A DNA stretch of 64,000 bases from Polychytrium aggregatum (taxonomy: Eukaryota > Chytridiomycota > Chytridiomycetes > Polychytriales). The notes under the pieces are model-generated. The model made no database searches. It saw nothing but the letters and a program-made list of their open reading frames with translations, and was not told the DNA's origin. Below are positions 1-64,000 of this stretch, piece after piece; position 1 is the stretch's first letter; every line of letters starts with the position of its first letter. A program made the position numbers and the translations under genes. Location of the stretch: the NCBI RefSeq assembly GCF_025602895.1, contig NW_026516299.1:115651-179650 (forward strand), in the 5' to 3' direction.

Positions 1-3000
1 TCAGCGCCGACTATCAGGTAAGGGCCCTGTGACGAGCGGGTAGATCCTCTGCTCGAGATTGTGATCAGCTATAGATGCTGCGACGAGTGATGGATGGATG
101 GATCTATGGGACAACTGTGAATGCTCTGCCCATCGACCGGATCCAGCCAATCGATATGTGACCAGTAGGCCACAGGGCTTGTGCTGATTCACCCAACTCC
201 GTTTCTGCAATGTCGGAACAGGGCTCAGTGTTTCTGCATTCTATCACGCGAGTGCTGCTCGTCAACACAGTTACATCCACGCGGCTGCACGGAAGGCCGG
301 ATGGTGTCCCTGGCTCGACCACCATCTATTCCTTGGCGGGTCTGCCTATGACCAGGACCAAGTATATCACAGACAAGTTTGGACTGATTGCCTTCACCAC
401 ACCGTTCAAGGTAATGGCGCAGCTCGTCAGCTACAACCAAATGCATGTCGGCCCGAGACGACGACGGCCGATTTGAAAGCAAAGGCAAAAGCACAAGACT
501 CTGGACAGCCGAAACGGCCGTGTCTCTAACGATGCCCTTGGCGGTGTATTTGTTTCTACGTCCCAGATGGCCATCATCAGCACCAAGCCCAAGCCCAAGT
601 CCGAGTTCCGGATCCTCTGGTCACACTCGCCCAGCAAGGATGAGTCGGACTCGCACCCCAAGCACTCATGCGTTGCTTGGTATCCTGCCCTGAAGGAGAA
701 GGACGACGGTGAGCATATGTCCATTCGCCATAGAGACTCACTTTGAGCCATCGAGGGATGCACATCCCCATAATTGAGTTTAGTAAGCCGAGGTAGAAAG
801 AAGTGCGCAGGTGTCTCCGAGCCGCCTCTTGCTACTTCTGACCATCGATACACACTCTCCATGATGAATAGCCAAGCCGCACGAGCCCACCTTGGCTTGC
901 ACTTTTGGAGGACACTTGTACATCATACGGGCTCGCGCGGCCCTGATTCCCAAATCGGGCTCATCGCTGTCCGCCCCCAAGCCCAGCGCAGCCGAGATCG
1001 AGTACGACGTGCTGAAGGAGTGGCAGAATCCTAGCGGCAATGAGTTTGTGGCCATCCAATGGATCAATTCGCAGCTGCTCGGCCTATTGACGGCCACGGG
1101 GCTGCTCATCGTCGATGTTTACAACACCAAAACCATCCAGCGCTCCAACATAGAGCATCTGCAGCCCTATGCGCACCACCACAGCGCAGACCCGCAGAGC
1201 GGCAGGACGGGTTCGTCATACACAGGCAGCTTCCGCAGCTACAAAGGCCGCGTGTTCATTCTGGTGGGTGGTCTCATCTTGCGACGTGCTGACGCTCCTG
1301 GGATGCGTGGTCCGATCGGTGTCTTGTGTCAGGTGGTCGAGCCAGAGCACTAACAAACAGAATCACGGTTACGGCTGCACCGATTGGACAGGGAAGCAAT
1401 GGTCTGAACGCAGGTAGCCTCATCCCATGGAAGGACAGGCTCGAAACTCTGGCTCGTTGTGACAAGTTCCTGGACGCTATCCAGCTGGCCATCAATTTCC
1501 AGACCATCAAAAGCTCGGGCGAAGCATCTGCATTTGGCCTCCCGCTTGATTCGTCCAGCCGCAAAGCTACCGTGTGGACATATGTCCAGGACGTCCTTTG
1601 GGACTGGGTCCGCCAAGGGCTCGCGGTGGATCTCGGGGACGCAGCCGCCAATGCCAAGTACCATCGCGGACTGTGCGAAAATTCCTTCAAGCTCTGTCAG
1701 ACAAATGGGGCCGAGGAGCTCATCTACGGCCAACTGTACGAAGTATTTCACGAAGCCGATCGAGATACCGTCTTCTTTGAGTGTCTCGAGCCCAAGATCC
1801 TCAACGACGATGTCCCTGCGTCCCTCGATCCAGTGGTCAGCAAGCAGCTGGTCGAGATCTTTGCGCGCCAAGGCTGGCTCGACCGCCTTGAGACCTTGAT
1901 TGTTCACCTGGATCCACTTACGCTGGATATGGACCAGATCATCATGACTGCAAAGGATCACCGCCGCTATCTACTGCTGGGCTATGTCTACACCGCCGGT
2001 ATGAACGACTACGAATCGCCGCTGCGCATCATGATCGAGGCCCTCTCGAGCGAAAACCACGACGCATGGACAACGCAAGAACGGGAGCGCACCCTGGCCA
2101 ATCTGTTTGTATTCATATCGTACAGCCTTGGAGGGCGGTCGTTCCCCACGGGCGTGCCGCTGTCGGCAGACAATGCCCGGACCGCCCACGAGACCATCCT
2201 TGGATTCCTCTTTCCCAATCCTGAGGCCGAAGCACAGCAGCGACCCGCACAAGCAAATGCAAATGCAAATGCAAACACCCACGCCGAGCTCATATCACTG
2301 CTCCGCTGGGATGCCGAGGGATTCCTGGGCGCGCTTGGCGAGGCCTTCAGAGGCACGACCCAGGACCCCGATCCCGTTGTCGAGATGCAAACCAAGCGGA
2401 CGCTACAGTCTGTTTTTGCGGCTCTGACCGACATCCAGCTTCAGAAGCCAGTCAACGTCAATACCATCGTCGTCAGCTGCTTCCTGGCTCGGTTTTATCG
2501 GGAGCATCACGAAGCCATCGCAGCCAGTGATCGCGATCTCCTCGGCATCTTCTCGTCCCTGTTGACACAGGCCAGGACACCGACACAGGCATACAAGCCA
2601 GAAAGCTACAAGCGTCAGCAAGAAGTAGCGTTGGCGGCGCTGCTTGAAGTCTGGCAACCCACCGAGCATCCGCTCGAGCACTACTTGCGGCAATACCGAG
2701 AATGCGAGTTCTGGCAGATTTGCGAGCAGATCTACCAGCAATCGGAGCGCTACGACGAAGTCGTTCTCTGCTACCTCCTCGATGAGTCCCGCAAGCAGGA
2801 CACCTTCCGGATCATTGACGACATGATGACCGAGAACCAACGCAGGCCGACGCTGACGATGCAACAGAAGTGGACCATCAAGCAAACGGTCTTGACTCAC
2901 TTTGACGCCCTGGTCGAGATCTCGCCCGAGCGATCTGCCCGCCTCGTGCATCAATACTGGCCCGAGGAGGTCGAGGAGCTGGTTGTGAAGCTCGCGTCCA

Positions 3001-4304
3001 AGCCGCAGGAGCAGTACAAGTTGATGAAGGCCCTGGTGGAGTTTGCCGAGGCGCAGGAGTCGAGACTGGAGCAGCTCGGTGTGCCTCTTGTCCGGACGCC
3101 GTCCCGAATCAGCGTGGTTGTCTACGATTTGTATATCCGACGGCTCTGTGAATTCGCGCCGTCGAGGCTGCTGGCCTTACTTCAGAGTCTTGAAGCGAAG
3201 GACTACACGTACGACACGGCGCTGTCGACGGCGCTCGCGGGTGGCATTTTGGATGCTGCACTCTGGCTTTACGAGCACCATGGACAGCTTGACGAAGCAA
3301 CCAAGCTTGTCGAGTCCGAGCTCGAAAAGAGTCTGGCTACTCTTGTGGCCTTTGTGAAAAGGGGACCGTCGGGATCGCGTCTGCAGGACCAAGAGACACA
3401 AGCCCGACTGCTCGACCGCATCGCCGTCACGCTCCAGATGGGATTCCGGCTGTGCGCCGCTAACCGCCAGTTCATGACGGAGCACCAGAAGGAGAACGCC
3501 TGGTTCAGCTACCTGTCCCGGATCGCCGACTGTCAGCAAGCGCTGGGCCGGCACTTGGACGGCGCCCATCCGATAACAGATGCCCTCTCCAAATCTCTGG
3601 AGCTGGTTGTTGCGACGCTCTCGAGCGACGTGTCGCCGCCAGCGATCCTTAGGCGAATCATGGCCGAGTACTCGCAGCGGAACTTTGTGTACTTCCATCC
3701 GATCATCAAGGCCATGATCCAGTATGTTTCATACGACATCGAGACCTTTCGAGCGGCCAGTAGCATTCTTGATCGCGATGTCCACTACCTCAAGCAAAGT
3801 AGCCTGAAAGCCCGAAGTGCGGGAGTGGCGCCAAGAGGAAGCCAGTGCGACCTGTGTCGGCGGTCGACGGCCCCTCCAACCTCAAGTTCCTCCATCGAGC
3901 AGATCAAATCCGAAGCGACGGACGTGGCTCTGTTTGCCTGCCAGCATCTAGTACACCTCCGATGTCTCCCAGAGAACGAGGATGTCTGTCCGGTGTGTTC
4001 CGAGAAGGACAGACTGGGCATCGGCCAGTCCGAGCCACGGGCCATAGCTCGCAATGAGCTTACCGAACAACAGGTTGCCCAAAAAGTAAGCCGTGTTCAC
4101 GTTACTCGTCTGACTTGGGGTTAGCACAACTGTCAACCGACGGTGTCTGGATTAGGATGGTGGAGAGCCATCGAGTTCTGAGTTTAGACTGACCCTCCGT
4201 TTCGCGCCTCCGTCGATTTGCAGTACAACCTACTTGTTACCCGGGGACTGGAGCAGTATCTAGAGTTCATGAATGCGTCGCCCAATATCTTTGGTCAGCA
4301 GTGA
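1..4304 (+). CDS. VPS8: VPS8-like CORVET subunit, 5' end outside the window
   Basis: Endosomal tethering subunit of the CORVET complex, which acts with the Rab5 GTPase in early-endosome fusion. The window opens at an exon end near base 17. WD40-like propeller exons lie at about 230-410, 490-708 and 872-1267. A long exon from about 1333 to 4085 codes the helical solenoid, including the family-typical stretch around 1885-2010 (LIVHLDPLTLDMDQ, YVYTAGMNDY). A C-terminal RING-like zinc finger follows at about 3845-4010 (CDLC, then C-x-H-x2-H-x2-C, then CPVC). A final small exon, 4224-4304, joins in phase after a GTAAGC donor at 4086 and ends at TGA. The join near 1268-1360 is ambiguous because a TAACAAACAG acceptor at 1360 does not keep frame. 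The family is clear; individual N-terminal exon edges are less so. Confidence 0.88.
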
Positions 4305-4852
4305 TAAAGGTATTGTTGCCCTATTGATCTGTGACCAAGGTCATCCCTGGACAAGCTGAAAGTGACCGCCCTGGCCTTCAAGCGCATGGCAGCCGACTGC
4401 TTCGATGCTCGAATGTGGAGCCATCGAACGATCCACTGTGCTCCTCCCCTTCTGCGCAACGAAATGGAATAGGACACCCTGTTTCGCAGCAGACTACCCG
4501 CCTATTGTTCTTGGAATGGAAATACACACTTGCCCATATCCGCAATGACCATCCGCCCCGTGGAGACAAGACAGAGGACTTGCATCTCCAGCCCATCATC
4601 AGAAGAAAGAGGATCCGTGTGGGCTCATCAAGGTGTGCCCGGTCAGCAAAGGTGTATCTGGCCGGCGAGTTTGACATCGCGACAGTTACGGATCTGGGGA
4701 GGCGGCCACTGTGTGCAAGTCGATGATCGCTCGTAAAGATCCACTTGGCACCACTTGACCAGGCTCAAGAGGCATTTGTATTCACAATCCAGAAATGCGT
4801 GGCCGTCGGCCCCAAAAACAGAGCATCGCGCTTCGTCGTTGTGGGTGCTGCA
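4305..4852. other. Intergenic, convergent 3' regions
   Basis: Spacer between the VPS8 stop and the stop of the opposing gene. Open frames here are short and look like composition noise. No RNA gene or repeat was recognised. Confidence 0.5.
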
Positions 4853-6133
4853 TCACAGAGCCGGACCATCCAGCCCCGAGTCTTTCTGCTGCAGATCAAA
4901 GTGGAAGGCGTGCTTGTAATCGTCCTTGTGTCGAAAGATGGCAATCTTGACAACGTTGTCATGGAGGCTCTTCTGTAGCCTCCGGTCTTTCTTCCGACGA
5001 AGAGACCGGCCCCGCTCCTCCTTGAACTCCTCCTTGTCGATCAGGTCCTTGAAGCCGGTCAAGAAAGTCCTCTCCTCCTGACGGAGCTCGCATATCGCCA
5101 GCTTCAGATCCAGATCATCGGGCACATCGTCAGACCACGGGCCCGGACGATAGGAAACGGGCTTGGTGAGCTCGTCAACGATACTATCGGGGACATGGGT
5201 GACGGTCAATCGATCAGGGATGATCTTTCGCTCGGGATAGAGGGCCGGGAGCTGAACCATGGGCTGGGACATCTTGCGAGCCTCGAGATGCCACAGCGAA
5301 AGGGGGGCGCTCTTGTCTTTGTGGATATGCCGATGGGCATCGTGGGTATACAGCAAGCCCATGGGAGGATCTGGCGGGCAGACCTCGGCCCTGGAACTCT
5401 CGGGTTGGATCCCGGCTCGATGTGTGCTGTCCTTCTTGTGAGGATCAAAGAGCGGCACCCGGGCTGGGTGGGAATGAAGCACGATTCCCACGCTGCGAGC
5501 CTCGGCCGTGGTCAGCGATCGCGATGTGGTTTGGGTAGGGGTCGAAGCTTCGACACCGGCCTCGTTGCGACGGTGGGATTTGTCGGAAATCTCAGGAAGC
5601 CGCTCGTACGTAGAGGACGCTGGTTGGGGCGCTGATGCAGGCGGTATGGTCGCCAGGAGTGAATGAGACGACAGGCTCTTCAACGAAGTTGCATCCGGCC
5701 CTGCCGATCCCGCACGGGATGACAGCGAAATGTCTCGCCATACGGACGAGTGGACTTTGATCTTGCTGGCGATGTGCTGATGGAGCTGGTGTTGTTGTTG
5801 TTGGTGGTGGTGGTGCTGGGGTATCAGTCGGCCTCCGATCCGAGGTGCAGCAGCTGAGGTCTGGACGGAAGGCCTCAGAAGCAAAGGTTGGTGTCGTCCG
5901 TTGACAGCATTCCGGGTCCGTCTGGGCCTGAGACAATCCAGCTTCAGCCTCGGATCGGTGTAGTACCATTGGAACTCTGACCGCTCTGGAGTGGCCTGGT
6001 CGTCCGGGTAGTACGTGAAGACCCCAAAGTTGGCCGGATCGCTGGGGGCTTGCATACGGGCGGCGAATGGAAACGCTTTGTAGGGGTGATGGTTCAACGG
6101 GGGTGCCGATGTCGGTGGGTACGATTTTGGCAC
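4853..6133 (-). CDS. Unrecognised 426-aa protein, low-complexity N-terminal half
   Basis: Single long open frame without need of an intron. No family is recognised. Residues 1-75 contain Tyr/Phe/Pro-rich sequence (FGVFTYYPDD, FQWYYTDPRLKLD). Residues about 100-120 are a His/Gln run (HHHHQQQQHQLHQH). The middle is Ser/Pro-rich. The C-terminal 130 residues are ordered-looking: a predicted helical, charged segment (LAICELRQEERTFLTGF, then KEEFKEERGRSLRRKKDRR) and an end rich in Lys, His and Phe. Sustained open reading and codon use like its neighbours support it being real. It is convergent with VPS8. The start at 6133 is the first Met of the frame; an upstream exon cannot be excluded. Confidence 0.6.
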   Translation of the reverse strand: MPKSYPPTSAPPLNHHPYKAFPFAARMQAPSDPANFGVFTYYPDDQATPERSEFQWYYTDPRLKLDCLRPRRTRNAVNGRHQPLLLRPSVQTSAAAPRIGGRLIPQHHHHQQQQHQLHQHIASKIKVHSSVWRDISLSSRAGSAGPDATSLKSLSSHSLLATIPPASAPQPASSTYERLPEISDKSHRRNEAGVEASTPTQTTSRSLTTAEARSVGIVLHSHPARVPLFDPHKKDSTHRAGIQPESSRAEVCPPDPPMGLLYTHDAHRHIHKDKSAPLSLWHLEARKMSQPMVQLPALYPERKIIPDRLTVTHVPDSIVDELTKPVSYRPGPWSDDVPDDLDLKLAICELRQEERTFLTGFKDLIDKEEFKEERGRSLRRKKDRRLQKSLHDNVVKIAIFRHKDDYKHAFHFDLQQKDSGLDGPAL

Positions 6134-6822
6134 TGTCGGCTATCTCCAAGGCAACGTTCAGTATCAGAGGTGTTTCCTGTGGCTTCTGGCAATGCTGGTG
6201 GGACGCAGGCGCATCAAGTCCCCAAGCGAAGAGTGCTGCTGAAGACCAAATAGGTAGACCAAAGGCCACCCTCCTCGTCAGCTAGTACTGCCAGCGGGCC
6301 ATATGTCACCGGGCTGCGAGGGGAATGGTCGTCGGGGTGGCAGGGTGCATTGGAATACCGCTTGGAGCAGAAACAATCGGCGGAATCACGCAACAGCGGT
6401 GACGTTTGTTCTGGCAATGAGCCCTGATTCGGCGAGATGCTCGGCCCGGACAAGACATCTACAGTGCATCCATATTGAAATGGGACGTCCTGTTTCGAGT
6501 TAAGGCCGATACTGGGACCTGAATACACCCACTGCCTACCGCTGCCATGACCAAACAGTATGCTCAGTGTCTGGAAGCCAAACGACTCGAATCACCCAAG
6601 TATCGAGACATTGATGCTTCACGGAACATGATGTCGACATGCCAGTCAATCGTCGCCGCAGGAAATCGACCCGACGGACTCAAGGGCTCACTCCCCAAGG
6701 ACGAGAGACAATCGCACGGCTTGCTCACTGGGGCCTACAGTAGGTCAGCGGGCTTCAGATATCTGAACCCAGAAAGGGGAACTGCCCCCGTTTCTTTATG
6801 GATCTACTGATACAAGAGCATA
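6134..6822. other. Intergenic
   Basis: About 690 bases upstream of the 4853-6133 gene and downstream of the next minus-strand gene. Only short unrelated frames; nothing recognised. Confidence 0.45.
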
Positions 6823-8201
6823 TTATGGTGCGCCAACAGGCGGCGGCAACAGGAGCGGCTTGTCACAGGATGCTTCCGATGGATTGGCATTCACAAAGGC
6901 TCGCATAATATCATCAAAGTCCTGCCTCTGTGGCAGCGGCATGTGCCAGTGCAAGATGAACTTGATGCGCTTGCTTCGGCGCAGAGGCGCTGATGTCTTG
7001 TCTGCTGTGGATGATGGCCCACCCGATGAGCCAGATGCACAAGACCTTCTGCCGGCTTGGCCGTCGCTCGACTTTGCTCGCTTTGAGGCCAGGGTCTCGG
7101 GCCTCGATCCGCCTCGAGATCTATCCCGCAGGCCCTTTTTGTTACTTCGCGGCACTGCAAGCGCACCCGATGGATTTGCTTGTCCCGATGTGGTCGCTGG
7201 TGACGAGGCCTGCCCCGGAGTCGATGTTGATATCGACGCTGCTCGAGATGACCGTCGCGGGAGATGACCCCCGTTGCCGATGTAGTAGCCAACGAGATGC
7301 TTGGACTCGATGATTGTCTGGACCCTCTGGCGAATCTCGCTACAGTACGTTTCCCAGTGTCGATGCGAAGGGTGTTTGGAGTCGGTCCCACCCGACGGCT
7401 GCTCGGGCTCGACAAGGGCATCCGAGAGAGTCGTCGGCACTTCGTGAACGAGAGACGGTGCATGGCTGTGAGCAGCTCCGGACTGGGTGCCGCTGTTGTG
7501 GAATTGCGAATTGATGAGGCTGCTCCTCTGTCGCTCGAGTTCCAGCTTCTGCCGATAGAGATGGTGCTGCAGAAGCTCTTTTTCTCGGTTCTTTGTCCTT
7601 CGCTCTATCCACTCAGGCTTGCGATGCCGGTGCTCATAAGCGGCATCCGAGCTATCCTCGATCTGATCGACAGGGGCATCCGGGCGGCATTGGTCAGCGG
7701 TTTGCTCGATGGTAACCTCACCCGAGGACAAGCAGACGACAGGAGAACGAGGTTCCCTGCTCGAAACATCGCTCCGGACCTCGGCCAGAGGACATCGGCT
7801 CGTCCTGACAATAACCAGACCGCAGCTCTTACCTCCGATCCAATGGGCAGACTCGCTGCCCGCCGGCCACTCCGGGTCCGGGGCTCACAAACCTCAAAGC
7901 CAGGGATGGCAATGTCCGCGGATTCAGAATCGGAATCCTTCGGCCGCCCAAGCGACGATGGAAGAGCCGGCTCGGGCGCCGGACGACTGCCGTTCAGACT
8001 CGCATAACTTTGACAGTGCTCGGAGAAACGAATGTTGCTGCTGCTCATGCTACTGCCGTTGCAAGCATCGTGGCCATATCGGTAAGAAAGACTGGAGGTG
8101 TCATTGTTGAGGTCGCTGGCACCGACATCGGCGGTCCGAGCTTGGGATCGCTCCGGAAAATCATCCGGTTGGTGAGGCGGATGCGCCGATAGAACTCGCA
8201 A
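6823..8201 (-). CDS. Unrecognised basic/disordered protein, at least two exons
   Basis: The 3' exon (about 7770 down to 6823) codes a charged helical segment (RHRKPEWIERRTKNREKELL, then HHLYRQKLELERQRS), a predicted helix around HWETYCSEIRQRVQTIIES, a basic Ser-rich linker and a C-terminal piece (RSKRIKFILHWHMPLPQ, DFDDIMRAFVNANP). A 5' exon (about 8201-7830) codes FEVCEPRTRSGRRAA and joins through a good minus-strand donor (GGAG|GTAAGAG near 7830) and a GAGCAG acceptor near 7770. A Pro-rich open stretch at 8323-8703 on the same strand could be a further 5' exon. The basic, SKR-rich composition suggests a nuclear protein, but no domain was identified and no function is assigned. Confidence 0.5.
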
Positions 8202-9036
8202 GAGTGTACTGGCGGTGAGACGAGAGGAGTCTTCGATAGGGCAGCCAGGCGGCCGAGCAGATGAGGCAGCGAATGCTCAAGTTAGACGGCGAGCGGCAAA
8301 CTATCCAGATGCATGGGGGTGTTCACAAGAGCTCGCTTCTGTGCAAGAGCCATGCACTAAAGCTCGGCGATCTCGGAGATGCAAAGTGGCTCGATGGGCC
8401 AAAGTGTTTTCCGGCTGTGCCAGCAGTTGGATGAACCAGAAAAATGTCGGGTGAGTGGGCAGAGGTTGGCGCACCTTCGACTGCGTCAGACTCTGGCTGT
8501 GTGATCGTTGGGAGCGGTGCTGAAGCAGCAGGCGGCCCGAGGACTTTCAGGTCTTGCCGAGCAGTCGGGTGCTGCAGCCGTGTTGGCCGCTTGGAGAAGT
8601 CTGGTTCTGGCATGGTCTGGGGTGCTCCGGGATCGAGGTCAAGATGGGAAGGGCCATCGGAGAATGATCCTCTGATCCTTGCACGAAGGAGCATTCTGGA
8701 CAACAGGCGACAAGGGCGAGCGAGCCCAGCTCCAGACCCTCAGGCGATGCGACTTGCAATGGGCAAAGAGGGCCGGCCGTCGGGATGCAGTGCCGGACGG
8801 CGAGATGCATTGCCGGACGCCCAGGCGGTCGCTGGACCAGCAGCGCAGAAAACAACCCGAGCTGCGGGCGAGGAAACCCACTGGGCCAATGGCTTTCTCT
8901 CGCCGTGTGGAGCGGCATACTCGATCTTGGACAGAGGGCCGTACGCAGATTGCCGTATGCAGAGTTCAGCGAGGCGTCTCGATGGTTTGAACGAAGCGGG
9001 CAAAGCGCCAGCATGATGCAGCGCGCAACATGATCA
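8202..9036. other. Mostly unassigned sequence upstream of the preceding minus-strand gene
   Basis: Open frames overlap on both strands (8444-9016 plus; 8323-8703 and 8547-9014 minus), as expected of GC-rich DNA. None shows a domain. Part may be 5' exon of the 6823-8201 gene. Confidence 0.35.
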
Positions 9037-9204
9037 CAGTGTGCAGGTCGATTGTGGAGACCTGAGAGCGACCGGTGGTGTTCACTCGGAGGCTGCCAAA
9101 GTGATCTGTTCTATTTCTTATGGCTTTGCTTGACGCAAGCATACCACATACTACATGTTCATGGAAACGGCTGTATTGTCCCGTTGCTTTCTGAATAAAG
9201 TGTA
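9037..9204 (+). repeat. 168-bp dispersed repeat, copy 1
   Basis: Matches 62844-63011 in the same orientation over the full 168 bases with about 10 substitutions and no indels (counted by eye). It begins CAGTGTGCAGGTCG and ends CTGAATAAAGTGTA, so it carries an AATAAA box near its 3' end. The minus strand is open across the whole unit in both copies. It lies 35 bases past the alanyl-tRNA synthetase stop. No target-site duplication or tRNA-like head was seen. Confidence 0.85.
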
Positions 9205-9239
9205 CGAGCACCGCATGAAAAACACCATGCACAAAGGCC

Positions 9240-14052
<4,813 letters not shown>

Positions 14053-14641
14053 AGGAGGGATGGGGCTCTAAAAGCGAAAACCGCAACGAGGGCAGCCAAA
14101 AGGCCGGCGGGAGCGAGAGACGAGAGCGCCGCGAGACGGCAGCGAGACGGAGGCGGGAGAGAGCTGCGCGTCGTGGCGCAGCGGTGGCTCACCGGACTCA
14201 ATGGACGCCTTCCATTCTCGGCAGGCTCACGGCGATCGGGGACCAATGGCGTGCGTGGGGTGCGTGACACGGGCAGGCTCGTGAGCCGCCAGCAAAGCCT
14301 CGTTGCTGGCTGGCTGGCGAGCAACACTGCGACAGGCGGACACATCACTCGACCGCTGCGAGCCGCCGGAGAAGGGCCCGAACGAGGCAAGCCCGGCCTG
14401 GCGCGTGCGATGACGACGAAGTGAAGCTCTGTGTGTATTGGCGCAATTGGCTGGGGCCAAGCGCATGGGATATGACGAGAGTGGGAGGGAAGCAAACAGC
14501 CCAGACCTCGCAGGATCGATCCAGACTTTGGAGTGAAAGAAAAATAACGGAAGCGGCGCATCAACCCAGGCATCGACCGCGGCCCTTCGTTGGGAGATGG
14601 GGATGGGACTGTGTCTGCGTCGCCGGCGGGGATCAGTCATA
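14053..14641. other. Intergenic, 5' flank of the alanyl-tRNA synthetase
   Basis: Contains the upstream region of the synthetase and the 3' flank of the next minus-strand gene. No domain-bearing frame or RNA gene recognised. Confidence 0.45.
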
Positions 14642-17600
14642 TCAGTCATATATCGGAGTTGGCGGATAGACAATCTCCTTGGATTGTGGGGTATTGGTCG
14701 GCGCAGGCAGCTGTTTGGCCTGCACGAGGTATTGCAGGCAAGCCTGCAAAATAGAGGAGGGCGCGGGAGCGGGCTGGTTGAACATCGCAAGGGCATTTTT
14801 GTTGTCGACGTTGAAGGCCGTCAGCCGGACCAGATCCATCAGCGGGTCAAGCGCATCGAACTGGCGGGTGCTGAGATTGTAGAGAGACTCGCGAAACTGA
14901 TGGCGGGTTTCGAACAGGAGATTCCATCCAAACCCAGCAATGGTCTCGAACAGTCGCTGTTCGCTGATTCTGTGGGCGGCGGCGATGTGAGCGAGTGCGG
15001 TATGCCCAGAGTGCATGCGCTATCACACAACCCCGACACCGTGCCGCTGCTCTTGGCGCTGAGAACGCCATTTCCGGCACAACTTACTGGCTCTCGGCAC
15101 TGACAGCGTGGAAGACAAACTTTTCGACGGATTCAGGGGATGTGCAGATGGTGGCGACCATCTGGGCAACGTGGTCGACACAGTCCATGTTCAAGTCGAC
15201 CATACTGAGGTGCGACGGTGTGGCCTCGACGGAGATGCATCCTTCGATGTAGTGCCATATGAAGCAGTCAGGGTCACACGCTGGATTCGCAAGTGTCGCA
15301 GAGCAGTCCAGTTGAGCCGCGGCGGTGGGGCAGTGGTGTGTTACAATAGGGAACACGGGACAGCGTGAGCGATTAGAGGAGGTCTCCATTCCGGTCAACC
15401 GATTGTCAAATGAGCAACGTCCACAGGAAAACATGCGTCGCTGGCATGGGCAACGAGCCCGAGCCGGTCGATCGCCGAGAGCACAAGCCCACACGCGCTT
15501 ACACCTCGACAGACAAGAGCACGCCATCTATCCATGCACGATGAGCACTGCTTGTGGTGCGATGGCAGACACCTACCTCCCCATCGGCTGTCTCCAAGTA
15601 CTATTCCCAGGCGGATGATCGAGGACGGGATGCCGCGCTGGCGAGCCTGATCCAGCAGCTGCTCTGATACCCACTTGGTCTGGTTGTAGCCTCCGGATAT
15701 TCTCCATTCGTGATAAATCCGTTCTTCGTAAAAGACACCGTTCCGGCCCTGTGCGAGGAGCGGCAGCACACCCGTGGTCGATATGTAGTGGATCACTTTC
15801 AGGTGATGCGTCGACGCCAGTTGCAGGGCAGCCATGGTGCTGCCGACGTTGACGGCCATAAGGATCTCGTACGAGTGGACCCAGTGGACAGTCTCAGCGT
15901 TGTGGATGATCATGTCCACATCCTCGGCGAGGTCTGCCCAGACGGATTGAGGGAGTCCCCAGGCGATGGCTGCAAGGTCGGCATAGTGTGCCTCCACCCG
16001 ATCCCAGATCTGGAACCGGGGACGGAGTTGGTCTCGCGAGTCAATCATACGCTCGAATGCAATCCGACGGAGGGTCGAAAGCGCTGTTCCATTCCGCTCG
16101 GGTTTGGTAGCGACGAGGCAGACAAAGCGCGATTGTGGAAGCTTCCATGCCAGCTCAAAAAGCAAGAAAATACCAAGGAGCGAATCGGCTCCTGTGAGCA
16201 ACACGGAGCGTGGCTCGTGCGGAAACTCGAACGGGGGCAGTCCGACGCTCGAAAACACGGGATTGTTCAAACGGTCGACTTCCTTGGTAAGGTTGAATTT
16301 GCAGCCATTGAAAGGCTTGCTGTCGATAGTATCCAGAATCAAACGGGCGATGCTGAGCGGGGTCGCACCGTTTGACACAAGAATGTGCGGCGGAATCTTG
16401 ACGCCAAATTCGTCGCGGAGCTTCAGCGCCATCTGAACGATGGTAAGGGAATCAAATCCGATCCCAGAAAAGAAATAGTTGCTGGTCGCATAGTAGGAAT
16501 TGCCCAAGATTTCCGCGCCCATCTCCGCGATCTTCAAAGCTGCGCGATTCACGGGCTTGTCCAGGGCCGGGATAGGTGGGTAGTACACCATCATGCCAAA
16601 TTCCTCGGCCGAATCGGCTATTTCCTTGAGGCGGCAAAGATTGCGCTTGCCGCACTCGATGTACGGGAGCTCTTCCATGGAGATGCAGTTGTGCAAAGGC
16701 ACGGTGCCTACATTTTCGAGCACAAACAGGTTCTCGACCATATCGAGGGCTTCCCGGGGCTTTAACTTGGCCTTGGAGCCAGAGGATTGGCTGGCGACGT
16801 AGATGAAGACAATCTTCATGCTGGTGCTCAGAACAAAGGCACAGTCGGTGATGACCGATCCCAGCTTCTCAAGCACCGTGCTCTGGAGGGTGTCGAGATG
16901 AACATAAACGCCGTTGATTTTGACTCGGTGGCCAAATCTGGGAGGATTCAGAGGAACGAGTTGGAAAGAATGCTGCATCACGGTGCTTTGCGATGACGGC
17001 GTATCGGTGATGGTCTCTTTGCTGGGACTGAGCTGCGCCTGTTGACGACGACTGCAGGCCCAGCGCCCAATCCCCAAAGCCTCCTCAGATAAACGGCCGA
17101 CTCAACCTCGCGCCAGCGACCGAGAAAGTACTCGAGCGAGAGTGAGCCAGTGTTGCTTACCTCCCGACGACTGTGAACTCGTTGTCGGCTACCAGTTCGA
17201 CCTCGTCCATGGTGCAGAGCCGCGGTGAGCGATCTTCAAAGAAACCAAAGGCGGCAAACGGAGCGCCAGCGTCGACCTTGTCGAATGGATACTTTTGCGC
17301 AATCGGATCGGTTGGATCCATTACGAGACAAAGCACACCCCTTCGACCGACAGCAGGATCGATCCTGTCCCCTTGATCATCCAGGAGCGCACAGTGCACG
17401 GTTGGAGAGTTGAGAACATAGGTGATCTTTTCGGGAAGCGGGTCGAAGGGGTGGATAATACAGCTGCCGGCAGCGCCGATGATCGTACTCTACATAGAAA
17501 CCGATCATCGTTTGGCAAGATTGGGCATCGTTAGAGATTGTTGGGCTTTGTTCGGCATTGAGCGAAGGTGTTCAAGATCGTTCAAGTTTGTGCTGATGTT

Positions 17601-19812
17601 TCATCCTGCGGGCCAGCGGCAGGACAAACACGCTCGAGCATAGAGCAGTTATTTCAAAGGCAGCGGCTGGCTCACCTCGCTTGATGCATATATAAGCGAG
17701 AGCGTGGCATTCGGGAACATGGCCCGTACGCGAGCGACAAGAGATGGCTGTATCATTTCCGAGGAGATCATAACCGATAGAACCGATGTCCAGAGCCGCT
17801 TCTTGTCGGCCTTCTCAGCGTAAGCAAGAAGAAGCTTGATATAGGAAGTTGGCTGATTTTGATGGGGGCAGCGGTGATTGTCAGCACGATCAACACGAGG
17901 TCCACCAGTGGCAGAGGCAGGGATCTGTGGCAAGATCCAAGGCAGGGAGGGAAGGCACCATGGCAAGTCGACTCGATCAAAGCACGGCTTACTGCAAAAA
18001 ACTTTTGCACGCCAGAATCCAGAAGCTGGACAGTCTCCTGGACTTGATCGAGAATATGGCGCGTGGGCTTGGGGAACCAGAGACAGTTCCTGCAGTTGGA
18101 CGCAATGGTCATGAGGACCGTCGTGGCCGAAAACGAGGGTGACTTGAGACCCCACGAGTGAGTAAGTGAGTAAGTAAGTAAGTGAGTAAGTGAGTGAGTA
18201 AGCTGGCAAACGCATGCCCACGATATAGGGGCAGCAGGCATCACCCAGTACCAAACTCGGAGGGGAGCTTGTCACGAAATATACCTGCACCACCGTTTGG
18301 GATCGGTACATATCAGCAAAGTAGCAAAAGCAGTCGCTGGGCTTGGAGTAGAGGAATCTGAGGAGCAGAGATGTTTCCCAAAACAGCGCCATTAGCCACG
18401 CAGGTGGGAGTTGGGAGCAGCAGACGCTCATGCGCTGCTGGACGGAAGGATATGCGTATGGGCACTGTCTGCATGGGCTTACGTCTTGGGAATGCCTAGG
18501 CGTCCATTCGATGCGGCGCAATGCGATGCGAAGGATCAAGAGGAAGGTATAAGTGCCAGATGGACTGCTACTGAAACACCATAGCGGCTGCGGTTGCATG
18601 GGGCATCAAAGGATTTGCCACCCTATCTCGGTGAGATCAGCCAACCACCCCCGCATACACTAATCGCCAGACGTCCTCGAGCCTCAGACTGAGAGGTCCT
18701 TACCAGTGCTGCCAGAGGTGCTGAGGTATCCCAGAGAATCTTGCAGCGGGGAACAGACGCCAAGCGACGGTGCTGGAACGACGCATGAAGGGAAGGAGTC
18801 TGCGGCTACGAGCTCGACACCGGCGATGGGCTCGGGACGAGCATGGCGGTACAGAAGGAACTTGATTCCGTGCCTGTCGTGCGCCAAGCGGTTATAACAC
18901 CGAGCGATGAAGGCCAAACTTTGTGAGCCCAGGACAGGACAGAACGGGATAGGACATGACGACACAGAGCATCGGGCAAAGAACCCACCGCTTAACAATG
19001 GCACTCCGAACAGCCGGTGGCCAGTTGAGTCCAAAATTGATCGTTTTCCTGCACGGGGTTCGCCAGTCCCCAGGAGAAGGGAGTGGGAAGCGATGAAATC
19101 AGCCAACACAAAGGGTTACAGATCCAACAACCGGGGCGGCGGCCTCGACCCACACACACATGGCGGTAACTCTGCCCGTTGTCCGCATGACCCCCAGGGA
19201 GAAATGCCAGCGATATCGCCCAGAAACGCGAGGGAACAGGGGATAACACTGCAACGGCTCGGTCTGGTTGCCGCAAAGATCCTCGGGGCTCCAGAGCTTT
19301 GGCTGCTGAGCATGACGATCTCGAGCAACCATCCCGTCCTCTCTGTCTCTGTTGCTTTCCGGTTGTCGGAACAACACCTACTTGCCAAGAATCCAGACGG
19401 CATAGGTCGAGTACACCCAGTATTCCTCGGGCTCGACATGCAGGGCAACAACGCCCGAGTCCTGGGCCCACCCCCGAAGCGACTTGAGGCCGTTGGCGAT
19501 CGAGTACGCACGGCGCCAGACTTCGCCGTAGTTGATGTACTGTGGGGGCACGCTTTCGTGGGTGCGGATGGCTGGGCAGCCGGGCTCGTTCGAGGCCAGC
19601 TCAACCAGGGCTTCGAGAGGATGGACCCAGGCAGTTGGGAAGTCGGCCCCAGGGAGCGGGCTTGGCAGCTCGCGGATGGGGAATGAGTCCATGGCCTTGC
19701 TCAGGTTGTGGCGATCGAGCCTGAAGCTCTCTTTGGTGTCGGGCTCGGGCAGGCGCGGCGCTGGTAGTCGGGGATAGCCCAGCGAGCAATGGAAGCAGCT
19801 CAGAAAGTTCAT
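14642..19812 (-). CDS. NRPS-like adenylation-carrier-thioester reductase enzyme
   Basis: Activates a carboxylic acid as an adenylate, loads it on a phosphopantetheine arm and reduces it, as in alpha-aminoadipate reductase-like enzymes. Exons in order: N-terminal AMP-binding part (19812-19378); core motif A3, LSTSGSTGK (near 18700, ending at a GTAAGG donor); A5-like IYASSEVS (about 17690); C-terminal subdomain with EFTVVGR (about 17160). A long exon (about 17000-15600) has the carrier site GIGFDSL (about 16450), the NADPH-binding start of the reductase (TGADSLLG, about 16180) and the catalytic Tyr/Lys in GGYNQTKW (about 15685). C-terminal exons end at 14642. The substrate cannot be told. The first Gly-rich motif is altered (Ser for the middle Gly). 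A later Met (19692) is an alternative start. A paralogue lies at 63.4 kb. Confidence 0.85.
18158..18200 (+). repeat. GTAA/GTGA tetranucleotide microsatellite
   Basis: About ten tandem 4-base units alternating GTGA and GTAA inside a probable intron of the NRPS-like gene. Confidence 0.85.
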
Positions 19813-21201
19813 GGCGAAGCAGCGAAGGATTCAGGAGGGTCAGGGAGGGAGAATGGTTGCCCTGGCCAAAGGCTGGTGAGCGGGCGATGGGCGATGGGCG
19901 ATGGATAGAGACGCCAGGACGGGTGGACCCAAGGCTCCTGTCGCCGGAGGGGGCAGATGCTCGGGAGAGACAGGAGGATCGAAGCCAAGAAGAGCGAATG
20001 CCAAGAGCCTTCGAAGACAGACCGATGCTGGCTGGGTGGCAGCCCCCCCGAGTACCACCAGATTGTCGCAGGATGGGGCCGTATTCGTGACCCGGCGTCT
20101 CCTGCACTTTTTGCTTGGGGGCGACTGCAGCAAGGGCCCGGGGAAGACTGGGCAGGGCTGTACATCCGTCAGTGCGCCAATGCACAACCGCCCGTGCGCA
20201 TCACATGCACAGCAAGCGCTTGTGTCCATCAGCCCCCCGCTCAGTACCGCCGCCTGCGTCGCTTGGCAAGATCGTCACAGTGTGTTTGGCAGCTGGCCTT
20301 GCCACCCACAGCCGAGAGGGCGACGGCGACCTGGCTGGTTGGCCGAAAAGGGTGTCGCGGCACGTTCTTGCCTTGGCGATGGGTGCGACAAAATGCGCAG
20401 GACAGGGCCCGTCGACCCAGCGGAAGCGCAAGAGCAAGGGCAAGCGAGGAAAAAATAAGGGGGGGGGAGGCGTTTGTTCGCGGTGCTGGCAAGGCGTCCC
20501 AGAACCGCGCTCGGTTGGGATGGTCATCCCGCCACAGTCCAGGACGAGGACGAGAGGAATCGCAACGAGCAATGTATTTGAACAATGACCACGCCGGTTT
20601 CAATTGCGAGCGGGAGAAACATGGTCCACAGACGCAATCGCGACTGTTTCTACACACTTGGCCGAGGGATGAATGGAGGGAGAGGGGAAAGCAATCAAGA
20701 GAGACACAGACTGGGGAACAAAGGAGGGCGGCGGCAGACGGGAGAGCCATCCAAAGACAAATCGCAGGTTGAAAAGGGGGGTCATGACAGCAGTTCAAAG
20801 CGGGGTACACAACATGTCGGGCCAAGGCGCGCCAGGGGGAGAAAGGAGGGAGGAGGGAGGGAGCAGGGCTACCGAGATCGCAGGAAGGCAACACAAAACT
20901 TTGCAAAGGGGCGTGGCGGGGAGAAGGGAGGAAGGCGATAGGATCGTTGACAGAGTTTCGGCGGTGTTTTTTTTTCGTTCGTTCGTTCGTTCTTTCTTTT
21001 TGTTCATCATTCGCCATTCATCCCGGTCGGTCATCGGTCAACCAGCTTGATTCTTGAATCCATTCGGCGATGCACCAAGCAGCATTGGAGGCAGTTGATG
21101 GAGGTAATAGGGACGGGGTCTCATGGCACAGCCTCGTCAGGACAGCCACGCAATGCAGGCGTTGGCTTGCAGCCGCAGTGGCGATCGAGTTGCGTTCGCG
21201 T
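19813..21201. other. Intergenic, 1.4 kb, including a TTCG microsatellite
   Basis: Upstream flank of the NRPS-like gene and 3' flank of the RhoGAP gene. Long frames on both strands (19957-20772 plus, 20241-21017 minus) are Arg/Pro/Ser composition artefacts with no domain. A T-run and tandem TTCG units lie at about 20967-20995. Confidence 0.45.
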
Positions 21202-23964
21202 CTACATCAGGTTGTGCGACTCGTTCCGGACGGGGATGACGAACGTGGTGGAGCTGACGGGGCTGGTGGGAGTTGAAGCAGAGGGTACAGGCGCGGTACT
21301 CAGGCCAATGACGGCTGCGGTAGCCGACTGCTTTCGCGTCGGGATGAAGGGCGTCATGCCAAAGCTATCAAGCACTTCGTCGACGATGCTGTCGTCCTCG
21401 TTTTCCTGGCTTTCGAGGGCCAAAATGTGATCCATGACGACCTGATCATCCGCCGAAATCTCCCGCCTACCCCGCTGTGTTACAGCAGAGCCGGTGTCGG
21501 CAGTGCCTGTGGCTGGACGCACCACAACGTTACCGATAATGGGCGCAGTGCGGCCAGACACGGAGGGGCTGTGTCGGAGCGAGACTTGGGATCGTTTCGA
21601 AAGCCCCGAGTCTAACTGCCGCTGTGCAGAGCCATTCTGTGCTGGCAGGAGAGGATTGGCAAGGTCGACAGGGATGGCCCCGTCTTCAAGAACGTTCTCA
21701 GACGAGCTTGCCGAGCCGCCTGTGGCTGTGGCACGTCCATCTGTGGGGGGAGGCAAAAAACCCATAGAAGGTGAAGTCCAGTTGCTTGCGGCAGTTCGAG
21801 TTGGGATGGCTGGGGTGGGTATCGTCGGGGTCCCCGGCGCTCGCCCCGACCGCGAGGGAGGGGGTGCAGGCGCCGGCTTGCCGGCTGAATTGACAGTCGA
21901 GGCGGCATTAGCGGCATTAGCGGCACAAACAGCGCCAGCAGTACCAGCAGCACCAGCGGTGGGGACAGCAATATTGGAGCTGGAGGGAACGGCTCGGATC
22001 GGAGAAGCTGTGGTGGGTGTGGTCTGCAGCGGACTGTCAAAGATGATATCGACGGACCGCAGTGTTTCGGAGCTGATGGAGGGATTCAAGGAAATGGGTG
22101 AACTCGGGGTAGCCGCGGCGTAGGATTCATATGGCATCGGGAGCAAGGTCTCCCAGTTCAGAGCAAAGATCTTGAGAAGCGCACTGTTGATGTTGAGGGC
22201 GGGCGAGAAGATGAGCTGGAGATTGGAGATGGTCATTTTGTTGATGGCGCACTTTTTCTGCACTCTATCTAGATGCCGGCCTATGTAGTGCAGGAGCGTA
22301 TAGTTCTCGATGGGCAGTCTGGCTGAGAGCTTGCGGACCCGCTGAACGACTTCCTGCATGTCCGACACATCGTCGCCCTCTCTTGCACTCGTATTCATGA
22401 AGATTTGTGAGAACTCGGGATGAAGCTGCTTTGTGAGAACAGGTTCGGGAACTGAAGCGGGAGGACAATAAGGTCAGCACAATCGTCTGCACACCCAGCA
22501 AGCAGCGGACCGGGATATCTGTATGTGCAGTCCGTACAACTGGGGCCGGGATATCAGCACGACGAAGCATCAAGAGTAAACGACTTTCCCCCTCGAACAA
22601 GTGTACAATGCGGGAGTCATGTGGTGTCTGTGACCAGATGAGGCAGACAGCCAAGCATGCGGAAAGGTGAGCCAGAACGTGTGGATACATACGGGACCGG
22701 AGGTACAGCTTCAGCAAGGACGCTACATCACTGGGGTTGCTGCTGCTTGGGAGCTGGGCATCAGGTTGCTGTTCAAACACGCTTTTGAGCTTGTTGATGT
22801 TCAAGGACGAACCAGGCACACGATAGATACCCTCCTCTTCGAGACCTGTAGATGATGCAGGAGAAAAGCCCATGACGAGAGGACAGACCAAAGGGGACAG
22901 TGCATGGTCAGAAGCCAAGCGGCGACGGAGAATGTACGGAGTGTACAGATCGTACAGATTGTACGGATTGTACAGCTTGTCAGCGTGTCAGCGTGTCAGT
23001 ATCGATTTAGGGTGTTCCGACAGATGGCAAGAGGCTTGCCAAGAGCAGGTCACGGCCGAGGGCGAGGAAAAAGGGAAGAGGATGCATCGAGCTAGGCCCA
23101 AGAGCCCGGCCTCGAGATACAGACCATACTGCTCCACAAACTCGATGCAGCGATAGACCACAGTCGGGAGGAATACCGAAGGCGACGGCCTGGAGACTTC
23201 GACAACAAGCTCGAGACGCTCTCCAAAGATGGCCTGAAGAACCGAGGCGCCGTTGTTGATGCTGTGATCGCGATGCTTGAAGTCGAACTCTGGAAACAGA
23301 GACTGAGTGAGTATGGACGGGAGGAGACTGTGGGTTCTCGAATCTCAGCGGAGGACATTGGGATTGGGATGATGAGAAGGGTTGTCGCCATCGGCAAGAG
23401 CGACAGAGCACGAAACCACCGTTATTGTTGAAGGGGGGGGGGAAATCGGCCATGAGGCACCGCCAGATGCCGACATGGAGTAAAACAGGAGAGCGGACAG
23501 ACTCGGCACCCACCCTTCATCTTGGCGAGTGCGCTGGCGATATGGCTCTGCTTGGCGACGGAATAGGTTTCTTTGGCGATGGCGCCGATGTTGGACGAGT
23601 ACTCTTTTGCGATGGCAGAGAACTCGGCGGTGCGCTCAGCAGCCCGCTCGGCGGCTTTGGAGGACCAAACGGACGACTGCTTTACAACCTGGCCTGCCTT
23701 CTCTTTGACAAAGTTGGCAAAATGATGGCGAGGAGGCCCGCCGCCACTGCTGGCCGAAGATGTTGGGGTCACTGAGGGGAAGGTGTCGGATTCCGGGAGC
23801 GTCCGGAGGGAAGGGCGACGGCTGCCCTGAGACTGGAGATAGTTGGCCAGGGCCGACGACGATGGGGCCGATGTCGATAGTTTGGAGGCCGAAGATGCAG
23901 GCGGCACCAAGCCGGACTGAGAGTCGGGGATGGGGATGGCTTCAGAAGGATTCGTATTGGACAT
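21202..23964 (-). CDS. RhoGAP protein of the RLIP76/RalBP1 type
   Basis: Predicted GTPase-activating protein for a Rho-family GTPase. Exon 1 (23964 to about 23515) is Ser/Pro-rich with a helical stretch ending SHIASALAKMK. Exon 2 (about 23290-23110) begins the GAP fold (AIFGERLELVVEVSRP, VVYRCIEFVEQYG). It joins in phase to the next exon with the arginine finger in GLEEEGIYRVPGSS (about 22850-22800), then SNPSDVASLLKLYLRS (about 22710). The next exon (about 22430 to 21202) completes the domain (INKMTISNLQLIFSPALN) and adds a long Ala/Pro/Thr/Ser-rich tail. A short variant tandem block (GTACGGATTGTACAG-like units, 22938-23000) lies in an intron. Arginine finger and membrane-proximal helix motifs are intact, so catalytic activity is expected. 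Confidence 0.85.
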
Positions 23965-24892
23965 TGGGGCTGAGACGGGATGAGATCAGATCGGGGAGGA
24001 GCGAGAGGGATCAGGAGGCGATAGAAGAATCGATCGCTTGATCGATCGACAGGGAGACGGGCAACGCCGACAGACAGAATATATAGAGAGGGATAGACAG
24101 ACGAAGAGAGGCAACAAAAGCGGCCAAGAACGCTCGGCAGCCGGCAGACCGAGACAGACGACAGAGTGAGGCCGACAAGACAGGGCCAAAGGACGACCGA
24201 GAGCAGGCCGGGCGGCGGGCGGGGGAGCACTGGCCGGCACGGAGGCGAGAGCCCGCGACAGGACGCAGGCCCGCGCGGCGCGCCGAGAAAGGGCCCGGTG
24301 CGAGCGCGCGTGGGACAGGGCGCGTGGCGCCGCTGTTACTGTGGCGGCTGTTACTGTCGATGTTACTGTGGCATCGCCGTTGTCGCTGTGGCATCGCTGT
24401 TGTCGCTGTGCCTTTGCTGTCGACTGACCATTCGAGCCGCGCTCGTGCGAACGCCCAAACAGGAAGCGCCACTGTCACAACGGCCATGCGAGTCGCACAC
24501 GCACACACAGCAGCACTGGCCTACAGAAACTGCGGCCCACTCTCCGCTCGCTCTCCGCCGCCCTCCCCCACTCCGCCCCAGAGCCTCCATTCCAGCAACA
24601 CGGCCCATCGTCGCTCGCCATGGCATTCCATGACCTGGCATGGCCCGCCTGGGCGCTTTTTGGCCGGCAAAACTCGCCAGCAATCACGCCATGCCCATCC
24701 CGATTCGAGCAGCACGGCCAGGGCCAAGCTGCACCGTCCGCATGCCTACAGGGACCAGACCCTGCGGCGCCTGCTTCCGCCAGCGATTGCGGGCCGCCCC
24801 CCCAAACATCCAACCATATTTTGAGCCCACAGCTCGCCGGTCTGGCCAAGCGCCTCGTTTGCACATCGCCGTCTGTTGATCTCGCATTCACC
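23965..24892. promoter_or_regulatory. Divergent promoter region, RhoGAP / GT8 glycosyltransferase
   Basis: 928 bases between two start codons pointing away from each other. Very GC-rich in the middle (24200-24330), with degenerate tandem TGTTACTGTGGC/TGTCGCTGTGGC units at about 24333-24420. No specific factor site is identified. Confidence 0.5.
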
Positions 24893-26439
24893 ATGGTAAA
24901 CAAATCCACGATTTACGTGGTCGCCATCCTGCTGACCCTCCTGGGAGCCACGTATTATGTGGCCAATACAATGGACTCTCATATCCACGATCTCAAAGTC
25001 AAGACGGACGAACTGATCCGGCTGCCTGTGTCGGCCTCGGTCGATAGCCTCTTCAAAGACTTTCTCAAGCTGAAGGATGACGACTACGAGAGAATCTCCA
25101 AGCTGCTCGATGATCACGGCGCCTCCGAGCACGATATGATGGAGGACCACATCAAAACCGTTTTGGCAGAGATTCGAGAAATGAAGGGCGCGCTCTCGGA
25201 GATCACCAGCGGAAAAGTTGCCTCGAAAGAGTCTAGCGAGGTTCGGCTCATTCTCCCCCCCCCCCGCATGCTGATCACGACGAGGGCGAATGTGCTCCCT
25301 CTCTCCATCGGCGCCCACTCGTTACTCTATTCAGCGCTTTATTGATCATAAATCGCCCCATTTCTTCAGAGGAGCACAAAACAAGCAAAGCCCCCCAAGA
25401 AAAATGCATACGGATTCTATGTCACCAACGACGAGTACGCCTGCGCTGCGCTGATCATGGTTCGCACTCTTCTGAACACCGGCCTTCGCCCGGGTGTTGA
25501 GATCTTTGTCCTGGTCACCAGCGACGTCTCCGAAAAATACATCAGGAAGATGAGGAAGATGGGAATGGTTGTCAAGCCCACCACGCGTCTGGAGGTCACG
25601 GCCATTGGCGACACGCCAACCTGGTGGAAGCAGAGTATGACCAAGATGAACATCTTCAATATGACCGAGTACGACCGCATCATCTTCCTTGACGCCGACG
25701 GATTCGTCCTCAAGAATATGGACAGCCTCTTTGATCTGCCGCCCTATTTTCTCTATTCTCCACGCGCGACCTACGTCACGGACAAACAGCCGTGGATGAA
25801 CGCTCAGATGTACATTATCAATCCGGCGCAGTGGATCTATGACAAGCAGATCCACGTCTTTGAAGAATACGAGTCTCGAGGCGAAGTGATGTACGATATG
25901 GGTACGTGACTCCTCAGTCCGTCTGACAACGCCGAGCTGATCCGATCACCCTATCGAGCGACTGCATCGATCGAGCATCCTTTGACATCCATACGATCTT
26001 GGGATTTACTCTGTTGAAATTGACGCGCCTCCTCTTGCAATCCCTGGTATATGCTCTGGACAGATATCACCAACGTAGTATTCCGCCACTCCGCAGCCAT
26101 CTTGCCCGGATACTACGTTGTTCTCAACGGCGTCCTCATGGAGCCTCCGGGAACCCACATCGGGTTGATCGAGGGATTCACCGTCGAGGATGTCATCCGG
26201 GAGGCCTTTGTGGTGCACTTTGTAGAAAAGCACACTGGGGGATGTGAGTATCACGAACGACAGGAATGGAGTGCTGAGCCACAAAGGGACTGTACTGAAT
26301 TCCATTCCATTTTGTAGACGGAAAGCCATGGCACGACGATAGGACCTTCAAGGACCGACCCAAAGCTTATCCGATTGCGCACGACATCTTCCGCAAATGG
26401 TGGGCCTATCAAGATGAGTACTGTTTCTCAGATTACTAA
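24893..26439 (+). CDS. Type II membrane glycosyltransferase, GT8 (glycogenin-like) family
   Basis: Four exons (24893-25240, 25370-25901, 26064-26243, 26318-26439) keep frame and give 393 residues. The N-terminus is a short cytosolic tail and a signal anchor (TIYVVAILLTLLGATYYVA, residues 5-23), then a charged, probably coiled stem to residue about 115. The catalytic domain starts at AYGFYVTNDEYACAALIM. It has the DxD metal-binding motif in RIIFLDADGFVLKN (near 25685) and the glycogenin-like YDMDITNVVF spanning the exon 2/3 join. The C-terminus ends WWAYQDEYCFSDY. Position in the Golgi or ER lumen follows from the anchor. Donor and acceptor sugars cannot be read. The 3' end lies 149 bases before the inverted repeat. 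Confidence 0.9.
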
Positions 26440-26683
26440 GCGGAAGAAACTCTCTCCAGGAATTGAAACGAGAGGATGTGAAGTCATGGCCAAAATGAGG
26501 AATATGAATCGATTGGACAAATGGGACGGAATGCGATTGGGGAGAAAACAATGGGCCGAGGAGAGAACTGGGAGGAAAGGGAAATGGCCATACGACAAAG
26601 AGACAGCCCCAAATGACCAATACACAATACACACCATGGGTGACCGAGATTCGAGCGAGAGTGGAGACGACGCACCATGGACA

Positions 26684-26764
26684 CCATCACAGCCATCACA
26701 GCCATCACAGCCATCACAGCCATCACAGCCATCACAGCCATCACAGCCATCACAGCCATCACAC
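26684..26764 (+). repeat. 9-bp CCATCACAG minisatellite, left arm
   Basis: About eight perfect tandem units plus one variant (CCATCACAC). Plain structure, unlike the longer counterpart in the right arm. Confidence 0.9.
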
Positions 26765-27154
26765 CATCACAGCCCGCATTGCCCATCCGATATATTGACA
26801 TCCCGCAAAGGCGCGAGCCGGTTCTGTGAAGAGGAGTGCTTGCGGGGAACGAGAGTGTGGGACTGGCGGATGTGCTTCCGAGACCGTCGCTGACGAGGGG
26901 ATGAGCCAGCCGGCAAGGGCCGGCTCAATCACAATACACATCCGAGGAAGTGGGAGTGGGGTCGAAGCAGAAAGCGATGGGTTTTGCCACGTTTGGACCA
27001 CAAAGGCGACGGCATGAGACTGAAAGAGGAGCAGGGCACGGGGAGGGAGGGTATGGAAGACATGGAAGACCTGGGCGAGTGAATGGACAAGCAGATGAAG
27101 GAGTATAAGGAGTAAAAGGCAAGAATGAATGGACGAGCGAGTGGACGGGCGCAT

Positions 27155-27205
27155 GGAGGAGTGAATGGAGGAGTGAATGGAGGAGTGAATGGAGGAGTGG
27201 ATAGA
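27155..27205 (+). repeat. 12-bp GGAGGAGTGAAT tandem repeat, left arm
   Basis: Four near-perfect units upstream of the tRNA pair. The mirror copy is at about 30680-30740 in the right arm with the same structure. Confidence 0.8.
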
Positions 27206-27354
27206 AGGGAGAGGGAAGGGGAGCGAAGGGGAAGGGGAGCAGAGGAAGAGAGAGGCGTTGAGATTGGTGGCGATTGGTGGCGATGATTGTGGCGCTACTT
27301 GTGTCACGATGATAGTTTGGTCATGAAGGCTGTCGGGTTAATGCAGACAACAAA

Positions 27355-27426
27355 TCCGCATTGGTCCAGTGGCTAGGATTTCTCGCTCTCACCGAGACGG
27401 CCGGGGTTCGATTCCCCGATGCGGAA
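27355..27426 (+). tRNA. tRNA-Glu(CUC), left-arm copy
   Basis: 72 bases including the discriminator. Acceptor stem TCCGCAT/ATGCGGA pairs fully; anticodon stem TCTCG/CGAGA pairs fully around loop CTCTCAC (anticodon CTC). The T arm GGGGTTCGATTCCCC gives a perfect B box. No intron. No T-run follows; the next tRNA starts after only 5 bases, so the two are probably co-transcribed. Confidence 0.96.
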
Positions 27427-27431
27427 GACAT

Positions 27432-27504
27432 GCCTTCTTGGCTCAGTTGGCAGAGCGTCTGCCTAGTAAGCAGAAGGTCACCAGTTCAATTCTGGTAGAA
27501 GGCA
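27432..27504 (+). tRNA. tRNA-Thr(AGU), left-arm copy
   Basis: 73 bases. Acceptor stem GCCTTCT/AGAAGGC, anticodon stem TCTGC/GCAGA around loop CTAGTAA (anticodon AGT), T arm CCAGTTCAATTCTGG. Intronless. A34 would be edited to inosine. Separated by GACAT from tRNA-Glu. Confidence 0.96.
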
Positions 27505-27511
27505 TTTTTTT
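27505..27511 (+). terminator. RNA polymerase III terminator (T7)
   Basis: Seven T residues directly after tRNA-Thr. The only T-run of four or more after either gene of the pair. Confidence 0.85.
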
Positions 27512-29749
27512 GCTCGCTTTTGCTGTCCACGCTGTCCACGCTGTCCGTGCTTCGATCTGTCTGCCACTGATCGCTCGCTCGTCTCTCTGCATGCTCTGAT
27601 GCTCTGATGTTCTGGTGTCCCTCAGCCCTGTGCTGCACACTCAGTTCTGTATCCTTCATCATCCATCATCCATCCTCCATCCTCTCCCCTGTACACTCTA
27701 CTCTGCTTTCCCACTGTCGGTCTCGGTTTCGGCTCCAGTTCTTCCGCTGTGATGTGTCTGTTGCTCCGTTGCTGACCCGGGTGGTGGTGCTGCATTATAC
27801 CGCCAGCAGTCCATCACCACCCGGTCGTGCCGTTGCCCTGATCTCGGCCGACCCTGCTTTCTTTCTGCTGCCGCACCATTCCATCCAGCGTCGTCCTGCT
27901 CCACTCTGACACCTCAGCCACACTTTCATCCCCAATGCTTGTCGTCTCCATTGATTTTCTCATCGTTCCACTGTCTCACTGTTCCTTGCTTCGATGGCTC
28001 TGTCGACTATCCTCCGAATCACTCTCAACTCTCGGTGCTGTCATCATTTCTCATCACTCTCATATGCAGTATCACCTTTCCCGATACAACCCACATCCGC
28101 TCCACCCAATCTGTACCCACGGTGCCACAACATCCACTCCGACATTCCCATCAAAGTCGCCATGTTCCAATTGTCGGTGCTACTCCATCGTTGCATCTCC
28201 GCCTCCATTTTACTCGCACATTTCGCCTCCTGCTATTTGCTGCTTGAGTCCGACTGCTCGTGCCGACTATCAGTAGCACTCACTTGTGTGTCGACAAGTA
28301 TTGGCCTTGATATGGTTTCGACTGATGATCGCCCAACCCACACCACAATCGACTCGATCTTGTGGAAATACCAGCTTCGCCATCCCTCGAGTTGACTCGG
28401 CCAGCTCCCCGATTTGTGCTCATACATATGGCCTCACGGATGATATGGACCAACCCACTCATCAAGCTCTCTGAGCCTGTGTCGGCTTCTGCCACCACGC
28501 ATCCCTCCAACTGCATCACCAACGCACCATTGTCCATGAGGTTGAGTTTGGCTGATCCATCGTCCGACGGAACCGACTGCCATCGTCCCGATCGATGTCG
28601 AGCCGCATTTGAAGTCTCGCAGCAGCCTCTCACTCTTACATAGCCTCGCACCTCCAGCTGCCCACCAAACAGCCGTGGATTTCCCAGCCACAGCTTCAAA
28701 TGCAAGTGCAAGTCCACTCATTATGGGGAAATCAGGCATGCACCACATGATCTTGATTGCGACTCCAACGAGCAGCTTGTCTCAGCCGACGAGGCACCGA
28801 CAACCACAGCAACAGTTGTTGTCGTAGTAATCAGCGTCGCAGCAATTCGCTGGTTGAATGGCAGCGGCCCTGTTCCTGGGATCAACCGATCTGTCCCTGG
28901 TCGACACACAATCTCGTCCAATCGTTAGCCATGAGTGGTGAGCATCGCTGAGTGGACCAGCAAAGCTGATGGAACGGACACTGATTGCCAGATCGAGGGT
29001 CGCATCGATGAAGTGATTCGCAGATGATGGAGATGATACCGAAATGGATGTGTGGAATAGTAACGGGCTGCAGCAGCGAGCCAACCGCGCCTGAGTGCAA
29101 CTGCCTCAGACAGGACTGTCGCGGAAGGGACGAGGAGCGGGCAGTCCTTTGGAGCCTGGGATCGAGGCGGGACGTACTCCATATCGGTGGGACGTGGAGG
29201 TGGAGGGGTTTCTGCAACAGTGAGCAGTCGGGTTCTCATGCTGGCCCGTGCCGCAGACAAAGATTCGGTCCATGGTGAATTGAGACCGAGTGTGACTGAG
29301 TGTGGCCAAGGGCCAGTCGCAGTCAAGTTCGAGGAAGTCTGAAAGTGGGATGCGACTCCAGCGGATCCGACAATTCCGAGGATGGAGGGCGTCGCAGGCA
29401 ATGCCGATGCTGTCTGTTTTTGAAATATACTCTCGCAGTGGACCGGTCCGGGGAAGAACGAATGATGCGCCATAGCCAGAGCCAATCCGATATTGGCAGA
29501 ACAGCAGCGGGCAGCCAACTGAGGTGCGACGATGAGTTGGGGGATGGCGATATCGCAGGGACAGAACGAATTGATGCCGGGGACTGGTGTTGGGTCGCAG
29601 TGGCGACGACGAAGCAAGTGTGTTGCAGCGACGATGAGCCGCGAATTCTGCGGGTTGGTCGGTGGGCCGGCGAGTTGGGGATGGGCGACAGACGCAAGGT
29701 GCAGAAACATGAAGTGAGAGATTGGGGTGAGGTGCGATGGGAATGGGGC

Positions 29750-29754
29750 AAAAA
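29750..29754 (-). terminator. RNA polymerase III terminator for tRNA-Gly
   Basis: Five T residues on the minus strand, 2 bases past the tRNA-Gly discriminator. Confidence 0.65.
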
Positions 29755-29756
29755 GA

Positions 29757-29828
29757 TGAACCGACCGGGATTCGAACCCGGGACGCAAGCTTGGAAGGCT
29801 GGCATGCTAACCACTACACCATCGGTCC
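29757..29828 (-). tRNA. tRNA-Gly(UCC)
   Basis: 72 bases including the discriminator A. Acceptor stem GGACCGA/TCGGTTC has one G-U pair. D arm is TGGTGTAGTGGTTAGCA. The anticodon loop is CTTCCAA (anticodon TCC). T arm CCGGGTTCGAATCCCGG is perfect. The anticodon stem CCAGC/GCTTG has one C-U mismatch (positions 28-42). Sits in the repeat centre, 121 bases from the right arm. Confidence 0.93.
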
Positions 29829-30381
29829 TTATTGACGAAGCAAAATCAGGGTATATGACTCTGGCAGGCGAGACACAACAGACGACATAGAGAGAGTGCA
29901 GCCGCACAGTCACACCCGAGCTGCTGGGTGCAGACGATGAAGATGCAATGACAAGCATTGGGGATGAAAGTGTGGCTGAGGTGCCAGAGTGGAGCAGGAC
30001 GACGCTGGACAGAGTGGTGCGGCAGCAGAAAGAAAGCAGGGTCGGCCGAGATCAGGGCAACGGCACGACCGGGTGGTGATGGACTGCTGGCGGTATAATG
30101 CAGCACCACCACCCGGGTCAGCAACGGAGCAACAGACACATCACAGCGGAAGAACTGGAGCCGAAACCGAGACCGACAGTGGGAAAGCAGAGTAGAGTGT
30201 ACAGGGGAGAGGATGGAGGATGGATGATGGATGATGAAGGATACAGAACTGAGTGTGCAGCACAGGGCTGAGGGACACCAGAACATCAGAGCATCAGAGC
30301 ATGCAGAGAGACGAGCGAGCGATCAGTGGCAGACAGATCGAAGCACGGACAGCGTGGACAGCGTGGACAGCAAAAGCGAGC

Positions 30382-30388
30382 AAAAAAA
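30382..30388 (-). terminator. RNA polymerase III terminator (T7), right arm
   Basis: Seven T residues on the minus strand directly after the right-arm tRNA-Thr; mirror of 27505-27511. Confidence 0.85.
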
Positions 30389-30461
30389 TGCCTTCTACCA
30401 GAATTGAACTGGTGACCTTCTGCTTACTAGGCAGACGCTCTGCCAACTGAGCCAAGAAGGC
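30389..30461 (-). tRNA. tRNA-Thr(AGU), right-arm copy
   Basis: Sequence identical to 27432-27504 in reverse complement; loop CTAGTAA, anticodon AGT. Confidence 0.96.
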
Positions 30462-30466
30462 ATGTC

Positions 30467-30538
30467 TTCCGCATCGGGGAATCGAACCCCGGCCGTCTCG
30501 GTGAGAGCGAGAAATCCTAGCCACTGGACCAATGCGGA
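30467..30538 (-). tRNA. tRNA-Glu(CUC), right-arm copy
   Basis: Sequence identical to 27355-27426 in reverse complement; loop CTCTCAC, anticodon CTC. Transcribed before tRNA-Thr with the same 5-base spacer. Confidence 0.96.
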
Positions 30539-31130
30539 TTTGTTGTCTGCATTAACCCGACAGCCTTCATGACCAAACTATCATCGTGACACAAGTAGCG
30601 CCACAATCATCGCCACCAATCGCCACCAATCTCAACGCCTCTCTCTTCCTCTGCTCCCCTTCCCCTTCGCTCCCCTTCCCTCTCCCTTCTATCCACTCCT
30701 CCATTCACTCCTCCATTCACTCCTCCATTCACTCCTCCATGCGCCCGTCCACTCGCTCGTCCATTCATTCTTGCCTTTTACTCCTTATACTCCTTCATCT
30801 GCTTGTCCATTCACTCGCCCAGGTCTTCCATGTCTTCCATACCCTCCCTCCCCGTGCCCTGCTCCTCTTTCAGTCTCATGCCGTCGCCTTTGTGGTCCAA
30901 ACGTGGCAAAACCCATCGCTTTCTGCTTCGACCCCACTCCCACTTCCTCGGATGTGTATTGTGATTGAGCCGGCCCTTGCCGGCTGGCTCATCCCCTCGT
31001 CAGCGACGGTCTCGGAAGCACATCCGCCAGTCCCACACTCTCGTTCCCCGCAAGCACTCCTCTTCACAGAACCGGCTCGCGCCTTTGCGGGATGTCAATA
31101 TATCGGATGGGCAATGCGGGCTGTGATGGT

Positions 31131-31274
31131 GTGATGGCTGTGATGGCTGTGATGGCTGTGATGTCTGTGATAGGGCGTGATGGCTGTGATGGCTGTGATG
31201 TCTGTGATGGCTGTGATGGCTGTGATGGCTGTGATGTCTGTGATAGGGCGTGATGGCTGTGATGGCTGTGATGG
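31131..31274 (-). repeat. Rearranged CCATCACAG minisatellite, right arm
   Basis: Read on the plus strand as GTGATGGCT units, interrupted by variant units GTGATGTCT and GTGATAGGGC in a repeated order, so a higher-order unit of about 60-70 bases occurs about twice. The left-arm counterpart lacks the variants. Confidence 0.88.
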
Positions 31275-31370
31275 TGTCCATGGTGCGTCGTCTCCACTCT
31301 CGCTCGAATCTCGGTCACCCATGGTGTGTATTGTGTATTGATCGTTTGGGGCTGTCCCTCTGTCGTATGG

Positions 31371-31755
31371 ATCTACTCAACATGGGACACTCGGTTCCCA
31401 ACGGCCGAACTAGATTATCGCCATGGTTACCATTTCGATCCATTGCCCAAGCCTTTCTCTGGCAATGTCCAAGTAGAAATCAGTCGGATCTCTCTTTTCA
31501 ATGTGTCCGCTCAATGCTCGCTCTGCGTTCGCTTGCCGGATCTCGATCTGGCCATCTCCCTCCCGATCATCCCTTCGCTTCCGATCGTTCCGAGCTCCCC
31601 TTTCTTCACGCTTGAGCGCCCTTCGTGGTGCCACTGTATGTGCCTTCGACTGGCAGTCCCGGCCTTCACACCATCGTCTCAGACATTCGTTTTTCAGAGC
31701 CAGCCACGATTGCCCCAGACCTGTCCTGCAATCCCCTTCCCAACATCACTTCAAA
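31371..31755. promoter_or_regulatory. Upstream region of the 31756 gene
   Basis: 385 bases between the inverted-repeat edge and the preferred start codon. The downstream gene's frame is open back to 31501, so part of this could be coding. No motif identified. Confidence 0.35.
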
Positions 31756-32970
31756 ATGACCTACGATGGAGAGTCTCATCTCGTGTCTACACACGTTAGC
31801 ACCACATCCACCGCCTCAGCCCAGCCGCCCGTCGATCCGCTCGGTCGTCATGGCCACGAGCTCTACCCATTCCGTCTCGACTCCGGCGAGTTGCCATCGC
31901 TCGAACAACTTCTTGCTTCGATCCGGTTGCGATTTGAGGAGCGTTCCACCTTGCATGCCGACAACCCCCCTTTGAAACTCGGACTGCTGGTTGGTCGGGG
32001 CACCGATACTTCGTCGTGGTGGCTCACACCAATTCCTTCACCCGTCTCCAAACACTCCTCTAACAATCATATAAACGCATACCCGGTTCTCTGGGTTTGC
32101 TGCGACCGATTCGGCGGTGCATTCGGACGTGCACCAGTCATCTCCCGGCCTGAGCTTCAAAGCGAGTCTGAGTCTGGGTCGTCGAAACCAGCACTTCACC
32201 CGGCTCAGAGCACTGTTGAATCGCTCCCGCCGCATCTCTGGATGGATTTCAATTCCACGACTGCTCTCGCTCAGATTCCGCCCAACTTTTTCGATGTCAT
32301 AGCGGTCGACTGGTCCACTTGGCGATATCTCAGGCCCGCCGATCTCGACGTCATTACGGAGTGGACTCGGATCCTCAAGCCGTGCCGGGCCCTCAGTTCA
32401 CCTTCTTCCCCGACAGGCGGTTGCGCACATCCTCCCGGAACATGTGGCTTCCTCTTCGAAGGCTCTGTCAGCAGCATTTGCTATCAGGGCATTCCACGGC
32501 CTCCCAATGCCGCTCCCAGTTGGCAGCAACTTGGTTTCGAGTACGACAACCCCAGCCATATCACTATTCCATCGTGGTGGGCGGATGTTCTCTCGAGCCT
32601 CTCCACCATTCCGGCAAACTTGCCACAGGCGACGCATTCCGGCGCCCCGCGGACAAAACCCTTGCGATCGCCGCTGCAGCGAGTGCTTGCTGCCACCAGC
32701 GCTGTTTCCGGCTCCCGATCTGTTTTGTCCATGCCTCGGACCATTATCCCAGCCCCGCCTCGGTCCATAGAACCGTCGCTAGAGGCTGCGATCAACCAGA
32801 TTCATCCCTTCTTGGTCCCAAAATGTGCTGATCTTTTCACGAGCCATGGGTACTCCGTCACATTTCATTCACGCAGCGACAGCAACGCCTATCCGATACC
32901 CACTCGAGGAGTCATCGACTGTTGGTTCCAAGCCATCCGTCGTCCGAGTCCTTGTCAGACCCCCCAATAG
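31756..32970 (+). CDS. Unassigned intronless 404-aa protein, possible methyltransferase-like fold
   Basis: A single open frame. The Met at 31756 (MTYDGESHL) is preferred to the first Met at 31501 because the extra 85 residues are Arg/Ser-rich and look like read-through of the 5' leader. Visible features are FRLDSGELPSLEQLLASIR, a Trp-rich stretch (DTSSWWLTPIP) and FFDVIAVDWSTWRYL followed by TEWTRILKPCR. That pattern resembles the D-hydrophobic strand and ILKPGG loop of class I SAM methyltransferases, but no Gly-rich SAM loop was found. The C-terminus has FTSHGYSVTF. Absence of introns, unlike neighbouring genes, and its place beside the inverted repeat suggest an accessory gene. Function unknown. 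Confidence 0.6.
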   Translation: MTYDGESHLVSTHVSTTSTASAQPPVDPLGRHGHELYPFRLDSGELPSLEQLLASIRLRFEERSTLHADNPPLKLGLLVGRGTDTSSWWLTPIPSPVSKHSSNNHINAYPVLWVCCDRFGGAFGRAPVISRPELQSESESGSSKPALHPAQSTVESLPPHLWMDFNSTTALAQIPPNFFDVIAVDWSTWRYLRPADLDVITEWTRILKPCRALSSPSSPTGGCAHPPGTCGFLFEGSVSSICYQGIPRPPNAAPSWQQLGFEYDNPSHITIPSWWADVLSSLSTIPANLPQATHSGAPRTKPLRSPLQRVLAATSAVSGSRSVLSMPRTIIPAPPRSIEPSLEAAINQIHPFLVPKCADLFTSHGYSVTFHSRSDSNAYPIPTRGVIDCWFQAIRRPSPCQTPQ

Positions 32971-33126
32971 ATTCGTGCAGTCGATGGCCGACGCTTTCTT
33001 TTGTTCCGATCGGCCGCACGGTATTTGCGCTGGCTTGAGCATCATGTCCAATTTATTCCCCACATACAAAGCCGCGGTTTCATCGATATGATATCCTCGT
33101 GCTAACTCAGGGCCGTTTGTCGCTGG

Positions 33127-34197
33127 TTAGATGTTCTTATCGGCATTGGGGGTGGGGATGTCCTCCGTCGGCGACTGGGGGAGCTCAAAGTCGCCCTCGA
33201 GCTCTTGGTTGGCTCGCTTGGGGCGGACACATCGCACTTTGTCTGCAGAGCGGACATATCGGCGATCAGCTCGCAGGCATGGAGGGGGGATTGCTGTCGA
33301 GCCATGGTTCTGCAGTGCGGCTCACGGCCCGGCGACATACCTGCAACAATGCGGGTGCTGTTGACACCAGTCTTGGTGTTCTTGTAGTACTCGAGCTTGC
33401 CTTCGACGACAAAAATGGATCTAACATTTGATCGAGACGGGAGGTAGATGCCGTTAGACTCGCCACCCTTCCGTGAAGCTCACCGAGCGCCAGCCCGCAT
33501 GCCGCAGAGACGTACCCGGGCAGATACTCTTCAAAGTTTTGCGGGAGGACTCTCCACGAGGGCCCACGGATGGCCTTGATGTTGTGCCACTGAGTCTCAC
33601 GCTTTCCCAGTTTGCGAGTTTCAGTCACGATGTTGAAGAGATAGACTCCCTCGGAGCTTGGGTTCGAGGCGGCGACAGGCTCTTCGGACACATCGGCGGG
33701 ATTTTCGCTTGGATCTTTGCCGTACTTGCTTGAGAAATAGACGGGTGCCCGAGGCAGGTTTCCGACGAGAATCACTCGGTTGTATCCTGTGCACCATCGC
33801 ATTTGGGCATGAGTCAGTGTCCAACGGCACGAGCCGACCCAACGAAGCTGGGCAGTGGGCATGCAGCACGATCGTCGGCGGGTCGACTGTTGTTCTTACT
33901 GACCAGAAACTGCGGATGCCGAGAAGGACTGGCTTCCCGGTTTCGGGTTGTGTTAGTGGTTTGGTTCCATCAGAGCCACATCCTGGGCACGATCGCTGCG
34001 ATCTGCTTGGATCGCCAGCAGGGTTCGAGCTCCAACCGCAGCGACAAGGCAGCCGAGATCTCTCGGGCACACATCGCGCGCTCCAGCGTCGATCCATTGC
34101 GTCTCCCAGAACCTACTCGGGCACCGAGCACGGGGGCTCGCACGGCGTTGGCGGCGTTGGCGGCGTTGGCGGTGTTGGCAAGGATTCGGGCGAACAT
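33127..34197 (-). CDS. RIM1: Mitochondrial single-stranded DNA-binding protein
   Basis: OB-fold SSB that coats single-stranded mitochondrial DNA. The start codon (34197) opens a presequence MFARILANTANAANAANAVR made of tandem Ala-Asn codons. The OB domain begins YNRVILVGNLPRAPVYF (exon from 33786) and continues YLFNIVTETRKLGKRETQWHN. A further exon (about 33420-33340) codes RSIFVVEGKLEYYKNTKTG, then the C-terminus (QELEGDFELPQSPTED) ends at TAA 33127. Between 34117 and 33786 the joining is uncertain: either a 10-base microexon at 33900-33909 or a different exon-1 donor. Divergent from SPB4. Strong family match. Confidence 0.87.
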
Positions 34198-34546
34198 GGT
34201 GTCGTGTGGCCAGCAGCAGGAGCAGCAGCGACGGCGGGCTTGATGCCTGGCAACGGACGCGACGGCCAGACGACGGCTGCCTGTGCTGCGCACGCCCATT
34301 ATTAATTAGCGTTGCTTTTTTTTGGCTGCCCGGCTCCGCTTGGGTCGTCAGCGGCCAACCACGGCAACCACACCAACCGTCGCCATCCCGAGTCTGAGCG
34401 CTGTCCATCTGCATCGGGGGTGCACCAAGCGACGTCCTGCTCTGCTGTCTCTGGACTGTATTTACTCTCCTCTCTCCGGCTCGCCCAGCAACTCCCTCCC
34501 AGCCGAACATCAGCCTCGCCTCGCCGACCCTCAAGTCACATCAGCC
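34198..34546. promoter_or_regulatory. Compact divergent promoter, mtSSB / SPB4
   Basis: 349 bases separate the two outward-facing start codons, so both 5' leaders and promoters must share this segment. Contains a T8 run at 34317-34324. No TATA box is evident. Confidence 0.6.
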
Positions 34547-36897
34547 ATGCTCTCAAAGGCCGGAAAATGGGATTCGCTCGATGTTGCGCTTTCGGAGCCC
34601 ATGTAGGACGGCCTTGCATTCGAATGCACCAATTGGAAGAAAACGATGACGGTTTGCTCTTGAGTTGACGACTGACGTCCCATTCGCTGGCCCCATCGCC
34701 TGCCAAACACCAGCATGGACACGATCCTGAACATGGGCTTCACCCAGATGACGCCGGTGCAGGCTGCTTCCATCCCACTGTTTCTCAAATCGAAGGACGT
34801 CGTTGTTGAGGTGTGCATCTGCGCACGAGAGGGGATTTCAGCGTGGTCGCTGCATCGAGTACAAATCGCTCTGTCATGGACAGTGTCCGCATCAGGCTGC
34901 TGGCGATGCTAACAGAGCCTCTTCTGATCATGCCCTCGACCCCGATTCTGGCTATCGCTCTACACCTCAACTTGTTGCCACCAGGCCGTGACCGGTTCTG
35001 GAAAGACCCTGGCATTCGTTGTGCCAATGTTGGAGATGCTTCTTCGGCGAGAACGACCCCTCCACCGCAACGAAATCGGCGCACTGATTATTTCGCCAAC
35101 GAGGTGGGTGCATCGCCGTTCATATCCGCCCACAAGCACTTGCCGGCGTCCACCTGGACTATGGCAGACACGGTTATATCCTTTGCTGCTCGGGCCGATG
35201 CTGCTGCTGCTCCTCGTTCTCATCTTTTGCGGCTGGTTTCGGACTACCGTCGATCTCGGGCCTGTGTTGATTCGGCCGCCTGGGCAACACTCTGCATTGC
35301 AATTTTAGAGAGCTCGCCAAGCAGATATATGACGTTATCTCCAAGTTTATCGATTCAATCAACGCACATGCACCCGAGAGCGATGACCGGACGATCACAC
35401 ACAGTCTCTTTATTGGTGGAACGGACGAGCAAGCCGATATTGCCCAGTTTCGGGAGCATGGCGCCCATATCGTTGTGGGGACCCCTGGTCGACTGGACGA
35501 TCTACTCAAGCGGAGCCATACCTTTAACACGAAGGAACTTGAAGTCCTCATTCTGGACGAGGCCGACAGGTCAGCGCCTTCTTCTTGCTGTGGTCGCTCT
35601 CTTACATAGCCAACAGGCGACTGCGGCGCTTCGCTTATGTAGTCCGTCCACTGATTTCGGCGTCGCCGCCCTCTCCCAGACTCCTGGACATGGGCTTTGA
35701 GCAGAGCCTGAATTCGATCATTCAGAGATTGCCAAAGCAGCGGAGAACCGGTCTGTTCTCGGCCACGATGAACGAAGCACTTTCGGAGCTGGTTCGCGCT
35801 GGTCTGCGAAATCCAGTCAAGGTCGTCGTCAAGGTCGAGAGCGCAAGCGGCCGCCAATCCGAACAGCGGACCCCGTCGACCCTCGAGATCGGCTATATGA
35901 TTTGCTCTTCGGAACAGAAGCTGGCCCAGCTCTTACACCTGCTGCGCAACGATGCAGACAAGAAGTTTATCGTCTATTTCTGCACCTGTGCCTGTGTCGA
36001 TTATTTCTTCAAGGTGCTGTCAACGCTGCCGCATCTCAAGTCCTTTACATGTTTTTCGCTCCATGGGAAGATGGATCCCAAGCGTCGAGAGGCCGTCTAC
36101 AAAAAGTTCACCACAGCGCCTTCGTCCTCGATCCTCTTGTGCACGGACGTTGCCGCCCGCGGACTGGATATCCCTGATGTCGACTGGGTCGTCCAATTCG
36201 ACCCTCCTCAGGACCCAAAGTCCTTCACGCATCGTTGTGGCCGGACAGCTCGCCAGGGACGAGAGGGAAAAGCCGTTGTGCTGCTAACGCCCAAAGAGGA
36301 TACCTATGTTGGTAAGCCCTTCAAGGCAGCCCGCCAGCCCGCCAACCAGTCGGACTGCTCCCCTTTGCCTCTACGTCGGTATTCTATGAGTGCTTCATTT
36401 ACGGCGCTACTGCATACCTGAAGCGTGCTACCACTCTGTTATCACAGATTTCCTGCGCATTCGAAAGGTGCCTATGCTCGAGATGTCGCTCTTCCCCGAC
36501 GACGATGCCTCCACCAGCCCACGGATTGAGCCAGAGCACCTTTGCGAAACAATTCGGCGTATCAATGCCTCCGATCGCGATATCTACGATAAGGTGTGTT
36601 AGGGGAGCTATCGGTCACGGCGGCAGATCTGCTCGTATCAAGCAGATGTCTCACAGCCTTTCACTTGGTTTAACAGAGTAACAAGGCCTTTGTCAGCTGG
36701 GTTCGGTCATACAACGAGCACCAAGCCAGCTACATCTTCCGATTCAAAGAGGTTGACATCGGAGGCGTTGCTAAAAGCTTTGGGCTTCTCAAGGTAAGCG
36801 ATGCTTCTCCGGCGTATCTCGTTTCGACCCGAAGCTGTGTCGCCACAGCGGACTCACCAGATGCTTCGTTTTACTGGCCACTTGCTGTTTGCCTCGC

Positions 36898-36941
<44 letters not shown>

Positions 36942-37660
36942 GGTCCTTTGTCACGAGAGTAGATGCCTAGAATGCCAGAGCTCAAGACCATGAAGTACAG
37001 GTTCACTCCTTCAGCAGTCAACGTAAGAGCCGTCCTCGATGTGGATTTAGCCCCGCGATGGCAATCGAGATGCAAATGCAGGCCATAGCAACAACGCGCA
37101 ACCAGACCTGTTTCAGAGGGGGGGGAGTGCGCTGCATTTCCGGCTACGTTCACACCAACGCTTGCCTTGCCATTGTCCCTTCGTAGATCGACGGCATCAA
37201 ATTCAAAGACAAGGCACGCGAGAAGCAGCGCTTGGTCAGACAGGCAGCGGTCGCAGCCCAGAAGCAGCAGGAAACCGAGTCTGGAGTCGTGCGCACCAAG
37301 CGGCCGATCAAGAGTACCGATGCATGGTCGGATAAAAAGTTGCAGAAGGAGAAGAAACTCGAGCGACGCGAGAAGCGCGGGAAGCGCAAAGAGGCCATCC
37401 TGAAAGCCAAGGCTGATGGAACGTATGTTGTTTCCAAGAAGTCGTCCTCGATGCCGTCCGGGACAGCCACCCAGCCCACTCACATTGACGGAAAGCGAGG
37501 CTTCTCGGACTCTGACGATGATTCTGATTCGGATGCGCCCCAAACCCGGCGGCCGCGCCAAAAGGCATCGAGGACCGACAAGGCCCAGACCTCGATTCGC
37601 GGCAAGAAGCCCCAGGTTCAGGATGACTCTGATGACGGTGGCTTCGAAGAGTTTGACTGA
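34547..37660 (+). CDS. SPB4: DEAD-box ATP-dependent RNA helicase SPB4/DDX55
   Basis: Nucleolar helicase needed for 60S ribosomal subunit assembly. Nine exons (34547-34602, 34714-34810, 34985-35103, 35309-35569, 35680-36311, 36448-36593, 36677-36793, 36963-37022, 37187-37660) keep frame and give 653 residues. Motifs in order: Q motif ([15 protein letters not shown]), I (AVTGSGKT), Ia (SPTREL), GG, Ib (TPGRL), II (DEAD), III (SAT), IV ([14 protein letters not shown]), V ([13 protein letters not shown]), VI ([11 protein letters not shown]). The family-specific C-terminal region is [20 protein letters not shown], then KSFGLLK and MPRMPELK. The tail is Lys-rich and acidic and ends GGFEEFD. Exon 8 codes only 20 residues. 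Confidence is high. Confidence 0.96.
36901..36937 (+). repeat. CT dinucleotide microsatellite
   Basis: About 18 TC/CT units in the SPB4 intron preceding exon 8, close to its acceptor, where it may act as a long polypyrimidine tract. Confidence 0.95.
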
Positions 37661-37908
37661 GCAGCGGCTCTATCTTAGCCATAGCTCCGGACACCGTTTC
37701 ATGCCTTCAGCGCATGCCAATATACTTTCGGCCATTCCATGTCCTTTTGCACACAGTCACGTTCGCGGATTGGCATAGCATGTATTTGGTGTCTGCCCGT
37801 CAAGGTTGTTTGACTCGGATAAAGCAGCAGTGGGGTTTCGCTGCGCTGTGACATGCTTATGTCTCCATTTGCGGCACGAGCACACCGGTCACAGTTCCGA
37901 CCGTCGAT

Positions 37909-40593
37909 CTAGAGCCAGTAGAACCAGCGATCAAACCACGACAGCCGATCAAGCTTCTGAAAGTCTTCGAAGGCGTGCTTGACTCTGGGGCTCTGGAACT
38001 TGACCCGGTTAAAGTCGGTGAATGTCAAGATGCCTTCGTCGACAAGTGCATCGACAAACTTGAGAATCTTCCATTCGCGGGCGTGCTCGCGGGTCAGGTG
38101 GCGCTTTTCATTCTGGGCTCGGTTCAGGAAGAGCATAAGCTTCTCTCGCTCCACTGAATCCTTGAACTCAAACTGGCTCATGACCTGGCGAATCTCGCGG
38201 GAACATGCCTCGATGTCGGCTCGCACAACCTCCGTGACCGTGTTTTCCGACATCTTTGTGAATTCCTCGCAGATCCGGCGGAGATCGCCAATGTGCGTGC
38301 CAATCGATTCTTTAATAAACTGGATTTCGTGCTCGGGCGGAGTCGGCTTGAGCTCGGCATGGAGGTACGCGTTTGCTTCCTGCAGAAGTGGTGCAACACG
38401 GGCAGCAATAGCCGTCATCTTGATTAGTGGGTGTGGTGGTGAGGACGACATGTCCCGGCGCTCGGTCTGCAGAAGCTCATCCGGCTTGCCCGCTGTCCAG
38501 CAGGTTCACTGAGTACAGCACATGACAGTTACCCGGCCGTTGAGGGCCTCGATTCTGTAGATCTTGGCATTCTGTGAAGGAAGCGGTGCGTGATGTCAGC
38601 CAAGCTGCCGGACCTGTGCGACGATTATCCTCCTGATGTTGCATCGATCGCATCCGAGGCCATTACAGGAGGTCTCAAAGCGAGTAGGCATAGAGCGGCT
38701 GGTGCTCGGGTCACAGAGCTGTCGCTCTCAACTGACGGCAGGGAGAGACAGGATCGTTGTCCACCCCCTGCCAGACATCCGCTTCCACTCCCTCCGTCTT
38801 CGGGGAGCCGCGTGCCGCCCTTTTACCTCCAGGAGATCCTTCTTCACGATCTTGCGAACGTTCCTCGTGTACATCTTGTCGCTACATGTGAAGACCACCA
38901 GGGCCAAGTCCTCGCGCGCCCACTTGTTGGCAGCCTTGAAGAGAAGCTCCAGCGCCTTATCGTTGTTTGGGTCCATCTGCGAGCGCCCGCTGAAAGACGT
39001 CTCCAGACCATCCAAGTCGTCAAACACAAACAGGGGTCGATCCGAGTAGATGTTCGCGTTTTTGAGGCGCACCATGGCTTCCTCGATTTCCTGCAGACAT
39101 GGGCGAGTCCACCACCCAGTTTGTTGTAGCCATCAGAACAAGGTTTCAATTCGGACTCGTGACAGGCCGGCACACATCCAAGTTCGAACAGAGCACATCA
39201 ATGCTGGGTTGACACAGGCGAAGCCACCTACATCCAGCAAGTACGCAAGCTTGTCGATGGGGCTCATTTGTTCGGTCTGTTTGGGGGAGGTGTCGACAAC
39301 CCAGACAGCCCTGTTAATCTATCGAAGTGAGGTGTTGCCCACCGATTAAGCAAGTAGACTGCGCCATTACCGTGCCCTTGAAAAAATACGACTGCAGCAA
39401 GCGCTCCGTCCTGCGACGATCAAATATGCGTCGTCAGTGCGTGCACAAAACGCAGTCTATACATGTGATGCTGGCGGCGCTGGACCACTGCTGAGGCTCA
39501 CGACAACAGTCCGGGCCTGTGCCGGTTGCTGATTGTTGGCTTCCATGCGAGTGAGCATCAAGGATGCCGTTGCTGTTTCCTACCAATCTTCGAAATCGTA
39601 TCCAACCTATTTTTCAGATGGTTGGACGAGTGGTGGTTAGCGCATCGCTCTCGCTGCGGCTGGCGATCAAACCTCAGATCTCTTCGGAGCTAGCTTACAT
39701 TCTCGGATATCTCGTCGACCATGACCTTCACTGAGTTGATCAGATCCATCGACACCTTGCAGTGATACTGTCGCGTCTCTGCGATCTTGTTGATCAGGTA
39801 GCTCTTACCCGAGCCGCGACTGCCAAGGATGATGCCATATCGACGGATGGGGGCCTGGCGAGCACACACGGCCGTTAGTCGCCCTGCACCGACTTGGTTC
39901 CAAAGCTCATCGACCGAATGGTAGCGGGATTGCTCTTGTGACCAACCTTGCACAAAACCTCCTCGATGTCTTTCGTGACGTGCTCATGGTAGAACGACTG
40001 TCCAGGGCCCTTCTTTTCTCCGTTAGGGGCCAGCTCCACATCAGTCGTGGTTTCGTCGAGGGTGGTGATGATCTTGTCAAGACGGCGATTGTTCAGACGG
40101 GCTTTGTAGGCCGAGAGCCCGCGGCCCACCAGCTCCGGAAAGAAGAGCATGACGAGGAATCCTGCGATCGTCGGCATGGCAGTCAGCGCCCTAGACTGCC
40201 ACTATCACTGGCTTCTCGTTCAGTCCGCGTGCATCCCGAGGCCGGCGGCCAGGTTTGGCACAGCTCCAAACTCTACCTGCTCCCGTCGCCACGATGGTGT
40301 ACTGCGTCAGCCTCGTCAGGATGTCGGTTGTGGTCGATTGTGCATGCTGGGACGCAGTCTCGGTCGATCCTGATGAGCAAAGCCGAGATCAGCCATGGTG
40401 TCCAGGGAGTGGTCACACTTCATGGACTGTTAGCCAGCGAGAGCCGGAGGCGGGAGGGATGCCTACCAGGGGCCGTTGAGAGCAGACGGCGATGGAGCAC
40501 GGAAGGGTTTCTGACATGAGGGGCCAGACGAGAGGCCGCCGAGGCAAGCCTCCAGCGGCCGTGCAGGAGGGCAGGGCGGATCAGAAGCGACAT
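37909..40593 (-). CDS. Mitochondrial membrane-anchored P-loop ATPase, unassigned family
   Basis: The start exon (40593 to about 40465) codes an Arg/Leu/Ser-rich, acid-free leader (MSLLIRPALLHGRWRLASAA) typical of mitochondrial import. Two exons then join to form one transmembrane helix (YTIVATGAG plus FLVMLFFPEL, about 40300-40120). A basic/acidic linker follows, then Walker A in RYGIILGSRGSGKSYLINK (about 39810) and Walker B in PLFVFDDLDGLE (about 39010). A helical C-terminal region (38451-37909) ends FDRWFYWL. The order resembles membrane-tethered AAA-type ATPases, but no sensor or arginine-finger motif was confirmed, and no named family is claimed. Convergent with SPB4 (248 bases) and divergent from the TBC gene. 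Several middle exon edges are approximate. Confidence 0.72.
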
Positions 40594-40991
40594 GCTGGTG
40601 GATGGCGAGACAGAGACTCGATCGAGATGCGGCCGAGCGGGGCACCCAGGAGCAGCACGACGGAGGACCGGCAAGATGGAGGACGAGGGACTTGACCGAT
40701 CGGCGCCGTCCCAGGCCGCGGCAATCCACGCGCCGTCGTCGCAGCCCCGGCTTCTGACTCTGACTCTGACTCTGACTCTGTCGCTCCCGCCGCTGGGTCG
40801 GCACCATCGCTGCTATTGCTGATATTGTTACCGCTGTCGTTACCGCTGTCGTCACCGCTGTCGTCACCGCTGCCATTGCCAGCCCGGCATAGATCTTCGC
40901 CACTGCTGCTGATACCAACGCCCCTCGCTGCTGCTTCTGCCACACCGCTGCCTCGTGCTGCATTCCCTCTTCCGCAAGCCCGGTTGCTTCC
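40594..40991. promoter_or_regulatory. Divergent promoter region, mitochondrial ATPase / TBC1D13-like
   Basis: 398 bases between outward-facing start codons. Contains tandem TCTGAC units (about 40751-40779) and CCGCTGTCGTCA-like units (about 40831-40875). Confidence 0.5.
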
Positions 40992-43900
40992 ATGGAGGGC
41001 TTCAAAGAACGGTGAGCCCTGTGATCGAATCGCCGTCTCCAACGACGGGACCCAGAGGGTTGTGCAGCGCAACCGAGCCCGGCTAATAACCGGGCTTTTT
41101 CTTCTTCAAGTTTGGCGCTATTCGAGCGGCTCATTACGCCGTATCGACCCGAGCTGAGCGCCGAGGAGTTTCGCCAAGAATGCTTCAACGGCATCCCAGA
41201 TAAGCCTGTGTTGCGCTCAAAGAGCTGGAAGGCAAGTTGTGCATCGCTGTGCAGTGTCGTTGCGTTAGTGCGGCAATCCCGGCTTGGCATATCGCTTCGG
41301 TGTGGCCGGACATGACAGGGTGCTGCATCGACAGACGCCGCCCGCATCCACAGCGCACTCATCGCTGCCTCTCTGGCTGGGCCACATCCGGCCCCGGTTT
41401 CCAGATTCTCCTCAACTATTTGCCCTATGACGAGCGGGCCCGCTGGGGAGAGATCTTGTTTCAGAAGCGATCGCTCTACTATTCCTTCCTGCGAGAGCTC
41501 ATCACCGACCCTGCCGCTGATGAATCCATTGCGGCTCTAGTGTCCAAAGCCGATGACCATGTAATGTCTTGGCCAGCACCCTCTATTGCCTAACCCGCCT
41601 GGCTCGCCAGACCCCTGCCTCGACCGCATCCCGTCGCTACTCGACTCTTATTGCCAGTCCCCATCTCTCTAGCCCCTCAACAACGCACTTGACTCTCGCT
41701 GGAAGACGTATTTCCAAGACAATGTTATGCTTGAGCAAATCGACAAGGACGTTCGACGGACTCTGCCCGACCTCGCGTTCTTCCAACAGCCCGTCCCAGC
41801 CAGTCTCTTCTCGCCCCTGTCTCCCAACTATGGTGGCAGCATCATCGACCCGAGCGATCTTTTCTGGATCAGCTGCAGCGCATCCATGTCTCTTGATGCT
41901 CTTCCTCCTGTCCCTGCGATCGATAATCGGCGGTGTCTATTCAAGCGACTCGGTCACTGCTATGCTGACGACGAATTTGGATCCCGGTCGCATGCCCGCC
42001 AAACCACCCCCCTTCAAGACGCACCGCGCGGTAATGCCTTGTCGTTGGCTGCAGCTTCGCTTCTCGCTCATGCAGCCGCCGTGCGCCGGACATGGCGAAA
42101 CTCCGGTGCCCATAATTCATGCTTGTCCAACAACGCAATAGATCCTTCGTCCGAGATGATCGGGGACCCTCTCCAGTCTCAGACGCATCTGCAAGACCCC
42201 GATGCGGACCTGCACTGGGAAGCGAACGAGCGGATCCTGTTCATCTACGCCAAGCTCAACCCCGGGGTTGGATACATCCAGGGCATGAACGAGCTTCTGG
42301 CCCCGATATACTATGTCATGGCCCACGATTCAGAAGAATCCAGAGGTTGGTCATCCTACGCAGTTACCTCGCCGTGAGTCTGCACCGACGAACCGCTGCG
42401 CAAAGGCGTGCCGCGGCAAACAGATTGCATCGCTGGGCCATTTTTGCTCAGCTGGCATACTGGAGCCATGGTCGTGTGTTGGTTCGGGACACAGTCACGT
42501 TCGAATGCAAAGAGAGCCGCAGTGTGCCGATTCTCGGCATCAAGATCAAATCCGGCCTCTGACCAAGTCCGACGAACTGCACTACCAAGCTCATCCTTCC
42601 TGCATCTGCCTTGTTTATCACACACATCCTTGCGCGGACCTCGCTCGAATCTGTTCACCCCAGCCCATGCCGAAGCGGACTCCTTCTTCCTATTCACGGC
42701 GCTGATGTCCGAGTTTCGCGACCACTTCATTCGCTCCCTCGATAACGTTCAAGAGAGCATGTCTCCATCCAGCGCATCACCCTCCTCCAAGCGGGCATCC
42801 ATCAGCGAAGTGTCGATGGAGCAGGCTTCGGGCAATGGAATCGGGAACAGCATGTCGCGATTGATGCGTCGGCTACGCAAGAGGGACCCTGTGCTGCACA
42901 AAGATTTTGTAAGTCGGATGTCGGGTATTTTAATGCCGACTCATGGTTGCACATCTCTGACATGGCTGGCCTCCCGGCAGCTTTGTACGGATAGCCACTG
43001 GGACAAGCCTGGGTATCGTAGCGCCCAGGCTCCCTTGCCGCATGCAGCCAGGCTTCGTCACTGCCCTAAACATTCGAAGATCGCCGGTGGCTACCGAAAG
43101 TTCTGCATTTGAGGTACTCGCTTCTCGATGGCCACGTGCACTGACAGCTGTCGGTATCGCCACACCCAAATAGGAGCGCAAGAACATCCACCCAGCCTTC
43201 TTCGCTTTCCGATGGCTCACGGTCCTCCTCACACAAGAGTTCCCGCTCCCGGATACATTGAGGATCTGGGACTCTATCCTGGCAGACCTCGCCCTGGACC
43301 TCGCCGAGAAAACCAGCACGCCTACCAAGTCGCTGGCTGATCTGAGCGACGAGTACGAGATTGTCCGTGTAGGCCCCAACTTGATTCGGGAGGGGCGGTT
43401 TGACTTTTTGATCGACTTTTGCTGTGCTATGCTCATGTAAGTTGAACATCGCACGCGAATCAAATGCACTATTGGATTGATGTGGCCGTGGTTGGTTTCG
43501 ACAATGCGTGCCCGCTGCAGACTTGCCTTGATGAATGCCTGCCGCTTATGTTCGGCCTTGCCTCGATGTAGCTGTATACGCGATGATCTCCTGTCCAACG
43601 GATTTGCAGAAAACATCAAGCTGCTGCAGGTAGTGAATGGTGCCTCTGTAATCGACTTGTCTCTGCCCACTGCTCTGCTCCATATCCGTGGTGTGGGAGA
43701 ACTAGATCCAGCTTTTCGGAATTTGACATCGTGTCTACCATCGTTTGCAGCACTACCCTGTCGTCGATATCAACGTCATCCTCAACAAAGTCAACGAGTT
43801 TCGAGAGAACGAGTGGCTGGTCTACCAAAAATCGCAGGAGCTGGCTTCCGTCATCTCCACTCCAACAAAGGTGCAGGACTCGCCCACCAAGAGCAGATCG

Positions 43901-44664
43901 CCCACAAAACCTGATTCAGCCCAGCCCGACATCGCGCCTCCCCTTTCTGGCACAGCAGCGTCTCGCAGTAGGAGCGGAATCAATTGGTCTGCTGTCCTCG
44001 CTCGCCATGACAACATCAAGTTTGCGCCACCATCAGCCACAGCAGCCGCTCCGGGTGAGATTCGGTCGACAGCCAGCCTGGAATCCAAAGACACAGTGCC
44101 CGCTCCACCTGGAGTCCCGACCACCAATTTCGGCCAGACAGGCCCCGAGGGCTCGTCTACTGTCCTCCAGGGTGTGAAAAAGTCGCTTCATGGTGGCTGG
44201 AACAGCCTCTTTGCCGCTGGCAAGCCTGTCGCATCGGCGACATCCCAAGAAACACCCCAAGGCGACTCCCAGGAATCCGTGGTGAGTGGTCAGCCTAACA
44301 TTACGGTACACTGCAGTCGTCAGAGTACTCGCCAACCAAGGCACCCGGTCGGCACTGATTGATTTCTCTTCTGCAGTCAACTCAACAACAGCTCGCCAAA
44401 GGATTCGCCGTTTTTACCAAGGGCATTGTCGCTGGATCGGCTGTTGTAAGCCAGGCCATGGGCCGACTCAGTACCGTGGTCGCAGATGCTTTAGAGCCTC
44501 CGACTTTCCCGGAAGAAGGCGGCCCGCTGGATGAAGCACTGTCGTCGAAACCACCAAACCCCGATGGTGCCGAGACCGTGTTTGATGCCGATCACGCCAT
44601 GAATGAGGCTGTCCATTCCGCTGCTGTTCCTGATGCTCAGCCCATTGCTGAGATGCAAAGCTAG
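40992..44664 (+). CDS. TBC1D13: TBC1D13-like Rab GTPase-activating protein
   Basis: RabGAP of membrane traffic. Nine exons (40992-41011, 41111-41231, 41405-41560, 41673-42345, 42664-42908, 43174-43436, 43572-43629, 43751-44281, 44377-44664) sum to a whole number of codons, 784 residues. The TBC domain carries the arginine finger in QIDKDVRRTLPDL and the glutamine finger in GYIQGMNEL. Other family blocks are ILLNYLPYDERARW, HWEANERILFIYAKLNPG, AHAEADSFFLFTALMSEF and FFAFRWLTVLL. A roughly 100-residue low-complexity insert separates the two catalytic fingers. A C-terminal extension of about 290 residues after the TBC fold has two helical, Gly/Ala-rich segments (LQGVKKSLHGGWNSLF; GFAVFTKGIVAGSAVV) not in the animal protein as I know it. 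One intron is GC-AG. Confidence 0.92.
41232..41404 (+). other. GC-AG intron in the TBC1D13-like gene
   Basis: Exon 2 ends AAG before GCAAGT and exon 3 begins ATT after TTTCCAG. Phase 0 on both sides restores the conserved SWK-ILLNYLP junction. No GT donor in the vicinity keeps frame and conserved residues. Confidence 0.85.
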
Positions 44665-45358
44665 TTCTGTGTCTCGTTCCAGCGATTGCTGCATGGTAAC
44701 CCCACAAACACAATATATCTTATGGCCGGGCTCAGCCGGATCCTCGAATCCCTCCACGGCAGTATCGAGACCAGTTGTCACAGGAACTCGATGGCAGCTT
44801 TGAGGCACAGACGCTTTCCACGGTCTGGGAAGCTATCTGAAGACTGGGGTTTGTGGGTATCTTCTCGGTTGGCGGCAATGCTCAGTCTCGGATCATGGAC
44901 GAGGCGCATCTCGAATGCCAACCAGTGCCCAGGGATGTGCTTGAGTCCATACACAGCTACTGAGCGCACTCTGCTCCTGGTTGACTGCCAGTGACGAGGC
45001 AAATCCACACTCGGGCATCGGGCGATGCGAGATACCCGGTTGTCCGCTTGATCGTCGCGCCCGGTCCGCTCCCCAGGGGTGCTCGAGTCTGGGTTGGGCC
45101 GACGATTTTTTTTTTCCGTCCGTCTGTCCTTCGGGGCTGCTGCCTCCAGCCACTTCGCCATCATCTTGCTCCACATCCCACCACCCACCTGCTGCTGATT
45201 CGCTCGGCTTCTTCAAGTCCTTGCTCCACGTCGTCTCAGCCACACGACCTCCATCATCGTCCACAGGCATCCCGAGCTCTCCGATTGATCTAATCCCCGG
45301 AGCGGAGGCAAAGCCCCTATTGCACCCCTCGCAAACAATCCTGGTGCATCCTTACCCC
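44665..45358. other. Intergenic, 5' flank of UPF3
   Basis: 694 bases with a T9-type run at about 45106. The frame upstream of the UPF3 Met is open but reads as leader-like Ser/Pro sequence. Confidence 0.45.
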
Positions 45359-47816
45359 ATGACCGCAGAGAAGTCTGCCGTAAGCGCTGCCGGCGGCACC
45401 ACCAAGGGCGACGAGAAGCGAATCCGCAAGAAGCGCTCGCGAGCCAAGAAAGTCAAGCCCACCTTCAAGTCCAAGATCGTTGTCCGTCGACTTCCGCCCA
45501 ATCTCCCGGAGGAGGTCTTCCAGCAGACCATCTCCAAGTGGATCGATGGCGTCGACTTTTCTGTCTATTATCCTGGGAAGCTCTCGACCAGGTTCGTCCT
45601 CGACAAAACAAATACTCATATTATAGATCCGTATGGCCAGCGGGGGGGGGCGATATCCGGCGCCGTTTGCACAAACAGCTGCTCGGCGGAGGCTGGCTAT
45701 CTGCATCTCGATCGATTGCTCACGGCTATCATCGCAATCACTCCTTTCCTGTGAACCCACCTTTCCCTCTCCCCTTGCGAATTGTGGGCTGTGTCCTCCC
45801 CCATCAAGCAAAGCCAAGGAGAACCTCTTTTCGCGCAGCTATCTCAACTTTACCACCCAGGAGGCCCTGATCGAGTTTTCCCGAGAATACAGCGGCCATC
45901 TCTTTGTCGATGGGCGGGGTGAGTTCTCAAGTCCGCGATTCAATATTTTTTTTTTCGTTGGAGTTTGGCCGTCGCTTTGCTCGCATGAGCTTTCTTCATT
46001 CGCTTTTATCGACGAGAGTGCTTCTGGGGCTTTCGACGAATGCAGACTCGAAGGGCTTGGGGCGACGACTCGGCTCGGGCATCACTGGCATCCCCGAGCC
46101 TCCTCTTCCGCCACGTCCTCGAGTTGCGGCAGGAGGATTGCTGGAGGGAACTGGGGTCTTTGCACTTTTCGACGTCCAAGAGCCAACGAGGGCTGTCTCC
46201 TGTTTCCAGCTTGGCTCGGGCATCTGCTACTGCCGTACGCCGACGCCGCTCTCTGTTGATGGTGGGATCTTGGTTGCCCGCAACCATGCCATGCCATGCC
46301 ATGCCATGCCATGCCGTCCCTGCTTGCTAATCCTCAGTCGTCCAGGCAATGAGTATCGTGCTCTTGTCGAATTTGCTCCGTTCCAAAAGGTGACTCGCAG
46401 AAAGAAGAAGCCGGATCCCCGATGCGGCACCATCGAAGAGGGTGAGTGTTCGTGGCATCAGCCTGCCTTCTAGGTCATCGACACGCATCCAAACCCCAGT
46501 CGCTGGGATTTCTAGCGACCCGCGCACGCAGGGCCAAGGCGATCGACATCAAATTGCAATCGTACTGTCCGCCGGTAGTTGGCTGTGGCTACTGCTTGCC
46601 AGGGACATATGCTTCCCAAGCCTTGCGAATATGGCAACTGGGCACGCCGCTAATGCCAAGCGCACCCGCCTCACGTTCGGTATTTGTAGACCCCGACTAT
46701 ATCGCCTTCCTCGAGTCGCTCAAAGAAGATTCGAACGCCAAGCAACTGGCGAGTGACATGTCGGGCGAAACACAGCTCGAGAGGCTCGAAAAGAAGTTGC
46801 TGTCGATGCAGGTGTCGGCTTCGGGCCCGGCCGGTGGTGCTGGTGCCGGAGCCCCAGCTGCGCCGGAGCCCCCTAAAAGTACTCCCCTCCTGGATGACTT
46901 GCGAGCCAAGAAAGCTGCACTCCGCACCGTTGACCACACCCGAAAGATCACTCTGCTGAAGCGCCAAGAGTCCAAGGGCAGCAAGACCGACAAGGCCAAG
47001 GCTAAGGAGGCGCCTGCAGCTCCAAAGATCAAAAGTGTCGTCAAAACCACCAACGAGACGAGTGGCCCCGAGAAGCTCAAGATTGAGATCACAAAGAATA
47101 TTTTTGCCAAAGCCGTTGATAGCATCGTTCCAAGCGATGAACGAAGCCCCAAGACGCCCAACGAAGAGTCTGCCAAGAAGAAGAAGAGTCGTAGCGGTAA
47201 GAACAAGAGGGATGCGCCAGATAACATCAACACCGGCGATCCCTCCGTCTCGGCCTCAACGATTCAATCGTCGCCCAACACTCCGGCTCCCTCAACGCCC
47301 TCGATTCGTACGGAGCCCAGTGTGGCCTCGCTCAAATCGCTTCGGGCTAAGGACTCGGAGGACAACCTCAGGTCGACGGCCAACGGCGATGCCTCCGAGC
47401 CCACCACGGCCTCGAAGCCATCGAGCCGCAGTTCTCGTCGGCAAAAGAAGGGCGAAAAACAGGCCGAGGCTGCAGCTATTGCTGCTGCTACCGCCGCCGC
47501 CGCCGCCGCCGCTGCTGCTGCTGCTGCTGCTGCTGCTGCATCCCAAGCTCGTGTCTCCGAAGTGGGCAACGGTGCCGACGCAGTGGCCCAGCCAAATGAT
47601 CAGCGACCGCCTCAGAAAGGAGCCAAGGATAAGCGTCCCAAAGGTAAAAAGGAGCGCCAACAACAGCCGCCGCCTTCACAGCAGCCCCAACCTCAGCCTC
47701 AGCCACAGCAGCAGAACGGCGAGGCGCTCGCAGATAAGCTCAAGGGCCTTGGACCCAAGGTCGTTCTCATGAAACGGGACGGAACCACAAGCTCCTTCAG
47801 CGTTGGACAGGATTAG
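45359..47816 (+). CDS. UPF3: Nonsense-mediated mRNA decay factor UPF3
   Basis: Bridges exon-junction or ribosomal signals to UPF2/UPF1 in RNA surveillance. Four exons (45359-45591, 45809-45918, 46346-46441, 46690-47816) keep frame, 521 residues. The Smg4/UPF3 RNP-type domain reads SKIVVRRLPPNLPEEVFQQ, YLNFTTQEALIEFSREYSG, GNEYRALVEFAPFQKVTRRK and DPDYIAFLESLKED, all hallmark blocks. The C-terminal two-thirds is Lys/Ser/Ala-rich and disordered, with a 16-Ala tract (47491-47541, mixed GCC/GCT codons) and a Gln/Pro-rich stretch. The final residues are VVLMKRDGTTSSFSV. Convergent with SEN34. A CCATG microsatellite lies in intron 2. High confidence. Confidence 0.95.
46284..46315 (+). repeat. CCATG pentanucleotide microsatellite
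   Basis: Six tandem CCATG units in UPF3 intron 2, about 30 bases before the exon 3 acceptor. Confidence 0.9.
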
Positions 47817-48386
47817 CATTCTCGATTCGGATTGTGGGGCACTTTTTATCGCTTACCAGGGGAGAATCGGCCAAGGGTCTCGATTCCGCACCAGGCAACC
47901 GCCGCAGACTTGCTTGATGGGCCTCAGTATCAAGCGCTACGACCATCGGCCTGGCGGGATTGATGCCCTCTCCTCCGGCCTCCTCCCGCATGTATTTGAG
48001 CCGCGCGGGCGAGGAGTTGGACATATGCAGCCATATCTGCGCACGCATTGCGCGCCAGCGATCGATCGCACGGCTCGAGGCGCCGGTTCAAGAGGCACAG
48101 AGATCTAGCAGAGGCTCGATGCACAATGGAGTCGAATGTCAGCACTGTGCATGTCCGCGACAGCGCGGCCATTATCTCAATAACAGCCTCTCGATACTTT
48201 TCGATAGTTGCATCGAGTCTGGGCACAGGACTCGGATCACGGCCGTGCATGGGCGGCCTGTACACTCCATCGCAAGACGAATCGCCGAAGGCGGGTTGGT
48301 GGTGCAGATGGCATTACTGCTGGGTTCACAAACGCAGGGGTTTGGTGATGTCGCTCACGATCCAGTATCATCCCTCGATCCGGGCT
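47817..48386. other. Convergent spacer UPF3/SEN34 with a possible small minus-strand frame
   Basis: 570 bases. A minus-strand frame (about 48265-47930) includes a plausible amphipathic helix (LDATIEKYREAVIEIMAALS) but no recognised family and no clear start or splice sites. It is not called as a gene. Confidence 0.35.
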
Positions 48387-49616
48387 CTAGTTCCATCCAG
48401 TCCATCGGATACTATGGCTGATGAGCTTGTCGTGCTCTTCATCCCACGAGCAGACCACATAGGTTTTCTTCACAACGGTGCCGAGCCGACCAAAGGTGAT
48501 GCAGTCCATCGCCGAAAATAACTTGTCGCGAGGTACCACAAGTACGATGAAGCTTGAGTGGAACCGCAGAGGATCGCCTATGGTTCGTGAGGGCAAGAGG
48601 AGGTTGGTGCTCCGAGCGAACGAGACCATCTTGTCAGCAAGACAGGAGTGGCACTAACCTTGGTACATGAGGTAGTCTCCGCCGAACTTGGAGCCAGAGG
48701 TGATGAAGTAACCCTGATCCCATAGTGCACCATACACCTTGAGTTTCAGCGACTCTGCTGCAGTACTTGGCCACACCCACAGACCACTGGCTCTGGCCTT
48801 CTCTGGCGACTGGGCTTGTGGCTCTCCTCGGGGCAGCCCGTACCAGGGCAGCCCTGTGGAGGTGGTTCTGATGATGATAGGGAACTTTGGTGTTGGAATG
48901 TCTGCGGGGTGGATCGGCGGTGCAGTATCTGGGGCACTGGTAGGTGCTCCTGCAGCCTTGGAGGCCGACGGATGCAAGGCGATTTCTTTGCTCAGCAATC
49001 GGCGTTGTGCGTCGACCTTTTTCTTTTCGTGCTCGTAGTTCTGTATCGCCTCGGCTTCCTGGCGGTCGTGCTGCTGTTTTTCGTCCTCGGAGGGTGGTCG
49101 ATGCAGCGATGCGCCATCCGTCAGCAAGGCCAGCCCTGACATTGTAAAGACAGACCGCTGTAAGAATATCGATCATATTCAGCACAAGGCAGCTGTTGGG
49201 ATATCTTGGCACGACAGTGATGCCGATGTGGGTGAGCAGACAAAGCAAACCTTTCGAAAGCAGCAGCGAGACTTCCTCAGGCATCAACAGCAATGGCAGC
49301 GAGAAAAAGTCGTTTTGCATTGGCTGGCGTGGCAGGGTGCCGAGCAGGGCACCAACAATTCGGTATCTGGATCGCATCTCCATGATGTCTTTGCAAGGAG
49401 CGTACGTCAGGATTGACATTCAGGCGAGACAGGGGTGTCATTGGCAGAGCGAGGCTTTGCAGATCTCGACGATTTCAGGCACGATCATGCCGGCCAGAAC
49501 GATGTCCGTGAGGAAGCCCATGAGGATGCTAGCGTTTGAACCAGCCATCGTTCCTTCGTACCTGTCGGGTTCCAGACGAACGCCTGCCCTCCGGAGACTT
49601 GGATGCTGAAGACCAT
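48387..49616 (-). CDS. SEN34: tRNA-splicing endonuclease subunit SEN34
   Basis: Catalytic subunit that cuts the 3' splice site of intron-containing pre-tRNAs. Exon 1 (from Met 49616) codes MVFSIQVSGGQAFVWNPT. Exon 2 (about 49395) begins IMEMRSRYRIVGALLGTL and continues FFSLPLLLMPEEVSLLLSKG. A further exon (49142-48665) has a Glu/Gln-rich helix and then the nuclease core (LWDQGYFITSGSKFGGDYL). The last exon (about 48585-48387) completes it with GDPLRFHSSFIV and FGRLGTVVKKTYVVCSW. The Tyr-His-Lys active-site set (Tyr in YLMYQG, His in LRFH, Lys in GTVVKK) is present. Ends at 48387. The nearby tRNA genes at 27-30 kb have no introns. Family certain, exon 1/2 join inferred. Confidence 0.9.
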
Positions 49617-50557
49617 TGGAGGCGAAGCGACAGTCGCCCTGGTTGATGGCGGTTCGGTTGGATGAGGGACACTTGGTCGGACGTTCAGCCTATTTTGAAT
49701 CGAAGGCTGCCGGAAAGCTGACAAAATAAAGCCCAGCCGCGACCCCAGCAACAGCAGCGAGATCAGGAGCAGCAGCAGGATCGACAGCGACAGCAAGATC
49801 GACAGCGAGATCAGGGCCAGGCCGACGACACGCGGCCACAGCCGGGGCCTGGTCTTCCATGTGGGGCGACCGGAGCATACCCGCCCATGTCTGTTCTTCT
49901 GAACACCTTCAGCGTGATGAAAACCAATGGAGCACACTACTTCTTTCGGGCCGGCGATCCGCCAGGGAGACAATGCTGGTTCCGTGAACATTCCTACCAG
50001 ACTTTCGATGGTGCCAATCAGGTCGAGGCCATTTGCAGACAACGGGCTGAGGGAATCGCGTGCCCACGCAGCATTCTTCTCGCCAGCAGTACAGGACCTG
50101 CAGCAGCTAAACTTGGCCAGATGAGCAGAGCCGGAGCAGCTCGAGACAACCTGCTGTAGAGCTGTACAGAGTGCGGCCTCGAGGGCTGCAGAGCCGCGGC
50201 CGGTCGAATCGGCCACTGTCGCAGGGCTGGGCAGAGGGAGACGGCGGCTCAAAAGAACAAACGGTGGTTGTGCCTCGCGGCTCCCACGGTCATTCCTAGA
50301 CCTCTGAGCAAGTCCCTTTGAGCTCTAGTATCGGTATTATCACCCTCGAGCTGTCGGCACCCTGGCCTGTCTCTTTACCGTCCCCCGTCTCGTCAGCCGC
50401 CGGCTATCAGACCAGCCCCGAGTCTCGCACAGCGGCATTCTAGTCACAGCTCAGCCGCCCGACCTAGCGGCAGCGACAACAACAGCAATAGCACCGGCGA
50501 CAGCGGCCGAAATATCAACAGCAACAGCCGCCCCAACCCGTTTGAACCGATACTGTC
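49617..50557. promoter_or_regulatory. Divergent promoter region, SEN34 / triple-DCX gene
   Basis: 941 bases between outward-facing starts. Low-complexity GATCGACAGCGA-like tandem units lie at about 49760-49815; their minus-strand translation mimics a Leu/Ser membrane segment but is repeat composition. Confidence 0.45.
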
Positions 50558-53077
50558 ATGTCCTTTGAAGAGTTTCGGAGCCGGAAGATCCGCGTCTTCC
50601 GCAACGGAGACATTTTCGCACCCGGCAAGAAAGTGGTTATTTCGACCAGGTTCTACCGCAACTTTGAGCAGGTGGGTTTCTCTGGGCTGAAGCACGTCCC
50701 ATCGCTTTACATCACTCTTCCAGTCCATTACTTATCCACGGAAAGGCAGCACTCCTCGACTGATGCCCATCGCCAAAGTCGAAGCCGGGACTGGACAGCG
50801 CTTGCGATCGTTGCATCTGTGCTGACTATGCGTGCTTCACCCTTTGCCTTGGCATGGTCGCCGATGCTGACTTTTGACGACCTGGATGTTGGATGCTATA
50901 TTCCAGTTTCTTCACGCCTTGTCCAACGAGCTGCTCCTCGTCAATGGCGCTGTTCGGAAGATCTTCACGATGGAGGGACAACCCGTCAGCTCTCTGGACG
51001 ATGTGCATGAAAACGGCTCATACGTCGCCAGTGGCGGCGAGTCGTTCAAGAACGTCAGCTACCCTGTGCATGACGATGATGGAGCTGCCACCATTCATAG
51101 CGTCAAAAAAACAGCCCCGAGGCACCACACACAGTCACAACATCAGCCGGGAGGAGACAAAAGCATCGGAGCGCCGGTTTTATTCGGCCCTGCGGTAAGA
51201 TGACTCTGGACGCCATGCAACAGATCCAACTTTATCTGGGGATGATATCGACTTGAGCGCGCGAGAGACTATGGATATGCCCACAGACAGATTTATAGAC
51301 CTCTTGTTCTGCATCAAACCTGTTGGTCTGTGTTAGCGCAAATGACATCCCGGGCCTCATCTGCCCTGGCGCTGCTTCGCGGCTTGACCTTCTGTTTCGC
51401 TGCGTTTCCCTCCCGGACACCATGCATGTGCATTTTGTGCTCTGGCTCACTTGCGATTCTGCAGACCAAGGCTTTCAAGATTGTTGCTTTTCCGAACGGA
51501 GAGTTTTTGCATCCAGGTTATAATGTGCTGCTGAACTACCGAAACTGCCGAACATATGACCAGGCAAGTGACTGCAGAAAGTCCTTCGCAAGCCGGCCCG
51601 TTCTCTTTCGCGCCAAACCGATTGGTCAGATGGTGTCGCAGTCTCCTCCGACAAGCTGTCCCGTGCTAATGAGCTTCGCCATTTGTCGCTGTTTATGTTG
51701 CTGCAGCTTATGCTCACACTCAACGACATCGTGCGTCTGAAAAGCAATGTGTTTGTTCAAAAGATCTTCGATGCCGAAACAGGAGTGCGCATTCGGTCGC
51801 TGGATAAGCTCCACGACGGACAAAACATTGTTGTGGCTTCCCACGAGAAGCTAAAGAAAGGATCGTATCGCCTGAGAAAAGCCGATAGCACCGAGCCCAA
51901 AGCCGCCGAAAAGAAGGCCGACGAGGAGGTACGAGCCGCAATTGAGGAGCCAGTTCTTGCTCATTGACGTGCCTAGCGCATTTGCTCTCAAGCACTTGAG
52001 AAGCTGACTTGCACATGGCTTTGGTTGTCCCAGCCGTATCGTAACATCTCCTGCTATCCAAACGGAGATATATACCACAACGGCTGGACTGTCATCATCC
52101 GAAAAAGCCGCTTCCAAACTCTGAAGAAGGTACCCGATTGAAGTCTGCTCCGACTCGCTCTGCAGATATGGCATCGACAGAGCGGACGTGGGGTTTCTTG
52201 ATTACTACTCTGACAGCGCGATGAATTTGCAATCGCTGCAGCTCATCGATCACCTGAACTCTCAAATCGAGCTTATTAATGGAAGCGTCAAGAGTATATA
52301 CAGCCTTGAAGGCGCCAAAATCCAGTCGATCGATGAGATTGCACACGGGCACGAGTATGTGCTCGCGGGTGACGACCCCTTTATCAAGGCGGCATACAAC
52401 TGCAACAGCTACAAACCACACCAGTCTGGCGAGCCGCGGGGATTGGCTGGGGCAACGACCCACAACGACTTTATGGACAAGATTCGAAAGATCCAAAAGT
52501 CAAAGGCGAAACCGCCGCACCAGCGCCGGGTCACTGAGGGCGCGGCTGCCGAGCCCCATCCAAGCGAGAATCCAGTTGAGCCGAAGGTCCATTCGGCAAA
52601 GCCGGCGAAGAAAGTGGTCCGGGTGTCGTCGAAGATGGAGGTGGTGTCGCCCAAACAGATGCGCAAATCCCAAGGTAATGCGGTTCCCGGTTGCGAGGTT
52701 GCGTTGGTTTGGCTGCGAGGTCGCTTGGTTGGCAGAATCCCAATTCGTCGCTCGTCACCGGGGCCTCGCTGATGCTCATGCCCGACCTTCCAGGCACAGT
52801 CTCAAATGGATCCAAGTCCCAGGTGGCTGCCGTTGTCGACGAAGACGTCACGCTGAAATCGAGCCAGGTGGCAGGCAGCGACTCCAATGCCGTCTACGAA
52901 TCCGAGCATGTTTCCAAGTTTGTGGCCAAGAACAAGTCAGACGATGGCGGTCCTGGGCCAGTCAAGAAAACAAAGTCGGCCGTCAGCGTAAAAACAGAGT
53001 CGCTATCCTACGAGAGCCTGCCCCCACTGCCGGCTACGGCAGGATCGTTAAATGGACCTGCGACAGCGAGCCTGTAG
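50558..53077 (+). CDS. Protein with three tandem doublecortin (DCX) domains
   Basis: Microtubule-binding protein, probably of the flagellar axoneme or other doublet microtubules. Seven exons (50558-50671, 50907-51194, 51465-51563, 51707-51928, 52034-52129, 52242-52674, 52794-53077) keep frame, 511 residues. Domain 1: KIRVFRNGDIFAPGKKVVIS then VRKIFTMEGQPVSSLDD. Domain 2: FKIVAFPNGEFLHPGYNVLL then VQKIFDAETGVRIRSLDKL. Domain 3: NISCYPNGDIYHNGWTVIIR then VKSIYSLEGAKIQSIDEI. Each domain is split by a phase-0 intron at the same place, and the inter-domain introns are also phase 0. The C-terminus (about 200 residues) is Lys/Ser/Pro-rich and disordered. Intron 3 is GC-AG. Confidence 0.92.
51564..51706 (+). 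other. GC-AG intron in the triple-DCX gene
   Basis: Exon 3 ends CAG before GCAAGT; exon 4 begins CTT after TGCTGCAG. Phase 0 on both sides, at the position of a conserved intron in the other two DCX domains. Confidence 0.85.
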
Positions 53078-53402
53078 TCGGCCTGTCGCCTGTCCGCTAT
53101 CGCACTTTGCATCTTCACGGCGCAGGTGCAGCACGCCCGCAGCAGCTGGCCTCCGCATGGGGGACTCGGCGATGCAGTGGGCGATGGCTGTCTGGCAGCA
53201 TCATGCAGCCGCTAAAGCAATATAAATTATACTGGCACTTCGCATCCGAGCCTGTCGAGCGGCTGTCGAAGTCGGTTGTGTCGGATCGCATTCGCAGAGA
53301 GGGCTTCGCGCCGCCTCTGGCCGCCGACTGGCCAAAGCCTGCTCGTTGCTTGGCCGTGGCACCTGGCTCCCATCAGCGCCAGCGGTCCCCACCGAAACAG
53401 AC
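53078..53402. other. Intergenic, 325 bases
   Basis: Between the DCX stop and the next same-strand start. A minus-strand frame here shows no domain. Nothing recognised. Confidence 0.45.
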
Positions 53403-55043
53403 ATGAGCCGACCGTCGAGGAACCGCAAAGAAGTCTCCTACGTCTTCAACATCCCCCTCGACTTTGACGACGACGACGATGCCGGTAGCAACGCAGTACC
53501 ACCTGCTTTGCTCTCCGTTGACCGACGATGGATGGCGGGGGTCTGACGGCCTGCGATTTCGTCTTCTCCATGCCAGCATACTGCCAGGTCAAAGCCAAGC
53601 CAAAGAAGCAACCGGCCCCGCCAAAGCCATCTGCTGAAAAGGATGATGCGGCAGAGGGTGCGTCCTCACCGGTCAAGCGCAAGCGGGTGGTTCATGACAT
53701 CGTCGGTAAGCGACCCGCCGATGCAGCTCCTCCAATCTGCTCGGTTCTTTGGCGTGGGCCGCATTCGGTTGCCCAAGCAGGCTCTCACCAGCATGGCATA
53801 CTACATCGATAAACGTCTCTATAGATTCAGATGAGGATGAAGTCCAACCTGTGAAGTCGCCCAAGCTTGAGCCGCTAACAGATGAGAAAAGGTGGGAAGG
53901 ATGGCCCAACCACAATGCGCAGATTGCCATTCTTGTGAGGGCCCAAGCGTTGCAGACGAGCGCTGCGTGGGCCGTAGTGTTTGACCGCAAGCCATATTGA
54001 TTGCAGCGCATCAAGCAAAGCACAACGGAAGAGTCTGCAGGTAAGAGCCAGCACCATTGCGATGTCTCATGGATCGGCCGGCCTTCGTTGCCTGCTCTCG
54101 GTTTCTGCACCGACGGCCACTCCGGGTGCAAGCCGTCGGTGCACCTTGCGACAGTCGCTGCTCGGCTCGGACACCCCTGACAGATCTACGACCATAGGAA
54201 CGGAGGGAAGAGGCCGAGTTGCAGAAGGCGCTCGATCTATCGCTACATGATGCACACGACAACGCAAAGCCGACTGGGCGCCGGAGCTCGCTATCGCAAG
54301 ATACCGACTTGAGCGATCTATCGCCTGTGGGCTCGAGCGATCCAGAAGATGAGCTGGAGCTCGATGCTGCTTCGACCAAGAAGAACAAGGCCAAGCCAAA
54401 GGACCGACGGAAGCCCAGTCTGCCCAGCGACGCCAAGCAGCACGGAAAGGCCGTTATTTCGTCCCCAGAGATCCTCATCGACATTGACGGTCCAGCTATC
54501 GAGCGGGGTATGTGGAAAGTTGGCGCTATGGGTTGCTTGGATGGATCTGTGCAGTGTGTTTGGATTGGAGCATGCTGTGAGTCGGATCTCACCTTGCGCG
54601 CAACTGTCCGTCCTCCAGCCCCCAAAGATTCCGTCGAGGCCTTACCCTCTTCGAAGGATAAGCCTAAGCGGGACAAGCCAGCCAAGGGATTGAAGGATAA
54701 AGCGGCAGCTGCCGCGGAGGACCCTCCATCCACATCCAAGGGCGATCCTGAACCTGAGCCCGCTCCAGCGCCGCCGGTGCCGAAAAAGCCAGCCTCCAAA
54801 AAAGCGAATCCTGCTCCAAAGCCAATCTCGGACGGCTCCGCAACTGCGAGCGCTCCGTCTGCGACGCTGGCGGTCCCAGCCGCCACGGCCTCACCAGCAA
54901 AGCAAAGAGAAGCCCCGATGTCGCCGTCGTCCGGTCGGCTGGGGTCGATCGGACTGACGGCAAGCCCAATCAACTCGGTTTCCATCCGAGTTGGCTTGAG
55001 TCGCTTTTCCAGGACAAAGTCGCTGCACGGATATCTGAAATGA
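53403..55043 (+). CDS. RAD51AP1-like homologous recombination factor
   Basis: Probable RAD51 accessory protein that promotes strand pairing. The N-terminus MSRPSRNRKEVSYVF followed by an Asp run matches the start of RAD51AP1 in character (MxRPxRxxKxVxY, then acidic). Later come VKRKRVVHDIV and SDEDEVQPVKSP. A helical element ELQKALDLSLHDA (about 54215) parallels the family's conserved central helix. A long Lys/Ser/Pro-rich linker follows. The last residues (54970-55043) read SIRVGLSRFSRTKSLHGYLK, which has the G-L-S-R-x-x-R-x-K-x-L-H pattern of the family's C-terminal RAD51-binding motif. Exons at about 53403-53495, 53588-53705, 53825-53891, 54009-54042, about 54212-54508 and about 54621-55043. 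Exon 5 start is approximate. Confidence 0.78.
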
Positions 55044-55461
55044 GATGGCAAGATCGCCGGTAGGAATCCTGCCGATTCCTGGCTTTGATGTTTGTTCTTC
55101 AGGGCGCCGCTTGATGCGCTGCATTTTCTGCCACCATGCTCGCCCGTCTCACCCTGGCGGCTCTGGATATTGGGTTCCCATGGGTACAGACCGCGGCGGG
55201 TGAAAGCGAGCTCGACACGGGCCTGATCTGGGCGGGCATGATGGCCGCAGACAGGGGGCAAGGAAAAGGCGCACTTTCAGGAGAAGGGGCCCAAAGTGTC
55301 TCTTGGACATCAACGCCCCCTCCCCTCCTCTCCCTCTCTCCTTCTGCTGCTGTAATAAGAGAAGCCAACTTGGTATTCTGTCCACCGCATTGGTGCTTGC
55401 CCTTGCCTAAATCTGCGTCCCAAGCCAGTTTTCGCCCGCAACCCGCACCCCAGCCTGCACC
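55044..55461. other. Intergenic or 5' part of the following gene
   Basis: An open frame from 55136 reads Gly/Ala-rich with no domain. The true 5' end of the following large gene was not located. Confidence 0.3.
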
Positions 55462-58400
55462 ATGCTGTTCGGCTCCACCCTGGCACGGCATTCCCACAGC
55501 CGCGCAAGAACCCGGACGCGCACCCAAACCAGCACCATCGTCAGTCAGCATCCCGATGCCGTTCTGACGGTAGGCCCGGCGCATTTCGGGCCGCCAGAGC
55601 ATGGTGCTGGTGCTAGTGTATTCGACAGTATCGGCTTGCTTCAGCGTGTCGCTGACAGCTGCTGCCCGGACACGGCAATATCCGGACTGCGTGTCTAACA
55701 TTCTCCCCCGAACCCTGACTCAACCGCAGCCTCTGCAGAAGCATGTTGCTTCGTTCCTGGACGACCAGGGATACGCTCACGATATTCCAGAATATGCTGC
55801 CGCTCTCCACGAACCTCAGCCCAACAGGGAGCTGTGGAGCCAGACCATCAAGTCGGGTGGGTGTTCCTTGGCTTGCTCCCAATGCGAACTGAGATCGCGT
55901 GTCGTCAACCCTGCCGCAGCGAATGTCGGCGATATTGACATTGATGTTCGCGAAGGAATCCCCAAGTACTACCTCGCACAACACCCGCGTGCTGGCTGCG
56001 TCATTATTGCAGTGGTTAAACGAATATGTGGCCATATGCTCTGGATCGGGCGAGTGAGGACAAAGTTTGTGAGTAAGACTACCACGATTTCGCTTGCTGG
56101 CGTATCGAGCTTATTAGAATGTGGCTGAAACGTGGAATGCGATCTAATCATCAATGCTCTTGTGTGACAGGCGGACAGAGTTTTATGTATCGATACTCGC
56201 AACGAATCGCCGTCGCTCGACGAACTCTCGGCGACAGCCTTGGTGTCGCTGTTCTGGCAGCGCTATCTCGCCAGTATTCACGGCCGATTCGGCCTCATTG
56301 TCTCCGATGCCAAGCTCGACTCCACAGACTTTTTAGAAGTCATGGTCCCAAACTGGGTGGAGTTGGAAAAGTATCTTGAGGATTCGGAGCTCTACCCACA
56401 TGTATGGCCGGCTGTTCACGACAAATGCCCCCGTTTCCGGTGAAGGATGCTAACAGCACCACCCAACGCCAACCTCACAGACTCCCTCCAGCATCCATGT
56501 TGAATGTGTCGTTCCTGGATATGATGCAGGTATACCCTCACTGCAGTTCGCGCGGAAATCCCTCCAGGCGATTTCCTGGCTGGAATCGATCGGCACATGT
56601 GCTGAAACAATTCCACTGAATCGCCGCCGTCGAGCAGAAACACACGAGGCACTACTTCTCAAGTTCTTGGGCAGAAGAGTTGACCCTACCAAACGCGATT
56701 GTCGGCAGCACGAATCGAACTTCATGATCAAAATAGGTTCGCTGCTCAGGGTGCCATCGGGTGGTGGAGACGCAATTGAGTTTGAAGCTAACCGTGAATG
56801 TGCGACCGGCTGGCAGGTGTTGTTCCTCCCAAAATCGATCACACGGGAGTGGTAAGTGTACCATGTATGCTGCACTTTCGGGGCCAACAGCTGCCTGATA
56901 GCGGGTCACATACCACACAGAAACGAACCAAGACACTTGCATCCGCAGAGCACGGTGAAGCCAAGAGCGACGCACTTCAACGCACACGCATCCGCATTTT
57001 CAAAGAGTTTGTAGCTACTGAAGAAAGCTACTTGAGGAGTATCAACATTCTCCAGACCGTGGGTATCGAATTCAAACGACATTTCCTCATTACAATCACT
57101 CGATAAAGAATGCCTGAACTGATGCAGAGCGACACCTCCAGTACTTCCAGACTCCGCTACTGAAGCTTCAGCAGATCCCCGACAGCATCAAGAGGCTCTG
57201 CTTCATTGATCTCTCAGGGCTTATCGAGCTCCACACGGACTTTGTGAAAGCATTGCAGGGACTCAAAGAAGAAGATCAGTCCAGTTTATGTGTCTTGTTT
57301 GATGACTATGTAGGTGCATGACACTGCTGAGTGAGCGTGATGACCGCTGGAGAAGCCTCCCGTGCGACTGGTTCTCATGTATAGAGACAAGCGTTCGCAC
57401 ACGCTGCACACTGCCAAGCTTACTGATTTAAACCATAGGCGAGCCGAATACAGAGTGTTTACTCCAAGACCCTCGATGATTATCAAACGACATCCATACC
57501 TTGTGAGACCCTCAAGCGTTTGGAAACATCGTCGTTTCTTGATGTATGTGTTCCGTCACCGATGCGAACCGCACCCGGATGATGCGACACTCGGTTCGTC
57601 CACTGACGCCCCCGTTTCCTCTCTATCTTAGAGCTGTGCTGAAACCGTGAGGCGGGAACTGAATCAAGACGTCAACTTTTTCAACTTGCGCGCTGAAATA
57701 ATGCAGCGACTCCCGCGCTACGTGATGCTGTTTGACCGCATGAGGGACAAGACTTGCATCGACGACGTCAGCTATCAGGCGCTTTGTCGCACCTGCCAAG
57801 TCGCCGACAAGATTGCAAGCGCAGTACTGGAAGAAAAGTCAAAGAACATGATAGAATTAGACTCGTTATCCTTCCTCAACAACTTGAGCGTGTATCTCGG
57901 CTCGAAGGTGGGCACCATTGATTGTAGATTGGTTTCAGCGTCGCGCGTTAGTCGAGCTCGGCCAACTGACCCTGCCAAACCTTGCTCGACTGACCTGCCG
58001 GGCCATGAATGGCGTCGATGCATTTCTAGTTCATTGTCAAAAACGGCAGAGACTTCATTATGGAGGTCGAAGCTGTTCGAAAGTATCCGGCATTGGAAGC
58101 CAAACATCAGGGTGCTCATCCCGCAAGCTCGACACAGATCATTCTGCTGTTTACGGACTGTATCTACATTCTGAGCTATGACAGCACCGCAAGAAAATAC
58201 ACCGTCGACGGCGGTATCATAGACCTGGAGCAAACCGACATCCTCGATGACAGAGGCATCGGTGCGTTGCTCTTGTGGATTTACGACGGGCCGCATTGGT
58301 ATCCACCGGCTCCTGCGCAACCTAGCTCAAACTACGATTTACATGCTTCCGTCAGATTTCCACATTATTACCTCGGATATCTCGCAAAAGACCGCGGCGC

Positions 58401-61400
58401 GACATATCGTTCACAGCTTCGCATGTGAGCAAAAAGCCGAGCTCTTGAAGCAGATTCAGCACTGCAAGACTTTGCTGAAGATGAGAAGTGCGTCGAAAGG
58501 TATCCTGAATCAGCCGAGGCATCTAAAGAGCCTTCCTGACGCGCGATTTGCGGCAGAGACTCTCCGTCGCCGAGAGAATCATCGTCGCCATACTGATTCA
58601 TCTGTCGCTGCTTTGGACACGCAGAGCGAGTCAAACGGGTTTACATGGATCAGCGCCCAGACACGACCATCTACTACCATGTTGTATCCGATGTCTCGCC
58701 GGACACTGAGGCAAGGGCATATCAAAGCATCTCCTCCCTGCAACGGCGCTGCTCCCGCCATCGCGAACTTGCACATCGGAAAGGGGCTGCATTTGGCTGA
58801 ACCAAGCTCCGAACATTTCTTGACTAGAGTGATCTCGGCCTACTAATATGCACCGACACCCATTCCACGAGCGTCCAGTCAGAGATCAAATGGCCGTTTT
58901 GTAAGTGTTGGCAGTGGAGTTGATATACATTGGCTCGCACTGAGAGCCATTGGGATCGACATCGCTGATAGTATTGGGTATGCATTTGAAATGATACAGC
59001 CATCATGGGAGTTGTCGCCTGTGAAATGGAAGGGGAGATCACTTGCCTCGCCGTGAGGACAAGACGGCCTTGCGCATCGCACAGTGATCTATCCGAGCAC
59101 GAACCCGACAAGCCGAGGACTAATTTTGAAACCCGATCGATGTTGCAAGAAAAGCGTAAGTGTCCTTGGGGGTGGGTACAATAGCTGCTTTCTGATTTCT
59201 CGCTTGCCTGGCAAAGATTACCCAGACACAGTCCTTGACATTTAGCCATTTGTGTGTCTTTCCTAGTGTCAATTGGCCATGATATTATTGCTGCTCAGCC
59301 CGACTCTGCCTGGAGAGTCCGCTTAGCGGAAATTCGGCTCAAATACGTTGTTGAGACATACGGCTTCAAGGCTATGCCTCGAATCAAAGAGCGAGGTGAA
59401 GGGCTCAAATCAAGGCTGAGTATTTTTAGCGTAAGTTGCGCATATATCCTGATACCTTGCTGATCACAAATACGCGGGCGAAGCTGGCATGGGGAGTCAT
59501 TCTTACAGCCGCGGTGCTCTCCAACAGAGTTCTCAGATGAGTGTGTCAAGGTCAAAATTAGGCGGAAAGGTGTCTGGAAGTATGTTGCAAGTGGCCCCGG
59601 GTGTTTCCCGCGCGCCGAGTCTCTTCAGACGCAGCAAACACGGAGGCGACTTCAGTCGGGGCAGCCAGTTGAGCATCACCGTATCGCAAACCATCCACAA
59701 GGTTTTTGGAAGCATGTTCCGTCTGGATTCAAATGGTAATGGCTATTCAACGTCGCCCTTGAGCTCACTCGGCGTACCCTCATCAGGCTCACTGATTTCG
59801 TATCGAACGACAGAATGGCAGTCCCCTAAGAGTCTCAAGACTCTCTGCGATGAGCTCGAAAGAAGAGGTACTTCCCCTCGACTCCTCCGCATGGCTGGCG
59901 CGAGGCAAATGAGCCCGGTTCAGTAACAGCGACTAACCGTCTCGTGTACACGTCTCATAACCAGCCGAGGCGGATGTGATTTACAGCAATCCCGAGGTCA
60001 TCTGGCCGCCATGCACATCACGATTCAAGACGTACTTTGCCTCCTTTACAAGTACGTGGTCGCCGGGAGTGCGGGCGATTCATGAAGGGTGCACGAGAGC
60101 TGCACATCTGGCACTGCCGTACTGATACTCCTGAGCGCCATCGACATCCCACAGATGCGACTGCACAGTTCAACAAAGCAAACATGGCCGACCTTCCACA
60201 CGAAGTCATCATAGACATCATCAAGATGTACATATGCATGACAAACACTTTGGTCGCGGACCAGATGTGGCTGCTGGAGAAGGCATCTCCTTACGGTACG
60301 TTGTACTGGCCGCATGTTACTGCTCATCGGTAGGAGATAGGGGATAGAGCAAAGGGGACGACTCTGCTCGACATCTATGATCGAATATGGAAGCCTTCAG
60401 CTCGGGCAAACACATGTACAGCAGCGAGATAGCCTTGCTGGACACCGGTTGTGTATGTGTATGCACATTGCTAACCACACATTTTAAACACCCGACCCAT
60501 CGCACGATTGCGGGACTGCATCGCACGGATATTTACAGTGGGCTCTCCTATGGAGGAAATCAATGCCATTATCTCGCGCCTGGACCGAAGTCGAGCCGTT
60601 CGACTAGAGTATTTTGTGCGGCACTTGCTGTGGTAAGTCATGTGGACCGCTGCTGCGATTTTGCCATATGATCTTGGCGCTGATGCACACTCGGCATGCT
60701 TACTGGTGCCCTTTGGCTATCCAGGGCCAAGAAACACTCGCATGGAGCGACATACAGCAACGCGATAAGGATCTATGGACATCTTCTCGATAGCCCGCCA
60801 GAGCGCCATTTATCGACCGATAGCGAAAGCCGCCAGAATCGACAGCGAGCCAACGACCTCCTTGAGCTCATAGTGGACAATCTCGATGTCGAAAGATTCT
60901 CTGATGGAATTTCACGCAGCTCGTCGAGTATGCTTTCTCAGACGCAGAGCGTTTCGATATCTGATGTGTCAAAGATGTTGCATCGCTGATATCTCCGCTG
61001 CTTGACAGGATCGTCGATTTCGACTGTTTCATCGTCGCTCTATCGCGGCAACGGTGCAAACAGGCTCACTTCGGACCACCACCAGTATTCCATGCCAATC
61101 GATTGCGAAACAAGCTCAATATCATCCAAAATTGGCCTGCTGCATGAACGTGCGCACGTCAATGCAGGGGGCGAAAGAGCTTCGTATGAGCATTCATCAC
61201 TACCACCGCATCCGGGGAACTCGAAGCCGTCATGGCGCATTCACCAAGACACACACATGGTACAGCCGAGCGAAACCACGGTTTTGGATCGATTATTCCT
61301 CACAAACCACCCGGCAGTATGAGAGTGAGGGAGTTTTCTAATCGCAATGTGCTCGTGCTCATCCGTGTGAACCAGGGCGTTGAGACCCCCAGTTCGAAAC

Positions 61401-62733
61401 TGCAAGAAGCCTGCGCACAACTTAGCGCTGTTTTGGGTGCCATAGACACGCACTCATTGCGGTCGAAGCACGAGGTCCTGAAACTCAGAAGTGATATTCA
61501 GAGCATTGCTGTCAACATTCAGGAAGACTATCATTATTGGCTGAAAGTGGCATCATCGACTTATCTGCCGTGCTCCACCACCAACAGCAGCGTTACGTCA
61601 ACCTGTGGTATGAGCACTTTGCCTTGACCGCGCGAAATATGGCCAAGGTTGTGGACCTGTGTGCTAACTTGCCCGCCCGTATGCTGCTGTGAAGGCCTGG
61701 GAGAGTATCTGAATTCTCATAGCAAAAGCGAAGTTCGTGCGCAAGACGACTTGAGGCATTGCCTGCCCAGGCCGTGTGCGCAACCCGTCTCTGCAACAGT
61801 GCGCTCGGAATTGCCGGTCAAAACAGAAAGGGCACTTTGTACCCAAGCCAGTGACGCCACCGTGCTGGAGTCGGCCATCAATGAGCTATGCAGCCCCGAG
61901 GAGCAACGAGCAGGTGAGATGACTGTCTGAATGCTCGAAAACGATTCCGCTGCGTCATTTGATTGGCTCTGATCCTATGCCGTCACTTTGTTGAAGGGAC
62001 GTGGCCCTCTCGCCCAATGCTGCAAGAGGAAGCCCTGCACAAGATCAGCAAGATGAACGAGCGTCTCGTTGATTACATGGCTGGGCTTGATTCGCTCTCA
62101 ACCACGATCTCTAGCGATGTGCTTGACTGCGTCAGACATGTTGCCCTCCAGTTCCAGGTGAGCAAGCCGGGGCGATCGAAAATACCGATGCTGATACCGC
62201 CAAACCCGAGTGGATAGTGCGGGTTGCTGACAACATGGGTGAACAGGATCAACTCGGTGGACAGAACGAGCGCGATTATCTCCAAGAGGAAAACAAGTCA
62301 TTACAGATGGTGAGGATCCATCACCCCCATCACTTCCATCACTCCCATCGCATCCACGATACTGCTCGGCACCGTGACCGAGTTCGCAGCATCGAGATAA
62401 TATGCAGCCTGAGGTTACTGCGGATGCCGTGTCATGCGTGGTTGGCCTCTGCAAAGGCCGCTCACACGACGCTGTACTCCTTCGCTCATTTGTCTGTCGG
62501 TTGAATCCCAGCAAATCCAAGCACTCACTCAAGAACGCGACTCACTTGAAACGAGTGCCAGGCAAAGCCTCGTGCTCTCATCGGATGTGGAGGAGTTGAA
62601 GAGACAGCTGCAGGAGGCAATCACTTGCAGGAACGAAGCCGAACGCAAGCACCGCGCGCTCGAGGCCGAACACAGAAAGACACAAAGTGTACTCGATATG
62701 TTCAGATCGATGATGGATAAGCCCGATTTATAG
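55462..62733 (+). CDS. Large DH-PH (RhoGEF) protein with downstream RhoGAP-like fold and coiled coil
   Basis: Rho-family exchange factor with many exons. N-terminal exons of no known domain read LQKHVASFLDDQGYAHDIPE (about 55729-55855) and LSATALVSLFWQRYL (about 56170-56440). The DH domain begins RIRIFKEFVATEESYLRSI (about 56985) and includes IMQRLPRYVMLFDRM (about 57700). A PH-like domain follows (IILLFTDCIYILSYD, about 58138; KAELLKQIQHCKTLLK, about 58435). A Ser-rich region leads to SLKTLCDELERR (about 59835), EADVIYSNPEV (59967-60000), LPHEVIIDIIKMY (about 60195), EEINAIISRLDRSRAVRLEY (about 60555) and YSNAIRIYGHLL (about 60752), which follow the RhoGAP fold order. The C-terminus is coiled coil (VEELKRQLQEAITCRNEAER). 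The start and many exon edges are unresolved. Confidence 0.65.
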
Positions 62734-63401
62734 GCAATCCAATAAAAAACGGGACACCCGGGTTTTTGACCATTCATCGAATATTTTGTTACCCAATGTT
62801 ATCGCGCGCTGGCCATGACCATTCGCCGCTGGCACTCCGAGACCAGTGTGCAGGTCGATTGTGGAGACCGGAGAGCGACCGGTGGTCTTCACTCGGAGGC
62901 TGCCAAAGTGATCTGTTTTATTTCTTGTGGCTTTGCTTGACGCGAGCACAGCACATACTACATGTTCATGGAAACGGCTATATTGTCCCGTTTTTTTCTG
63001 AATAAAGTGTATAGGGGGTTGTTGTTGCGAGTTCTCAGCGAGGCTCTGAATACCCAAGATTGATCACCATGTAGTCGACGTGCGCCGAAGAGCACACGCA
63101 CTGGGCTATCTTCCTCCCGAAGTGGCGATGGGTTCGGATACTGGAGAATCTTCAACCGACGCAGACTTGACGCACTTACCCACTTTCCATGACTTATGAG
63201 AGATGGTTGATCATCGACGGCGACGGAGAGACATTTATGTATTCAGAAATAAAGTAGCGCGGACCATGGGTCACGTAAAAGCAGTGTGGACCGCTTTTCG
63301 CGAGGGAGCCGTGACGGTCCGTATGGGGGGGGGCTCGCAAGATTGATGGTACTGGGGGGGGGTCGCAATTCTAATTCTCAGAGGCAAGACTGCACAAACG
63401 A
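62734..63401. other. 3' intergenic region, contains the dispersed repeat copy 2
   Basis: Lies between convergent stops. Apart from the 168-bp repeat it holds two long G runs (about 63325-63332 and 63353-63361). No gene recognised. Confidence 0.5.
62844..63011 (+). repeat. 168-bp dispersed repeat, copy 2
   Basis: Same orientation as 9037-9204, about 94 percent identical by eye, no indels. Its AATAAA (63001-63006) lies 268 bases past the stop of the DH-PH gene on the same strand, so it could act as that gene's poly(A) signal. Confidence 0.85.
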
Positions 63402-64000
63402 TCAACTGCGGCCGGAGTGGGCAAAGATATCAAGCTCGGGATACTCTTGCGGTCTCTCCGGAATAAGGGGCTTCACGGGAGCTGGAAGGTAGCCAAAGCG
63501 ATAGAGGTACGTGAGGCATTTGATGAAAGTGATCTCAGCGGAGGGACCCGGGATCGGGAAGATCGAGCGAGTGTTGGTGTTGTCGACCTTGAAGGACATA
63601 TCCATCATCGTGTTGAGCAGCGGGGGTCATTCCCTTGGATTCTGGCGAAGGGTTGGCCTCGAGGCGGCCCTTGAACATCTCGCGGGTATCAAACCGAACC
63701 ACCCAGCCCTTGGCGTTGAGGATTTCGAACAGCCTCTTCTCAGTCATGATACTGGACGAGGAGAGTGGATCAACATGGTGTGAGGCGCGAAGCGCGACGG
63801 TCAAGATGTCATCAGTGTGAATATGCGTGGCCACTCAGTTCCAGACCCGAGTGCATTTGGTCCACTCAGCCGCCCGTCTGCCTCGCAGGCTCACCTGTTT
63901 TCCGAGTCGCTGATGTGGAACACAAACTTGGAGATTGATTCATCCGAAGCCACAATCTCCGCGATGACTCTGGCCACATAGTCGACAGGATCAATCGGTA
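63402..64000 (-). CDS. Second NRPS-like thioester reductase, C-terminal end only, with an apparent frameshift
   Basis: Minus strand, 5' part outside the window. The exon at the window edge codes PIDPVDYVARVIAEIVASDE and KFVFHISDSEN, the end of the reductase fold. It joins in phase (GTGAGC donor near 63892, CAG acceptor near 63752) to MTEKRLFEILNAKGWVVRF. The next conserved block, LLNTMMDMSFKVDNTNT, lies one frame off: the switch falls at a run of five G on the plus strand (63622-63626). The C-terminus LIPERPQEYPELDIF ends at 63402. It aligns block by block with the C-terminus of the 14.6-19.8 kb enzyme (RLFETIAGFGW, VDNKN). Either a recent lesion or a homopolymer sequence error. Confidence 0.75.

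Follow-up and report, generated by a model that had tools for sequence, protein, structure and literature searches.

Palindromes whose arms convert one another are said to have been described on the Y chromosome by Rozen in 2003. In its passages on such structures, a report on Folsomia treats arm-converting palindromes as known from Y chromosomes and discusses them for parthenogenetic animals, a rotifer and Folsomia, the latter with 11 palindromes made up of blocks of protein-coding genes that concerted evolution is said not to explain (PMC5490193). A different kind of relative is found in the centromeres of S. osmophilus, where, according to the excerpted text of the study, the repeats are flanked by tRNA genes, inverted repeats flank the cores, and tRNA gene-mediated recombination is suggested as the origin (PMC10085805). 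The eukaryotic tDNA survey of Bermudez-Santana 2010 reports that tRNA genes cluster and that, inside a cluster, most neighboring genes (<1 kb apart) are parallel (PMC2888827). In yeast, Ty elements that lie in inverted pairs act as hotspots of mitotic recombination, as stated in the excerpt of PMC3616911.

The locus described here lies in a 64-kb stretch of DNA (hereafter the window), which is part of contig C416 of an assembly of 64.7 Mb in 418 contigs. Like the palindromes of the Y chromosome, the rotifer and Folsomia, as far as the cited passages describe them, it has inverted arms and a unique spacer, and at two loci of the present genome the two arms of a chromosome copy match each other; unlike them, the arms found here are short (0.2-6 kb) and contain tRNA genes. 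With the centromeres of S. osmophilus, as excerpted, it shares inverted repeats and repeats flanked by tRNA genes. The present structures differ from these centromeres in being found on many contigs, partly around ordinary genes, and in having a change-over of sequence at or inside a tRNA gene. The clustering of the tRNA genes is similar to that in the surveyed portion of eukaryotic tDNA, whereas inverted partners of the same sequence prevail here among the listed B-box hits up to 10 kb, which is a different measure from that of the survey. The matches listed in the open-licence literature, as excerpted, contain no description of tRNA palindromes on many contigs of a nuclear genome.

Structure of the Palindrome

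The inverted-repeat comparison of the window yields a left arm at 26588..27943 (+ strand, 1,356 bp), a right arm at 29950..31370 (- strand, 1,421 bp), and between them a centre of 2,006 bp at 27944..29949. This confirms the preliminary description, made from the letters of the DNA, of a large palindrome with arms of about 1.36 and 1.42 kb and a 2.0-kb centre. Beyond the two arms, no inverted repeat was returned by a window-wide search with an exact seed of 14 and a minimum of 40 nt. The segments 26722-27943 and 29950-31171 are 100% complementary over 1,222 nt, while the outer part of the arms (26588-26708 and 31250-31370) is 97% complementary over 121 nt. A 9-bp minisatellite is unlike between the arms, extending over 26684..26774 (+) in the left one and, in a longer form, over 31119..31274 (+) in the right one. 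The arm edges are abrupt, the ungapped identity falling to chance level, with 25% over the 60 bp just beyond the outer edges and 18% over the 60 bp just within the inner ones. The window locus therefore displays the near-identical inverted arms around a unique spacer by which arm-converting palindromes are recognized.

Each arm carries, as had been noted before, a mirrored pair of tRNA-Glu (CTC) and tRNA-Thr (AGT) genes; both are directed toward the centre. The left pair is located at 27355..27426 (+) and 27431..27505 (+), and the right pair at 30467..30538 (-) and 30388..30462 (-), respectively, with the two tRNA-Glu genes identical to each other. The centre contains a single tRNA-Gly (TCC) at 29757..29828 (-), also in accordance with the preliminary description, and a 287-aa open reading frame, the one reading frame compared with Pfam, which gave no match. 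Elsewhere in the window, a 560-aa NRPS-like reading frame at 15395-17077 (-) has a phosphopantetheine site and a thioester-reductase domain, every NCBIfam match being below the cut-off. A reading of these domains as a Lys2-like pair, which would have spoken for a fungus, is given up on this ground.

A Second Assembled Copy with a Flipped Interior

Both flanks of the palindrome in the window are matched at ~98% and in the same orientation at C157:150000-159999, and the palindrome edges there are identical to those on C416. The collinearity of the two contigs was compared over ~5 kb of flank, because matches to a high-copy repeat dominated the search with the right 20 kb of the window (1,252 candidates, of which 38 were scored). 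Other loci are likewise paired on near-identical contigs, namely C367/C356 (99.7%), C312/C70 (99.5%), C46/C391 (99.5%), and C13/C331 (99.9%), and the assembly therefore contains two copies of a number of regions. We infer that C416 and C157 represent homologous chromosomes.

Two side observations may be given here. The exons of IFT57 are present at two near-identical places, C390:96956-99205 and C397:611702-613895, which points to a flagellated eukaryote, at a guess a zoosporic fungus, and to a region that is twice in the assembly. In addition, a high-copy dispersed repeat of ~290 bp occupies 62716-63022 of the window, with a second partial copy at 9037-9204 (1,252 first-look candidates, 38 of them scored); it occurs in many places as two separate pieces and might be a short non-autonomous element.

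In the C157 copy, the interior corresponding to 26588-31232 is reversed, such that the centre is on the minus strand and the tRNA-Gly is on the opposite strand relative to the flanks. The interior is inverted between the two copies as assembled, a picture that a phasing error could also give. Such a flipped interior is seen in one of the three palindromes for which both copies were compared. That the window palindrome is a simple fold-back of a read end is unlikely, because the C157 copy has the same edges and matching flanks and because each arm has its own unique outer flank.

The more general proposal that the arm likeness or the flip results from collapsed or mis-phased reads finds some basis in where the contigs stop: C67, C280, and C333 each have an end that lies in a palindrome arm or next to one, and one end of C391 adjoins a tRNA cluster, as if the assembler had broken there. 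However, the two arms have different unique flanks on the outside, and differences private to one arm have been retained, among them a 16-bp indel, clustered SNPs, and the length of the minisatellite. The inverted repeats found, moreover, carry tRNA genes, which an assembly or polishing artefact would not select. On balance, we regard an artefact as improbable.

Likeness of the Arms

A four-arm alignment of the C416 and C157 copies was used to examine how the arms have diverged. In the interior corresponding to 26775-27943, 16 differences were counted, two of which are ragged slice ends, leaving 14. Eight of these 14 are within-copy, i.e., both arms of one copy differ from both arms of the other, six are private, and none is arm-specific across the copies. 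Toward its outer end, the arm does have arm-specific sites, both outside the minisatellite and inside it. A similar distribution is obtained for C367/C356, where six of the eight events are within-copy, one is arm-specific and situated at the outer edge, and one is a private insertion of 208 bp. The latter (stretch L012, 8371-8595) consists of ~104-bp tandem units and is found in one arm of one copy only, which implies that the assembler kept the arms apart. The third pair, C312/C70, behaves differently: its arms are 92% alike, and 12 of the 14 differences are arm-specific while none is within-copy, although the test is weaker here as the copies differ little. The two arms of one chromosome copy thus resemble each other more than they resemble the arms of the other copy at the window locus and at C367/C356 and not at C312/C70.

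Because each assembled copy has two matching arms that differ from those of the other copy, homogenisation of the window arms by arm-to-arm gene conversion is supported at the level of the assembled sequences, with the reservation that consensus polishing can imitate such likeness. The preliminary description had left a choice between arms that are young and arms that are kept alike by gene conversion; the within-copy pattern favors the second part of this statement, while youth alone is rather unlikely, since at two loci the palindrome predates the split of the copies.

The same evidence bears on the possibility that these are plain inverted segmental duplications, in which tRNA clusters were occasionally duplicated and the arms are alike through youth, with no need for ongoing conversion. 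A segmental inverted duplication, one of the two options originally considered, does fit, and it is a tRNA gene cluster that recurs, without any unit of fixed ends. Some arms are also nearly identical over long stretches, the extreme being 5,955 bp at 99.98% on C46, and for the latter region no second copy, and thus no empty site, was found among the 40 scored of 498 candidates. Nevertheless, palindromes with the same edges in both copies at two loci must be older than the split of those copies, yet the variants are common to both arms within a copy. Duplication without conversion is accordingly rather unlikely as the full explanation, and arm-to-arm conversion is retained in what follows.

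Change-Over at the tRNA Genes

The core of the palindrome, 27348..30545, is found a second time at C157:285266-288421 (C157b), 132 kb from the C157 copy of the window locus, with an identity of ~96-97%, and the end of C67 is a 99.3% copy of this second locus. The limits of the common core are the two tRNA-Glu genes, outside of which the second locus has outer arms that differ from the window's and form a palindrome of their own. The suggestion in the preliminary description to see whether arm or centre recurs elsewhere has therefore two answers, a C157 copy with the same edges and a second locus that has the core only, with other outer arms.

The tRNA-Glu genes of the window and of the second locus differ at positions 26, 27, 34, 43, and 44 only, in the same manner on both arms, while the remainder of the gene, the 4-nt intergene, and the tRNA-Thr are identical. 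With these differences, the tRNA-Glu of the second locus is a TTC gene, as on C367, C356, and C113, and its intergene is of the type of the window, not of the C367 or C113 type. The simplest reading is that the change-over took place, left and right alike, in the final portion of tRNA-Glu. Alternatively, positions 26-44 could be a small conversion patch of later date, in which case the change-over would be at the 5' end of tRNA-Glu. In either case the change-over would be at or inside the gene.

Two further sequence families behave similarly. On C24, there are three tRNA-His palindromes in a span of 130 kb. What the palindrome at 551 kb has in common with its neighbors at 424 and 462 kb is limited, to within one base, to the stretch between and including the tRNA-His genes, and the outer arms differ. 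Of the 40 scored matches (45 candidates) to the Ala-Lys-Asn cluster of C333, 17 include upstream flank (≥100 bp) and end inside the query, and in 16 of these 17 the end falls within the tRNA cluster, these loci being related and not independent. In three families, then, sequence shared between otherwise unlike loci starts or ends at tRNA genes. The conservation of tRNA genes alone can end a match at the gene edge, yet a shared flank that stops at this point is not accounted for in this way. A 14-kb element with tRNA genes at its ends, which had been suspected from the C333 coordinates, was set aside: C333:1-1000 contains a tRNA-Ala, -Lys, and -Asn cluster, whose upstream flank is common to other loci up to the tRNA genes (C333:6000-7499 was inspected by eye).

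It is appropriate to consider here a fold-back or terminal-inverted-repeat mobile element carrying tRNA genes, since the presence of the same core at two loci and the long inverted ends would be in line with such an element. A mobile element is, however, expected to have the same ends at different insertion sites, and the second locus has the core only, between different outer arms. No direct repeat of 2-15 bp adjoins 26588 and 31370, which agrees with the earlier remark that no target-site duplication is visible, and the one reading frame of the centre compared with Pfam is without a match. No shared edge motif was seen in the eight palindromes inspected by eye. The arms of the other tRNA palindromes vary from 162 to 5,955 bp and their spacers from 0.5 to 22 kb, with ordinary genes in some of the latter, such as eIF3d (C113), a Sel1-repeat protein (C356), and a major-facilitator transporter (C312). 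The undescribed fold-back-type unit that had been proposed as the other option is hence not supported, and we consider a mobile element very unlikely.

Proposed Recombination between tRNA Genes

tRNA genes stall replication forks in yeast, and they are obstacles to replication and suspected sites of recombination. On the basis of the comparisons above, we propose as the probable explanation that tRNA genes supply the homology by which ectopic recombination homogenises, flips, and exchanges the segments that they bound. The recurring arrangement consists of two inverted copies of a tRNA gene cluster, in most cases together with some hundred bp to either side of it, which enclose a unique segment. 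The first inverted copy would arise by template switching or break-induced copying at the tRNA genes. The tRNA genes would then provide homology between otherwise unlike loci, and conversion or crossing-over would copy or swap the adjoining sequence. Recombination between inverted partners would only flip the spacer, whereas recombination between direct partners would delete it, which may be the way in which inverted pairs survive.

A more far-reaching version, which we put forward as a speculation, is that tRNA genes act as recombination ports throughout the genome and that their inverted pairs form invertible and exchangeable cassettes. Flipping and swapping would then have to occur so often that homologous chromosomes differ in this respect, and they might rearrange or insulate the genes in between. 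Should the proposed role of tRNA genes be upheld, this would be a natural genome in which the products of tRNA-gene recombination can be read, i.e., homogenised inverted arms, an inversion between copies, and exchanges with a change-over at a tRNA gene or within it. Reads and population samples would then allow a test of how tRNA genes, ectopic recombination, and chromosome structure are linked, and a route would be provided for the concerted evolution of dispersed tRNA genes.

tRNA Palindromes across the Assembly

The arms of 13 tRNA palindromes were compared: the window locus with its C157 copy, C157b, C367/C356, C113, C312/C70, C13, C334, the three on C24, C257, and the outer and inner palindromes of C46, the inner one being present in each outer arm and counted once. 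One more, on C333, is indicated by coordinates (two inverted 1-kb matches, 100%). These 13 loci were chosen through tRNA search matches and yield no rate; we conclude from them that tRNA palindromes are recurrent in this genome as assembled. Inverted repeats of at least 150 bp numbered 16 in the stretches examined, which were selected for tRNAs and in which alleles were counted apart; 15 of them have tRNAs in both arms, and the remaining one is the inner portion of a tRNA arm that an insertion has divided. The tRNA block is situated at 0.26-0.68 of the flank length in 10 of the 12 arms measured, and the other two arms are little more than tRNA genes. An inverted partner was absent from the stretch examined for the tRNA loci on C28, C222, C225, C46 at 886 kb (with C391), and C177.

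Since the anatomy of inverted repeats with tRNA genes around a core is similar to that of fission yeasts, at least as the excerpt of PMC10085805 presents it, a centromere core of the fission-yeast type, with a unique core between inverted tRNA-bearing repeats, has to be weighed as well. Against this, several palindromes may lie on a single contig (three within 130 kb on C24, two on C157 at a distance of 132 kb), instead of one per chromosome, and the core is not gene-free, as other loci have genes between the arms (eIF3d on C113). A centromeric nature is consequently very unlikely.

The orientation of neighboring tRNA genes was also assessed with B-box patterns, a partner being defined as a hit with the same 11 bases. 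For pattern 1, 98 of the first 100 listed of 426 hits were used. At distances of 0.2-5 kb, an inverted partner was found for 16 of the 98 and a direct one for none; up to 10 kb, the numbers are 27 inverted versus 6 direct, and up to 25 kb, 37 versus 10, where shuffling of the strands gave a mean of 24 and a maximum of 39 (2,000 shuffles). Two narrower patterns are less clear at 10 kb (15 inverted versus 6 direct of 59, and 15 versus 11 of 84). These counts must be read with the reversed-pattern control in mind, which gave 203 hits against 426 for the B-box, and 52 against 59 and 134 against 119 for the narrower patterns, implying that about half or more of the B-box hits are due to chance. Of 1,357 candidates, 63 tRNAs were scored; within this list, an inverted neighbor at ≤10 kb is present for 19 of them and a same-strand neighbor for 2. 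The 5S rRNA, taken as a control with another Pol III gene, was uninformative (4,242 candidates, 47 scored, 2 matches).

Pairs that depart from the inverted order were encountered on C28, where His-Thr tRNA pairs in direct order are 13.7 kb apart, and on C28 and C55 in the form of same-strand B-box hits 6.3 kb apart. The most elaborate arrangement is that of C46:193001-211000, which contains nested palindromes: inside each of the long, almost identical outer arms there is a separate inverted Lys-Cys tRNA pair as well as an Asp-Val pair. Between these arms (stretch L036, 7616-9000) lies a member of a 1.4-kb repeat family. Three relatives of it lie close together on C57 (546-556 kb), and further ones are found on C68, C301, and C334. 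The same contig also has an exact tandem duplication of 660 bp (stretch L025, 6496-7814).
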